Shown in pieces: positions 1-44,756 of a stretch of 44,756 nt of DNA. Position 1 is the stretch's first letter, and every line of letters begins with the position of its first letter. A model generated the notes under the pieces. The model worked only from the letters and a program-made list of their open reading frames with translations, searched no databases and had not been told where the DNA came from. The position numbers and the translations under genes are program-made. The DNA comes from Negativicutes bacterium (GTDB taxonomy: Bacteria > Bacillota > JAAYKD01), in contig JAJFTT010000045.1 of assembly GCA_021372785.1 (NCBI GenBank), positions 1 to 44,756 of the forward strand. Direction: 5' to 3'.

Positions 1-93
1 CAATGCAGAAATCCGGTGAAGGTTACCGAAGAGCGGCATAATTGCCTTTTGAGCCTTCGCCGACAACTTGTACACCTCAGCCGGCGCAGCGAA

Positions 94-219
94 CCCTTGA
101 CAAGCAGAAGCAGCCAAATGCTAGGCTGGAAAGCTCAAGGGTGGCTGGGTCTGGTAATTTATTGCCTCCGTCGCCCTCGCTGATCTTTCCGCAACATTTG
201 GCTGCTGCTTGTCATAGGG
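94..219. repeat. Imperfect fold-back (inverted repeat)
   Basis: The left arm (94-120) and right arm (195-219) are reverse complements apart from a 3-base insertion in the left arm and a 1-base insertion in the right arm, giving a stem of about 24 pairs. The 74-base interior can pair further (GGAAAG at 128-133 with CTTTCC at 185-190). It lies downstream of the minus-strand solute-binding protein gene, but no T-run directly follows the stem in that direction, so it is not a classical terminator. It could be a fold-back mobile-element remnant or a structured RNA segment. The rest of 1-297 shows no convincing gene; the short frame at 42-272 has no ribosome binding site and crosses the fold-back. 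Confidence 0.6.
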
Positions 220-297
220 CGGCGGCCTATCCACAGTTTTTTTCATTTTGGGGATTGACTTTTAATAGTTAGTCTTTTGGCTCCGGATAACAATCGC

Positions 298-1803
298 TTA
301 TTTGTTGACGGTGACTGTTTTCATATCGATAAAACCGATCGGATACGTTTCCAGACCGCTGAGGCGACGGTTGACGGCACGATAGAGGCAGGGATCCATG
401 ATGTAGAGCGCCGCGGCATCCTGCGTCAGCATCATCTGTGCTTCCGCATAAAGCTGTTTGCGCGTACTGACATCGGTGGTAGCGCGGGCTGCGGCAATTA
501 TAGCATCATAAGCCGGGTTGTTATAATGGTAAAAATTGCGCTGGAAATCCGAAGCGTAACGTCCTAAAATGGCATCCGGGTCCAATTTGCCGGTCAAACC
601 GATGATGGTTGCTTCATAATTGGCTTGGCTGTAGACTTCATCCAGCCAGGTATTCCATTCAATCGGCACAATTTCCATCGTCACCCCCACGGCAGCCAGC
701 TGCGCCTGGATTAAGAGAGCGGTATCCATATGGAATTTATATTCGGACGGCACTTTGACGGAAAAGTGTAAATTGCTTTCGCCTGCTTCCGCCAGCAGAC
801 TGATCGCTTTGGCCGGATCATAGCTGTAATAACCTTCGGTCTCCTTGTTATAATAGGAAGCCATCAGCGGACTGAAGTTGGTGTCCAGTTTCAGTGAACC
901 GGGACCCAACATTTTGATGATCTCCGTCTTGTTGACGGCATAATTGAGTGCCTGCCGCACCTGCAATTTGGCAAAGGCAGGGACATCAAAATTCAAAGCC
1001 ATCAGCTGCACCATATTCTGCGGTGTTTCCAGGATATTGATCTTAGCCGGATCAACGCTGGCGCACTGATCCAACGTGATGTTCAGAATGTCCACTTCGC
1101 CTGTTTGCAAAGCCAAGAAACCGGTTGTGGTGTCGGTGTAAATGCGGAAATCCACCAGATCAAGCGCCGGCAGTTTACCGTAGTAGCTCGTGTTTTTGGC
1201 TAAACTCAAACCAACTCCCGGTGTATAGGAAACAAATTTGAAAGGGCCGGCGCCGACGGGCTTCGTTGCCTGCTGCGCCCCGCTGTCTTTCGGAATCACG
1301 GCTACCATCAATTTGGACAGGAAACTGACATCGATGCTGCTTAAATGGAAAATGACTGTTTTCGCATCCGGGGTTTCGATGGAAGAAACCAGCTTAAAGG
1401 TGGAAGACAAAGCTTCTTTTTGATCCTCAGTTTTACCGGACAGCCGGTCAAAACTGTATTTCACATCGGCTGAGGTCATGGTCTGACCGTTATGAAAGAC
1501 GACATCCGTGCGCAGGACTACGGTGTAAGTGAGTAAATCGTCGCTGGGCGTGATACTGACGGCTAAATCAGGAATGATTTCACCCTGGGTCGTGGTGGTA
1601 ATCAAACCGGTAAAGACATTCAGCATGACTTCCTGTGTCCCGGTGGCGGCGGAGCGGTGCGGATCGAGCGAATCAAAATCCTGGGGAATACCGACGACCG
1701 CTTTTTCTAAAGACGGAGCAGTCGGTTTTGGGGCGCCGCCATTGCAGGCGGATAAAAGCAGGCTTAAGACGAGCAACAGAAGCAAGCCATATTTTCTTTT
1801 CAT
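298..1803 (-). CDS. Oligopeptide/nickel-type ABC transporter solute-binding lipoprotein
   Basis: Extracytoplasmic solute receptor of the SBP_bac_5 (DppA/OppA) family, which delivers peptides, nickel or similar ligands to an ABC permease. Residues 1-20 form a lipoprotein signal peptide ending in a lipobox, LLLSAC, so the mature protein should be lipid-anchored on the outer face of the membrane. The N-terminal part has the family pattern SLDPHRSA, followed by HNGQTMTSADVKYSFDR, a typical signature. The length, about 501 residues, is normal. ATG at 1803 is chosen over the in-frame TTG at 1806 because AGGAGGT sits 7 bases upstream of it. No permease or ATPase gene is adjacent, so this is an orphan receptor in this window; the substrate cannot be told from sequence. 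Confidence 0.9.
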   Translation of the reverse strand: MKRKYGLLLLLVLSLLLSACNGGAPKPTAPSLEKAVVGIPQDFDSLDPHRSAATGTQEVMLNVFTGLITTTTQGEIIPDLAVSITPSDDLLTYTVVLRTDVVFHNGQTMTSADVKYSFDRLSGKTEDQKEALSSTFKLVSSIETPDAKTVIFHLSSIDVSFLSKLMVAVIPKDSGAQQATKPVGAGPFKFVSYTPGVGLSLAKNTSYYGKLPALDLVDFRIYTDTTTGFLALQTGEVDILNITLDQCASVDPAKINILETPQNMVQLMALNFDVPAFAKLQVRQALNYAVNKTEIIKMLGPGSLKLDTNFSPLMASYYNKETEGYYSYDPAKAISLLAEAGESNLHFSVKVPSEYKFHMDTALLIQAQLAAVGVTMEIVPIEWNTWLDEVYSQANYEATIIGLTGKLDPDAILGRYASDFQRNFYHYNNPAYDAIIAAARATTDVSTRKQLYAEAQMMLTQDAAALYIMDPCLYRAVNRRLSGLETYPIGFIDMKTVTVNK

Positions 1804-1806
1804 CAA

Positions 1807-2117
1807 TTTTACCTCCTATTTATTCGAAATTGGCAGAAACATCGTGAGAAGCGGAGGAACTGCTGTGAAAACAAGAAGAAAAGTTCTCCTTACCAACAAT
1901 TCTCTGTGAAGGTTAAAATATCCTGCTCTGCATCGCGCCTGCTATCTTGGGATATGGCACTGCTTTCTTTATATGGTACTCTCGGGGAGACAAGTTTCAT
2001 GCGATGACACCGCTGGGAAAATTCTGTGTTTTTAGCGGCTCACCCGGACGGGACGGTGAAACTGTTATAAAAAACCAAGAAGGTGCCGGCTTGCAATTTC
2101 GCCGGACGGAGGGGTTG
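1807..2117. other. Intergenic region without a recognised gene
   Basis: About 310 bases upstream of the solute-binding protein gene. Apart from the AGGAGGT ribosome binding site next to that gene, I see no clear sigma-A promoter or riboswitch core. A small hairpin (CCGGC/GCCGG around 2082-2101) followed on the minus strand by a T-run near 2070 may be a weak minus-strand terminator lying beyond galE and the repeats. Confidence 0.4.
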
Positions 2118-2189
2118 TAGCGTGAAAAGGAACTGTTTGCCTTCTTTTCATCTCTATTTGTGCCCTGAGCATTGCGAAAGGAATGGATG
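2118..2189 (-). repeat. Dispersed ~75 bp repeat, copy 1 (tandem)
   Basis: First of two directly adjoining copies of an element that also occurs at 18361-18437 and 40735-40812, always in the same orientation. It starts AGCGTGAAAAGGAACTG in plus-strand reading. The 5' part contains an inverted repeat (TGAAAAGGA with TTCTTTTCA here; perfect in copy 3) around a 10-base loop. The 3' end (ATTTTAAA) is missing because copy 2 begins at once. It lies in the 3' region of galE. Confidence 0.85.
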
Positions 2190-2265
2190 AGCGTGAAAAG
2201 GAACTGTTTGCACCCTTTTCATCTCTATTTGTGTCCTGAGCATTGCGAAAGGAATGGATTTTAAA
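2190..2265 (-). repeat. Dispersed ~75 bp repeat, copy 2 (tandem)
   Basis: Second tandem copy, joined to copy 1 with a 72-base period and ending in ATTTTAAA like copies 3 and 4. Differences between copies 1 and 2 are scattered single bases (loop region, GTGCCC versus GTGTCC), suggesting a duplication that has since drifted. A minus-strand reading through the repeat is open and resembles that in other copies, but there is no initiation signal or stand-alone gene. Confidence 0.85.
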
Positions 2266-2308
2266 CTGGTCTGCTTTGGGTTTTTTTGGATTGGAACATG
2301 AAGAGATC

Positions 2309-3316
2309 TCAGCGGTCGGGTTTTCTCAGTAAATTTTCTTCGTACCGCCAGGCATCCCGGCACATACTGATCAGATCGCGCTTTGCCCGCCACTGCAGTT
2401 CCCGTTCCGCTTTGCTGACATCGGCATAAGAAACAGCCAGATCTCCCGGACGGCGTGCCTCTATTTGATAGGCTACTTTGTTCCCCGTTGCTTCTTCAAA
2501 GGCGTTCATCAACTGAAAAACCGAAGCGCCTTCTCCTCTGCCTAAATTGTAAATCTGTGTGCCTGCACGCAGATGATCAAGCGCTGCGAGATGCCCTTCC
2601 GCCAAGTCCATCACATGGATATAATCGCGGATGCAGGTTCCGTCCGGCGTCTCGTAGTCGCTGCCGAAAATGCGCAGGGCCGGCAGGCGTCCGGCTGCCG
2701 CACGGGTAATATTCGGCATCAGATTGTTGGGGAGTCCGTTCGGATTTTCTCCGAGCAGGCCGCTGCTGTGTGCTCCGACCGGATTAAAATAACGTAGCAA
2801 AGCGACGGCAAAACCGGGGTTGGCTGCCGCCGTGTCCGTCAGGATTCGCTCGCTGACCACTTTCGTTTCTCCGTAAGGATTGGTAGTTGGCAAAAGAGCC
2901 ATGTCCTCCCGCAGCGGTGACGGATTCGCACCATAGACGGTTGCCGAGGAACTGAAGACAAATTGCCTGACATCCTGCGCAAGGCAAGCTTCCGCCAAGA
3001 CAATCGTGCTCAGCAGATTATTGCGATAATAGGCGAGCGGTTGTGACATGGATTCCCCGACCGCTTTCAAACCGGCAAAGTGAATGACCCCGTCCGGTTT
3101 TGCTGTCTGAAAAAGTGTCTGCACCGCTTTGGAATCAGTGACATCAATTTGTGCAAAAATAAAATCTTTGCCGCTGATTTTACGGATGGCTTGCAGCACC
3201 TCAGGCTGACTGTTGCTGAAATTATCGGCGATGATCACCTGATGACCCGCCTGCAGCAAGGCGACGCAGGTGTGCGAGCCAATGTAACCGGCACCGCCGC
3301 TGACCATAACTTTCAT
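2309..3316 (-). CDS. galE: UDP-glucose 4-epimerase
   Basis: Interconverts UDP-glucose and UDP-galactose using bound NAD in the cytoplasm, feeding galactose use and cell-surface polysaccharide synthesis. It is a short-chain dehydrogenase-type Rossmann protein: the dinucleotide-binding GGAGYIGSH is at residues 7-15, the catalytic Ser region FSSSATVYG near 122-130, and YxxxK as YGETK near 147-151. The 335-residue length fits the family. ATG at 3316 is preceded by AAAGGAGGTG. Gal-operon partners (galK, galT) are not adjacent; the upstream gene is csaA, 153 bases away. Related epimerases of other UDP-sugars are possible, but the full-length match to GalE-type motifs is good. Confidence 0.93.
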   Translation of the reverse strand: MKVMVSGGAGYIGSHTCVALLQAGHQVIIADNFSNSQPEVLQAIRKISGKDFIFAQIDVTDSKAVQTLFQTAKPDGVIHFAGLKAVGESMSQPLAYYRNNLLSTIVLAEACLAQDVRQFVFSSSATVYGANPSPLREDMALLPTTNPYGETKVVSERILTDTAAANPGFAVALLRYFNPVGAHSSGLLGENPNGLPNNLMPNITRAAAGRLPALRIFGSDYETPDGTCIRDYIHVMDLAEGHLAALDHLRAGTQIYNLGRGEGASVFQLMNAFEEATGNKVAYQIEARRPGDLAVSYADVSKAERELQWRAKRDLISMCRDAWRYEENLLRKPDR

Positions 3317-3469
3317 CGAGACACCTCCTTTTGCATCTTCCGGGTAATAAAGTGCGGAACACTGCAGGCCAAAGCAGATCGCTCCGGCTGCGGCCGTTTT
3401 TCGGTGGCCGGTTTTCTTTCTCCCGTTGATCCGGGAGCAAATTCAGGAGCAATGCCGCAATTCTCATTC

Positions 3470-3820
3470 TTAACCCAAACGGCTGCCGTTGGGAACCGGT
3501 TTTTCGGGGCAGGCTAAGACCGGCGTGATGCCGTCGGCATAGCCGATATCGAACAGCATGCCTTCCGAGCGCTCGCCCGCCATTTTGCGCGGCGCCAAGT
3601 TTACCACGAACAAAGCCTGCCGGCCGACAATTTCCTGAGGATTGCTGCGCTCGCCTTTCATGCCGGAAAGAATCGTGCGTGTGAAATCCCCGAAATCAAC
3701 GGTGAGTTTCAGCAGTTTAGCGGAGCGGGCGACATCTTCTACTTGCAGAATCGTGCCGACACGGATGTCCACCTGTTCCAGGATATCGATCGTAATCGTC
3801 GGTTTAATGGGTGCGCTCAT
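3470..3820 (-). CDS. csaA: CsaA-like tRNA-binding (EMAP/MetG-C type) domain protein
   Basis: A single-domain OB-fold protein of the CsaA/MetRS C-terminal type that binds tRNA-like RNA; B. subtilis CsaA has been described as having chaperone and export-related activity. The 116 residues contain the family's core DIRVGTI near 16-22, followed by KLLKLTVDFG and a C-terminal stretch MLFDIGYADG that fits the dimer-forming tail. ATG at 3820 follows AAAGGAGG at good spacing. It sits 79 bases downstream of the deaminase gene on the same strand and may be co-transcribed with it. The physiological role of stand-alone copies is unsettled. Confidence 0.85.
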   Translation of the reverse strand: MSAPIKPTITIDILEQVDIRVGTILQVEDVARSAKLLKLTVDFGDFTRTILSGMKGERSNPQEIVGRQALFVVNLAPRKMAGERSEGMLFDIGYADGITPVLACPEKPVPNGSRLG

Positions 3821-3899
3821 CGTTAAAAACCTCCTTTGTTCTGACGGATCCCGGTGTTATTTTCTGATAGCAGAGTTGGGAATCTGCAAAAAATTCCGG

Positions 3900-5219
3900 T
3901 TAGAGACCGGCGAGCAGGCGGGGTGTGCGTCTCTCCACCTCATAGCTGATGCGTTCCGCATCGAGACTAGTGAATTGTCCTTGTTCCATGAGAATTGCGC
4001 CGTCGACCATGACCAGCGCAACATCGGCCGGCTGCGTCTGCTGGATTACGGCGGCAAGCGGGTCGTTGAGCGGGTGGAAATGCGGAGAATCGGTGCTGAC
4101 CGCGATCAGATCGGCGGCAGCCCCGGCTTCTAATCTGCCGAGTACAGTCGTTTCATCGCCGAAGATTGCCTGTGCCGGCGTGGCGGTGACCAGCTGTAAA
4201 ACAGCCAAATCGCTTAAAATACCCGGCTCTTTGTAGAGACTGCCGGAGAGTAAGGAAGCAAGGCGCATTTCTTTCCAGAGATTGAGGGCATTGCCGCTGC
4301 CGGACCCGTCGGTACCGAGGGCTACCTGCACGCCGGCTTGCAGCAGAGCGGGGATGTCCGGCATTCCGGCAGCCAAACGCAGGTTGCTGGTGGGGCAGGG
4401 TACGGCCAGAGTTTGGCTTTCACTGAGCAGCCGGCGGTCTTCCGGGTTAAGATGCAGGCAATGCGCGGCCAGATTGCCCGGCCCCAATAAACCCAGGGCG
4501 GCAAAGCGCTGCAGCGGCCGCTGACCATAGAGGCGGAGATCGTCCTCTACTTCTTTGGCGGTTTCATGCAGGTGCGTATGCACGCGGTAGCCGTTTTCTT
4601 TCAGCCAGGCAGCGCCTTCCGCCAATTGTTCCGGCGGATAGAGATAACCGCTGTGCACGGTGGCATAAACCTTCATGCGGCCGTCCGCCCGGTTGTGATA
4701 GTCTCGGTAGTTGGCTGCAAAACTGCGGAAGAGCGTTTTACAGGCGGGCGGGTTGAATTCGGTTTGGAAGATGGCATGTCCGGTCGCTGCCCGCATCCCG
4801 CTTTGCTCGATGACCTGCATGCCGGAAACCGGCATCAGCGGCATATCAGCGACCGCCGTGATGCCGCTGCGCAGCATTTCCAGCAATCCCTGCGCCGTTC
4901 CCCAGGCGCAGTCTGCTTCGGTCAGACGCGCTTCGGCCGGGAAGATTTTCGTAAAAAGCCAATCCTGCAGATTGAGACCGCTGCCGTAATTGCGAAAATA
5001 AACCATATAAGCATGACAGTGGCTGTTGACGAGACCGGGTAAGAGGACGAGGCGGCTGCCGTCGAGCGTACGTTCCGCCTGAAAAAAAGCGGCTTTGTTC
5101 TCGCCGTGCGGTCGAATGAAAGCAATGCGTTTGTCCTCGACCGCCAGATCCTGATGCGTCAGGACCGGAAAATCACTGCGGGCTGTGAGGATTGTCGTAT
5201 CGCGGATGAGAAGTTTCAC
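3900..5219 (-). CDS. mtaD: Amidohydrolase, 5-methylthioadenosine/S-adenosylhomocysteine deaminase type
   Basis: A metal-dependent amidohydrolase of the MtaD/TrzN/SsnA group, expected to deaminate an adenine- or guanine-like compound. Metal ligands are visible: HCH in the NSHCHA motif near residue 65, HTHLHE near 215, AHCLHL near 250 and LGTDGSGSG near 300. The length, 439 residues, is normal. The start is GTG at 5219, with AAGGGGGA 7 bases upstream inside the tail of the purine phosphorylase gene, so the two are probably co-translated in one operon. The purine phosphorylase next door supports a nucleoside-type substrate, but the exact one (MTA, SAH, guanine or other) is an inference. Confidence 0.8.
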   Translation of the reverse strand: MKLLIRDTTILTARSDFPVLTHQDLAVEDKRIAFIRPHGENKAAFFQAERTLDGSRLVLLPGLVNSHCHAYMVYFRNYGSGLNLQDWLFTKIFPAEARLTEADCAWGTAQGLLEMLRSGITAVADMPLMPVSGMQVIEQSGMRAATGHAIFQTEFNPPACKTLFRSFAANYRDYHNRADGRMKVYATVHSGYLYPPEQLAEGAAWLKENGYRVHTHLHETAKEVEDDLRLYGQRPLQRFAALGLLGPGNLAAHCLHLNPEDRRLLSESQTLAVPCPTSNLRLAAGMPDIPALLQAGVQVALGTDGSGSGNALNLWKEMRLASLLSGSLYKEPGILSDLAVLQLVTATPAQAIFGDETTVLGRLEAGAAADLIAVSTDSPHFHPLNDPLAAVIQQTQPADVALVMVDGAILMEQGQFTSLDAERISYEVERRTPRLLAGL

Positions 5220-5231
5220 GTCAATTCCCCC

Positions 5232-6053
5232 TTAAAGCCGTTCCATCAGACGGCTGACAAAATTGCAGAAACGCTCTTCCGCCAGTTGCGCGGTCTGATT
5301 GACTTCATCGCCGCTCAACGGCTGATTGAGCATGCCGGCAGCCATGTTGGTAATGCAGGAAATCCCGAGAACTTTCAGGCCGGCGTGCCGTGCGGCGATC
5401 ACTTCCGGTACGGTTGACATGCCGACGGCATCGGCTCCCATGCCGCGCAGGGCAAGAATTTCCGCCGGCGTTTCAAAATGAGGTCCCGGCGTAAAAACAT
5501 AGACCCCTTCCTGCAGGGCAAAATCCTGTTCGCGGGCGACGGCATGCGCTAATTCCCGCCACTCCTTGTCAAAAGTGAAGCTCATGTCAAAGAAGCGGGA
5601 ACCCAGTTCCGGCATGTTTCCCCCCCGCAAAGGAGAAGGACAGAAGAGCGTAATGATATCGCTCAGCAGCATCAAATCGCCCGGGTGGAAGCGTCGGTTG
5701 ATCCCTCCGGCCGCATTGGAGACGAGCAGACGGGAAATGCCTAAGGCGGCAAAAACTTGCACGGGAAAAATGCAGGCCGAAATATCGTGTCCCTCATAAT
5801 AATGAAAACGTCCCTGCATCACAAGGACGCGCTTGCCGCCCAGCCTGCCGTAAACCAGACGGCCGCGATGACCCGGCGCTGTGGCAGCGGCGAAACCGGG
5901 AATGGCCTGATAGTCCAGAGAAAGCGGATCTTCAATCCGATCGGCCAGCGGTCCCAGCCCGGAACCCAGAATCAGGGCGATTTCCGGCAGATCAGGTAAC
6001 TTTTCTTGCAAAAAGCGAACGGTAGTTTGGATTTTTTCATAACGGCGAGACAT
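5232..6053 (-). CDS. punA: Purine nucleoside phosphorylase (trimeric, inosine/guanosine type)
   Basis: Phosphorolyses purine nucleosides to free base and ribose-1-phosphate. Visible motifs are the phosphate-binding GSGLG near residues 29-33, GHRGRLVYG near 60-68, the base-binding region ETPAEI and MSTVPEV near 180-205, and a conserved Asn in ITNMAAGM, which in the family favours 6-oxopurines. ATG at 6053 is chosen because AGGAGGT lies 5 bases upstream; the longer frame to 6104 runs deep into the kinase gene. With this start the protein has 273 residues, normal for the family, and overlaps the end of the ROK gene by 17 bases, so translation is probably coupled. Confidence 0.9.
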   Translation of the reverse strand: MSRRYEKIQTTVRFLQEKLPDLPEIALILGSGLGPLADRIEDPLSLDYQAIPGFAAATAPGHRGRLVYGRLGGKRVLVMQGRFHYYEGHDISACIFPVQVFAALGISRLLVSNAAGGINRRFHPGDLMLLSDIITLFCPSPLRGGNMPELGSRFFDMSFTFDKEWRELAHAVAREQDFALQEGVYVFTPGPHFETPAEILALRGMGADAVGMSTVPEVIAARHAGLKVLGISCITNMAAGMLNQPLSGDEVNQTAQLAEERFCNFVSRLMERL

Positions 6054-7050
6054 GGCATACCTCCTGTTGAATGAATTCATCTTCGGCCAAAATAGCGGCG
6101 CCAATCAGACCGGCATCATTGCCGAGTGTCGCCGCCACGATTTTTGTTTGCTGAATCCAGCGGTAAGCATAGACTTCCCGCCGCAGCGCAGCCTGCAGAT
6201 AAGGGATAAAGAGATCGCAGCGGGCGCTTAAGCCGCCGCCGATCGCCAGAACTTCCGGTTGGAAGAGATTGACGATATTGACAATCCCGACAGCCAGCAT
6301 TTTCAGGTACTCCGCCAGGATGCTGTGCGCTGCCGCGTCGCCCCGGTCATAGGCACGAAAGACAGCACGGCAATCACCCAGACCGCCGGTGGCGTCGGCT
6401 GCCTGCCAAAGCAGGGAAGCGGGGTAGTCCGGCAGCATCGTCTTGGCCAGCCGCAGCAGACCGGTTGCGGAGGAATAAGCTTCCCAACAGCCCCTGCGGC
6501 CGCAGCTGCACTCTGCGCCGCCGGCGGCAATGACATGATGTCCCAATTCACCGCCCGCTCCGTTGAAACCGACCAGCAGCTTGCCGTCGGCGATTACGCC
6601 GCCGCCCACGCCGGTGCCTAAGGTAATTACGACCGAGTGACGGCAGCCGCGGGTGGAACCGACCGCTGCTTCGCCCAGGGCGGCCGCGTTGGCATCATTG
6701 GCCAAATAAACCGGCAACCCCAGCTGCTGTGCCAGCGCGTCCGTGATGGGAGCGTTCTGGAAATGCAGATTGCTGGTGTAAACAATGATGCCGTGTTGCA
6801 CGTCAATCACGCCGGGCGAGCCGATACCGGCATAAGCAACCTGTTCGATGCCGATTTGCTGCCGCTGCAGCAGCTGCCGGCAGAGCTGCGCCATTTCCGC
6901 CGCCACGCCCGGATAACCTTGCTGCCAGGGGGTTGGCAGCAGGATCTTTTCGATGATGCCGCTGCGTCCGGCTTTGATTTGATCGATGTCCAGCAAAGCC
7001 GCAACCAGATTGGTACCTCCCAAATCAATACCCAAACGGTATTTCTTCAT
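6037..7050 (-). CDS. ROK family sugar kinase (glucokinase-like)
   Basis: ATP-dependent hexose kinase of the ROK family, probably phosphorylating glucose or a related sugar or N-acetyl sugar. The phosphate-binding motif LGIDLGGTN is at residues 6-14, the catalytic Asp lies in NDANAAALGE, the ATP-site LGTGVGGG follows, and the structural zinc site is seen as GHH plus CSCGRRGCWE. There is no helix-turn-helix at the N terminus, so this is a kinase rather than a ROK repressor. The length, 337 residues, is slightly longer than the usual ~310-320. ATG at 7050 has AGGAAG upstream. It lies 11 bases after the M24-like gene in an apparent operon; the substrate cannot be fixed from sequence. Confidence 0.88.
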   Translation of the reverse strand: MKKYRLGIDLGGTNLVAALLDIDQIKAGRSGIIEKILLPTPWQQGYPGVAAEMAQLCRQLLQRQQIGIEQVAYAGIGSPGVIDVQHGIIVYTSNLHFQNAPITDALAQQLGLPVYLANDANAAALGEAAVGSTRGCRHSVVITLGTGVGGGVIADGKLLVGFNGAGGELGHHVIAAGGAECSCGRRGCWEAYSSATGLLRLAKTMLPDYPASLLWQAADATGGLGDCRAVFRAYDRGDAAAHSILAEYLKMLAVGIVNIVNLFQPEVLAIGGGLSARCDLFIPYLQAALRREVYAYRWIQQTKIVAATLGNDAGLIGAAILAEDEFIQQEVCHVSPL

Positions 7051-7061
7051 CTTGCCACTTC

Positions 7062-8465
7062 CTATTCCGCTTTGCTGAAGATGCGGTTACAGTTTAAAAA
7101 ATAGGGAAAATATATACCGCAGAGAGAAGACAGCGGCAGTACTTCCGGTTTGATGCCAATACCCAGCCTGGTCCGCATAAAAGTGCGGCGCTCCTGGATG
7201 CGCTGCCAGGTCAGGGGATATTCTGCGGCGAGCGCGCGGCGCAGATCTGTTCCCGCCAAAACAAGTCCGTCTTCCATGATGGCGGAATAGACCGGTTTTG
7301 CGTGGGAGGCGATGACATCGCTTTGCAGATAGGCGCCCTCCGCTAAAGTAAGAGTCGAACCAGCCGCCGCCTCGGAATTGATCCATTCGTCGGCGCCGAT
7401 ATGATGGCCGGGATTTAGGCTGACGCCAAAGCGCCTGCTGCCGATGCGGCAGAAGATGCTCTCATACAGCTCTCCGCCGCTCACTCCGATCCCCACTGTC
7501 TCATACCAGGCTGCCATGGCCGCCCAAAAAGGCCGGTAGAATTGCTCGGTCACTTTTTTCAAGTTCGTCGGCAGGCTCGCCTCGTCATAGGCGGCAATGC
7601 CGGCGCGTGAAACCAGAGCGCCGCGCAGCGCCCGGCAGATACAAACCGGATCACCCAATTGCAGCGTCTGTTCATTGGGTGAACGCAAGCCGTTCGCCAC
7701 ATGTTGCGCGCCGAAGTTGATCATGGGGAAAGCAGAAATCGGCAGCGCATCCATAGCGGCGAGCGAGCTCAGTTCGAGTTCACTGATCCCGGGTTTTAAG
7801 AATTTTAGCATGCGGATCACGCTCTGGGCGGTGCGTTCGGCAATTTGCTCATAAATCGCCACTTCTTTGGCGCTGCAAAGACGCAGGCGGAGGCCGTCCG
7901 GCAAACCGGTCAGGCTGGCGGTGAAATTCCACACCTGAGCGCGCGGGGTCAGCCGGTAAATCTCTTCCAGCAGGTAAGCCGGCAGATCGGTCTGATGTTC
8001 CGCGTCTTTTACTTCATGCGTCAGAAAATACTTATAACCGATCAGACCCAGCCGGCTGTTCTTGCCGATCCCCGCCCGGCGCAGGTGACGCGCCAACGGT
8101 TTTGTCTTTTGCCGCGGCTGCCCCTGCAGGCTGAAAGTCTGATGTAAAATCCGCCGGGTTTGCACCGGCAGCCGGCTGCTGTGCCCCCAGCCTTCATTGC
8201 CCACCAGCAGCGTGCGGGCTCCGTCTGTGTCAAGAATCAACAGGGCTTCTTCAAAGCGCGGATCATGACCGATTAAATAGTCCATGTTGGCAAAGTGCTC
8301 CCGGTCGGCGTAAACGAGCAGATGGGTCAGACCGGCGCTCTGCATGCGTTCCTGCAGCAGGCTCAGGCGGCTCAGATAATCCTCCGTCTGCAACTGCGGC
8401 AGAGCCGTAAAGACGGGAGTCAGATAAAAAGGATCGCAGGAGATGATTTTGACCTCTGAAGTCAT
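7062..8465 (-). CDS. M24 (aminopeptidase P/creatinase fold) family protein, probably without metal centre
   Basis: The N-terminal ~160 residues resemble the creatinase/prolidase N domain (LLQERMQSAGLTHLLVYADRE) and residues ~190-420 the M24 'pita-bread' domain. In active members two Asp ligands lie in a GDxVxID...D motif; here the matching stretch reads GDPVCICRALRGALVSRAG, with neither Asp in place. The His region remains (PGHHIG) and an ED pair occurs near 395, but the usual E-P ligand is replaced in LAEGAYLQSD. At least three of five ligands therefore appear lost, so a peptidase role is doubtful and a binding or structural role more likely. It lies between the asparaginase and ROK genes in the same direction. 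RBS AAAGGA. Confidence 0.75.
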   Translation of the reverse strand: MTSEVKIISCDPFYLTPVFTALPQLQTEDYLSRLSLLQERMQSAGLTHLLVYADREHFANMDYLIGHDPRFEEALLILDTDGARTLLVGNEGWGHSSRLPVQTRRILHQTFSLQGQPRQKTKPLARHLRRAGIGKNSRLGLIGYKYFLTHEVKDAEHQTDLPAYLLEEIYRLTPRAQVWNFTASLTGLPDGLRLRLCSAKEVAIYEQIAERTAQSVIRMLKFLKPGISELELSSLAAMDALPISAFPMINFGAQHVANGLRSPNEQTLQLGDPVCICRALRGALVSRAGIAAYDEASLPTNLKKVTEQFYRPFWAAMAAWYETVGIGVSGGELYESIFCRIGSRRFGVSLNPGHHIGADEWINSEAAAGSTLTLAEGAYLQSDVIASHAKPVYSAIMEDGLVLAGTDLRRALAAEYPLTWQRIQERRTFMRTRLGIGIKPEVLPLSSLCGIYFPYFLNCNRIFSKAE

Positions 8466-8508
8466 AACATCGGTTCCTTTCTAGGTTGTTCCGCACAGAA
8501 GCGGGTGC

Positions 8509-9522
8509 TTACCGGGCGGTCGGAAACAAATGGAAGGCCATCTTCTTTTCACCCACCACTTCGTCGTTGTCGTTGATGACATAGGGTTTGGTTAAGCTGA
8601 GCATCCGCTGCCGGCCGGCTTCGTTTTCGTAACCCAACTGACGGAATATTTCATTGATGATCAGCGGCCAGCAAACTTCCGTACCGTCCTCACACTTAAA
8701 AGCGATACCCAGGCGCTGCTTTCTCATCCCGATGGTATAGACGCCTTCAGCGCCGCCTTTGGCGACCAGATTGTCATCCATATTATTCAAAGAACAGATA
8801 TAATTGCTGCCCGTGACCATCCGGTAATAGCGATTCATATTGTGCCCCATCCGGTCGGCCGCTTCCGCCCAGAGCGGATCGCGGATCCGGTCGGGACAAG
8901 CCATCTTCATTGCGCCCAATGCCATATTGCATAGCGGCACCGCAAACACGGGAACACCGCAGCCGTCCACCCCGATGCCGATCTGCTCCGGCGCCAGTTC
9001 GGTAAAATAACTGATGCAGCGCAGAATTTCCTGCTGCGCCGGATGTTCCGGCTGCCAGTAGCCTTCGATCGGAACGCCGAGATAGCGGGAAATTGCCAGG
9101 GCGGCGCAGTGCTTTCCGGAGCAGTTGTGGTAGATTTTTCGCTTTGGCAAACCGGCGCAGATCAATTCAGTGCGGCGCGGCAGGTAGCCGGGATAGGTCG
9201 GTTTCATGCAAAGATCCTCTTCCTTGCAGCCGATTTTACGCAAGATCGACTCGATGGCGGCAACATGGAAAGGTTCGCCCAAATGAGAGCCCGCCATCAC
9301 CGTGGTTTCTTCCGGTGTCAGGCCGAACAAACGGTCTATGCCATGGGCTAAAACCGGCAGCGCCTGGAGGGGCTTGGAAGCGGAACGGTAAAATACCACT
9401 TGATTCGGGTCGCCGGCCGAAGCGATTACCTCACCCCGGTCATTGACGACAACAATAAAACCGCGGTGGACATTTTCCAAAATACCGCCGCGATAATCCT
9501 CAACCAATCTGACAGAAGACAT
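8509..9522 (-). CDS. Asparaginase II family protein (Rhizobium-type AnsA)
   Basis: Matches the asparaginase II family typified by Rhizobium etli, unrelated to the E. coli enzymes; characterised members hydrolyse L-asparagine to aspartate and ammonia. Family motifs visible are YRSASKPLQALP near residue 45-56, GSHLGEPFH, NCSGKHCA near 132-139 and GIGVDGCGVPVFA near 185-197. ATG at 9522 is chosen because AGGAGGAG stands 6 bases upstream; the longer frame to 9669 has no ribosome binding site and reads into the divergent upstream region. This gives 337 residues, normal for the family. It is the first gene of the minus-strand salvage cluster, 43 bases before the M24-like gene. Confidence 0.85.
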   Translation of the reverse strand: MSSVRLVEDYRGGILENVHRGFIVVVNDRGEVIASAGDPNQVVFYRSASKPLQALPVLAHGIDRLFGLTPEETTVMAGSHLGEPFHVAAIESILRKIGCKEEDLCMKPTYPGYLPRRTELICAGLPKRKIYHNCSGKHCAALAISRYLGVPIEGYWQPEHPAQQEILRCISYFTELAPEQIGIGVDGCGVPVFAVPLCNMALGAMKMACPDRIRDPLWAEAADRMGHNMNRYYRMVTGSNYICSLNNMDDNLVAKGGAEGVYTIGMRKQRLGIAFKCEDGTEVCWPLIINEIFRQLGYENEAGRQRMLSLTKPYVINDNDEVVGEKKMAFHLFPTAR

Positions 9523-9719
9523 CGAAAGCTCCTCCTCGATTATAAAATGATCAAAGAATCCTTCTCTTATTACGCCCCGGAGACGGTGAAACCCTTCTTG
9601 TTTTTTCGCGCTTCCGGGCTGCCAAAACGAGAGAAACCAGAAAAAGCAGGAGATGAAAGAGAGCGGCACGAAAAGTAACAGACAGACCGATGCGCGTTAT
9701 CAGGAAAGGAATGGTTCGC

Positions 9720-10292
9720 ATGACAAATAACCGTCAGCATACAATCATCATTGCTCTGCTTTGTCTATTCGTCTTGCTTGTTTTTTCTGCCTGCGGCAAA
9801 GTGAAAGAAGCAGAAAAAACAGCGGATCCCCTGCCGCAGCTTCCCGCAGCGGGTTCGGCGGAAACACTGCCGATTGAATTATTCGATTGGATCAACCGGC
9901 CCTTTGCTGATTTTAAAACACTGTATGGCGAACCGGAGCAAACGGTGAATTCAGAAATGACCGGACTGCCGCTCGCGCAATATGCGGATTTAGAAGTGAA
10001 TCTCTCGGTTAAAAACGCCTTGCTCGTGATCAGCGGTTTCAGCTTGCTGGCCGAAAAGCAAACGGATCCGGCCAAATACAGCATCAAGGGAGTCACCTTT
10101 GCTTTTAGTAATCGCCAGGTATTGGACAAACTGGGGCTGCCCGTGAATGGCGGACGCAGCTATTTGTGCTACTCCGAAGATTATGCACTGTGGTGGAAAT
10201 ATGATTTTGGCGCGGATGATCAGCTGCAGAGGATGGGACTTTTCTATGGCGCCGATCAAAAAGACCGCACCTTTGTCGAGTGGCGCAAGTAA
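9720..10292 (+). CDS. Small lipoprotein of unknown function
   Basis: A 190-residue protein with a signal peptide (TIIIALLCLFVLLVFSAC) whose cysteine makes it a predicted lipoprotein on the outer membrane surface. The rest is soluble, without a motif I recognise; a stretch IELFDWINRPFADFKTLYG opens the mature domain and the C-terminal half is rich in aromatic residues. ATG at 9720 fits best: AGGAAAGGA is about 9 bases upstream, while the in-frame ATG at 9711 touches that sequence. Its stop codon TAA shares one base with the ATG of the next gene (TAATG), so the two are translationally coupled. Confidence 0.75.
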   Translation: MTNNRQHTIIIALLCLFVLLVFSACGKVKEAEKTADPLPQLPAAGSAETLPIELFDWINRPFADFKTLYGEPEQTVNSEMTGLPLAQYADLEVNLSVKNALLVISGFSLLAEKQTDPAKYSIKGVTFAFSNRQVLDKLGLPVNGGRSYLCYSEDYALWWKYDFGADDQLQRMGLFYGADQKDRTFVEWRK

Positions 10293-11176
10293 TGGAACAA
10301 CAGCGATGTACGCTCTGTCCCCGTCAGTGCGGTGTGATGAGACAGGAACACGGGGAATCCAAAGGCTATTGCGGTCTGCCGTGGCTGCCCGGTGTTTGCC
10401 GGGCCGCCCTGCATTTTGGTGAGGAACCCAATCTCAGCGGTCAATCTGGTTCGGGAGCCGTCTTTTTCAGCGGCTGTGTGCTGCGCTGCAGCTACTGCCA
10501 AAATTATCGGATCAGCCGCCGCAGCTGCGGTAAAGCAGTGAATGCCGCCCAGCTGGCCGCTATCTTTCAGGAACTGCAGGCAGCGGGAGCGCATAATATC
10601 AATTTAGTCAGCCCGACGCCTTATGTGCCGCTGATTGTGCAGGCGCTGCGTTTGCAGCCGCTCCGGATTCCGGTTGTCTATAACAGCAGCGGCTATGAAC
10701 GGGTGGAAACGTTACGCCAGCTGGAGGGTTTGGTGGATATTTATTTGCCGGATTATAAATATCATCAGGCGGATTTGGCGCTGCAGTATTCAGGCGCCGC
10801 CGATTATCCGCAGAAAGCGCAGGCGGCGATTCTGGAAATGTACCGTCAGGTGGGGCTGCCGCAGCATGATCCGGATGGGATGATGCAGAGCGGTTTGATG
10901 ATCCGGCATTTGATTTTACCCGGACATACCAAAAATTCGATTGCCGCCTTGCAATGGCTGGCGGAAGCGCTGCCCAAAGGAGTTTATATCAGTCTGATGG
11001 CGCAATATTGTCCGCCGGCCGGACTGACGCTGCCTGCAGAATTACAGCGGCGTATTACCAGGCGGGAATATACTAAGGTGGCCAACGCGCTGTTGGAATT
11101 GGGGTTGGAGAATGGGTTCTTTCAAAAGCGCAGCGCCGCCAGTGAGGAATATCTACCGGATTGGAATTGGCTGTAA
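10292..11176 (+). CDS. pflX: Radical SAM protein, PflX type (COG1313)
   Basis: Radical S-adenosylmethionine protein related to pyruvate-formate-lyase activating enzymes, of the poorly characterised PflX group. The N-terminus has the group's cysteine motif CTLCPRQCG and a further Cys in GYCG, which may bind a second metal or cluster. The 4Fe-4S motif is CVLRCSYC (CxxxCxxC) near residues 63-70. It continues with NLVSPTPY and a C-terminal domain with SLMAQYCP. ATG at 10292 overlaps the lipoprotein stop; an in-frame GTG at 10280 is an alternative start. No glycyl-radical enzyme is in the window, so its target is unknown. Confidence 0.85.
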   Translation: MEQQRCTLCPRQCGVMRQEHGESKGYCGLPWLPGVCRAALHFGEEPNLSGQSGSGAVFFSGCVLRCSYCQNYRISRRSCGKAVNAAQLAAIFQELQAAGAHNINLVSPTPYVPLIVQALRLQPLRIPVVYNSSGYERVETLRQLEGLVDIYLPDYKYHQADLALQYSGAADYPQKAQAAILEMYRQVGLPQHDPDGMMQSGLMIRHLILPGHTKNSIAALQWLAEALPKGVYISLMAQYCPPAGLTLPAELQRRITRREYTKVANALLELGLENGFFQKRSAASEEYLPDWNWL

Positions 11177-11248
11177 AGGAGACGGCAGCGTATGCTTCAG
11201 CCAATTTGCTGCGCGGCGGCTGTTGCGGCCGGTCTGTGCCTGCGCATT

Positions 11249-11294
11249 AAAAAAGCACGTTGAATGCTTAACGTTTCAGCGTGCTCCGGTTTTT
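11249..11294. terminator. Bidirectional Rho-independent terminator
   Basis: The arms GCACGTTGAA (11255-11264) and TTCAGCGTGC (11275-11284) form a 10-bp stem with one G-T pair. A T-run follows on the plus strand (11290-11295) and on the minus strand (A-run 11249-11254). It separates the convergent pflX and diguanylate cyclase genes. Confidence 0.85.
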
Positions 11295-11347
11295 TCATCG
11301 GCTTATCGAGTAATCCGTAAAACCCCTTGCTTTCGCTATGGGGAGTG

Positions 11348-12505
11348 TCAAGTCTCGTCCATCCCGTCGCCGGTCAGATCGGGTTGCCTGGTCGTCCCTT
11401 TTTCCCAAATGACCAGAGAATTTCTGCCGGTATGCTTGGCTTGGTAGAGGGCATCATCCGCGTAATTGACCAGCATCATATAGTTTTCAGCCTGCGTTTC
11501 CAGCAATCCGGCACAACCTGCGCTTAACGTAATGATACCATAGGGCGACTTGGGGTGGCTGATTTTCAGAGCCGCCGTTTGCAGGATCAGTTGCCTGCCC
11601 AGGCGTTCGATCGCTTCTTTCGTATGCAGAGTGTCAATGGCTACAAATTCTTCGCCGCCATAGCGCGCTAAGAAAATAGAATTTTCTTTGGCAAATTGAT
11701 GAAAGATAATACCGAGTGATTCCAGGCAGCTGTCGCCCTGCACGTGCCCGAACGTATCGTTATAGGCTTTGAAGTAGTCGACATCCATCATCAGCACATA
11801 GAAATTTCTGGGTGAGGAGTGAAATTCACGAAAAGTTTGTTCGATGATGTGGTTGAATTTACGGCGGTTGGGCAGATTGGTTTGCACATCCGTATCTCTT
11901 TGCTGTTCCAGCAGTGCTTGCCGGTCAATGCTCTTTAAGCGCAGATTGACCACAAAATAGGTCAGAATCAAACCGATACAGAAACTGGCCAAACCGTTAA
12001 TCGTATCTGAAACGGCAAGGTCCAAAGGTTTCCATAGAAAACATAATTTACAAAAACCCAATGTTACGATCAGACTGAAGACGGCCGCTTCTCCGGGGGG
12101 AATTAAGAAAAGAATAGGCAGCGCAATTTGAAAGACGAAAAAGGTACTGGCTGCGGAGCTGCTGTTGTTAATCACGCTGATATAATAGGAAAAAAGATAA
12201 ATCATGATCATAAAAGCATACAGAGCGAAACCGGAGTACTGCGGCTTTTTTCTGATGACTGCGTGGGCAAACAAGGCAAAAGACCAAAAAATAAAATTGA
12301 AAATAAAATAACTGCTGCGCAGATTGGTCAGATAGACGACCCTTAGGGTAGAAAAAAACATTAAGAGGGCAAGGAGACCGGCAGCCGCGCTGACTTTACA
12401 CAGAGAGTCCGCATTTTCCTGCCGGATCGTCTTTTTGTTCTTTTGAAAAAAGAATTTGTTGTAATCTCCATAATACCAAGAGGTGAGTTGAGTTTTTAAA
12501 TTCAT
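11348..12505 (-). CDS. Membrane-bound diguanylate cyclase (GGDEF domain)
   Basis: Makes the second messenger c-di-GMP from two GTP. Residues ~37-188 contain about six hydrophobic segments, indicating a polytopic sensor region. The GGDEF domain covers ~205-370: TNLPNRRKF opens it, the metal site is MMDVDYFKAYND (240-250), and the active loop is GGEEF at 283-287, one of the catalytically competent variants. The inhibitory I-site RxxD, normally just upstream of this loop, is not present (KENSIF instead), so product inhibition through it is unlikely. ATG at 12505 follows GGGAGGA. No EAL or HD-GYP phosphodiesterase is nearby. Confidence 0.92.
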   Translation of the reverse strand: MNLKTQLTSWYYGDYNKFFFQKNKKTIRQENADSLCKVSAAAGLLALLMFFSTLRVVYLTNLRSSYFIFNFIFWSFALFAHAVIRKKPQYSGFALYAFMIMIYLFSYYISVINNSSSAASTFFVFQIALPILFLIPPGEAAVFSLIVTLGFCKLCFLWKPLDLAVSDTINGLASFCIGLILTYFVVNLRLKSIDRQALLEQQRDTDVQTNLPNRRKFNHIIEQTFREFHSSPRNFYVLMMDVDYFKAYNDTFGHVQGDSCLESLGIIFHQFAKENSIFLARYGGEEFVAIDTLHTKEAIERLGRQLILQTAALKISHPKSPYGIITLSAGCAGLLETQAENYMMLVNYADDALYQAKHTGRNSLVIWEKGTTRQPDLTGDGMDET

Positions 12506-12791
12506 TGCAGAATCCTCCCTGGCAGCGGATCTATCAATTGTAAAATAATATAATATATCATAAATGTATCTGTAATATTTTGATAAATTATAACATCATT
12601 TGTCAGAAAGCGCAAGCTTGTTTTCTTATCCGCAGAAAAGAAAAACCAGATCAGGCAGCCGCATGCGCCGATTGGGAAACCGCTCAAATTATTTCGCAGG
12701 CAGGAATTCCGCGGCTGCCTGTGGAAAAAAGTACTGTTTGCCGGAACTGTCTTAGGATCCAAAAAAAACGCATTCAGAAACGGGGCGCGGC
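12506..12791. other. Divergent intergenic region with an 11-bp inverted repeat
   Basis: An AT-rich stretch (about 12535-12600) probably carries the promoter of the minus-strand cyclase gene. Closer to the lipid kinase gene is a perfect inverted repeat, CAGGCAGCCGC at 12652-12662 and GCGGCTGCCTG at 12711-12721, with a 48-base loop. It would be in the leader of the kinase mRNA if transcription starts upstream. No known riboswitch core is recognised. Confidence 0.5.
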
Positions 12792-13724
12792 ATGAAACAT
12801 GTTTTTATCGTAAATCCCAAGGCAGGACACAGACGGAATTTTACCGCTTTTGTCGGAGAAGTCGAAACATTGATGCGGCGGTTGCAATTGGATTATGAGA
12901 TTCTTTTCACCCAGTATGCCGGTCATGCCGTTGGTTTGGTGCGGGAACGACTGACCGGCGGCAGTGAGAGCATACGTTTTTATGCCTGCGGCGGTGACGG
13001 CACCATGAACGAGGTGCTGCACGGCGCCATGGGTCAGGAAAACTGGGAGATGACGGTAGTCCCGCTGGGCTCCGGCAATGATTTTCTCAAGTGTTTTGGC
13101 AAGGTCGGGGACTTTCTCAATCTCGAGGCGTTGGTCAAAGGTCGGGCTGTGCTGGTGGATGTGATCAAGGCGAATGAGCATTACGCTTTGAATCTGCTGA
13201 ATGTGGGGCTTGATGCGGAATCCGCTTATTTTAAAACGAAATTTCAATACCTGCCGGGGGTCAGCGGGCCGATGGCTTATAACTTGGCGCTGGCTTTTTG
13301 TTTCTTTCACCGCTATGGCGTGGAGATGACCATCGAATTGGATGGCATCAGGCAGCCGGATCAGAAATTCATCCTGGCCGCCTTCGGCAACGGCACGACC
13401 TATGGCAGCGGTTATCAGGCAACCCCTTTGGCGATACCGACAGACGGCATGCTGGATGCCTGCTTTTTTCGCTATGCCGGCAGGATGACCATACTGAAAT
13501 ATATTCCTTTTTATCAACGCGGCGAGCATATCGGGCAGCCGGGTTTGCAGGAGATTCTTTATTACGGCAAGCATCGCCGCGTCCGCATCGTCGGCCGGCG
13601 GCCCCTGCATGTTTGCATTGACGGTGAGTTTTTCAGTGCGGAAACGGTCGATATGACCATGCTGCCTGAAAAGGTTGCTTTTGTGATACCGTTTGGTCTG
13701 CAGCCGCTTTGGCTCGCGACATAG
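12792..13724 (+). CDS. Diacylglycerol kinase-family lipid kinase (DagK/YegS/BmrU type)
   Basis: ATP-dependent lipid kinase, expected to phosphorylate diacylglycerol or a related membrane lipid at the cytoplasmic face and return it to phospholipid or lipoteichoic-acid turnover. The catalytic domain shows NPKAGHRR near residues 8-15, the hallmark GGDGTMNEVLHG near 64-75 and PLGSGNDF near 92-99. The C-terminal half is the beta-sandwich with the family's substrate-side FGNGTTYGSG. The length, 310 residues, is typical. The ribosome binding site is weak (GGGGCG just before the ATG), but the start agrees with family N termini. Confidence 0.88.
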   Translation: MKHVFIVNPKAGHRRNFTAFVGEVETLMRRLQLDYEILFTQYAGHAVGLVRERLTGGSESIRFYACGGDGTMNEVLHGAMGQENWEMTVVPLGSGNDFLKCFGKVGDFLNLEALVKGRAVLVDVIKANEHYALNLLNVGLDAESAYFKTKFQYLPGVSGPMAYNLALAFCFFHRYGVEMTIELDGIRQPDQKFILAAFGNGTTYGSGYQATPLAIPTDGMLDACFFRYAGRMTILKYIPFYQRGEHIGQPGLQEILYYGKHRRVRIVGRRPLHVCIDGEFFSAETVDMTMLPEKVAFVIPFGLQPLWLAT

Positions 13725-13801
13725 CGTTCCGCGAAAACCGAATCGCTGTTTGATTTGGTTTCGTGATCAATCAAGTGAATCAGAAAGGATGAACCTGACA
13801 G

Positions 13802-15109
13802 ATGAAAAAAGAGTATGCCCAACGCCTGCTGGCGCACCTGGATGCCTCTCCTACCCCGTTTCAATCGGTCATCGCTTTAAAGAAAATGCTGCAGACTGCG
13901 GGGGCGGTGGAATTACAGGAACGTCAACCCTGGCAATTGCAGCAAAAACAGCTCTATTACTTTGTCAAAGACGGCACGCAGCTGGTCGCCTTCCGTCTGG
14001 GCGGCAAAGAGCTTGCTGCCCATGGCTTCCGGATCGGCGCAGCGCATCATGATTCGCCGGCATTGAAAATCAAACCGGTTGGCAGCATCATCGAGCAAAA
14101 TGTGGAACGTTTGATGATCGAAATCTATGGCGGGCCGATCATTCGCGGTTGGTTTGACCGTCCGCTTGGCTTAGCCGGACGAATCTGTGTCAAAACAGCG
14201 GCGGGTATTGAGAACGTTTCCGTACAAATCAATCAGCCGATTTTGATTATTCCCAGCGCCGCTATCCATTTGGTTCGTGATGTCAACGAAAATGCCAAAG
14301 TCAGCGCTCAAACGGAACTTTGCCCTTTCTTCGCTTTGAATGAAGGCAAAGAAAAACAATTCATGAATTGGTTGGCGGCAGCATCCGGCGTCCGGACGGA
14401 GGATATTTTAAGTTTTGAATTGCAGCCGATCGATATCCAGCCCGCCTGTTTTGTGGGTCAGAAGGAGGAATGGATTTCCGCGCCTCACCTGGATGATGTG
14501 GCTATGGTGTATGCGGCTTTTTGCGGTTTATTGGAAGCGGTTGCCGCAGACAGTGAGCAGAATACGATCGCGGTCGCGTATGACCACGAAGAAATCGGCT
14601 CCAATTCCACCCGCGGTGCCCGCAGCAACAGCCTGATGATGGCAATCGACCGTATCTGTGAGAAATTGAAGCTCAGCGTGGAAGATAAATATCGGGCGAT
14701 GTCGGCCAGCCTATTATTCTCTGCCGATATGGCGCATGCGGTGCATCCGGGTTACGCCGCTAAAAGCGACTTGAATCACCCGGTCTACCTGAACCAAGGT
14801 CCCGTCCTTAAACTGGCCAACTTCCAATCTTATGCCACTTCCAGCCGCGGTACGGCGATCTTTAAATGGCTCTGTGCCGAGAATCAGATTCCCTATCAAA
14901 TTTTAGTCAATCACAGTGATGCACGCGGCGGCGGCACCATCGGTCCTATCATGGCTGCGGCCTATGGCGCAACCACGGTCGATATCGGCAATCCCATGCT
15001 TGCCATGCATTCGGTACGCGAATTGAGCGGTACAGACGACCAATATGGCATGACGATGCTCTTTAAGGCTCTGTTCGAGGCGGATATTGCCGCCCTGCTC
15101 TGCGAATAG
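13802..15109 (+). CDS. apeB: M18 family metalloaminopeptidase
   Basis: Cytoplasmic zinc aminopeptidase of the M18 (aspartyl aminopeptidase-like) family, forming large oligomers that trim acidic or neutral N-terminal residues in peptide recycling. All zinc-site segments are present: AAHHDSPALK near residue 80, LDDVAMVY near 232, DHEEIGS near 261-267 and the C-terminal MHSVRELSG. The length, 435 residues, is normal. The ribosome binding site AAAGGA lies 12 bases before ATG 13802. It stands 77 bases after the lipid kinase gene and ends against the minus-strand RNA gene, whose terminator probably also stops this transcript. Confidence 0.92.
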   Translation: MKKEYAQRLLAHLDASPTPFQSVIALKKMLQTAGAVELQERQPWQLQQKQLYYFVKDGTQLVAFRLGGKELAAHGFRIGAAHHDSPALKIKPVGSIIEQNVERLMIEIYGGPIIRGWFDRPLGLAGRICVKTAAGIENVSVQINQPILIIPSAAIHLVRDVNENAKVSAQTELCPFFALNEGKEKQFMNWLAAASGVRTEDILSFELQPIDIQPACFVGQKEEWISAPHLDDVAMVYAAFCGLLEAVAADSEQNTIAVAYDHEEIGSNSTRGARSNSLMMAIDRICEKLKLSVEDKYRAMSASLLFSADMAHAVHPGYAAKSDLNHPVYLNQGPVLKLANFQSYATSSRGTAIFKWLCAENQIPYQILVNHSDARGGGTIGPIMAAAYGATTVDIGNPMLAMHSVRELSGTDDQYGMTMLFKALFEADIAALLCE

Positions 15110-15111
15110 AT

Positions 15112-15145
15112 TAAAAAAAAAACCCGGAGAATCATCTCTGAGGTT
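15112..15145 (-). terminator. Rho-independent terminator of the small RNA
   Basis: On the minus strand, CCTCAGAG-loop-CTCCGGG forms a 7-bp stem with one mismatch, directly followed by a run of ten Ts (plus-strand A-run 15113-15122). It lies just beyond the stop codon of the convergent M18 gene. Confidence 0.8.
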
Positions 15146-15335
15146 TCAAATTCAAAATCGCTCCGGCGGTTGATCAACAACCGCCGCAAGCCCTCGCATC
15201 GTCTGACTAATGAGCCGGCCTCGGCCACGGTCTGCTACCAAAACAGTAGAGACGGTTTATGCTCGCAGACGTCGGCAGACATTCGTAAGTGACAAGTTGC
15301 CTTGATCCCTCCGCGAATTCGCTGCTACCGCGATT
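15112..15335 (-). ncRNA. Structured small RNA of unassigned family
   Basis: A stand-alone transcription unit on the minus strand: a sigma-A promoter (separate entry), then about 220 bases without an open frame, then a terminator ending in ten Ts. The RNA can form an outer closing helix (AATCGC near its 5' end with GCGATT near the 3' end), a 5' hairpin CAAG-GCAA-CTTG, a central arm (CGTCTG/CAGACG, then GAGC/GCTC, capped by GTCTCTAC/GTAGcAGAC) and a 9-bp 3' hairpin CGGCGGTTG/CAACCGCCG. The latter's loop TTGAT is complementary to ATCAA in the 5' part, so a pseudoknot is possible. The branched shape argues against a simple 6S rod. I cannot place it in a family by eye. Confidence 0.65.
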
Positions 15336-15341
15336 AATTCT

Positions 15342-15369
15342 ATTATAGCGAGTCCGTCACAAAATGCAA
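15342..15369 (-). promoter_or_regulatory. Sigma-A promoter of the small RNA
   Basis: On the minus strand TTGCAT (15369-15364) is followed after 16 bases by a perfect TATAAT (15347-15342). Transcription would start near 15335. The box faces away from the AbgB-type gene and leads only into the structured RNA. Confidence 0.75.
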
Positions 15370-15461
15370 GTGCTTTTTTACAAATAACTGCCATAAAAAT
15401 GGGTGTTCTTCCGCTTGCCGGCAGGGCAGTAGGAAATGATAAATCGGAAAGGATGAAAGTC

Positions 15462-16904
15462 ATGTCGAAACAACACTTATTCGAGCTGGTCGATCAGAAA
15501 AAAAACCAATGGTCCGCTTTAAGCGATCGGATTTGGGAAACCCCCGAAACCCGTTTTCAGGAGCATCTTTCTTCGGCCGCTTTAATCGAGGCGCTGCAAG
15601 CCGAAGGTTTTGCGCTGACCGATCTTGGCGAAAGCATTCCCTGTGCCTTTGTCGGCACTTGGGGCGAGGGGAAACCGGTCATCGGTTTCCTGGGGGAATT
15701 TGATGCACTTTCCGGCCTGAGCCAAAAAGCCGGCAGCACCCGGCGGGAAGCCATTGTGCCCGGAGGAAACGGGCACGGCTGCTGTCATCATTTACTTGGC
15801 AGCGGCGCTTTGGCCGCCGCGGTTGCCTTGCGTGACTACGTCAAAGAAAACCATCTCGCTTGTACCATCCAATATTTCGGCTGCCCGGGTGAGGAAGGCG
15901 GATCCGGCAAAGCCTTTATGGCGCGGCAGGGGGTTTTTCAGGCGCTCGATGCGGCGATTACCTGGCACGGCAGCGCTATGACGCAAACATCGGTTGGTTC
16001 TACTTTGGCAAATATCCAGGTCTATTACAAATTCACCGGCCGGGCTTCCCATGCCGGCGCTTCGCCGCATTTAGGCCGCAGCGCGCTGGATGCTGTGGAA
16101 CTGATGAATGTGGGCGTCAATTATTTGAGGGAACATATCATTTCCGAAGCCAGAGTGCATTACGCTTTAATCGACGCGGGCGGCAAGAGCCCCAATGTCG
16201 TGCAGTCGTCAGCCGAAGTGCTCTACTTAATCCGGGCTCCGAAAAACAACTTGGTGCAGGATATTTTTGAGCGCGTCAGCGATATTGCACGCGGCGCTGC
16301 TATGATGACCCAAACCAAGCTGGAAATTCAGATTGACAAGGCATGTTCCAATTTGATCCCCAATGAAACCTTGGAAAAAGTAATGAATGAAAACTTACAA
16401 TTGATTCCGGAACGCCAGCCGACCGCCCGGGAAATTGCTTACGCCGAGAGTATTCAGGCATCTCTCAGTGCGGAGGAAAAAGGCAGCACCTTGAAAACTC
16501 TGATAGGGATGTTTGGCGAGCGCGCCGGCAAAAAGCTGGCGTCGGAACTGTCGGAACATCCTATTTCGGCGAAACTGCTGCCTTATCAGACCAGTGAGAA
16601 AGTTTCCTCCGGTTCCACCGATGTTTCGGACGTTTCCTGGCTGACTCCCACGGTTCAATGCCGCTGCAGTTGTTACGCGCTGAATACACCGGGACATTCC
16701 TGGCAGCAGGTTGCCCAAGGCAAAGAAGATTGGGCTCACGACGGCATGCTGACGGCTGCCAAAGCCATGGCCGGTGTTGGTTTGGATTTGATTTTACAGC
16801 CGCAGTTGTTAGCCGCAGCCAAAGCCGAGCTAATTGAACGGGTGGGTCCGGACGGCTATCAGTGCCCCATTCCGGCTGCAGTCAAACCGTGCGCTGTAAA
16901 ATAA
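15462..16904 (+). CDS. abgB: M20 family amidohydrolase, AbgB type (aminobenzoyl-glutamate utilisation B)
   Basis: Zinc-dependent M20 hydrolase similar to AbgB, the B subunit of p-aminobenzoyl-glutamate hydrolase. Metal-site segments are HGCCHHLLG near residues 105-113, FGCPGEEGGSG near 140-150, the WHGS and SHAG motifs of the family near 170-200, and a C-terminal STDVSDVSW. With ATG at 15462 the protein has 480 residues, normal for AbgB. This ATG is preferred because GGAAAGG is 9 bases upstream, while the in-frame ATG at 15453 abuts it. The AbgA subunit and AbgT transporter are not nearby, so the real substrate, perhaps another N-acyl amino acid, is open. Confidence 0.85.
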   Translation: MSKQHLFELVDQKKNQWSALSDRIWETPETRFQEHLSSAALIEALQAEGFALTDLGESIPCAFVGTWGEGKPVIGFLGEFDALSGLSQKAGSTRREAIVPGGNGHGCCHHLLGSGALAAAVALRDYVKENHLACTIQYFGCPGEEGGSGKAFMARQGVFQALDAAITWHGSAMTQTSVGSTLANIQVYYKFTGRASHAGASPHLGRSALDAVELMNVGVNYLREHIISEARVHYALIDAGGKSPNVVQSSAEVLYLIRAPKNNLVQDIFERVSDIARGAAMMTQTKLEIQIDKACSNLIPNETLEKVMNENLQLIPERQPTAREIAYAESIQASLSAEEKGSTLKTLIGMFGERAGKKLASELSEHPISAKLLPYQTSEKVSSGSTDVSDVSWLTPTVQCRCSCYALNTPGHSWQQVAQGKEDWAHDGMLTAAKAMAGVGLDLILQPQLLAAAKAELIERVGPDGYQCPIPAAVKPCAVK

Positions 16905-16916
16905 GAGATGCAAAAA

Positions 16917-16946
16917 AAGCCATTGGATTTTATGCCAATGGCTTTT
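16917..16946. terminator. Bidirectional Rho-independent terminator
   Basis: AAGCCATTGG (16917-16926) pairs perfectly with CCAATGGCTT (16935-16944) around an 8-base loop, with A-rich and T-rich flanks on the two sides. It separates the convergent abgB-like and flavin reductase genes. Confidence 0.9.
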
Positions 16947-16961
16947 GCTGAAAAATCGTAA

Positions 16962-17525
16962 TTATTTTTCCTTGTGCAGGGAGAAACCCATGCGGGCAAG
17001 CGGCTCGCCCAAACGGACATAAGTGCTGCCGCGGTTGACGATCGTGTTAAAATTGCTGAGATCCAATTTTCCCTCGCGCTGAAACCGTTCATCCGCATTG
17101 ACGGCAACAATTTCCGCCAGATACATAAAATGAGAGCCGAGTTCCAGCACTTGCGTGACTTTACATTCTATATTGACCGGACATTCGGCAATCAGGGGGG
17201 CTCTGACCTTTTGGGCGGTCATCGGGGTCAGGCCGGCTTCCAGCCATTTGTTATGTTCCCGCCCGGAGACTCTGCCGCACCAATCCAATGTCTCGCACTG
17301 GTCCTCTGTGATCAAATTGATGACGAATTCTCTTGTGCGCCAGAGGATCCCCTGGGAGAGGGTGGCCGGCCGGAAGGAAACATAGGTCATCGGCGGTTTA
17401 CTGCAGACGGTACCGGTCCAGGAAGCGGCGGCGATGTTGTAATTTTCCGGTGCGTCACCGCTGGAAATTAAAACAGCCGGCACCGGCGCTAAGACGGCAG
17501 CGGCAGGAATTGCGTATTTTTGCAT
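16962..17525 (-). CDS. Flavin reductase-like (FMN-binding split barrel) protein
   Basis: Small flavoprotein of the flavin reductase-like domain family that binds FMN and usually reduces flavin or an unknown substrate with NAD(P)H. The fold's markers are visible: PVPAVLISSG at the start, the FMN-site segment NIAAASWTGTVCSKPPMTYVSFRP near residues 28-51 and REFVINLI near 66. The length is 187 residues. ATG at 17525 follows AAGGAGG; the upstream extension to 17636 lacks one. It diverges from the nitroreductase gene 242 bases away, which is also a flavin enzyme. The substrate is unknown. Confidence 0.85.
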   Translation of the reverse strand: MQKYAIPAAAVLAPVPAVLISSGDAPENYNIAAASWTGTVCSKPPMTYVSFRPATLSQGILWRTREFVINLITEDQCETLDWCGRVSGREHNKWLEAGLTPMTAQKVRAPLIAECPVNIECKVTQVLELGSHFMYLAEIVAVNADERFQREGKLDLSNFNTIVNRGSTYVRLGEPLARMGFSLHKEK

Positions 17526-17767
17526 AATCGAATCCTCCTTCAGCTTACTTCTTTTTTGATTATAGCAGGGTTTGCTCCGCTTGTCTTGTTTTTTTATAAA
17601 AAAGTGAAACGGATGCGTGGCTTTCCAACTTACCACTCCATAAGCTTTGGCAAGTTTTTGATGGGAAAATAAGGATTGATTTTGGTATGACCTTGCTTGC
17701 CTGCTGCTTTTTTTAAATTGTTACGAAGAGACGATGGAACGGTTTTTAACAAGAAAGGATGAAGAAA

Positions 17768-18280
17768 ATGGAATTCAGCCAGTTAATCAGAGAGCGTTAT
17801 TCCGTCCGTAAATTTGCGGATCAAGCGGTGGAACAGGAGAAATTACAAAAAATTCTGGAAGCCGGCCGGGTCGCACCCACCGCTAAAAACCTTCAGCCGC
17901 AGCGGATTTATGTTCTGCAGAGTCAGGAAGCGCTGCTGAAAATCCGCGCGATTGCCCGTTGCGCTTTTAACGCCCCGATCGTCCTTTTGGTCTGCGGCGA
18001 TCTGAAAGAGGGTTGGGTCAATCCGTTCAACCGGCGCAATTCCACGGAAATGGATGTCAGTATTGTCAATACCCACATGATGCTGCAAGCGAAAGAGTTG
18101 GGTTTGGATTCTACCTGGGCCTGCTGGTTTGATACGGCGGCGGTCAAAACAGCGTTCTGTCTGCCGGAAGGAGTCGAACCATTCTGCCTGCTGCCCTTGG
18201 GTTATCCTGCTCCCGGCGTTACACCTTCCGCTATGCATCATCAGCGTAAGCCTTTGAGTGAAACAGTGACCATGCTTTAG
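17768..18280 (+). CDS. Nitroreductase family protein
   Basis: FMN-dependent NAD(P)H oxidoreductase of the nitroreductase superfamily. The opening pattern RERYSVRKFADQAV near residues 8-21 carries the Arg/Ser pair that contacts FMN phosphate, followed by AGRVAPTAKNLQPQR, and the C-terminal part contains a glycine-rich segment LLPLGYPAPG. At 170 residues it is a short, compact member. ATG at 17768 has AAGAAAGG 8 bases upstream; an in-frame ATG at 17759 overlaps that site. Natural substrates of such proteins are rarely known. Confidence 0.88.
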   Translation: MEFSQLIRERYSVRKFADQAVEQEKLQKILEAGRVAPTAKNLQPQRIYVLQSQEALLKIRAIARCAFNAPIVLLVCGDLKEGWVNPFNRRNSTEMDVSIVNTHMMLQAKELGLDSTWACWFDTAAVKTAFCLPEGVEPFCLLPLGYPAPGVTPSAMHHQRKPLSETVTML

Positions 18281-18312
18281 AAAAAATCCGCTTCTTGTCA
18301 GACAATGAGCGG
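18281..18312 (-). terminator. Minus-strand Rho-independent terminator
   Basis: CCGCTTCTTGT (18288-18298) pairs with ACAATGAGCGG (18302-18312) with one mismatch. The T-run exists only in minus-strand reading (plus A-run 18281-18286), so it stops transcripts coming from the repeat and the macro-domain gene, not the nitroreductase gene whose stop codon it touches. Confidence 0.75.
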
Positions 18313-18360
18313 CCTTGTTGGATTGTGATTTTGAGCAGCGGCAAAATGATTGGAGGAAGG

Positions 18361-18437
18361 TAGCGTGAAAAGGAACTGTTTGCATCCTTTTCATCTCTAT
18401 TTGTGCCTTGAGCACTGCGAAAGGCATGGATTTTAAA
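18361..18437 (-). repeat. Dispersed ~75 bp repeat, copy 3
   Basis: The best-preserved copy: TGAAAAGGA and TCCTTTTCA form a perfect 9-bp inverted repeat around a 10-base loop, and a second short stem TGCCTT/AAGGCA follows. It sits between two minus-strand terminators, in the gap between convergent genes. Confidence 0.85.
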
Positions 18438-18484
18438 AAAGTATGGAGACTGTAACTGCAGCCGCTGAAAAGGCTGGCTGCTAC

Positions 18485-18515
18485 AAAAAAACAACCCCAG
18501 CCGGACATGGAGTTG
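18485..18515 (-). terminator. Rho-independent terminator of the macro-domain gene
   Basis: On the minus strand CAACTCC (18515-18509) pairs with GGGGTTG (18498-18492) with one G-T pair and is followed by seven Ts (plus A-run 18485-18491). It lies 31 bases beyond the stop codon of the NADAR/macro gene. Confidence 0.85.
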
Positions 18516-18546
18516 CTTTTGGCATAACGACCAGCCGTTCACTTTT

Positions 18547-19929
18547 TCAGTGGACCCGGCAATTTTTATTGACCCAATCCCGCATCAGAACTTTTTTGCC
18601 GACCGTGCTAAACTGAACGTTGATTTGCGTTTCGGTAACCTGGGTCAAGATACCTTCACCCCACACTTTGTGATAGATCGTTTGTCCCTGCTCGAAGTTT
18701 TGCTTTGGCAAAACAGAATTTTGTTTTTTCATTTCATCTTTCGCATAAGCGGACAAGACTCTTTGATAAACCTCGGTTTCGTCATCCGTAGCGCAAACCA
18801 AGGTGACTGCTAAGGCGTAGGTATTATTCTCAAACCATTTTCGTATCGCCTGCAGCGCTAATTTGGCTGCCTCCACCTTGGGATAACGATAGGCGCCAAC
18901 GCTGATACAGGGAAATGCGATGGAGTAAAGACCATTTTCCTTGGCGCAATCAAGACAGGCCTGGTAGGTTCTCTGCAGTAATTCCTTTTCACCGCTGTTG
19001 CCTCTGTTATATTTGGGACCGGCGGTATGAATGATGTAGTCGGCGCTTTCCAAATTATAACTGGCGGTGATGATCGCTTCGCCGGTCCGGATGGTCCGGT
19101 CTTTCAGCGCTTCTTTCAGTTCTTTGCCGCTTGCTTTATGGATCGGCTTATCGAGGCTGCCGCTGCCGGAAAGCTTGGTGTCTCCGGCGCTGACGATCGC
19201 ATCGATTCGGCTGATCGTGGTGATATCACCCTTGATCAAATTGATGCTGCTGGTCATCTGTTTATTCTCATTCTTGCGCGGCAGGGGAGTGCGGAACAAG
19301 GCGGCAAATGTTTCGTAGTTTTGTGCTTTCTCCAATAGATTTAAGCGGGATAAGGCGACAAAAACAGCGGCGGCCCTGGCGGCGCTGTTTACGTTTTTTT
19401 CGGAATTGAAATCAATGTCAGTAAAAGCGTCATACAGTAAGAGTTGCTCCGCCAGTTCTTTGCTTTCCATTAAAGCATTGACATAAAGGAAAGTATAAAA
19501 ACCGGTTTTCGGCTCCGGCGGGAATTGCTGATCTTCATAGCGAAAGCCGATCAGTTTTCCGTTTGTTTTCAATTCCGCGAATTTCCTGGCGGTTTTCGGC
19601 TTTAAATCGTAAATTTCCAAAAAGGGGCCGCCCTTTTCAAAAATTTGGCTGGCTTGGTAGATGTTTTCAATGGCGATGCTCTTTCCCAGACTGGGAACCT
19701 GTTTTTCCAGTTGAAAAGCACACAGTGCCAGACCAAGCGGGTGGGTGGCTTTGGCGGAGATTTCTAAAATTTGTTTCCCGGGATATTTTCCGGTGAAAAC
19801 ATCATGGATTGCGATGATATTCTTTTGTTTTTGAGCGGTTGCCAAGCCTTTGTTATACTCAAAATCAGCCTCAAATGTCTTGCAATATGGGGGACGGTTG
19901 ATACTGATAAAAATCGGTTTTACGGACAT
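18547..19929 (-). CDS. NADAR-like + macro domain + Tudor-like fusion protein
   Basis: Three modules in 460 residues. Residues ~1-215 match, as I recall the family, the DarT1-associated NADAR antitoxin family (markers: LATAQKQK at 29-36, ENIYQASQIFEKGGP at 88-102, PPEPKTGFY at 137-145, FNSEKNVNSAARAAA at 174-188). Residues ~228-395 form a macro domain (GDIT at 234, GSGSLD 255-260, IHTAGP 300-305, FPCISVGAYRYP 339-350). Residues ~411-460 resemble the Tudor-like tail of PcrA/UvrD helicases (HKVWGEG). NADAR and macro enzymes both can remove or bind ADP-ribose on nucleic acid or protein. In the macro domain the usual NAAN reads SAGD (247-250), which may alter catalysis. No DarT-like toxin is adjacent. 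A single gene between convergent nitroreductase and divergent GDPD genes. Confidence 0.8.
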   Translation of the reverse strand: MSVKPIFISINRPPYCKTFEADFEYNKGLATAQKQKNIIAIHDVFTGKYPGKQILEISAKATHPLGLALCAFQLEKQVPSLGKSIAIENIYQASQIFEKGGPFLEIYDLKPKTARKFAELKTNGKLIGFRYEDQQFPPEPKTGFYTFLYVNALMESKELAEQLLLYDAFTDIDFNSEKNVNSAARAAAVFVALSRLNLLEKAQNYETFAALFRTPLPRKNENKQMTSSINLIKGDITTISRIDAIVSAGDTKLSGSGSLDKPIHKASGKELKEALKDRTIRTGEAIITASYNLESADYIIHTAGPKYNRGNSGEKELLQRTYQACLDCAKENGLYSIAFPCISVGAYRYPKVEAAKLALQAIRKWFENNTYALAVTLVCATDDETEVYQRVLSAYAKDEMKKQNSVLPKQNFEQGQTIYHKVWGEGILTQVTETQINVQFSTVGKKVLMRDWVNKNCRVH

Positions 19930-20306
19930 CGTTGGTACCTCCCTCGGTTCAGGTTGAACTATGCACTATGCAAGCTGATTTTTTATAGATATGAGATTTG
20001 CCATAGAACAATAGTAGAATCGAATTTTCTAGCACTCTGTTCATTATACCACATCTTGGACTTGAATGGTGGAATACTTCTCAATCTTTTTGATTCACTT
20101 CATCGCTTTCCCCGCCGGATCGGACGGGTTCGTATTGATTGCGGCTGGTAAGGCAGCGCTGCGGTCTGTTTTGCTCTGATTTCGGGTTGGACTGGATTGC
20201 AGCCGGTGATGGCAGGAGCGAAGCGGAACCATCGTGAATTCAGGTAATCTGAAGTCGTTTCGTCGATGTTTTGTGAAAGAACAGACAAGCGGGGAGGCAA
20301 AACACA
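19930..20306. other. Divergent promoter region, macro-domain and GDPD genes
   Basis: On the minus strand a TATAAT box (plus ATTATA, 20043-20048) lies about 115 bases upstream of the macro-domain gene; no good -35 is seen at the right distance. On the plus strand the GDPD gene has GGGAGG 10 bases before its ATG. The AT-rich part (19970-20100) contrasts with GC-rich flanks. No gene is recognised. Confidence 0.45.
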
Positions 20307-21047
20307 ATGCAAACAGCATTGCATCAGACATGGTTGGGTCAGACGGCGATTGCGCATAGAGGATTGCATGACGCAGCCAAACCGGAAAATTCTTTGTCTG
20401 CATTTCAGGCAGCGGTGAACGCCGGTTATGCCATTGAGCTGGATTTACAGTTATTGCGGGATGGCAGCCTGGCTGTGCTGCATGACGCAAACACGCTGCG
20501 CATGACAGGGAAAGACGCTAAAATCACGGATTTGAACGCGGCTCAATTGCCACAGTATCGCTTGATCAACAGCAGTGAGACGATTCCTGCCTTTGCCCAA
20601 GTGCTGCAGTTGGTCAAAGCCCGAGTGCCGTTGCTGATCGAGATGAAGCAGTGTCAGGATAATGCAACCGCCGCGGAGATCTTAATTGATCAGTTGCGAC
20701 AATACCGGGAGGAATGCGGCGGCGCCTATGCGGTTGAGAGCTTTGACCCCCGGTTCCTGCTTGCTTTCAAGCAAAAGGCTCCTGAGATTCTGCGCGGACA
20801 GCTGGCCTGCCTCGATGCAGGTCAGGCGGACGCCGCGCTCAATCAGAAACTGGCCTTCTGCGGCTTCAATGAGTTGACGGAACCCCAGTTTATTGCTTAC
20901 GCAATTCTGGATCTGCCGCTGGAGTTTTTAGAACAAGCCCGGGCAAACGGTATGCTGGTTTTGGGTTGGACGGTGCGTACAGCAGAGCAGCTGCGGCAAG
21001 CCCGGCGCTGCTGCGATAATATCATTTTTGAAAAGATCCGCGTTTAG
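20307..21047 (+). CDS. Glycerophosphodiester phosphodiesterase family protein
   Basis: Hydrolyses glycerophosphodiesters to sn-glycerol-3-phosphate and an alcohol. The GDPD TIM-barrel signature is clear: IAHRGLHD near residues 13-20, KPENSLSAF near 23-31, ELDLQLLRDG near 43-52 and the catalytic VLHDAN near 57-62. The C-terminal end has the WTV motif of the family (LGWTVRT). At 246 residues it is a normal, soluble cytoplasmic member without a signal peptide. The start has GGGAGG upstream. It stands alone, divergent from the macro-domain gene. Confidence 0.92.
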   Translation: MQTALHQTWLGQTAIAHRGLHDAAKPENSLSAFQAAVNAGYAIELDLQLLRDGSLAVLHDANTLRMTGKDAKITDLNAAQLPQYRLINSSETIPAFAQVLQLVKARVPLLIEMKQCQDNATAAEILIDQLRQYREECGGAYAVESFDPRFLLAFKQKAPEILRGQLACLDAGQADAALNQKLAFCGFNELTEPQFIAYAILDLPLEFLEQARANGMLVLGWTVRTAEQLRQARRCCDNIIFEKIRV

Positions 21048-21417
21048 GGCAGAAACAGAAAGATGAAACAGGAAGAGCGGCAAACATGGCCGGAGGCGGG
21101 CCCCGGAGCGAGCTGATCTGACCGAATCGGGAGTGAACGAGATGCAATCCTGTCCCGCCCCGTCCGGAAGGGACTGACCTGACCGAATCGGGAGCGAACT
21201 ATCGCAAACAAGGTTATGCTGCCGTAAGCCACAGCCGGGTCTTGCGGCAAACTTGGCAGCCGGCCTCTCGGGTGAGGGCGCGGCGGAGCTGGCAGACAAA
21301 TCAGCCGTGAACCAGCGGCTCGCCTGCCGGCACGGTTTTCGTCTGTCTGAACGTTTTGCGCTTTGGCAGCTGCTTTTCATTACCGCAAAGAAATCTTGCT
21401 GCCGGATCGAAAAATAC
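21048..21417. other. GC-rich intergenic region with a direct repeat
   Basis: It contains two 26-base direct copies, 21113-21138 and 21174-21199, differing at two positions, 61 bases apart; similarity continues less clearly on the left (CCCCG blocks). Each holds CCGAATCGG. No open frame with a ribosome binding site spans it. Function unknown. Confidence 0.55.
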
Positions 21418-21446
21418 TTGCATTTTTCTGCAATTTTGGTTATGAT
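21418..21446 (+). promoter_or_regulatory. Sigma-A promoter of thioredoxin gene
   Basis: TTGCAT (21418-21423), a 17-base spacer and TATGAT (21441-21446). Transcription would begin near 21453, giving a leader of about 110 bases before trxA. Confidence 0.65.
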
Positions 21447-21452
21447 AATAGA

Positions 21453-21562
21453 AAAAGGATGATCAGAATAAAGGGTTGTTTCAAGACAAGAGGTGTTACC
21501 CGATTGATCCCTGGCGACAACCTTACAGCTGAAATAGCTCCGGCAAGAAAGGGGGTAACAAA
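21453..21562 (+). promoter_or_regulatory. Structured leader of trxA, sequesters ribosome binding site
   Basis: GGGTAACA at 21553-21560, which includes part of the trxA ribosome binding region, is perfectly complementary to TGTTACCC at 21494-21501. A competing helix GGTTGT (21474-21479) with ACAACC (21517-21522) and a small AGCT hairpin lie in the same leader, so two folds are possible. An in-frame-to-itself reading frame 21459-21566 overlaps trxA as ATGA but its ATG touches the putative SD, so I do not call it a gene. Confidence 0.45.
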
Positions 21563-21898
21563 ATGATTTACAATTTGACCGATGTTAATTTTGAGAAAGA
21601 AGCACTGCAAACCAATCTGCCTGTGCTGGTGGATTTTTGGGCGACCTGGTGCGGTCCCTGTCGGATGGCAGCTCCTATTGTGGAAGCGATTGCAGAAGAA
21701 TACGACGGCAGGTTGAAAGTATGCAAATTAGATGTCGATGCCAATCCCCGTACGGCAGGTTCTTTTGAAATTCAAAGCATTCCAACGATGGTGCTGATCA
21801 CAACCAACAAGGATACGAAAGAAAAGGAAGCCCGTTCCATTGTGGGTTATCATCCCAAAGAAGAACTGAAAGAAATTCTGGACCGTTTCCTACCTTAA
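21563..21898 (+). CDS. trxA: Thioredoxin
   Basis: Small cytoplasmic disulfide reductase. The 111 residues hold the redox motif WCGPC at about 29-33 in the standard context FWATWCGPCRM, and the cis-proline loop SIPTMVLI near 73-80. The tail is slightly lysine/glutamate-rich (NKDTKEKEA), an insertion compared with the shortest thioredoxins. The ribosome binding site AAGGGGG is 8 bases before the ATG. It is a single-gene unit with its own promoter and a strong terminator; thioredoxin reductase is not nearby. Confidence 0.93.
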   Translation: MIYNLTDVNFEKEALQTNLPVLVDFWATWCGPCRMAAPIVEAIAEEYDGRLKVCKLDVDANPRTAGSFEIQSIPTMVLITTNKDTKEKEARSIVGYHPKEELKEILDRFLP

Positions 21899-21907
21899 AT
21901 CGGATCG

Positions 21908-21958
21908 GCGCGCAGGTTAAAACCGGAGTAATCCGCTGACCTGCAGCGCTTTTCTTTT
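21908..21958 (+). terminator. Rho-independent terminator of trxA
   Basis: GCGC-GCAGGT (21908-21917) pairs with ACCTGC-a-GCGC (21939-21949), with an inner CGGAttaCTCCG-like helix, followed by TTTTCTTTT. Confidence 0.85.
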
Positions 21959-22120
21959 CCCGAAGTCGTGTGAACGGGGATTGAACAAAAGCAGAGCTGC
22001 GCAATTCCTGCAAGAAAGCAGGCCGGGCTTGCTTTTTTGGCCAGATGAAAGTAGAATGAAGCAAGCAGCAGAAAAATAGACGGAGCAAAAGTCTGCTGAG
22101 GAAGGCGAAGGAATGAGAGT

Positions 22121-23401
22121 ATGACGGATCCTAGAATTGATCAATTATCCGGCGGCGGACAGATTTTCTGGCTGCCTGCCAAACAATATGTGACACATCA
22201 TGTTAAAGTTTGGCTGGTGCAGCCGGTGGAACGCCGCATCTTCAGTTCTGCGGCATTGCTGAGCTCTATTTTACGCCGCGGCAGCCGCCGTTATCCGGAT
22301 CAGCGCCGCCTGGCCGTCGCTTTGGAAGAGCTCTGGGGAGCCGATCTGCAGACGCAGGTGAATCGGGTAGGCAGTTATCATCTGACTTCTTTTTATCTCA
22401 ATTTGGCGGACGGACGATTTTTACCCGCCGCCGGAACCGGTTTACTGACCGACGGCCTGCAGTTGCTGCAGGAAATGATCACATCCCCTTATTTGGTTGA
22501 CGGCTTGTTCCCGGCAGATGTATTTTATCAGGAACAGCAGAGACTGCAGACGATTTTGGCAAGCAGCCGCAATAACCGCAGCTCGCTGGCGGCTCAGCGG
22601 ATGCAGGCCTTGGTTTATGGCGATACCGCTTACGGGGTGCCGCGCTATGGCACCGAAGCGGATTTGCTTGCACTCAGCAATGAAAAACTAGTTGCTGATT
22701 ATCATCAATTGCTGCAAAACAGCCGTTTGCTCGTCGGTCTTTGCGGTGATGGCGTCGAACAAGTGACGGCAGCTCAGGTTGAGCGGATGTTCAACTGGCA
22801 GCGGCAGCCTTTAGCAGCCCAAGCAGCTCTGGTCCTGGCGCACCGAGCCGGTGTCGAACAAGTGACAGAAGTCGTTCCGGGCGAACAGAGTCAGCTGCTG
22901 ATGGCGTTCAGCTCTCAAGTTGGCTATGAACAACCGGCCAGCCTGGCGCTCTTTTTAGTCAACGGACTTTACGGAGGTTTTGCCCATTCCCGTCTTTTCC
23001 GCTCTGTGCGGGAAGAAGCCGGTTTGGCTTATGCAACCGGCAGCAGTCTGGACCGTTCCACCGGCGTGCTGACGGCTTATGCCGGTCTGGAAGCGGAAGC
23101 TGCCGCCGGGGCCGAGACGCTGATGGCAGAGCAGCTGCAGAAGCTGCAGCAAGGCGACTTCAGCGAGGCGGAGCTGGAGATGACCAGACAGACCGTGGCC
23201 GGCCAGCTGCGCATGTCCAATCAGGAGGCGGAAGGCCGTTTGGATTATCAGTTCAGCCGGTTCCTGAAGGGGCACGGTGATGTGGAACAAATGATTGAGC
23301 AAATGCAAAACATCAGCCGGCAGGAAATCATCGCCGCCGCTCAACTGCTGAAACCGCATACGGTTTATTTGCTGGCGGACAGAGAGGTAACGCAAAGATG
23401 A
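22121..23401 (+). CDS. yfmF: M16 family protease-like protein, YfmF type (non-catalytic)
   Basis: One half of the YfmF/YfmH M16 pair, which in Bacillus is linked to the 5-aminopentanol modification of elongation factor P. It has the M16 two-domain fold (N-terminal LSSILRRGSRRYPD..LEELWGADL region; C-terminal VREEAGLAYATGSSL near 300), but the zinc motif HxxEH is absent, as expected for YfmF, so it should act as the non-catalytic partner. Length 426 residues. RBS AAGGA. Its stop overlaps the start of yfmH (ATGA), coupling translation of the two subunits. Confidence 0.88.
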   Translation: MTDPRIDQLSGGGQIFWLPAKQYVTHHVKVWLVQPVERRIFSSAALLSSILRRGSRRYPDQRRLAVALEELWGADLQTQVNRVGSYHLTSFYLNLADGRFLPAAGTGLLTDGLQLLQEMITSPYLVDGLFPADVFYQEQQRLQTILASSRNNRSSLAAQRMQALVYGDTAYGVPRYGTEADLLALSNEKLVADYHQLLQNSRLLVGLCGDGVEQVTAAQVERMFNWQRQPLAAQAALVLAHRAGVEQVTEVVPGEQSQLLMAFSSQVGYEQPASLALFLVNGLYGGFAHSRLFRSVREEAGLAYATGSSLDRSTGVLTAYAGLEAEAAAGAETLMAEQLQKLQQGDFSEAELEMTRQTVAGQLRMSNQEAEGRLDYQFSRFLKGHGDVEQMIEQMQNISRQEIIAAAQLLKPHTVYLLADREVTQR

Positions 23402-24675
23402 AACAATTTTTAGTACCGTACCCTATTCTGGAAGAAGTGCTGCCCAATGGACTGCATCTGACGATTGTTCAGCGCCGGGGTCATCAGCATATGTCGGCGC
23501 AGCTGGCGTTTCCTTTTGGTTCCTTGCATGACGCCATTACCGACCGGCAGGGAAACCGCCTGCCGGTTGCGGCCGGCACGGCGCATTTTTTGGAACATCA
23601 GCTGTTTCGACAAGCGGACGGCAGCAGCAGCAGCGACGCCTTTGCCGCCTTAGGCGCTTATGATAATGCGTTTACCAATTTTGATCATACGGTTTATATG
23701 GCGGACTGCAGCGATCATCAGATGGAAGTGCTGCGGCTGCTGCTGGATTTTACCGATCAGCCTTGCTTCAGCCGGGAGAGCGTCGATAATGAGCGGGAAA
23801 TCATCACCCAGGAATTAATGATGTACCGTGACCAACCGGAAGAACGTTTGGAATTGAATCTGCGCCACGGTCTTTTTGGCGATCACCGTGCCGGTCAGGA
23901 TATCGGCGGAGAAGCGGAAACAATTGCGCTGGTCTCAGCCGGGCTGCTCAATCAATGTTACGAAGCTTATTATCAGCCTTCTCTGGCCCGTTTGGTGGTA
24001 GTTGGCGATCTGGATCCGGCGGCGGTTGCGAAGCTGGCTGCCAAATGGGGCAGCGGCCGTCAAAGCAACTACCAGCCGGTGCAGCCAGCCGCAGCGCCGC
24101 AGCCGGCCGGGCAGAGCGATGTGAGCTTAACGATGCGGGCGGCCCGCCCCTTGCTGGCGCTTGGTTTTGCCGATGACCGTCAAGTTGTGCTGACCGGCAA
24201 AGATCTGCTGCGCCGTCAGCTGGAAATGGATTTGATTCTGGATCTGATCTGCGGAAAATCCTCGGCCATCTATTGGGAATTTACTGCCAGACAATTATTC
24301 AGCAGTTTCTTCTCCGCTGATTACACGGCAACGCCCTGGTTTGGCGTGCTGACTTGTTCTGCCGATACGACTGCGGCCAAAGAATTACAGGACCGCTTGC
24401 TGCAGTATTTTGCCGGCGGGGAAGCCCTGGCTGTTCTGACGGCAGAAAATTTACAGCGGATGAAAAAGAAGACCTTAGGAGAATTGCTGGGCTGTTTTGA
24501 AAGCGGAGAAGCCTTGGCGGTCAATCTCTTGACGGCAAATTTGTACGGCTATCGGTTTACGGATATTCCCGATGTCTTAATGGAAATTACCGTCCGCGAT
24601 CTGCATCTGCGCTTTGAGCAGGCGCTGCGGACGGAGCGAATGGCAATTTCTCGCATAGAATCTCTGACAGAATAA
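23398..24675 (+). CDS. yfmH: M16 family zinc protease, YfmH type
   Basis: Catalytic partner of YfmF. The inverted zinc motif HFLEH is at residues ~62-66 (GTAHFLEHQLF), with the downstream glutamate in NEREIITQELMMY near 130-142; both are intact. Length 425 residues, normal. Starts within the yfmF stop codon. Reported in Bacillus to be needed for the last step of EF-P 5-aminopentanolylation; an efp gene is not in this window. Other M16 roles (peptide processing) remain possible. Confidence 0.9.
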   Translation: MKQFLVPYPILEEVLPNGLHLTIVQRRGHQHMSAQLAFPFGSLHDAITDRQGNRLPVAAGTAHFLEHQLFRQADGSSSSDAFAALGAYDNAFTNFDHTVYMADCSDHQMEVLRLLLDFTDQPCFSRESVDNEREIITQELMMYRDQPEERLELNLRHGLFGDHRAGQDIGGEAETIALVSAGLLNQCYEAYYQPSLARLVVVGDLDPAAVAKLAAKWGSGRQSNYQPVQPAAAPQPAGQSDVSLTMRAARPLLALGFADDRQVVLTGKDLLRRQLEMDLILDLICGKSSAIYWEFTARQLFSSFFSADYTATPWFGVLTCSADTTAAKELQDRLLQYFAGGEALAVLTAENLQRMKKKTLGELLGCFESGEALAVNLLTANLYGYRFTDIPDVLMEITVRDLHLRFEQALRTERMAISRIESLTE

Positions 24676-24833
24676 GATTGCCGCCGTGTAATCATCTCTG
24701 GTGCGGCAGCCGGAATTGCCGATTTAAGCTTTTTTCAGGTTTACTCCTTTCTGATACCCCCGTCAGCCGAACGGCCGGCGGAATAGGACCGCACGGATGG
24801 AATTACCGGTTAATCCAAAAGGCAGCATGTTTC

Positions 24834-25448
24834 ATGGCAAGGCTTCTTTTCCTGTGCTCTTTGCGTAGAGAGCAGAAAGAGGCCTGGCTGGCTAAGACAA
24901 TCCGGGGGAAACCGAGACCGCAAGAAAGAAGGGATGAAGCACTGAAACCGTTTGAAGAACTGTATCAAATGCATTACAGTCGGATCTATGCTTTTCTTTT
25001 TCGCCTTTGCCGTGATCGGGATTTAGCCGAGGAATTGACGCAGGAAACTTTTTATCAGGCTTTCGCTTCTTTTCATCAATTCAAAGGCAAAAGCGAGCCT
25101 TATACCTGGCTGGTGGCGATCGCAAAACATGTTTATTATCGCTATCTGCGTAAAAAAAAGCAATCAGTGCAGGTGATTGATCTTTCCCTGGTGTTGGAAA
25201 CTTATTGCAGCAACAACCGGACTCCTCAGGAAACTTTGGAACAAAAAGAGTTGGAGGAATCGCTGCGAACTCTGGTCAAACGGATTCCCGAGAAATATCG
25301 CGATGTCATCATGCTGCGTATTTATGCCGAACTGCCCTTTGCGCAAGTGGCGTCGGTGCTGAACATCAGTGAAAATTCGGCAAAAGTGATTTATTATCGG
25401 GCTAAAAAAATGCTGATGGAGGAATTGAATCATGGAAATCTCATGTGA
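24834..25448 (+). CDS. Sigma-70 family RNA polymerase sigma factor (ECF-like)
   Basis: Two-domain sigma factor. Region 2 reads MHYSRIYAFLFRLCRDRDLAEELTQETF.. with the -10 binding core ending in YRYLRKKK; region 4 reads LVKRIPEKYRDVIMLRIYAEL followed by a helix-turn-helix (FAQVASVLNISENSAKVIYYRAKKML). The start is uncertain: ATG 24834 (204 residues) is the last in-frame ATG before region 2, but a CTG at about 24945 with AGAAGGGA upstream would give a protein of more usual length (~168). It overlaps the anti-sigma gene by 17 bases, the standard arrangement for such pairs. Confidence 0.85.
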   Translation: MARLLFLCSLRREQKEAWLAKTIRGKPRPQERRDEALKPFEELYQMHYSRIYAFLFRLCRDRDLAEELTQETFYQAFASFHQFKGKSEPYTWLVAIAKHVYYRYLRKKKQSVQVIDLSLVLETYCSNNRTPQETLEQKELEESLRTLVKRIPEKYRDVIMLRIYAELPFAQVASVLNISENSAKVIYYRAKKMLMEELNHGNLM

Positions 25449-25758
25449 TATGGCAATGGATCTGATCACGCTCTATCATGACGGTCTGCTCAGCGAAAGC
25501 AGCGTCAGGGCGATCAAGGCGCATCTCAAGGGCTGCCCAAACTGCCGCCGGGCCTATCGCGAATATAAGCTGGCAGAGATTCATCCCGCCGCAACCCAAA
25601 CGGATGTCAGCCTGCAGGAATTGAATGACCGTTTCAGTTTCCTGGCCAGGCGCTTGAGAAAACGCCAGTATCTGATTACTGGCGGTATGGGTTTATATAT
25701 TCTGCTGACGCTGCTGCTGCTGATTTTTTATTTGCAAAAAGAGCGGGATGAAGCGTGA
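25432..25758 (+). CDS. Zinc-finger anti-sigma factor, single-pass membrane protein
   Basis: Partner of the sigma factor just upstream. The 108 residues contain an N-terminal zf-HC2 type zinc motif (HLKGCPNC, i.e. HxxxCxxC, near 32-39, with an earlier Cys at 5) expected to hold the sigma factor, a linker, and one transmembrane helix (GGMGLYILLTLLLLIFYL, ~83-100) with a very short outside tail (QKERDEA). With almost no extracytoplasmic domain, a signal would have to come through the membrane or from the cytoplasmic part. Overlaps the sigma gene, so synthesis is coupled. Confidence 0.88.
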   Translation: MEISCDMAMDLITLYHDGLLSESSVRAIKAHLKGCPNCRRAYREYKLAEIHPAATQTDVSLQELNDRFSFLARRLRKRQYLITGGMGLYILLTLLLLIFYLQKERDEA

Positions 25759-25767
25759 ATTAATTGA

Positions 25768-25803
25768 AAAAGAGGCGTTCCTGATAAAAAGGACGCCTCT
25801 TTT
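25768..25803. terminator. Bidirectional Rho-independent terminator
   Basis: AAAAGAGGCGT (25768-25778) pairs with ACGCCTCTTTT (25793-25803). It separates the sigma/anti-sigma unit from the convergent fab operon. Confidence 0.92.
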
Positions 25804-25804
25804 C

Positions 25805-26221
25805 CTATTTCGAGTGCAAAACGAAAGAGAACTCAGCCTGCAGACAAAGCTTGCCGGCGACGAAACCTTTTCCCGCCGCCCAATAGAAAGGGTCTTTGCT
25901 CTTGATAATCCGCACTTCTGTTTCCAGCAGATCACCCGGTCTGACCGGCTGGCGAAAACGGACACCATCCAAACCGGCTAAAAAAGGAATCATATTCTGA
26001 TCCATTCGGCCGCTTAATAAGGCGCAGGCGGATTGAGCCAGAATTTCGCAGAGAATCACGCCGGGAACCAGCGGATCACCCGGAAAATGTCCCTGCAGAA
26101 AGAATTCTTCCGGCCGGATCCGCTTTTTGCCATAAGCCACTTCCGCTTCGACACGGACTTCATCCAGCAGCAGCATGGGAGCGCGATGCGGTAAAAGCTG
26201 TTCTAAATCAATTTGGCTCAT
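25805..26221 (-). CDS. fabZ: 3-hydroxyacyl-[acyl-carrier-protein] dehydratase FabZ
   Basis: Dehydrates 3-hydroxyacyl-ACP to trans-2-enoyl-ACP in the elongation cycle. Hotdog fold with LLPHRAPMLLLDEV near the start, the catalytic His in GHFPGDPLVPG near 46-56 and the catalytic Glu in CEILAQ. Length 138 residues. ATG 26221 shares bases with the fabF stop (ATGA), indicating coupled translation; a GTG at 26233 is possible. It is the last gene of the operon and runs into the bidirectional terminator, so accBCDA genes do not follow as they do in many Clostridia. Confidence 0.93.
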   Translation of the reverse strand: MSQIDLEQLLPHRAPMLLLDEVRVEAEVAYGKKRIRPEEFFLQGHFPGDPLVPGVILCEILAQSACALLSGRMDQNMIPFLAGLDGVRFRQPVRPGDLLETEVRIIKSKDPFYWAAGKGFVAGKLCLQAEFSFVLHSK

Positions 26222-27453
26222 GCCGGGCACCATTTACGGAAAGCCACGCAGGCATTGTGGCCGCCGAACCCCAGAGAATTGGATAGAGCGCCGCTTAAAT
26301 CAGCCCGAACGGCATGATTCGCTGTATAGTTCAGGTCACAAGCGGGATCGGGCTGCTGCAGATTGATGGTGGGAGGAATGATGCCTGTCTTTAGAGCCAG
26401 GATGGCGGCGATGGCTTCCACTGCCCCTGCGGCTCCCAGCATATGGCCGGTCATGGATTTGCTGGAGGAGATGTGCAGCTCTTTGGCTTCTTCCCCAAAG
26501 GCTTTCTTAATGGCGGTGGTTTCCGTGCTGTCATTTAAAACTGTGCCGGTACCGTGGGCATTAAAATAGAGGGCGCTGGCCGGCAGATCCTGCAGCCCTT
26601 TGCGGGCATCGCTGATCGCTTTGGCGCTGGCACCGGCTTCCGGGTCCGGCGCCGTAACATGATATGCGTCGCAGGTAGAACCATAACCGACAATTTCAGC
26701 GTAGATTTTTGCCTTGCGTGCCAAAGCGTGTTCATAATCTTCCAGAATCAGGACACCGGCGCCTTCGGCGATCACAAAGCCGCCTCTGCGCCGATCGAAG
26801 GGCAGGGAAGCTTCCTCTCGGTTCTCGCTGGGATTCAGGGCCTGGCAATTACCGAAACCGGCTACGGCCAGAGGTGTAATCGCCGCCTCACTGCCACCGC
26901 AGAGGGCTGCCGTGGCATAGCCATGCAAAATGGCGCGGTAAGCTTCGCCGATTGCGGTCGTGCCGGTGGCACAGGCAGTACAGACCGAGACGCAGGCTCC
27001 GGTAGCCCGGTAGCGGATCGCCAGTTGACCGGCGGCGATATTGACAATCATCTTGGGGATCATCATGGAGGATACTTTTTTTGCTCCATATTCCAGCAGT
27101 TGCTGGTGTTCCTGGCAAAATGTATTGAAACCGCCGATACCGCTGCCAAAATAAACAGCCAATTCGGCCGGATCGATCTGCCCTGCCAGCCCGCTGTCCT
27201 CCATGGCTTCGGCGGCAGCATAGAGTGCATATTGCACGAACAGATCGGTTTTGCGGACTTCTGCTTTTTCCAGGTGAATCAGCGGGTCAAATGCTTTAAT
27301 TTCACCGGCCAGTTTGAATTTCGACGCGGTGGTATCAAAATGGGTAATGAAATCGATACCGTTGACACCAGCAATCAGATTCTGCCAAAATTCCGCTACG
27401 CTTTGACCAATGGGTGTCAGGGCTCCCAAGCCCGTGATAACAACACGTTTCAT
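26218..27453 (-). CDS. fabF: 3-oxoacyl-ACP synthase II FabF
   Basis: Condensing enzyme that elongates acyl-ACP with malonyl-ACP. The Cys-His-His triad is intact: Cys in SVCTACATG near 165, His in NAHGTGT near 303 and His in SMTGHMLGAAGA near 340. The C-terminal GFGGHNAC is the family end motif. Length 411 residues. ATG 27453 follows TAGGAGGAG, 9 bases after the fabG stop. Confidence 0.96.
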   Translation of the reverse strand: MKRVVITGLGALTPIGQSVAEFWQNLIAGVNGIDFITHFDTTASKFKLAGEIKAFDPLIHLEKAEVRKTDLFVQYALYAAAEAMEDSGLAGQIDPAELAVYFGSGIGGFNTFCQEHQQLLEYGAKKVSSMMIPKMIVNIAAGQLAIRYRATGACVSVCTACATGTTAIGEAYRAILHGYATAALCGGSEAAITPLAVAGFGNCQALNPSENREEASLPFDRRRGGFVIAEGAGVLILEDYEHALARKAKIYAEIVGYGSTCDAYHVTAPDPEAGASAKAISDARKGLQDLPASALYFNAHGTGTVLNDSTETTAIKKAFGEEAKELHISSSKSMTGHMLGAAGAVEAIAAILALKTGIIPPTINLQQPDPACDLNYTANHAVRADLSGALSNSLGFGGHNACVAFRKWCPA

Positions 27454-27462
27454 GCTCTCCTC

Positions 27463-28197
27463 CTACATTGCTAAACCGCCATCCACTCGGATCACTTCGC
27501 CGGTGATGTAATTGGCTTGAGCGGATGCGAGAAATAAGGCCAGTTCAGCGACTTCTTCCGCTGTGCCGAAACGTTTCAGCGGGATCTGTTCGGCCAGCGC
27601 ATTGTCAGCGCTGAGGTTTTTCGTCATCTCGGTCGTGATAAAGCCGGGAGCAATGGCATTGCAGCAGATACCCCGGGATGCGAGTTCTTTGGCAACTGTT
27701 TTGGTCAGCCCGATCAGTCCGGCTTTGGCAGCGGCATAATTTGCCTGTCCCGCATTGCCGCTTAAGCCGGCAACAGAACTGATATTGATGATTTTTCCGG
27801 ATTTTTGTTTCATAAAAATGGGATAAACCTGCTTGATCGTGTTGAAGGCGCCTTTCAGATTGACCGCGATCACCTCGTCAAAATCAGCTTCCTTCATCGC
27901 CAATAACAATTTATCCTTGGTAATGCCGGCATTGTTGACGAGAATGTCAATCGAACCGAAATCCGCAGCAATTTTCTGAAAAGTCAGGCCGACTTGTCCG
28001 GCATCGGCTACATTGCAGGGGTAGATGCTGATTTTCACCGGATAAACCGCCAGCTGCGCCTGCAACTGGGCTGCTTTTGCCTGGTCCTGACGATAAATCA
28101 AAGCGATATTGGCTCCGTTTTTGGCATACAAGCTGCAAATTGCGGCACCAATGCCACGGGAACCGCCGGTGATCACCGCTGTTTTACCCTGCAGCAT
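27463..28197 (-). CDS. fabG: 3-oxoacyl-ACP reductase FabG
   Basis: NADPH-dependent short-chain dehydrogenase that reduces 3-oxoacyl-ACP. TGGSRGIG nucleotide motif at residues 10-17, NNAGIT near 88, catalytic Ser in ISSVAG near 138-143 and YAAAK near 152-156; ends with the family motif VDGGLAM. Length 244 residues. Its start overlaps the end of fabD by 14 bases; RBS AAGAGGTGG. Confidence 0.95.
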   Translation of the reverse strand: MLQGKTAVITGGSRGIGAAICSLYAKNGANIALIYRQDQAKAAQLQAQLAVYPVKISIYPCNVADAGQVGLTFQKIAADFGSIDILVNNAGITKDKLLLAMKEADFDEVIAVNLKGAFNTIKQVYPIFMKQKSGKIINISSVAGLSGNAGQANYAAAKAGLIGLTKTVAKELASRGICCNAIAPGFITTEMTKNLSADNALAEQIPLKRFGTAEEVAELALFLASAQANYITGEVIRVDGGLAM

Positions 28198-29110
28198 GCT
28201 CTGCCACCTCTTTCACGACTCTGGCCGGGTCCGCCGATGTTTCCACACCAAAGACACGGCTCCCGGGCAGGATTTTGCGGATCAATTTCTGCAGCGTATT
28301 GCCGACCCCAACCTCCACAAACGTATCGAAGCCATCCGACGACATCTGCTCGATCGTCTTTTGCCAGAGAACCGGATGGTCTATTTGGCGGACCAGCCAA
28401 TCACGTGGCTCGTCACGGTAAATTTGCGCATTGCAGTTGGCATAAACCGGGTAAGCGGTCGGCTGCATTGCAAAGGCTGGCAGGACGGCGGCAAATTGTT
28501 CGGCTGCCGCTGACATAAAAGGGGAATGGAAACCGCCGCTGACCGCCAGGGGCAGACAAAGACCGCCGGCTTGTTTGACTTTTACCGCCAGCTCTTTCAG
28601 ACTCTCGGGATTGCCTGCCACAACCAATTGATCCGGACTGTTATAATTGGCGGGGTACACTTCCGGCAGCGCCCGGCAGAGCTCTTCTGCTTTGCTTTTG
28701 CTTAGTTTCATGATCGCTGCCATGCCGGCAGGGTGGTTTTTGGCGGCGCTGCTCATGGCTAAACTGCGCTCGACGGTGATTTTGAAACCGTCGAGGGCCG
28801 TGAAGCAGCCGGCAAAAGCCAAAGCGGACAATTCGCCCAGGGAAAAACCGGCTGCGCCGTCCGGTTGCAGACCGGCTTTCTGTAAAGCCAGGGCAGCGGC
28901 GAAATCCGCCAGGTAGAGGCAGGGCTGCGTGTTTTCCGTCCGCTGCAGTTCCTCTTCCGTTCCGAAAAAACACTGGTGCAGGGTCTGCGGCCGAATTGCT
29001 TCCGCTGCCTGAAAAAGCGCATGGATTTCCGCATCACTTTCATAGAAAGAATACGCCATGCCGACTTTTTGGGCTCCCTGACCGGAAAAAACAAAGGCTA
29101 ATTTACCCAT
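28184..29110 (-). CDS. fabD: Malonyl-CoA:ACP malonyltransferase FabD
   Basis: Loads malonyl groups on acyl carrier protein. FSGQGAQ opens the protein, the catalytic Ser lies in GFSLGELSAL near 92-101, and the catalytic His in GGFHSPFM near 200. Length 308 residues. ATG 29110 has AAAGGAG 6 bases upstream within the 3' end of fabK, which it overlaps by 13 bases. Confidence 0.95.
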   Translation of the reverse strand: MGKLAFVFSGQGAQKVGMAYSFYESDAEIHALFQAAEAIRPQTLHQCFFGTEEELQRTENTQPCLYLADFAAALALQKAGLQPDGAAGFSLGELSALAFAGCFTALDGFKITVERSLAMSSAAKNHPAGMAAIMKLSKSKAEELCRALPEVYPANYNSPDQLVVAGNPESLKELAVKVKQAGGLCLPLAVSGGFHSPFMSAAAEQFAAVLPAFAMQPTAYPVYANCNAQIYRDEPRDWLVRQIDHPVLWQKTIEQMSSDGFDTFVEVGVGNTLQKLIRKILPGSRVFGVETSADPARVVKEVAEHAAG

Positions 29111-30060
29111 TGATTGGCTCCTTTCAGCAAGTCTGCGGCTTGGGCGACGATTTCCTGCAGGATTTCTGCGGCTGAGGCCTCCTGCGAAACCATACCGGCG
29201 ATTTGACCGGCCATGAAGCAGCCGTTTGTGGCGTCCCCCTCCAGAGCGGCTTTGCGCAAGGCGCCGGCGCTCAGTTGAGACAAGGTTTCTGCTGTGGCCT
29301 CCGGAGTGAATTCCAATTTTAAATAAGATCGGCTGAAGGGGTTTTTCAGACAGCGGCAGGTGGTGCCCTGAAAACGGCGTCCGGTCGCGACGGTGGAGAT
29401 ATCATTGGCTGACTTGATCATTGCTTTGTAAACGGGATGGACGCCGCATTCTTTGGCCAATAAAAAACGGGTGCCCATTTGGATACCGGCAGCTCCCAAA
29501 AGCAGACAGGCGGCCAAACCTCTGCCGTCCGCAATACCGCCGGCAGCGACAACGGGAATGCGAACCGCATCACAGACCTGCGGCAGCAAACTCATGGTGG
29601 TGGTTTCGCCGATGTGTCCGCCGGATTCACTGCCTTCCGCAATCACCGCATCGGCTCCGATTTTTTCCATCAGGCGTGCGGAAGCAACGGAAGCAATGAC
29701 CGGAATCACCTTGATGCCGGCTGCTTTCCAGGCACCGAGATAAGCGGTGGGAATACCTGCCCCGGTTGTGACAACGCTGACTTTTTCACTGCGCACCAGC
29801 TCGGCGGCATCGTCAGCGAACGGGCTCATCAGCATCAGATTGACCCCAAACGGCCGATCGGTCAAGAGACGGGCGGCGGCGATCTGAGCCTTCAGATAAT
29901 CGGCATCGGCATTCATTGCGGAAATGATGCCCAAACCACCGGCATTGGACACGGCGGCGGCTAATTTGGCGTCGGCAATCCAAGCCATACCCCCCTGGAA
30001 AATCGGATAGCGAATATTCAGCAGGGAGCAAAGCGGGGAGCGAAGTTGTGCGCCGTTCAT
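29098..30060 (-). CDS. fabK: Enoyl-ACP reductase II FabK (FMN)
   Basis: Reduces trans-2-enoyl-ACP in the last step of the elongation cycle. It is the FMN-containing TIM-barrel type, not the short-chain dehydrogenase FabI. Markers: YPIFQGGMAWIA near 18-29, the conserved His in EGSESGGHIGE near 140-150, VVAAGGIADG near 170-179 and GTRFLLAKEC. Length 320 residues. The ATG directly follows the acpP stop codon (TAAATG), so translation is likely coupled. Position inside a fab operon makes the alternative, nitronate monooxygenase, unlikely. Confidence 0.93.
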   Translation of the reverse strand: MNGAQLRSPLCSLLNIRYPIFQGGMAWIADAKLAAAVSNAGGLGIISAMNADADYLKAQIAAARLLTDRPFGVNLMLMSPFADDAAELVRSEKVSVVTTGAGIPTAYLGAWKAAGIKVIPVIASVASARLMEKIGADAVIAEGSESGGHIGETTTMSLLPQVCDAVRIPVVAAGGIADGRGLAACLLLGAAGIQMGTRFLLAKECGVHPVYKAMIKSANDISTVATGRRFQGTTCRCLKNPFSRSYLKLEFTPEATAETLSQLSAGALRKAALEGDATNGCFMAGQIAGMVSQEASAAEILQEIVAQAADLLKGANQWVN

Positions 30061-30285
30061 TTATTGTATTTTTGCTTCAATCAAGCTGACCAGATCCGCT
30101 ACCTTGATCAGCTTAGTGCTGCCCAGTTCGATTTCTGTGGCGAATTCTTCTTCCATGGACATCAACAGCTCGATGACTTCCAAAGAATCGATACCGAGCT
30201 CTTCAAATTTCGTTTCCGCGCTGATCGTTGCCGGATCACATTCGATTTTCTTGGCAATAACGGCGATTACTCTTTCTAAAACCAT
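30061..30285 (-). CDS. acpP: Acyl carrier protein
   Basis: Carrier of growing acyl chains through a 4'-phosphopantetheine arm. The attachment serine is in GIDSLEVIELL near residues 35-45, in the usual acidic four-helix protein of 74 residues. ATG 30285 is chosen for its AAGGAG 9 bases upstream; the longer frame to 30369 reads into fabH. Lies between fabH and fabK. Confidence 0.95.
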   Translation of the reverse strand: MVLERVIAVIAKKIECDPATISAETKFEELGIDSLEVIELLMSMEEEFATEIELGSTKLIKVADLVSLIEAKIQ

Positions 30286-30343
30286 AATTTCAATCTCCTT
30301 TTTCCTAATTATTGATCTGACAGACAGGCTGCCGGCACAGTAG

Positions 30344-31294
30344 TTACCAACGTAACAGACAGGAAGCATTGGCTAAACCGCCGCCAAAGGCAGTCAGCAA
30401 GAGCAGGGAACCGGCATGCAGCAAACCCTGGCGATTCATTTCGTCTAAGGCGAGCGGAATACTGGCGGACGACGTATTGCCGTAGCGTTCAATATTCAGA
30501 TAGAATTTATCCGCTGCAACGTGCAGCTTGCTGCCGGCTAAATCGATGATGCGTTTGTTTGCCTGATGCGGCACAATGTAATCGATTTGATCCAGCGACA
30601 GATTTTCCTGCTGCAGCAGTGTCTGAACGTCCTGGCAGATTGCGTTGACAGCGTATTTGAACGTTTCCTGACCGTTCATCTGAACGTAAGGGGGCTCGGT
30701 CTTTTGCAGATAGTAAGGCGAATTACCGGCGAAATTGGGGATTTTGAGCACATCGCTGCCGCCTTTGACCGTAAAGACAGAGGCTAAGTAGTTGTTGCCC
30801 GTACCCAGGAGCAGCGCTCCGGCGCCGTCGCCAAAAATGACGCAGGTGTTGCGGTCATGCCAATCGACCAGGCGGCTCATTCGTTCCGTGCCAATCACTA
30901 AAATTTTCTGATAACCCAGGGCAAAGTAAGCGGAAGCGGTTTCCAGCAGGAAGAGAAAAGCCGAACATGCCGCATTGAGGTCAAAAGCCAAACAGGAAAC
31001 ACCCAGCTTTTCCTGAACCTGACAGGAAATAGACGGCGTGATCAATTCGCCGCTGACGGTTGCCGCCAGAATCAAATCGACTTCCGCCGCCGGACAGCCG
31101 CTGTTTTGCAATGCCTGCAAAGCAGCCTGATAAGCCAGATCCGCGGCAGTTTCATTGACACAGATATGCCGCTCTTTCACTCCCACCCGCTGCGTGATCC
31201 ACTCGTCTGATGTATCAACCAATTGAGCCAGATCATTGTTTGTGACGATTTTGGCAGGAACATAGCTGCCGGTCCCCAAAACAGAAAAACTCAC
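30344..31294 (-). CDS. fabH: 3-oxoacyl-ACP synthase III FabH
   Basis: Starts fatty-acid synthesis by condensing an acyl-CoA with malonyl-ACP. The Cys-His-Asn triad is intact: Cys in NAACSAFLF near 110, His in VPHQANKRII near 237 and Asn in GNTSSASIP near 267. Length 316 residues. The start is GTG at 31294, preceded by AAAGGAG. First gene of the seven-gene fab operon. Confidence 0.95.
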   Translation of the reverse strand: MSFSVLGTGSYVPAKIVTNNDLAQLVDTSDEWITQRVGVKERHICVNETAADLAYQAALQALQNSGCPAAEVDLILAATVSGELITPSISCQVQEKLGVSCLAFDLNAACSAFLFLLETASAYFALGYQKILVIGTERMSRLVDWHDRNTCVIFGDGAGALLLGTGNNYLASVFTVKGGSDVLKIPNFAGNSPYYLQKTEPPYVQMNGQETFKYAVNAICQDVQTLLQQENLSLDQIDYIVPHQANKRIIDLAGSKLHVAADKFYLNIERYGNTSSASIPLALDEMNRQGLLHAGSLLLLTAFGGGLANASCLLRW

Positions 31295-31317
31295 TCAATT
31301 CACTCCTTTCAAAAGCG

Positions 31318-31347
31318 TTATAAAACGTTAGTCACCGTTTCGGACAA
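31318..31347 (-). promoter_or_regulatory. Candidate sigma-A promoter of fab operon
   Basis: On the minus strand TTGTCC (31347-31342) is followed after 18 bases by TTATAA (31323-31318), leaving a very short leader before fabH. I find neither a FapR-type (TTAGTACC) nor a FabT-type (TTTGA..TCAAA) operator in the 192-base gap, and no regulator gene is adjacent. Confidence 0.45.
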
Positions 31348-31390
31348 AAGGTTACAGCTTGGCAAAAATAAAAAAAGCCAGACAAAACAG

Positions 31391-31424
31391 ACAAAAAAAC
31401 AACCCCACAAGCGTGAGGTTGTTT
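31391..31424 (-). terminator. Rho-independent terminator of dcyD-like gene
   Basis: On the minus strand ACAACCTCAC pairs with GTGGGGTTGT around GCTT and is followed by seven Ts (plus A-run 31393-31399). It ends the desulfhydrase transcript before the fab promoter. Confidence 0.88.
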
Positions 31425-31486
31425 GCAGCAGGGGTTCTGTTTTGCTTGGGGATTGCCTGCCGTGCAGGCCTTGACAAGGCTCTGTT

Positions 31487-32494
31487 TTAAACCAAATGGA
31501 ATTCGTCTTTGTAATGATAGAGAGCCGGAGATCCGCCGGTATGCAGGAAGCAGATCTTTTCGCCTTTTTTGAAGTAGCCCTTACGGATCAAGTCCAGCAT
31601 ACCGGCAAATGCCTTACCGGTGTAGACAGGGTCCAGTAAAATGGCTTCGGTTCTGGCCAGCAGTTCAATGGCCTGGATCATTTCTTCGGTGGGAAGGGAG
31701 TAACCCGGTCCGACGTAACCATCGAAGCAGGTGATGCCGTCCGCCGGGAAAGCCTCCCGGATACCGACATGTTGAGCAGTTTCGATGGCTAATTTCGTCA
31801 CGATAGGCACTTGCAGAGCATTCGGACGGCTGATATTGATACCAATGACCGGGATTTGGCTGTTGGTGCCAAAGAAACCAACGGCCAAACCGGCATGGGT
31901 GCCGGCGCTGCCGCTGGTGGTAACAACATAATCAAGATTGATTCCCTGCTCGAAGCATTGTGCTAAAATTTCTTCGGCGCAGGCCACATAACCGGTCGCG
32001 CCAATCGGATCAGAACCGCCGCCGACAATAATATAAGGCGTATGGCCTTTGGCTTTTAACACAGCGGCTACTTTTTCCATTTCAGCCACCATCGGGGAAC
32101 CGCCGGGCACCACGCTGATGTGATCATCGGCGAGACCCATTAAGCGGAATAAGAAATTATTGCCGCTGGCTTCTCTCGCATAACTGCCGGGAACGCGTTC
32201 TTCCAGGACGAGATAGCAGTCGAGCCCTTCTTTTTTGGCGGCAGCCAAAGTCAGGCGGCAGTGATTGCTTTGCACCGCGCCGCAGGTGATCAGAACATCG
32301 GCGTGCTGACTGAGCGCATCGGCCACCAGGAATTCCAGTTTCCGTGTTTTGTTGCCGCCGGCGGCTAAGCCGAGCAAATCGTCCCGTTTCATATAAATCT
32401 CGGGCCCACCCATCAATTTCGTCAAATTGGCCAAATATTCCAGAGGAGTATAGCCTACTGTGTAGCGACGACGAGGAAATTGTGCCAGATTCAT
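31487..32494 (-). CDS. dcyD: D-cysteine desulfhydrase / ACC deaminase family PLP enzyme
   Basis: Pyridoxal-phosphate enzyme of the tryptophan-synthase-beta fold. In this family members degrade D-cysteine to pyruvate, sulfide and ammonia, or deaminate 1-aminocyclopropane-1-carboxylate. The PLP lysine lies in AAGGNKTRKLEFL near 43-55, a QSNH motif near 74-77 and the phosphate-binding TTSGSAGTHAGL near 190-201. ATG 32494 follows AAGGAGG; the extension to 32569 has no such signal. Length 335 residues. The D-cysteine role is more likely in Bacillota, but sequence alone does not settle it. Stands alone between dnaI and the fab operon. Confidence 0.82.
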   Translation of the reverse strand: MNLAQFPRRRYTVGYTPLEYLANLTKLMGGPEIYMKRDDLLGLAAGGNKTRKLEFLVADALSQHADVLITCGAVQSNHCRLTLAAAKKEGLDCYLVLEERVPGSYAREASGNNFLFRLMGLADDHISVVPGGSPMVAEMEKVAAVLKAKGHTPYIIVGGGSDPIGATGYVACAEEILAQCFEQGINLDYVVTTSGSAGTHAGLAVGFFGTNSQIPVIGINISRPNALQVPIVTKLAIETAQHVGIREAFPADGITCFDGYVGPGYSLPTEEMIQAIELLARTEAILLDPVYTGKAFAGMLDLIRKGYFKKGEKICFLHTGGSPALYHYKDEFHLV

Positions 32495-32673
32495 CCAAAT
32501 TCGCCTCCTTAAATTTTGAGATTGCTGCTTACAGCAGTCACTCACTGCAGCACCTTTTCTCTTTTCCATCCGGAAAATCCTTGTGCCTTCTTTCAGTCAT
32601 CGAAACAATTTTAAATCTGATCAATAATACCAAGGAATGCTCAAAACAAAAGTGCTTCGGTCAGCCGTTCCGG

Positions 32674-33684
32674 CTAGCTGCCGGGCAAAGGGCTGCTTTC
32701 CCGGCGCTTTTGGCGTCGGATGTCTTCGCAGTCCAGACGATAAAGACGGCACATTTCCACTATTCTGGAACAGATCCGCACGCCTGTGCTGCCATAGCCC
32801 ATATGATCGGCCAGCTCATCCAAATCGTAATTGGAGGTCAGCACGGTAGGCAGCTGGTTGAGGTAACGATGATTGATGATTTGAAACAGTTTCTCAATAG
32901 ACCAGTCGGTACTGCGTTCGGCGCCGATGTCATCCAAAATCAGCACGGGGGCAAGTTTTGCTTGTTCCATCAGACTGTTGGTGCTGTTTTCCGCATGACT
33001 GTTTTCGTAGCCCTGCCGCAATTCATCCAACAGATCCGCAACCATCAGATAGAGCGGCATGGTTGCATTTTCCATCAGCCGATTGGCGATGCCGGAGACC
33101 AGATGCGTCTTACCAACCCCGGCGCCGCCAAAGAAATACAAGCCTTTGACCGGCTGTTTTGCCAATACTGCCCGGACAAAATCCTCGGCGCCCTGCAGCG
33201 CTTTTTCCGCTTTGCGGCGCTGGCTGTCCCGTTCATCCACCATCTCGAGCTCGCTGTAATAGCTCAAAACGAAATTATCCAGACGCTGTTCCCGCATTTT
33301 AGCGGGGATTTTGGCGCTGATAAACTGATACTCCAATTGTTTTTTTTGCACGCAACTGCAGAGCTGCCAGCCCGCTGCGGTCTCGATCACTTCCAGATCT
33401 TTGCAGATGGGGCAGTGATAAGCCGGCACATTGTAGTCATCCGGGATTTTGTACCGCTGCAGCAGGGTCCGGCGTTCCCGGCGCAATTGCTCCAGTTCGG
33501 CCGTCAGTTCGGTCGGCTGCAACCGGCCGCCGGGATTCGCGATCACACTGCGGGTCAAACGGGTCAGAACTTCATATAAGGCGTCTTCTACCCGATGCAA
33601 ATCGGGGTACTGCCGCCAGAGTTTATCGACTTTTTGGCGATGCTGAATGTCCCGTTCGATATAATCATTCGACAATGTCGTCAT
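32674..33684 (-). CDS. dnaI: DnaI-type helicase loader (AAA+ ATPase)
   Basis: Loads the replicative helicase at origins and restart sites. Zinc-binding N-terminal part (CPICKDLEVIE..LCSC), then an AAA+ domain with Walker A FFGGAGVGKTHL, Walker B APVLILDDIGAE and sensor LPTVLTSNYDLDEL. Length 336 residues from ATG 33684, overlapping the end of the upstream dnaD-like gene by 20 bases. An ATG at 33714 lacks a ribosome binding site. The pairing with the DnaD-like gene mirrors dnaB-dnaI in Bacillus. Confidence 0.9.
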   Translation of the reverse strand: MTTLSNDYIERDIQHRQKVDKLWRQYPDLHRVEDALYEVLTRLTRSVIANPGGRLQPTELTAELEQLRRERRTLLQRYKIPDDYNVPAYHCPICKDLEVIETAAGWQLCSCVQKKQLEYQFISAKIPAKMREQRLDNFVLSYYSELEMVDERDSQRRKAEKALQGAEDFVRAVLAKQPVKGLYFFGGAGVGKTHLVSGIANRLMENATMPLYLMVADLLDELRQGYENSHAENSTNSLMEQAKLAPVLILDDIGAERSTDWSIEKLFQIINHRYLNQLPTVLTSNYDLDELADHMGYGSTGVRICSRIVEMCRLYRLDCEDIRRQKRRESSPLPGS

Positions 33685-34462
33685 AGCGCTTCTTTTTTCC
33701 TCCCTTGCTGCCATCGGGTTTGATCAGGGCCGGTCTGTTGCTCGGTTTCGGTGTTCCGGCAGCCGCCGGAGACTGGCTGTTGTTCGCGGCTTGGCCGGCC
33801 TGTTGACGCAGTACTTGCCGCCGCTGAAAGGCATCCTCGCTGGCTTTGATTTTTTCGAGCGTGTCCAATTGATTCATTTGCCAGTTGAGCAGAATGCGAT
33901 CGATATAGGCAAAGTTCAATTTGCGCTGTAAAGAAGCCTGACGTAAGGCTTCCAGGATAATTTCCGCCGACCAGCCGTCGTTATTCAGCCAGTCGCGCAG
34001 TTTTTCATAATCAAAAGGTGAAAGTTTATTAAAAACGCGTTCAAAGGCGGAAACCAGTTCGGCTGTTTGATTGATTTTTTCATCCGGCATTTCTTTTTGT
34101 TCCGGAGATAAAAGATCGCGGCTGAATAAATGGGTCAGTTTTTCGTAGAGGGGCAGCAGTGAAACAGCATCCGGCGCTGCCTTACCGCTGTCCGCATGCT
34201 CGGTTGTCAGAAATCCTTTGCTTAACATATTGAAAATCAGAGTCTGAACTTCGGAGCGGGATAATTTTAAACACTCCATCAGATAATCACTGAGGGCAGC
34301 CGCCTTGCTTTCGCTGCCTTTTTGTTGATAACGCAGGAGGCTGAACACGGCAATCAATTCCTGTTCGCTCATCATCAGCTCTTTGTAATAATCCAGCAGC
34401 AGATTAGGCACCTGTGTCATGCCGCGCAGGTACATGTTTTTTTCCAGCCATTCCTGTTTCAA
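33665..34462 (-). CDS. DnaD/DnaB-like primosomal replication protein
   Basis: Replication initiation protein with a C-terminal DnaD (DDBH2) domain (~110-200: FERVFNKLSPFDYEKLRDWLNNDGWSAEIILEAL..ILLNW) and a winged-helix-like N-terminal part. It is expected to act with DnaI in primosome assembly. Start is best at TTG 34462: AGAGGTGAGG stands just upstream, and the reading then begins MKQEWLEKN. This start lies 59 bases inside the uvrC gene. Length 265 residues. The C terminus is basic (PDGSKGGKKKRYDD), perhaps DNA-binding. Confidence 0.85.
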   Translation of the reverse strand: MKQEWLEKNMYLRGMTQVPNLLLDYYKELMMSEQELIAVFSLLRYQQKGSESKAAALSDYLMECLKLSRSEVQTLIFNMLSKGFLTTEHADSGKAAPDAVSLLPLYEKLTHLFSRDLLSPEQKEMPDEKINQTAELVSAFERVFNKLSPFDYEKLRDWLNNDGWSAEIILEALRQASLQRKLNFAYIDRILLNWQMNQLDTLEKIKASEDAFQRRQVLRQQAGQAANNSQSPAAAGTPKPSNRPALIKPDGSKGGKKKRYDDIVE

Positions 34463-36404
34463 GTGCCTCACCTCTTTGTTTGTTGTGTTTCCCGAAAGGC
34501 AGCGTTGCCTCCGCAGCATTCAGAACATCCCGGCCGGAAGCCAGGTTTTGACGTAAATAGCCGGCTACCTGTTCGGCCGCTTTCACATTCATTCCCGGTG
34601 TATCCGCCAATTCCTGCAGGCTGGCCAAGGCTAATTTCTCCAGAGAATCGAATTTTTTCAAGAGGGCGCGGGTGCGAACGACACCAATGCCCGGGATTTG
34701 TTCCAACTGAGAACGCAGTGCGTCCGTTCCCCGCAGATTACGGTGATAGGTGATGGCAAAACGATGCGCTTCATCCCGGATGCGCTGCAGCAAAAAAAGC
34801 GAGCGGCTGTTGGGCGGCAATTCAATCGGCAAATCCCGGCCTTCCTGATAGATCAGTTCAAACTGCTTGGCCAGGCCGATGGTGGCAATGGCGGCAAAAC
34901 CAAGTTCATGCAGGATTGCCCGGGCGGCGCCCAATTGACCTTTGCCGCCGTCTATCAGAATCAGATCGGGTAAAACGGCGAATTTCGCTTTCTCCGTACT
35001 CAGACTGCCCGCCGCGATTTGCTGCCGTTCTGCCACGGCGCGGCTGAAACGGCGGCGGATGACTTCCGCCATGCTGGCAAAGTCGTTAGGTCCGTCAACG
35101 GTTTTGATTCGAAAGCGGCGGTATGCCTTGTTGTCCGGAATGCCCATGCTGAAGACGACCATCGAGGCGACGCTGAAGGTGCCTTGTGTGTTGGAAATAT
35201 CATAGGCTTCGATGCGCAGCGGCATTTCCGGCAAGGATAAGGCTTTTTTTAATTCCTGCAGGGCAATTTGTGCTTCTTCTTTATTATGCAGACGTCGGCT
35301 GTGATTGCGTCCCAGAGTTTGCAGGGCATTGCTGGCCACCAATTCCACCAAATCTCTCTTTTCGCCGCGCTGAGGCGTTTTAATTTCAACTTTGCGGCCG
35401 CTGGATTGGCTCAGCCACTCCTGCAGCAGAGCAGCGTCTGCCAGCTGTTCCTGCACTAAGATTTCGCGCGGCACGATTTCAACCTGACTGTAGTACTGCC
35501 GGATAAAATCCGAGAGGATTTCAGAGCGGCTCTGCCCTGCCGTATCGTCCAGGCTATAGGTATCGCGTCCGATGATCCGGCCGCTGCGCATATAAAAAAT
35601 CTGGATTTGGCTGGTATGATAAGCCTGCGCCATGGCAATCACATCGCGGTCGCCCAAATGAGCGCCGGAAACACGCTGCTTTTCCTGTAAACGCTGAACA
35701 GCCTGCCATTGATCACGCAATTGAGCCGCTTTTTCAAACTGCAGGTTTTCAGCGGCGGTTTCCATTTTAGCCTGCAGCGTCTGTGCTAATTCTTCGTGCT
35801 TGCCTTCCAGGAATAAAAGCACATCCTGCACAATCAGGCCATAGTCAGCCTGACTGATAGCGCCGATACAAGGTCCGCAGCAATGCTTGATCTGATAATT
35901 CAGGCAAGGAGCGGTATCGCTGCCGCTGATTTGCTTGTTACAGGTCCGCAGCGGAAAAACTTTACGAATCACCTGTAGGGTGTGACTGGCGGTACCGCTG
36001 AGATAAGGCCCGAAATAACGCGCGCCATCCTGCTTGAACTGATGTTCAAAGGTAAGCCGGGGAAACGGTTCCCGCACATCGATGCGCAGATAAGGATAAC
36101 CCTTGTCGTCTTTCAGCAGAGAATTATAATACGGATGGTACTGTTTGATTAAATTGCATTCCAGAATCAGCGCTTCCAGTTCGCTTGCGGTGACAATCGT
36201 TTCGAAATGATCCACTTCGTTTACCATCCGCTGTATTTTACGGCTGTGCGGATTGCCTGCGCTGAAATAGGAGCGGACGCGATTTTTTAAACTGACAGCC
36301 TTGCCGACATAAATCACGCTGCCGGCCGCATTATACATTAAATATACACCCGGTTTATCGGATAATAAAGCCAGGTTTTCCTGCAGATCTTCTTTTGCTT
36401 TCAT
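34404..36404 (-). CDS. uvrC: Excinuclease ABC subunit C
   Basis: Makes both incisions in nucleotide-excision repair. GIY-YIG nuclease at the N terminus (GVYLMYNAAGSVIYVGKA near 19-36), cysteine cluster near CNKQISGSDTAPCLNYQIKHCCGPC, UVR domain (~200-235), RNase H-like nuclease (DLILIDGGKGQLGAA) and HhH motifs (IPGIGVVRTRALL, DTPGMNVKAA). Length 666 residues; the last ~45 residues after the HhH region are a basic extension whose DNA also encodes the start of the dnaD-like gene. RBS AAAGGAGGAA. Confidence 0.95.
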   Translation of the reverse strand: MKAKEDLQENLALLSDKPGVYLMYNAAGSVIYVGKAVSLKNRVRSYFSAGNPHSRKIQRMVNEVDHFETIVTASELEALILECNLIKQYHPYYNSLLKDDKGYPYLRIDVREPFPRLTFEHQFKQDGARYFGPYLSGTASHTLQVIRKVFPLRTCNKQISGSDTAPCLNYQIKHCCGPCIGAISQADYGLIVQDVLLFLEGKHEELAQTLQAKMETAAENLQFEKAAQLRDQWQAVQRLQEKQRVSGAHLGDRDVIAMAQAYHTSQIQIFYMRSGRIIGRDTYSLDDTAGQSRSEILSDFIRQYYSQVEIVPREILVQEQLADAALLQEWLSQSSGRKVEIKTPQRGEKRDLVELVASNALQTLGRNHSRRLHNKEEAQIALQELKKALSLPEMPLRIEAYDISNTQGTFSVASMVVFSMGIPDNKAYRRFRIKTVDGPNDFASMAEVIRRRFSRAVAERQQIAAGSLSTEKAKFAVLPDLILIDGGKGQLGAARAILHELGFAAIATIGLAKQFELIYQEGRDLPIELPPNSRSLFLLQRIRDEAHRFAITYHRNLRGTDALRSQLEQIPGIGVVRTRALLKKFDSLEKLALASLQELADTPGMNVKAAEQVAGYLRQNLASGRDVLNAAEATLPFGKHNKQRGEALETGMAGKKHVPARHDTGA

Positions 36405-36436
36405 CGCCGTTCCTCCTTTCCCTGGCAGAATCGCTG

Positions 36437-37612
36437 CTAAACCTGCTGATCGAGCAAATGAATCATCTGGGCGATTACATCCACAACACCGCTTAGTTTT
36501 TCTTCTTTGACGGCAGCCAGTTTCTCGCTGCGCTTCGTTGTTTCCCGGAAGTTGCAGGGCAGACCGTCACTGTCGATGCCCATTAAACTGACAGAACGGA
36601 ATCCTCTGCTGCGGGCAATGGCTCCGCTGGTCCGCAAAACGCTCTGTTCGGTTTCCTGAAACTCCATGTTGAGACCTTTGGCAATCATATAGCCCAAATC
36701 GATCAAATCATCGGTCGCCGGGATCGGCCGGGAAATTCCCTCCCGGCCTAAGATCCGCAGCTTCCCGCCTCCGACCGCTTCCAGGTTGATCACATCCGTA
36801 GTGCTGCGCAGTTCTTTTTCCACCAGGGTTAAGAGTTTATGCATCCCCAAATTGGCATCACGGTCACTGCCCAGCGCCGCCAAAATGACATCACAGTGCT
36901 GACAGGGCTGCCGCTGCAATTCTTCTGCCAAACCAATCAGAACCGCAATGCTGCTGTCGTTATCATTGACCGCGCTCAGCCAAAGACCGCTCAGCCAGCG
37001 GTGTAATTCCAACGCCATCATCAGCGTCAGGAACAAAGAGCCGGGCCAGGTGATACGCCAGAGAATTCTGGACCAGCGAGTCATGGCAAAAATGGTAAAG
37101 ACGGCGCCGCCGGTCAAAGCGAGCAATTGCACGGAGCGCAGAATATCTCCCATCAGGATCAGACGATAATAGTACCGGTTGATCCGCGGACCCAAAGCAT
37201 AGGATTTACGGCTGTCGTAACCGGCAGTGATAAAAATAATCTGCCGGCTCTCTTCATAAGCGGGTTTACGTCCCAAAACGGCCTGGCTTTTTTTTGAACC
37301 GGCAAAAATACGGACAATACCCGGCCAGAGGTAGAGATCCAGGCGCCAAAGCAAGGCGGCTAAGAAGGTCAGCGCAACCGCTAACCAGGGGCGGGAAGGA
37401 TAGATCATCACCGCCAGAGGATAGATCAGGTAGGCAAGGGCATAATACCAGGAATAATTGCGCAGTGCCGGATAGACGAGCGTTCCGGTTTCCAAACCAT
37501 GCTCTTTAAATTGATTCTCAATATATACAGAAGCGTTGCGCTCTGCCTGCGAGGCGGGCGGCCGGACGCCGACTTTGTTGGTGAGAAATTCGACATGATC
37601 AGTTAAAGCCAT
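36437..37612 (-). CDS. M28 peptidase-like membrane protein, catalytic residues altered
   Basis: Residues ~50-115 and ~155-210 hold about four transmembrane segments; the remainder resembles an M28 (aminopeptidase S/PrdM) domain split by them: NDNDSSIAVLIGLAEEL matches the second zinc-site region, ALGSDRDANLGM the Glu-Glu region and VINLEAVGGG the following Asp region. Expected metal His residues are not seen: the HxD position reads AGYDSR, and the final zone (GIDSDGLPCN) lacks His. Thus peptidase activity is doubtful. Length 391 residues from ATG 37612 or 395 from GTG 37624; AAGGA is close to the GTG. Lies between uvrA and uvrC; the function is unknown. Confidence 0.65.
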   Translation of the reverse strand: MALTDHVEFLTNKVGVRPPASQAERNASVYIENQFKEHGLETGTLVYPALRNYSWYYALAYLIYPLAVMIYPSRPWLAVALTFLAALLWRLDLYLWPGIVRIFAGSKKSQAVLGRKPAYEESRQIIFITAGYDSRKSYALGPRINRYYYRLILMGDILRSVQLLALTGGAVFTIFAMTRWSRILWRITWPGSLFLTLMMALELHRWLSGLWLSAVNDNDSSIAVLIGLAEELQRQPCQHCDVILAALGSDRDANLGMHKLLTLVEKELRSTTDVINLEAVGGGKLRILGREGISRPIPATDDLIDLGYMIAKGLNMEFQETEQSVLRTSGAIARSRGFRSVSLMGIDSDGLPCNFRETTKRSEKLAAVKEEKLSGVVDVIAQMIHLLDQQV

Positions 37613-37733
37613 TTTTTTTGCCACGTCCTTCGGTTCATAATCTCTATCTATTTCTGGTTATCTGTTTCAATCTCCTTTTTTTCAGGCAGCGGCAGACTCT
37701 TCGTTTGCTCATTCCGTCAAAACGAACGGTTTG

Positions 37734-37773
37734 AAAAAAGAAAACCCTGCGCAGGCAAACGGCGCAAGGTTTT
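37734..37773 (-). terminator. Rho-independent terminator of uvrA
   Basis: On the minus strand AAAACCTTGCGC pairs with GCGCAGGGTTTT (12 bp, one G-T pair) and is followed by CTTTTTTC (plus A-run 37735-37739). Confidence 0.88.
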
Positions 37774-37777
37774 CCGC

Positions 37778-40714
<2,937 letters not shown>

Positions 40715-40734
40715 ATGATCTCCCGTATCTTGAT

Positions 40735-40812
40735 TAGCGTGAAAAGGAACTGTTTGCATCCTCTTCATCTCTATTTGTGGCTTGAGCACTGCGAAAGGAA
40801 CGGATTTTATAA
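40735..40812 (-). repeat. Dispersed ~75 bp repeat, copy 4, in uvrA leader
   Basis: Fourth copy, with the same borders as copy 3. It ends 20 bases before the uvrA start codon, so it would be in the uvrA 5' leader, or the promoter lies in it. One mismatch (CTCTTCA) weakens the 9-bp inverted repeat. Its open minus-strand frame is continuous with uvrA. Confidence 0.85.
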
Positions 40813-40981
40813 ATGGCTGATATTCGGTCTTTAAAAAACATCCTATCAAGTATACCCCGATTCATTCTATCATGCAAGTGTCGGTTGCCGATTTTCGTTG
40901 TAAGTGTTGGCCGGGAAAGAATCCTTCGGCAAGTGTTATCAAATTTTAATAAATATATACTAAAAATACTTAACATAACCC
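40813..40981. other. Divergent region between uvrA and the envelope operon
   Basis: Low-GC stretch with a degenerate CAAGTGT motif three times (around 40874, 40900 and 40932). No LexA box of the type GAAC-N4-GTTC is seen upstream of uvrA. No gene is recognised. Confidence 0.4.
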
Positions 40982-41010
40982 TTGACATATGAAAGCTATA
41001 ATCTTATAAT
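40982..41010 (+). promoter_or_regulatory. Perfect consensus sigma-A promoter
   Basis: TTGACA (40982-40987), a spacer of exactly 17 bases and TATAAT (41005-41010), both hexamers fully matching consensus. It drives the three-gene YvlB/YvlD-type unit, leaving a leader of about 50 bases. Such a strong promoter suggests high basal expression or a tight repressor. Confidence 0.9.
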
Positions 41011-41066
41011 AAACTCGTAAACCAGGCAAGGTTACGAATGAAGAAATCATTGGAGGAGCGAGAATC

Positions 41067-41987
41067 ATGAATGAGGAAAGAATGAAAGTTTTACAAATGC
41101 TCAGCGAGCAGAAGATTACGGCAGAAGAAGCCGCTAAGTTACTCAGCGCCTTACAAAAAGCAACGGAGCAAAGCCATCGCCCGGGCAAGCCAAACACTCC
41201 CTCCGGTTCCTACCGCCCCGGCCGTCATAGCGGAAAATCTTTGAAAGAACGGCAGATTTTCGATACGGTCAGCCAGGGTGCCAAAACGGTGGGCAAAGCC
41301 GATCAGCAGATGGGGATGCGTTTCAGCGAAGAGATTCAAAAAGTTGCCAAAGACGAAGATTTGCAGGCGGTCGGCAGAAAAATCGGATCTACAATGAAGG
41401 ATCTCGGCTCGATTATTCATGACGAAGTCAATCAGGCCATGAGCGTGATGCGCAAAGAAATTGCTGAAAGCAAAAAAAGCGGATCAGAGACAGTCGGGGA
41501 ACTCAAGCGTAAAGTAGTTGATATCGCCGACGATCTGAAAGAAAAAGCAGCGGACGCGAGCGAGGCAATGCACGATGTCAGGGGAGAGCCGGCGGAAGAG
41601 TTTGAAACCGCACTGGATTCCTTACGCGATGCCATGGATGAAGTGGCAGATCATTTGAATGATTTGCAGGATACCTGGGCAGATTGGAACGAAGAAGAAG
41701 AAGAGCGCGAAACAGAGGAAATTGAGTCCTTTATCAGCGAAATGCACAAGGACATGGCGGAATTGTCTTCGCTGATGGCAGAAGTAGCGGAACAGTGTGT
41801 TGCAGTGCAGCAAAAAGCCGGCAATGCAACCGAAGTCAAATATGCCGATGAGCTAACCGCTTGGGCAAAAACCGGAAACGAAAAGGCCGACGCAGCCCTG
41901 ACCGAATTGGAAACGGGATTAGCAGAATTACAGGCTGTTGTCAGCAGCCGCACGCAAGCCGAGGACAACGAGGCCGATTTCAGCTAA
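41067..41987 (+). CDS. YvlB/LiaX-type N-terminal helix protein, coiled coil
   Basis: The first ~35 residues (MNEERMKVLQMLSEQKITAEEAAKLLSAL) match the short helical-hairpin domain found at the N terminus of YvlB/LiaX-like proteins and are paralogous to those of the next gene. The rest is highly charged and helical (long runs of Glu/Lys, e.g. WADWNEEEEERETEEIESF) and probably coiled coil, with no signal peptide or membrane segment. Unlike the next gene, it lacks the DUF4097 beta domain. RBS GGAGGAG. The function is unknown; context suggests envelope stress. Confidence 0.7.
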   Translation: MNEERMKVLQMLSEQKITAEEAAKLLSALQKATEQSHRPGKPNTPSGSYRPGRHSGKSLKERQIFDTVSQGAKTVGKADQQMGMRFSEEIQKVAKDEDLQAVGRKIGSTMKDLGSIIHDEVNQAMSVMRKEIAESKKSGSETVGELKRKVVDIADDLKEKAADASEAMHDVRGEPAEEFETALDSLRDAMDEVADHLNDLQDTWADWNEEEEERETEEIESFISEMHKDMAELSSLMAEVAEQCVAVQQKAGNATEVKYADELTAWAKTGNEKADAALTELETGLAELQAVVSSRTQAEDNEADFS

Positions 41988-42017
41988 GTCGGAACGGCGA
42001 ATGAGGGAGGAAGCAGC

Positions 42018-43292
42018 ATGTCCATGATCGAAGAACGCAAAATGATTTTACAAATGGTAGAAGAAGGCAAAATCAAGGCCGATGAAGCGGTTTTGCTCCT
42101 GGAAGCCCTGGCTGAGAGCGCGCCTGAGCCAAGCGCGGCGGAATCCGACGCCGCAGAGAGCGGCGATGCGAACTATGATTTTAAGAATGCCATGCATCAT
42201 ATGAAATATGAAATGAAAGAGGCTGCCCGGGAAGCCAAACGGGCCGCCAAAGAAACCGCCTTGGAGGCCAGGTGGCAGGCCAGAGAGATGGAACGGCTGG
42301 CCCGGGAACAGGCCGGCCGGCAAAACAGCGAAGCGGCCCGACGTGCCCGCGAAGAGGACAGACAATTCCGTAAATCCCGTGATAGTGGGGCAGGCGTTGA
42401 TTCCGCTCTGCGCGACAGCATGGGTGGGGTAGGCGGCCTGGTGAATTCCGTGTTATCCAATGTGGAGAGCGCGTTTGGTTTTAATGTTTTTGACAGCACC
42501 TATACCTTTGAGGAACAAATCGAAGGTAACTTCCTGGATACGGATGCCAAACGGGCGGTTTTCATTCATATTCAAACCGCCAACGGACGGATCGAGTGCC
42601 TGGGCTGGAATCGCAACGAGTTTCGCTTGATCCTTTCTAAAAAGATCCGGGCCGGCAGTGAAGAAGAAGCCAGAAGCAAAGCGGAGAGCCGGGTGACCGT
42701 TTCGCATACCGATGAAGGTTTGATTATTGACGGTAAATCTCTGAATGGCATCAATTCCGGTATGAGCGTGGAGTTATGGCTACCGCAGAACAGAGTCTAT
42801 GATTTTACACTGAATACCGGCAACGGCCGTATTGTTCTGGAAGACTTAACAGCGGAAGGCATTGAAGGCAGAACTTCCAATGGCCGGATCGCTTTGCACG
42901 GTGTGACTGCCAAAGTGGCGCTTCTGTGCAGCTCCAATGGCAGCGTTCTTTGTGACGGAGGGATTCCTCTGCTCACTGCCTACACCTCCAATGGCAGCGT
43001 CAATATTGCGGCAACCGAGCAGACTGTCAATACGTTCGAACTATCCACTACCAATGGCACCGTTCGGGTCAGAGTAGCGGACTGCACTGACCTGGCGCAC
43101 GATTTTGATCTTTCCACCTCGTTTGGTAAGGTAAAAGTCGATCTGCCGGGCGCAGTGGGAGGTTATGCGGCACTGGCAAAGTACCGTCATGTGGATACGA
43201 CACCGGATTTTATCGGCTATCAAAAGCGGCTGCGCCTGGCGGCGAGCACCTCAAACGGTAGTATCAGCGTTTCACCCGCCGAAGAGATTTAG
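42018..43292 (+). CDS. DUF4097 family protein, YvlB/LiaX-like
   Basis: Three parts in 424 residues: an N-terminal helical hairpin (EERKMILQMVEEGKIKADEAVLLLEAL) like the preceding protein, a charged Ala/Arg/Glu-rich helix (~65-120), and a C-terminal DUF4097 beta-solenoid with a repeating NG turn (NGRIECL, NGRIVLE, NGRIALH, NGSVLCD, NGSVNIA, NGTVRVR, FGKVKVD, NGSISVS; ~165-424). Related proteins LiaX and YvlB belong to cell-envelope stress modules that respond to antimicrobial peptides. No signal peptide. RBS GGGAGGA, 30 bases after the first gene. Confidence 0.82.
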   Translation: MSMIEERKMILQMVEEGKIKADEAVLLLEALAESAPEPSAAESDAAESGDANYDFKNAMHHMKYEMKEAAREAKRAAKETALEARWQAREMERLAREQAGRQNSEAARRAREEDRQFRKSRDSGAGVDSALRDSMGGVGGLVNSVLSNVESAFGFNVFDSTYTFEEQIEGNFLDTDAKRAVFIHIQTANGRIECLGWNRNEFRLILSKKIRAGSEEEARSKAESRVTVSHTDEGLIIDGKSLNGINSGMSVELWLPQNRVYDFTLNTGNGRIVLEDLTAEGIEGRTSNGRIALHGVTAKVALLCSSNGSVLCDGGIPLLTAYTSNGSVNIAATEQTVNTFELSTTNGTVRVRVADCTDLAHDFDLSTSFGKVKVDLPGAVGGYAALAKYRHVDTTPDFIGYQKRLRLAASTSNGSISVSPAEEI

Positions 43293-43357
43293 AGGAATTT
43301 ACGGTGTGAAAGCGAATAGGTAAAAAGAGATAATACAATGATAAGAGGTGTCGTCAA

Positions 43358-43696
43358 ATGAATGGGTTTCTTGTGACTTTGATCAGCAATGCAGTGGCTA
43401 TTTTCATTATGCCGTATCTGTTCTCCGGTTTTCAAGTGGCAAACCTGGGTGCCGCCCTGGCGGCGGCCTTGGTTCTGGGTTTGGTGAATGCCTTTATCAA
43501 ACCGGTGATGCTTTTATTGTCCTTACCGCTCACCATACTCACCTTCGGTTTGTTCGCTTTTGTGATCAATGGCGCAACGCTAATGATCACTGCTCATTTT
43601 GTCGAAGGTTTCCGGGTCAACGGTTGGGGAACGGCAATCATCGGAGCGATTATCTTGTCGCTGATCAGCAATATCGTGCAGAAAATTATCACTTAA
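43358..43696 (+). CDS. YvlD/phage holin family 4-like membrane protein
   Basis: A 112-residue protein with about four membrane segments (LISNAVAIFIMPYLF; LGAALAAALVLGLVNAFI; LLLSLPLTILTFGLFAFVINGATLM; IIGAIILSLISNIV) and the family's NAFIKPVMLLLSLPLTILTFG pattern. YvlD/LiaZ proteins accompany YvlB/LiaX-like genes. The PspC-like member (YvlC/LiaY) usual between them is absent here. RBS AAGAGGTG. Confidence 0.85.
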   Translation: MNGFLVTLISNAVAIFIMPYLFSGFQVANLGAALAAALVLGLVNAFIKPVMLLLSLPLTILTFGLFAFVINGATLMITAHFVEGFRVNGWGTAIIGAIILSLISNIVQKIIT

Positions 43697-44208
43697 TGCT
43701 GCGTTCGGGTAGCCTTCTCTTATACTATCGAGAACTTTTGGCCCTGCATTGGCAGCAATCATGAGCGCTTTAGGGTGTGAGCAGGCTGGTTCAGCCAACC
43801 TGCTTCGAAAAAACAAACAGTCTTAATTCATTTCACCTTTCGTCATCAGACGAACCATATAGACTTCAATAATTTGATGTGCAAATTGAACCATACAGCA
43901 AACAAGTGTTGCAGAGCATGTTAAACAGTCGTGAAACATTGGTGGAATTACATAAAAAATTGTTTCTTTTTCACTCTTGTGCTCTTGGGAAAAGTCCAAT
44001 ACAAATAGAATGCTTTTGGAAGGACACCCCTCGGGCTCTTGTGTTAGTTCACATTGAGCTCCTTGTTGAGGGGTGTCTTTTCTATACTCTTTTTTAGCCA
44101 TGCAATCGTAGCAATTTGCTTCTTTTTAACGTGACTCTAGCAGAAAGGGTTAGTAAATTCTAAACAAATTAGGTTGTTTTAGCAACCATATATTTAGGAG
44201 GTGGACAA
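43697..44208. other. AT-rich intergenic region at a composition change
   Basis: From about 43800 on the sequence turns AT-rich. It holds a hairpin at 43780-43804 (AGCAGG-TGG/CCA-CCTGCT) without a T-run, a long terminator (separate entry) and a small hairpin at 44172-44187 before the next gene. A 92-codon minus frame (43823-44101) and a 72-codon plus frame (43879-44097) cross the terminator and lack ribosome binding sites; I do not call either a gene. Confidence 0.5.
44020..44081 (+). terminator. Long Rho-independent terminator
   Basis: GACACCCCTC (44023-44032) pairs perfectly with GAGGGGTGTC (44068-44077), followed by TTTTC. Inside, GGGCTC/GAGCTCC (one bulge) and TGTG/CACA extend it to one long three-part hairpin, unusually elaborate for a terminator. 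It would stop transcription from the envelope operon. Confidence 0.75.
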
Positions 44209-44756
44209 ATGTTTGTATTTCCGAAGAACTTATATACCGATGTTCGCATAGAGAATGTATTCTCTACAAAAATCATTTATACCATGGATTCTGTCGAGGA
44301 ATTGAAATCTACGTCTTATAGAGGGGCATTTATAAGAATATTTGATGGAGAAAGATGGTATTACAGCGCAACGAGCAACGTAGAAAATCTTCAGCAGGAG
44401 ATAGACTGTCTTGCGATTTATGCAAAAAGAAATGAGAAAGTAAATGAGCACCCCGCAGTAATCAGATTAGAGGCACATACAGGCAGCTATTTGCAATTTG
44501 AGGTTAGAAATGTTCAGCAGGTAAGTCAGCAGAAAAAAATGGAATTTTTAAAAGGCTATTTTCCTTTACTGAATGAAAATCCATATATCAGAATGTGGAA
44601 GGGCTCTTATCTCGACAAAAACATTGTAAAGGAATTTTACTCCAGTAAGGGAGCCGATTTGAAGTTTGATTTTCAGACTACAGGTATCTCTTTTCGGTTT
44701 AGTATGGCAGACGGGGATAAAACATTTAATGGCAGCTATCAAAAAACCGCCAATTA
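44209..44756 (+). CDS. TldD/PmbA family metalloprotease-like protein, 5' part only
   Basis: An open frame of 182 codons runs off the window end. The N-terminal pattern (YTDVRIENVFSTKIIY..YRGAFIRIFDGERWYYSATSN) is that of TldD/PmbA proteins, which process small proteins or peptides, for example in microcin B17 and RiPP maturation. The HExxxH metal motif would lie further downstream, beyond the window. AGGAGGTGG is 8 bases before the ATG. Its base composition is clearly lower in GC than the genes to its left, consistent with acquisition by transfer. No partner or peptide gene is visible yet. Confidence 0.7.
   Translation, partial: MFVFPKNLYTDVRIENVFSTKIIYTMDSVEELKSTSYRGAFIRIFDGERWYYSATSNVENLQQEIDCLAIYAKRNEKVNEHPAVIRLEAHTGSYLQFEVRNVQQVSQQKKMEFLKGYFPLLNENPYIRMWKGSYLDKNIVKEFYSSKGADLKFDFQTTGISFRFSMADGDKTFNGSYQKTAN

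Follow-up and report, generated by a model that had tools for sequence, protein, structure and literature searches.

A NADAR–macrodomain–Tudor fusion protein encoded without a DarT toxin: a possible tethered reader or eraser of ADP-ribose

The window (the whole stretch of DNA that was analysed, 44,756 nucleotides) carries on its minus strand a gene for a protein of 460 aa, P0001, in which a NADAR domain, a macrodomain and a Tudor tail are joined in one polypeptide. The three modules had been proposed by the first-pass annotation and were borne out by the present analysis. The N-terminal part gave a significant match to the Pfam family NADAR-DarT1 (residues 4–211; PF22397, 230 bits, E = 2.1e-68, cut-off 27), residues 246–358 were attributed to the Macro family (PF01661, 101 bits, E = 5.6e-29) and the Tudor part was recognized through homologous tails and solved structures. 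The modules are real and their detection is far beyond chance. The gene and its parts are located as follows:

18547..19929, minus strand: whole gene, NADAR–macro–Tudor, 460 aa (open frame, Pfam matches, upstream AGGGAGG)
19297..19920, minus strand: NADAR-DarT1 domain, residues 4–211 (PF22397, structure 8BAT, predicted model)
18742..19248, minus strand: MacroD-type macrodomain, residues 228–396, lying in the linker between NADAR and Tudor (PF01661, model pLDDT 93.8)
18550..18702, minus strand: PcrA/UvrD-type Tudor tail, residues 410–460 (homologous tails, profile and fold matches)
20043..20051, minus strand: putative promoter with an extended -10, TGGTATAAT, ~114 nt upstream of the ATG (a weak candidate, picked by eye)

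A Shine-Dalgarno-like AGGGAGG is located at 19944–19938, 8 nt before the ATG. A promoter scan gave a number of sites not above that in shuffled sequences, and PADLOC returned no match. Modeling of the full-length protein using AlphaFold led to pLDDT values of ~96–97 for the NADAR and Tudor parts, while the macro part was of low confidence for lack of homologues; the macrodomain was therefore folded separately with its own homologues, and confident folds were thus obtained for all three modules. A combined structure alignment (A7) was dropped, as it laid macrodomains onto the NADAR. The G+C content was found to be 50% in the macro segment and 44% in both the NADAR segment and the tail, with neighbouring genes mostly at 52–56%. 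The macro segment is nearer in base composition to the neighbouring genes than the NADAR and tail segments are, which weakly fits a mosaic origin of the gene.

The closest solved structure to the NADAR domain was the G. lovleyi NADAR 8BAT (E = 1.6e-41), and a Foldseek comparison of the predicted model with this structure gave a target TM of 0.92 and 1.5 A. The residue numbering of the domain coincides with that of the E. coli C7 NADAR, in which catalysis involves E88, K95 and D171, and rescue from DarT1 depends on K115 (PMC11543638). In that enzyme, K95 is described as phosphate-coordinating and is essential for efficient guanine-ADPr hydrolysis, and the K95R variant keeps its activity in vitro but does not rescue cells from DarT1 (PMC11543638). 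The domain shares the profile, the fold, the numbering and the residues E88 and D171 with the DarT1-associated NADARs (BC4488 family; PF22397; 8BAT and E. coli C7), and Q92 is kept as well. It differs from them in having Gln for K95, Arg for K115 and Ala for Q183, in being fused to macro and Tudor parts, and in belonging to a genome without DarT1. The comparison set contained 112 relative fragments, 110 of which cover position K95, and the main replacements are the following:

19645..19647, minus strand: codon 95, CAA; Gln replaces the catalytic Lys (Lys in 110/110 relatives)
19585..19587, minus strand: codon 115, AGG; Arg replaces the Lys essential for antitoxin action (Lys in 107/110 relatives)
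19381..19386, minus strand: codons 182–183, Ser-Ala in place of Cys-Gln (Gln183 in 110/110 relatives)

In addition, E173 is replaced by Asp. When the 46 NADAR columns conserved at ≥95% were considered, P0001 differed at 11 of them, compared with 5 for the next most divergent of 109 sequences and a median of 0; the affected positions are pocket residues and parts of the AKxDxRL stretch that surrounds K115. P0001 is thus a clear outlier among NADARs in the conserved columns. The loss of pocket residues, which by the first-pass annotation would speak against its own reading, was partly observed: positions 95 and 115 have changed, whereas E88 and D171 have not. It is natural to suppose that guanine-ADPr hydrolysis by this domain has been lost or sharply reduced. 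Because the domain is without a residue that its enzyme activity needs, the whole protein is probably a repurposed reader or eraser and not a double eraser.

The macrodomain is of the MacroD/YmdB class and is not DarG-like. Its closest solved structures in a sequence search were of the MacroD class, and the best folds found by Foldseek for its model were YmdB, OiMacroD and MacroD2. A thymidine-ADPr macrodomain of the DarG type, to which the first-pass annotation had referred, was rejected, as the best matches listed were MacroD/YmdB proteins instead. A broad eraser of guanosine and thymidine marks was not supported, given Gln at 95 and Arg at 115 in the NADAR and a macrodomain of another class. 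DarG, the DarTG2 antitoxin, also contains a macrodomain acting on ADP-ribose; P0001, in contrast, has a MacroD-class macrodomain and no DarT, and no DarG C-terminal domain was found. The macrodomain has one altered loop, located as follows:

19135..19191, minus strand: altered distal-ribose loop, residues 247–265, SAGDTKLSGSGSLDKPIHK, with D260 and H264 kept (macrodomain alignment)

P0001 has the catalytic Asp/His (D260/H264) in common with the MacroD class (E. coli YmdB, OiMacroD, human MacroD1/2), but its loop is SAGDTKLSGSGSLDKPIH where the class has NAANxxLxGGGGVDGAIH, so that NAAN..GGGGVDG has become SAGD..GSGSLDK. In comparison with OiMacroD, the loop shows N27S, N30D and serine substitutions among its glycines, and the residues corresponding to G37, D40 and H44 are present; position N27 is Asn in 64/64 macrodomain homologues. 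The roles of these OiMacroD residues are known, and the variants N30A and D40A retain ~28% and ~14% of catalytic efficiency, respectively (PMC5413906), so the macrodomain of P0001 may be active despite its loop changes. Alternatively, N27S, N30D and GSGS could mean that this domain is inactive too.

Among the macrodomains found, Asp at position 250 together with GSGS occurred, besides P0001, only in L144 (L144:1465-2583, IMGVR_UViG_3300018493_000384), a macrodomain protein of 373 aa which has a loop, NPTDSKLSGSGSIDLRIH, similar to the unusual one of P0001 and which groups with macro proteins bearing a long C-terminal extension. The common GSGS loop may reflect kinship or convergence, and the very long branch of P0001 in the macrodomain tree (3.5) ruled out naming a donor. 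Note that the genome of P0001 encodes a second macrodomain protein (G000:C23:407-1417, L197; 336 aa, loop NAANTELRMGGGVCAAIF). Its macrodomain is without the usual Asp and His, and it carries a long C-terminal extension that occurs across related genomes.

Since both pockets are altered at highly conserved positions, it could be supposed that both domains are poor enzymes which bind ADP-ribose marks, and that the Tudor tail couples this recognition to RNA polymerase or UvrB, so that the protein signals or recruits. The remaining residues, namely E88 and D171 in the NADAR and D260, H264, G345 and Y347 in the macrodomain, could still hold ADP-ribose. However, K95 is described as phosphate-coordinating (PMC11543638), so that its loss may harm binding as well as hydrolysis, and MacroD enzymes tolerate loop mutations with residual activity (PMC5413906); we consider this explanation rather unlikely, and it is the best placed of the alternatives. 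Conversely, both domains might be active on two kinds of target and guard the cell from incoming transferase toxins. Each of the two families consists of ADP-ribosyl hydrolases, the NADAR has retained E88 and D171, the linker between the domains is flexible, and other NADARs of varied sequence have guanine-ADPr activity in vitro (PMC11125620). On the other hand, the lysine that is invariant at position 95 in the relatives is needed for efficient hydrolysis, even its replacement by Arg prevents rescue from DarT1 (PMC11543638), and the macrodomain does not belong to the DarG type specific for thymidine, which makes two working erasers in one protein improbable.

Residues 415–449 of P0001 matched PcrA_UvrD_tudor (PF21196) with 15.4 bits in the whole protein and 20.0 bits when the tail alone was searched, the cut-off being 23.9. 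A homologous C-terminal tail in the same frame was found in eleven NADAR relatives (phmmer E from 1e-15 to 2e-8), and the macrodomain is absent from all eleven. PF21196 was matched by 12/12 homologous tails (P0001 and the eleven, the best at 5e-6), and a profile of these tails retrieved UvrD/PcrA Tudors from the PDB, namely 7EGT (1.5e-7), 4C2T (5e-6) and 5DMA (1.3e-3). Foldseek analysis of the predicted P0001 tail gave 7EGT (1.2 A), 5DMA (1.7 A) and 7EGS (2.1 A). Sub-threshold when taken alone, the tail was confirmed as a PcrA/UvrD-type Tudor through its relatives. In a further relative, L041:3983-4884 (Lachnospiraceae bacterium TWA4), the Tudor tail is in a separate frame, split from the NADAR by a frame change at an A-rich stretch, which is possibly a sequencing error, a pseudogene or a frameshift.

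It has been reported that H681, W684, K712 and L714 of PcrA bind RNA polymerase (PMC5397179), and the alignment revealed H420, W423, K446 and L448 of P0001 as their counterparts. UvrB is another partner of the PcrA Tudor, recognized by the motif [VIL]Dxx-TGE-[VIL][VILT] (PMC8318588), and the host UvrB contains VNVLTGEIL, one mismatch from this published partner motif. Docking of P0001 on RNA polymerase or UvrB would be the best reading of these alignments. The four conserved contacts support the suggestion of the first-pass annotation, in which recruitment to polymerase was considered as a possible role of a PcrA/UvrD-like tail. Despite the same fold and the same four residues, the P0001 tail differs from the PcrA/UvrD Tudor in that it is not on a helicase, has a shorter inter-strand turn and ends with an extra WVxxNC. 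One other such Tudor was found in the genome, at the end of a 764-aa frame taken as PcrA itself.

The absence of a toxin gene nearby, noted at the outset, was found to extend well beyond the locus: no DarT1 gene is adjacent to the P0001 gene, as it is in the DarT1-NADAR (DarTG1) toxin-antitoxin system, and no DarT was found in the window or in the genome (97.5% complete), either with PF14487 or with a DarT1 alignment. The same DarT1 alignment found none in 26 genomes (that of P0001 and 25 with other DarT-less NADARs), while both positive-control genomes were matched (1e-77 and 1e-68); most of the genomes with DarT-less NADARs are metagenome assemblies, any one of which may lack a gene. The PF14487 search revealed a DarT of another kind in 2 of these 25 genomes; such a DarT-like gene, missed by the DarT1 alignment, is present in the genomes of L035 and L041 (G413:C60:20810-21025 and G419:C39:2837521-2838078).

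Most of the distant NADAR relatives adjoin a DarT1 gene, whereas the nearest relatives of P0001 do not. In a 106-row NADAR tree, P0001 was placed in a 31-row clade (SH-aLRT 98) with no DarT beside any member, and in a more careful 43-row tree a branch with 100/96 support separated it, together with the DarT-less proteins, from the DarT-bearing ones. A placement of P0001 inside the Tudor-bearing subclade was rejected, as the 43-row tree keeps the split between DarT-less and DarT-bearing proteins but does not fix the position of P0001 among the former. The clade consists of solitary, mostly clostridial NADARs, many with a Tudor tail, and P0001 alone has a macrodomain. The idea of an orphan immunity protein, put forward in the first-pass annotation, would overlook a whole clade of such NADARs without DarT. 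The NADAR sequences nearest to P0001 (L019, L020, L024, L026, L027, L031, L032, L035, L036 and L038; a group defined here) show up to 50% identity and, like P0001, have a homologous Tudor tail and no DarT1. Unlike P0001, they have no macrodomain, and K95, Q183 and, except in L031 and L035 (Arg), K115 are intact. No conserved partner gene of the DarT-less NADARs was revealed, since none of the 94 Pfam families over 73 neighbours occurred in more than two. Tudor tails were also found outside this clade (L045).

No orthologous fusion was found in the GTDB r220 contig scans (the 80 best of 370 NADAR relatives), in the viral contigs, plasmids or phages searched, in 398 genomes of the phylum or in 391 genomes of the class of a clostridial relative. 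P0001 also had no match in the sampled same-family genome G001 (93% complete), and synteny of the locus in this only same-family genome was discarded, as a GDPD match was too weak for an orthologue. So far, the NADAR–macro–Tudor fusion is unique to the genome of P0001. Published viral proteins, known here by description, also contain NADAR and macro in one polypeptide; in contrast to these, the P0001 gene is chromosomal, its NADAR is of the DarT1 type and it has a Tudor tail. A literature search for NADAR with Tudor found nothing relevant among the papers listed, which is not proof of absence. That the gene is a decaying or wrongly assembled one (a NADAR-Tudor gene that formerly functioned, fused by chance to a macrodomain and under no selection) would fit its occurrence in one metagenome assembly only and the length of its terminal branch in the NADAR tree (1.18; median 0.32), but is hardly probable in view of the intact 460-codon frame, the ribosome-binding site, the confident folds of three parts, the conserved Tudor contacts and the position of the macrodomain, which coincides with the linker of a NADAR-Tudor architecture that already exists and where a mis-join would hardly be in frame on both sides.

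The explanation that we tentatively prefer is that P0001 is a solitary, toxin-less reader or eraser of ADP-ribose, tethered by its Tudor tail to the transcription or repair machinery, with the macrodomain doing the work. The likely ancestral form, still present in the clostridial relatives, would be a NADAR–linker–Tudor protein acting as a guanine-ADP-ribose hydrolase with an intact pocket. Its tail could bind the TGE hairpin in RNA polymerase beta or in UvrB, and guanine carrying ADP-ribose would be cleaned at sites of stalled polymerase or excision repair. As the Tudor-tailed relatives have no macrodomain, a MacroD-type macrodomain was probably inserted into the linker of a NADAR-Tudor protein in the P0001 lineage, where the NADAR pocket has also changed. 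The tether is kept. With the phosphate-gripping K95 and the antitoxin-needed K115 lost, efficient removal of ADP-ribose from guanine is probably beyond the NADAR now. The macrodomain, with its catalytic Asp/His and a rebuilt loop, would probably be the working reader or eraser, acting on another ADP-ribose linkage or on free ADP-ribose derivatives. We infer this direction of change from the relatives; as the trees do not fix the place of P0001 within the DarT-less clade, direct descent from a NADAR-Tudor protein is suggested by the tail that they have in common. Against the preferred explanation stand the single example of the fusion, a docking assigned by homology with a tail below the Pfam cut-off, and the occurrence of Tudor tails outside the clade.

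Of more general interest than the fusion, which has a single example, is the DarT-less NADAR-Tudor clade. A recent study of NADAR specificity (2024) called the role of bacterial NADARs outside DarT operons unclear (PMC11125620), and a DarT-less clade, many members of which have a helicase-type Tudor tail with conserved RNA-polymerase contacts, bears on this question. It could be imagined, although we are doubtful of so broad a claim, that this toxin-free branch of DarT1-type NADARs in gut Clostridia performs transcription- or excision-coupled ADP-ribose surveillance, in which NADAR-Tudor proteins travel with RNA polymerase or UvrB and either clear ADP-ribosylated nucleic acid or mark it, and that in the genome of P0001 the macrodomain replaces a disabled NADAR as the eraser. 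P0001 can be regarded as a natural experiment, in which an eraser is without its key lysine and a second ADP-ribose module has been spliced in.

Several unusual arrangements were also observed among the DarT-bearing NADAR relatives. In L064:3185-4657 (a Selenomonadaceae MAG), one frame of 491 codons matches both the DarT1 and NADAR models and is possibly a single-protein toxin-antitoxin fusion. In L068 and L088, DarT follows NADAR, unlike the usual order of DarT1 and then NADAR, and in L059 and L080 DarT is located on the strand opposite to NADAR.
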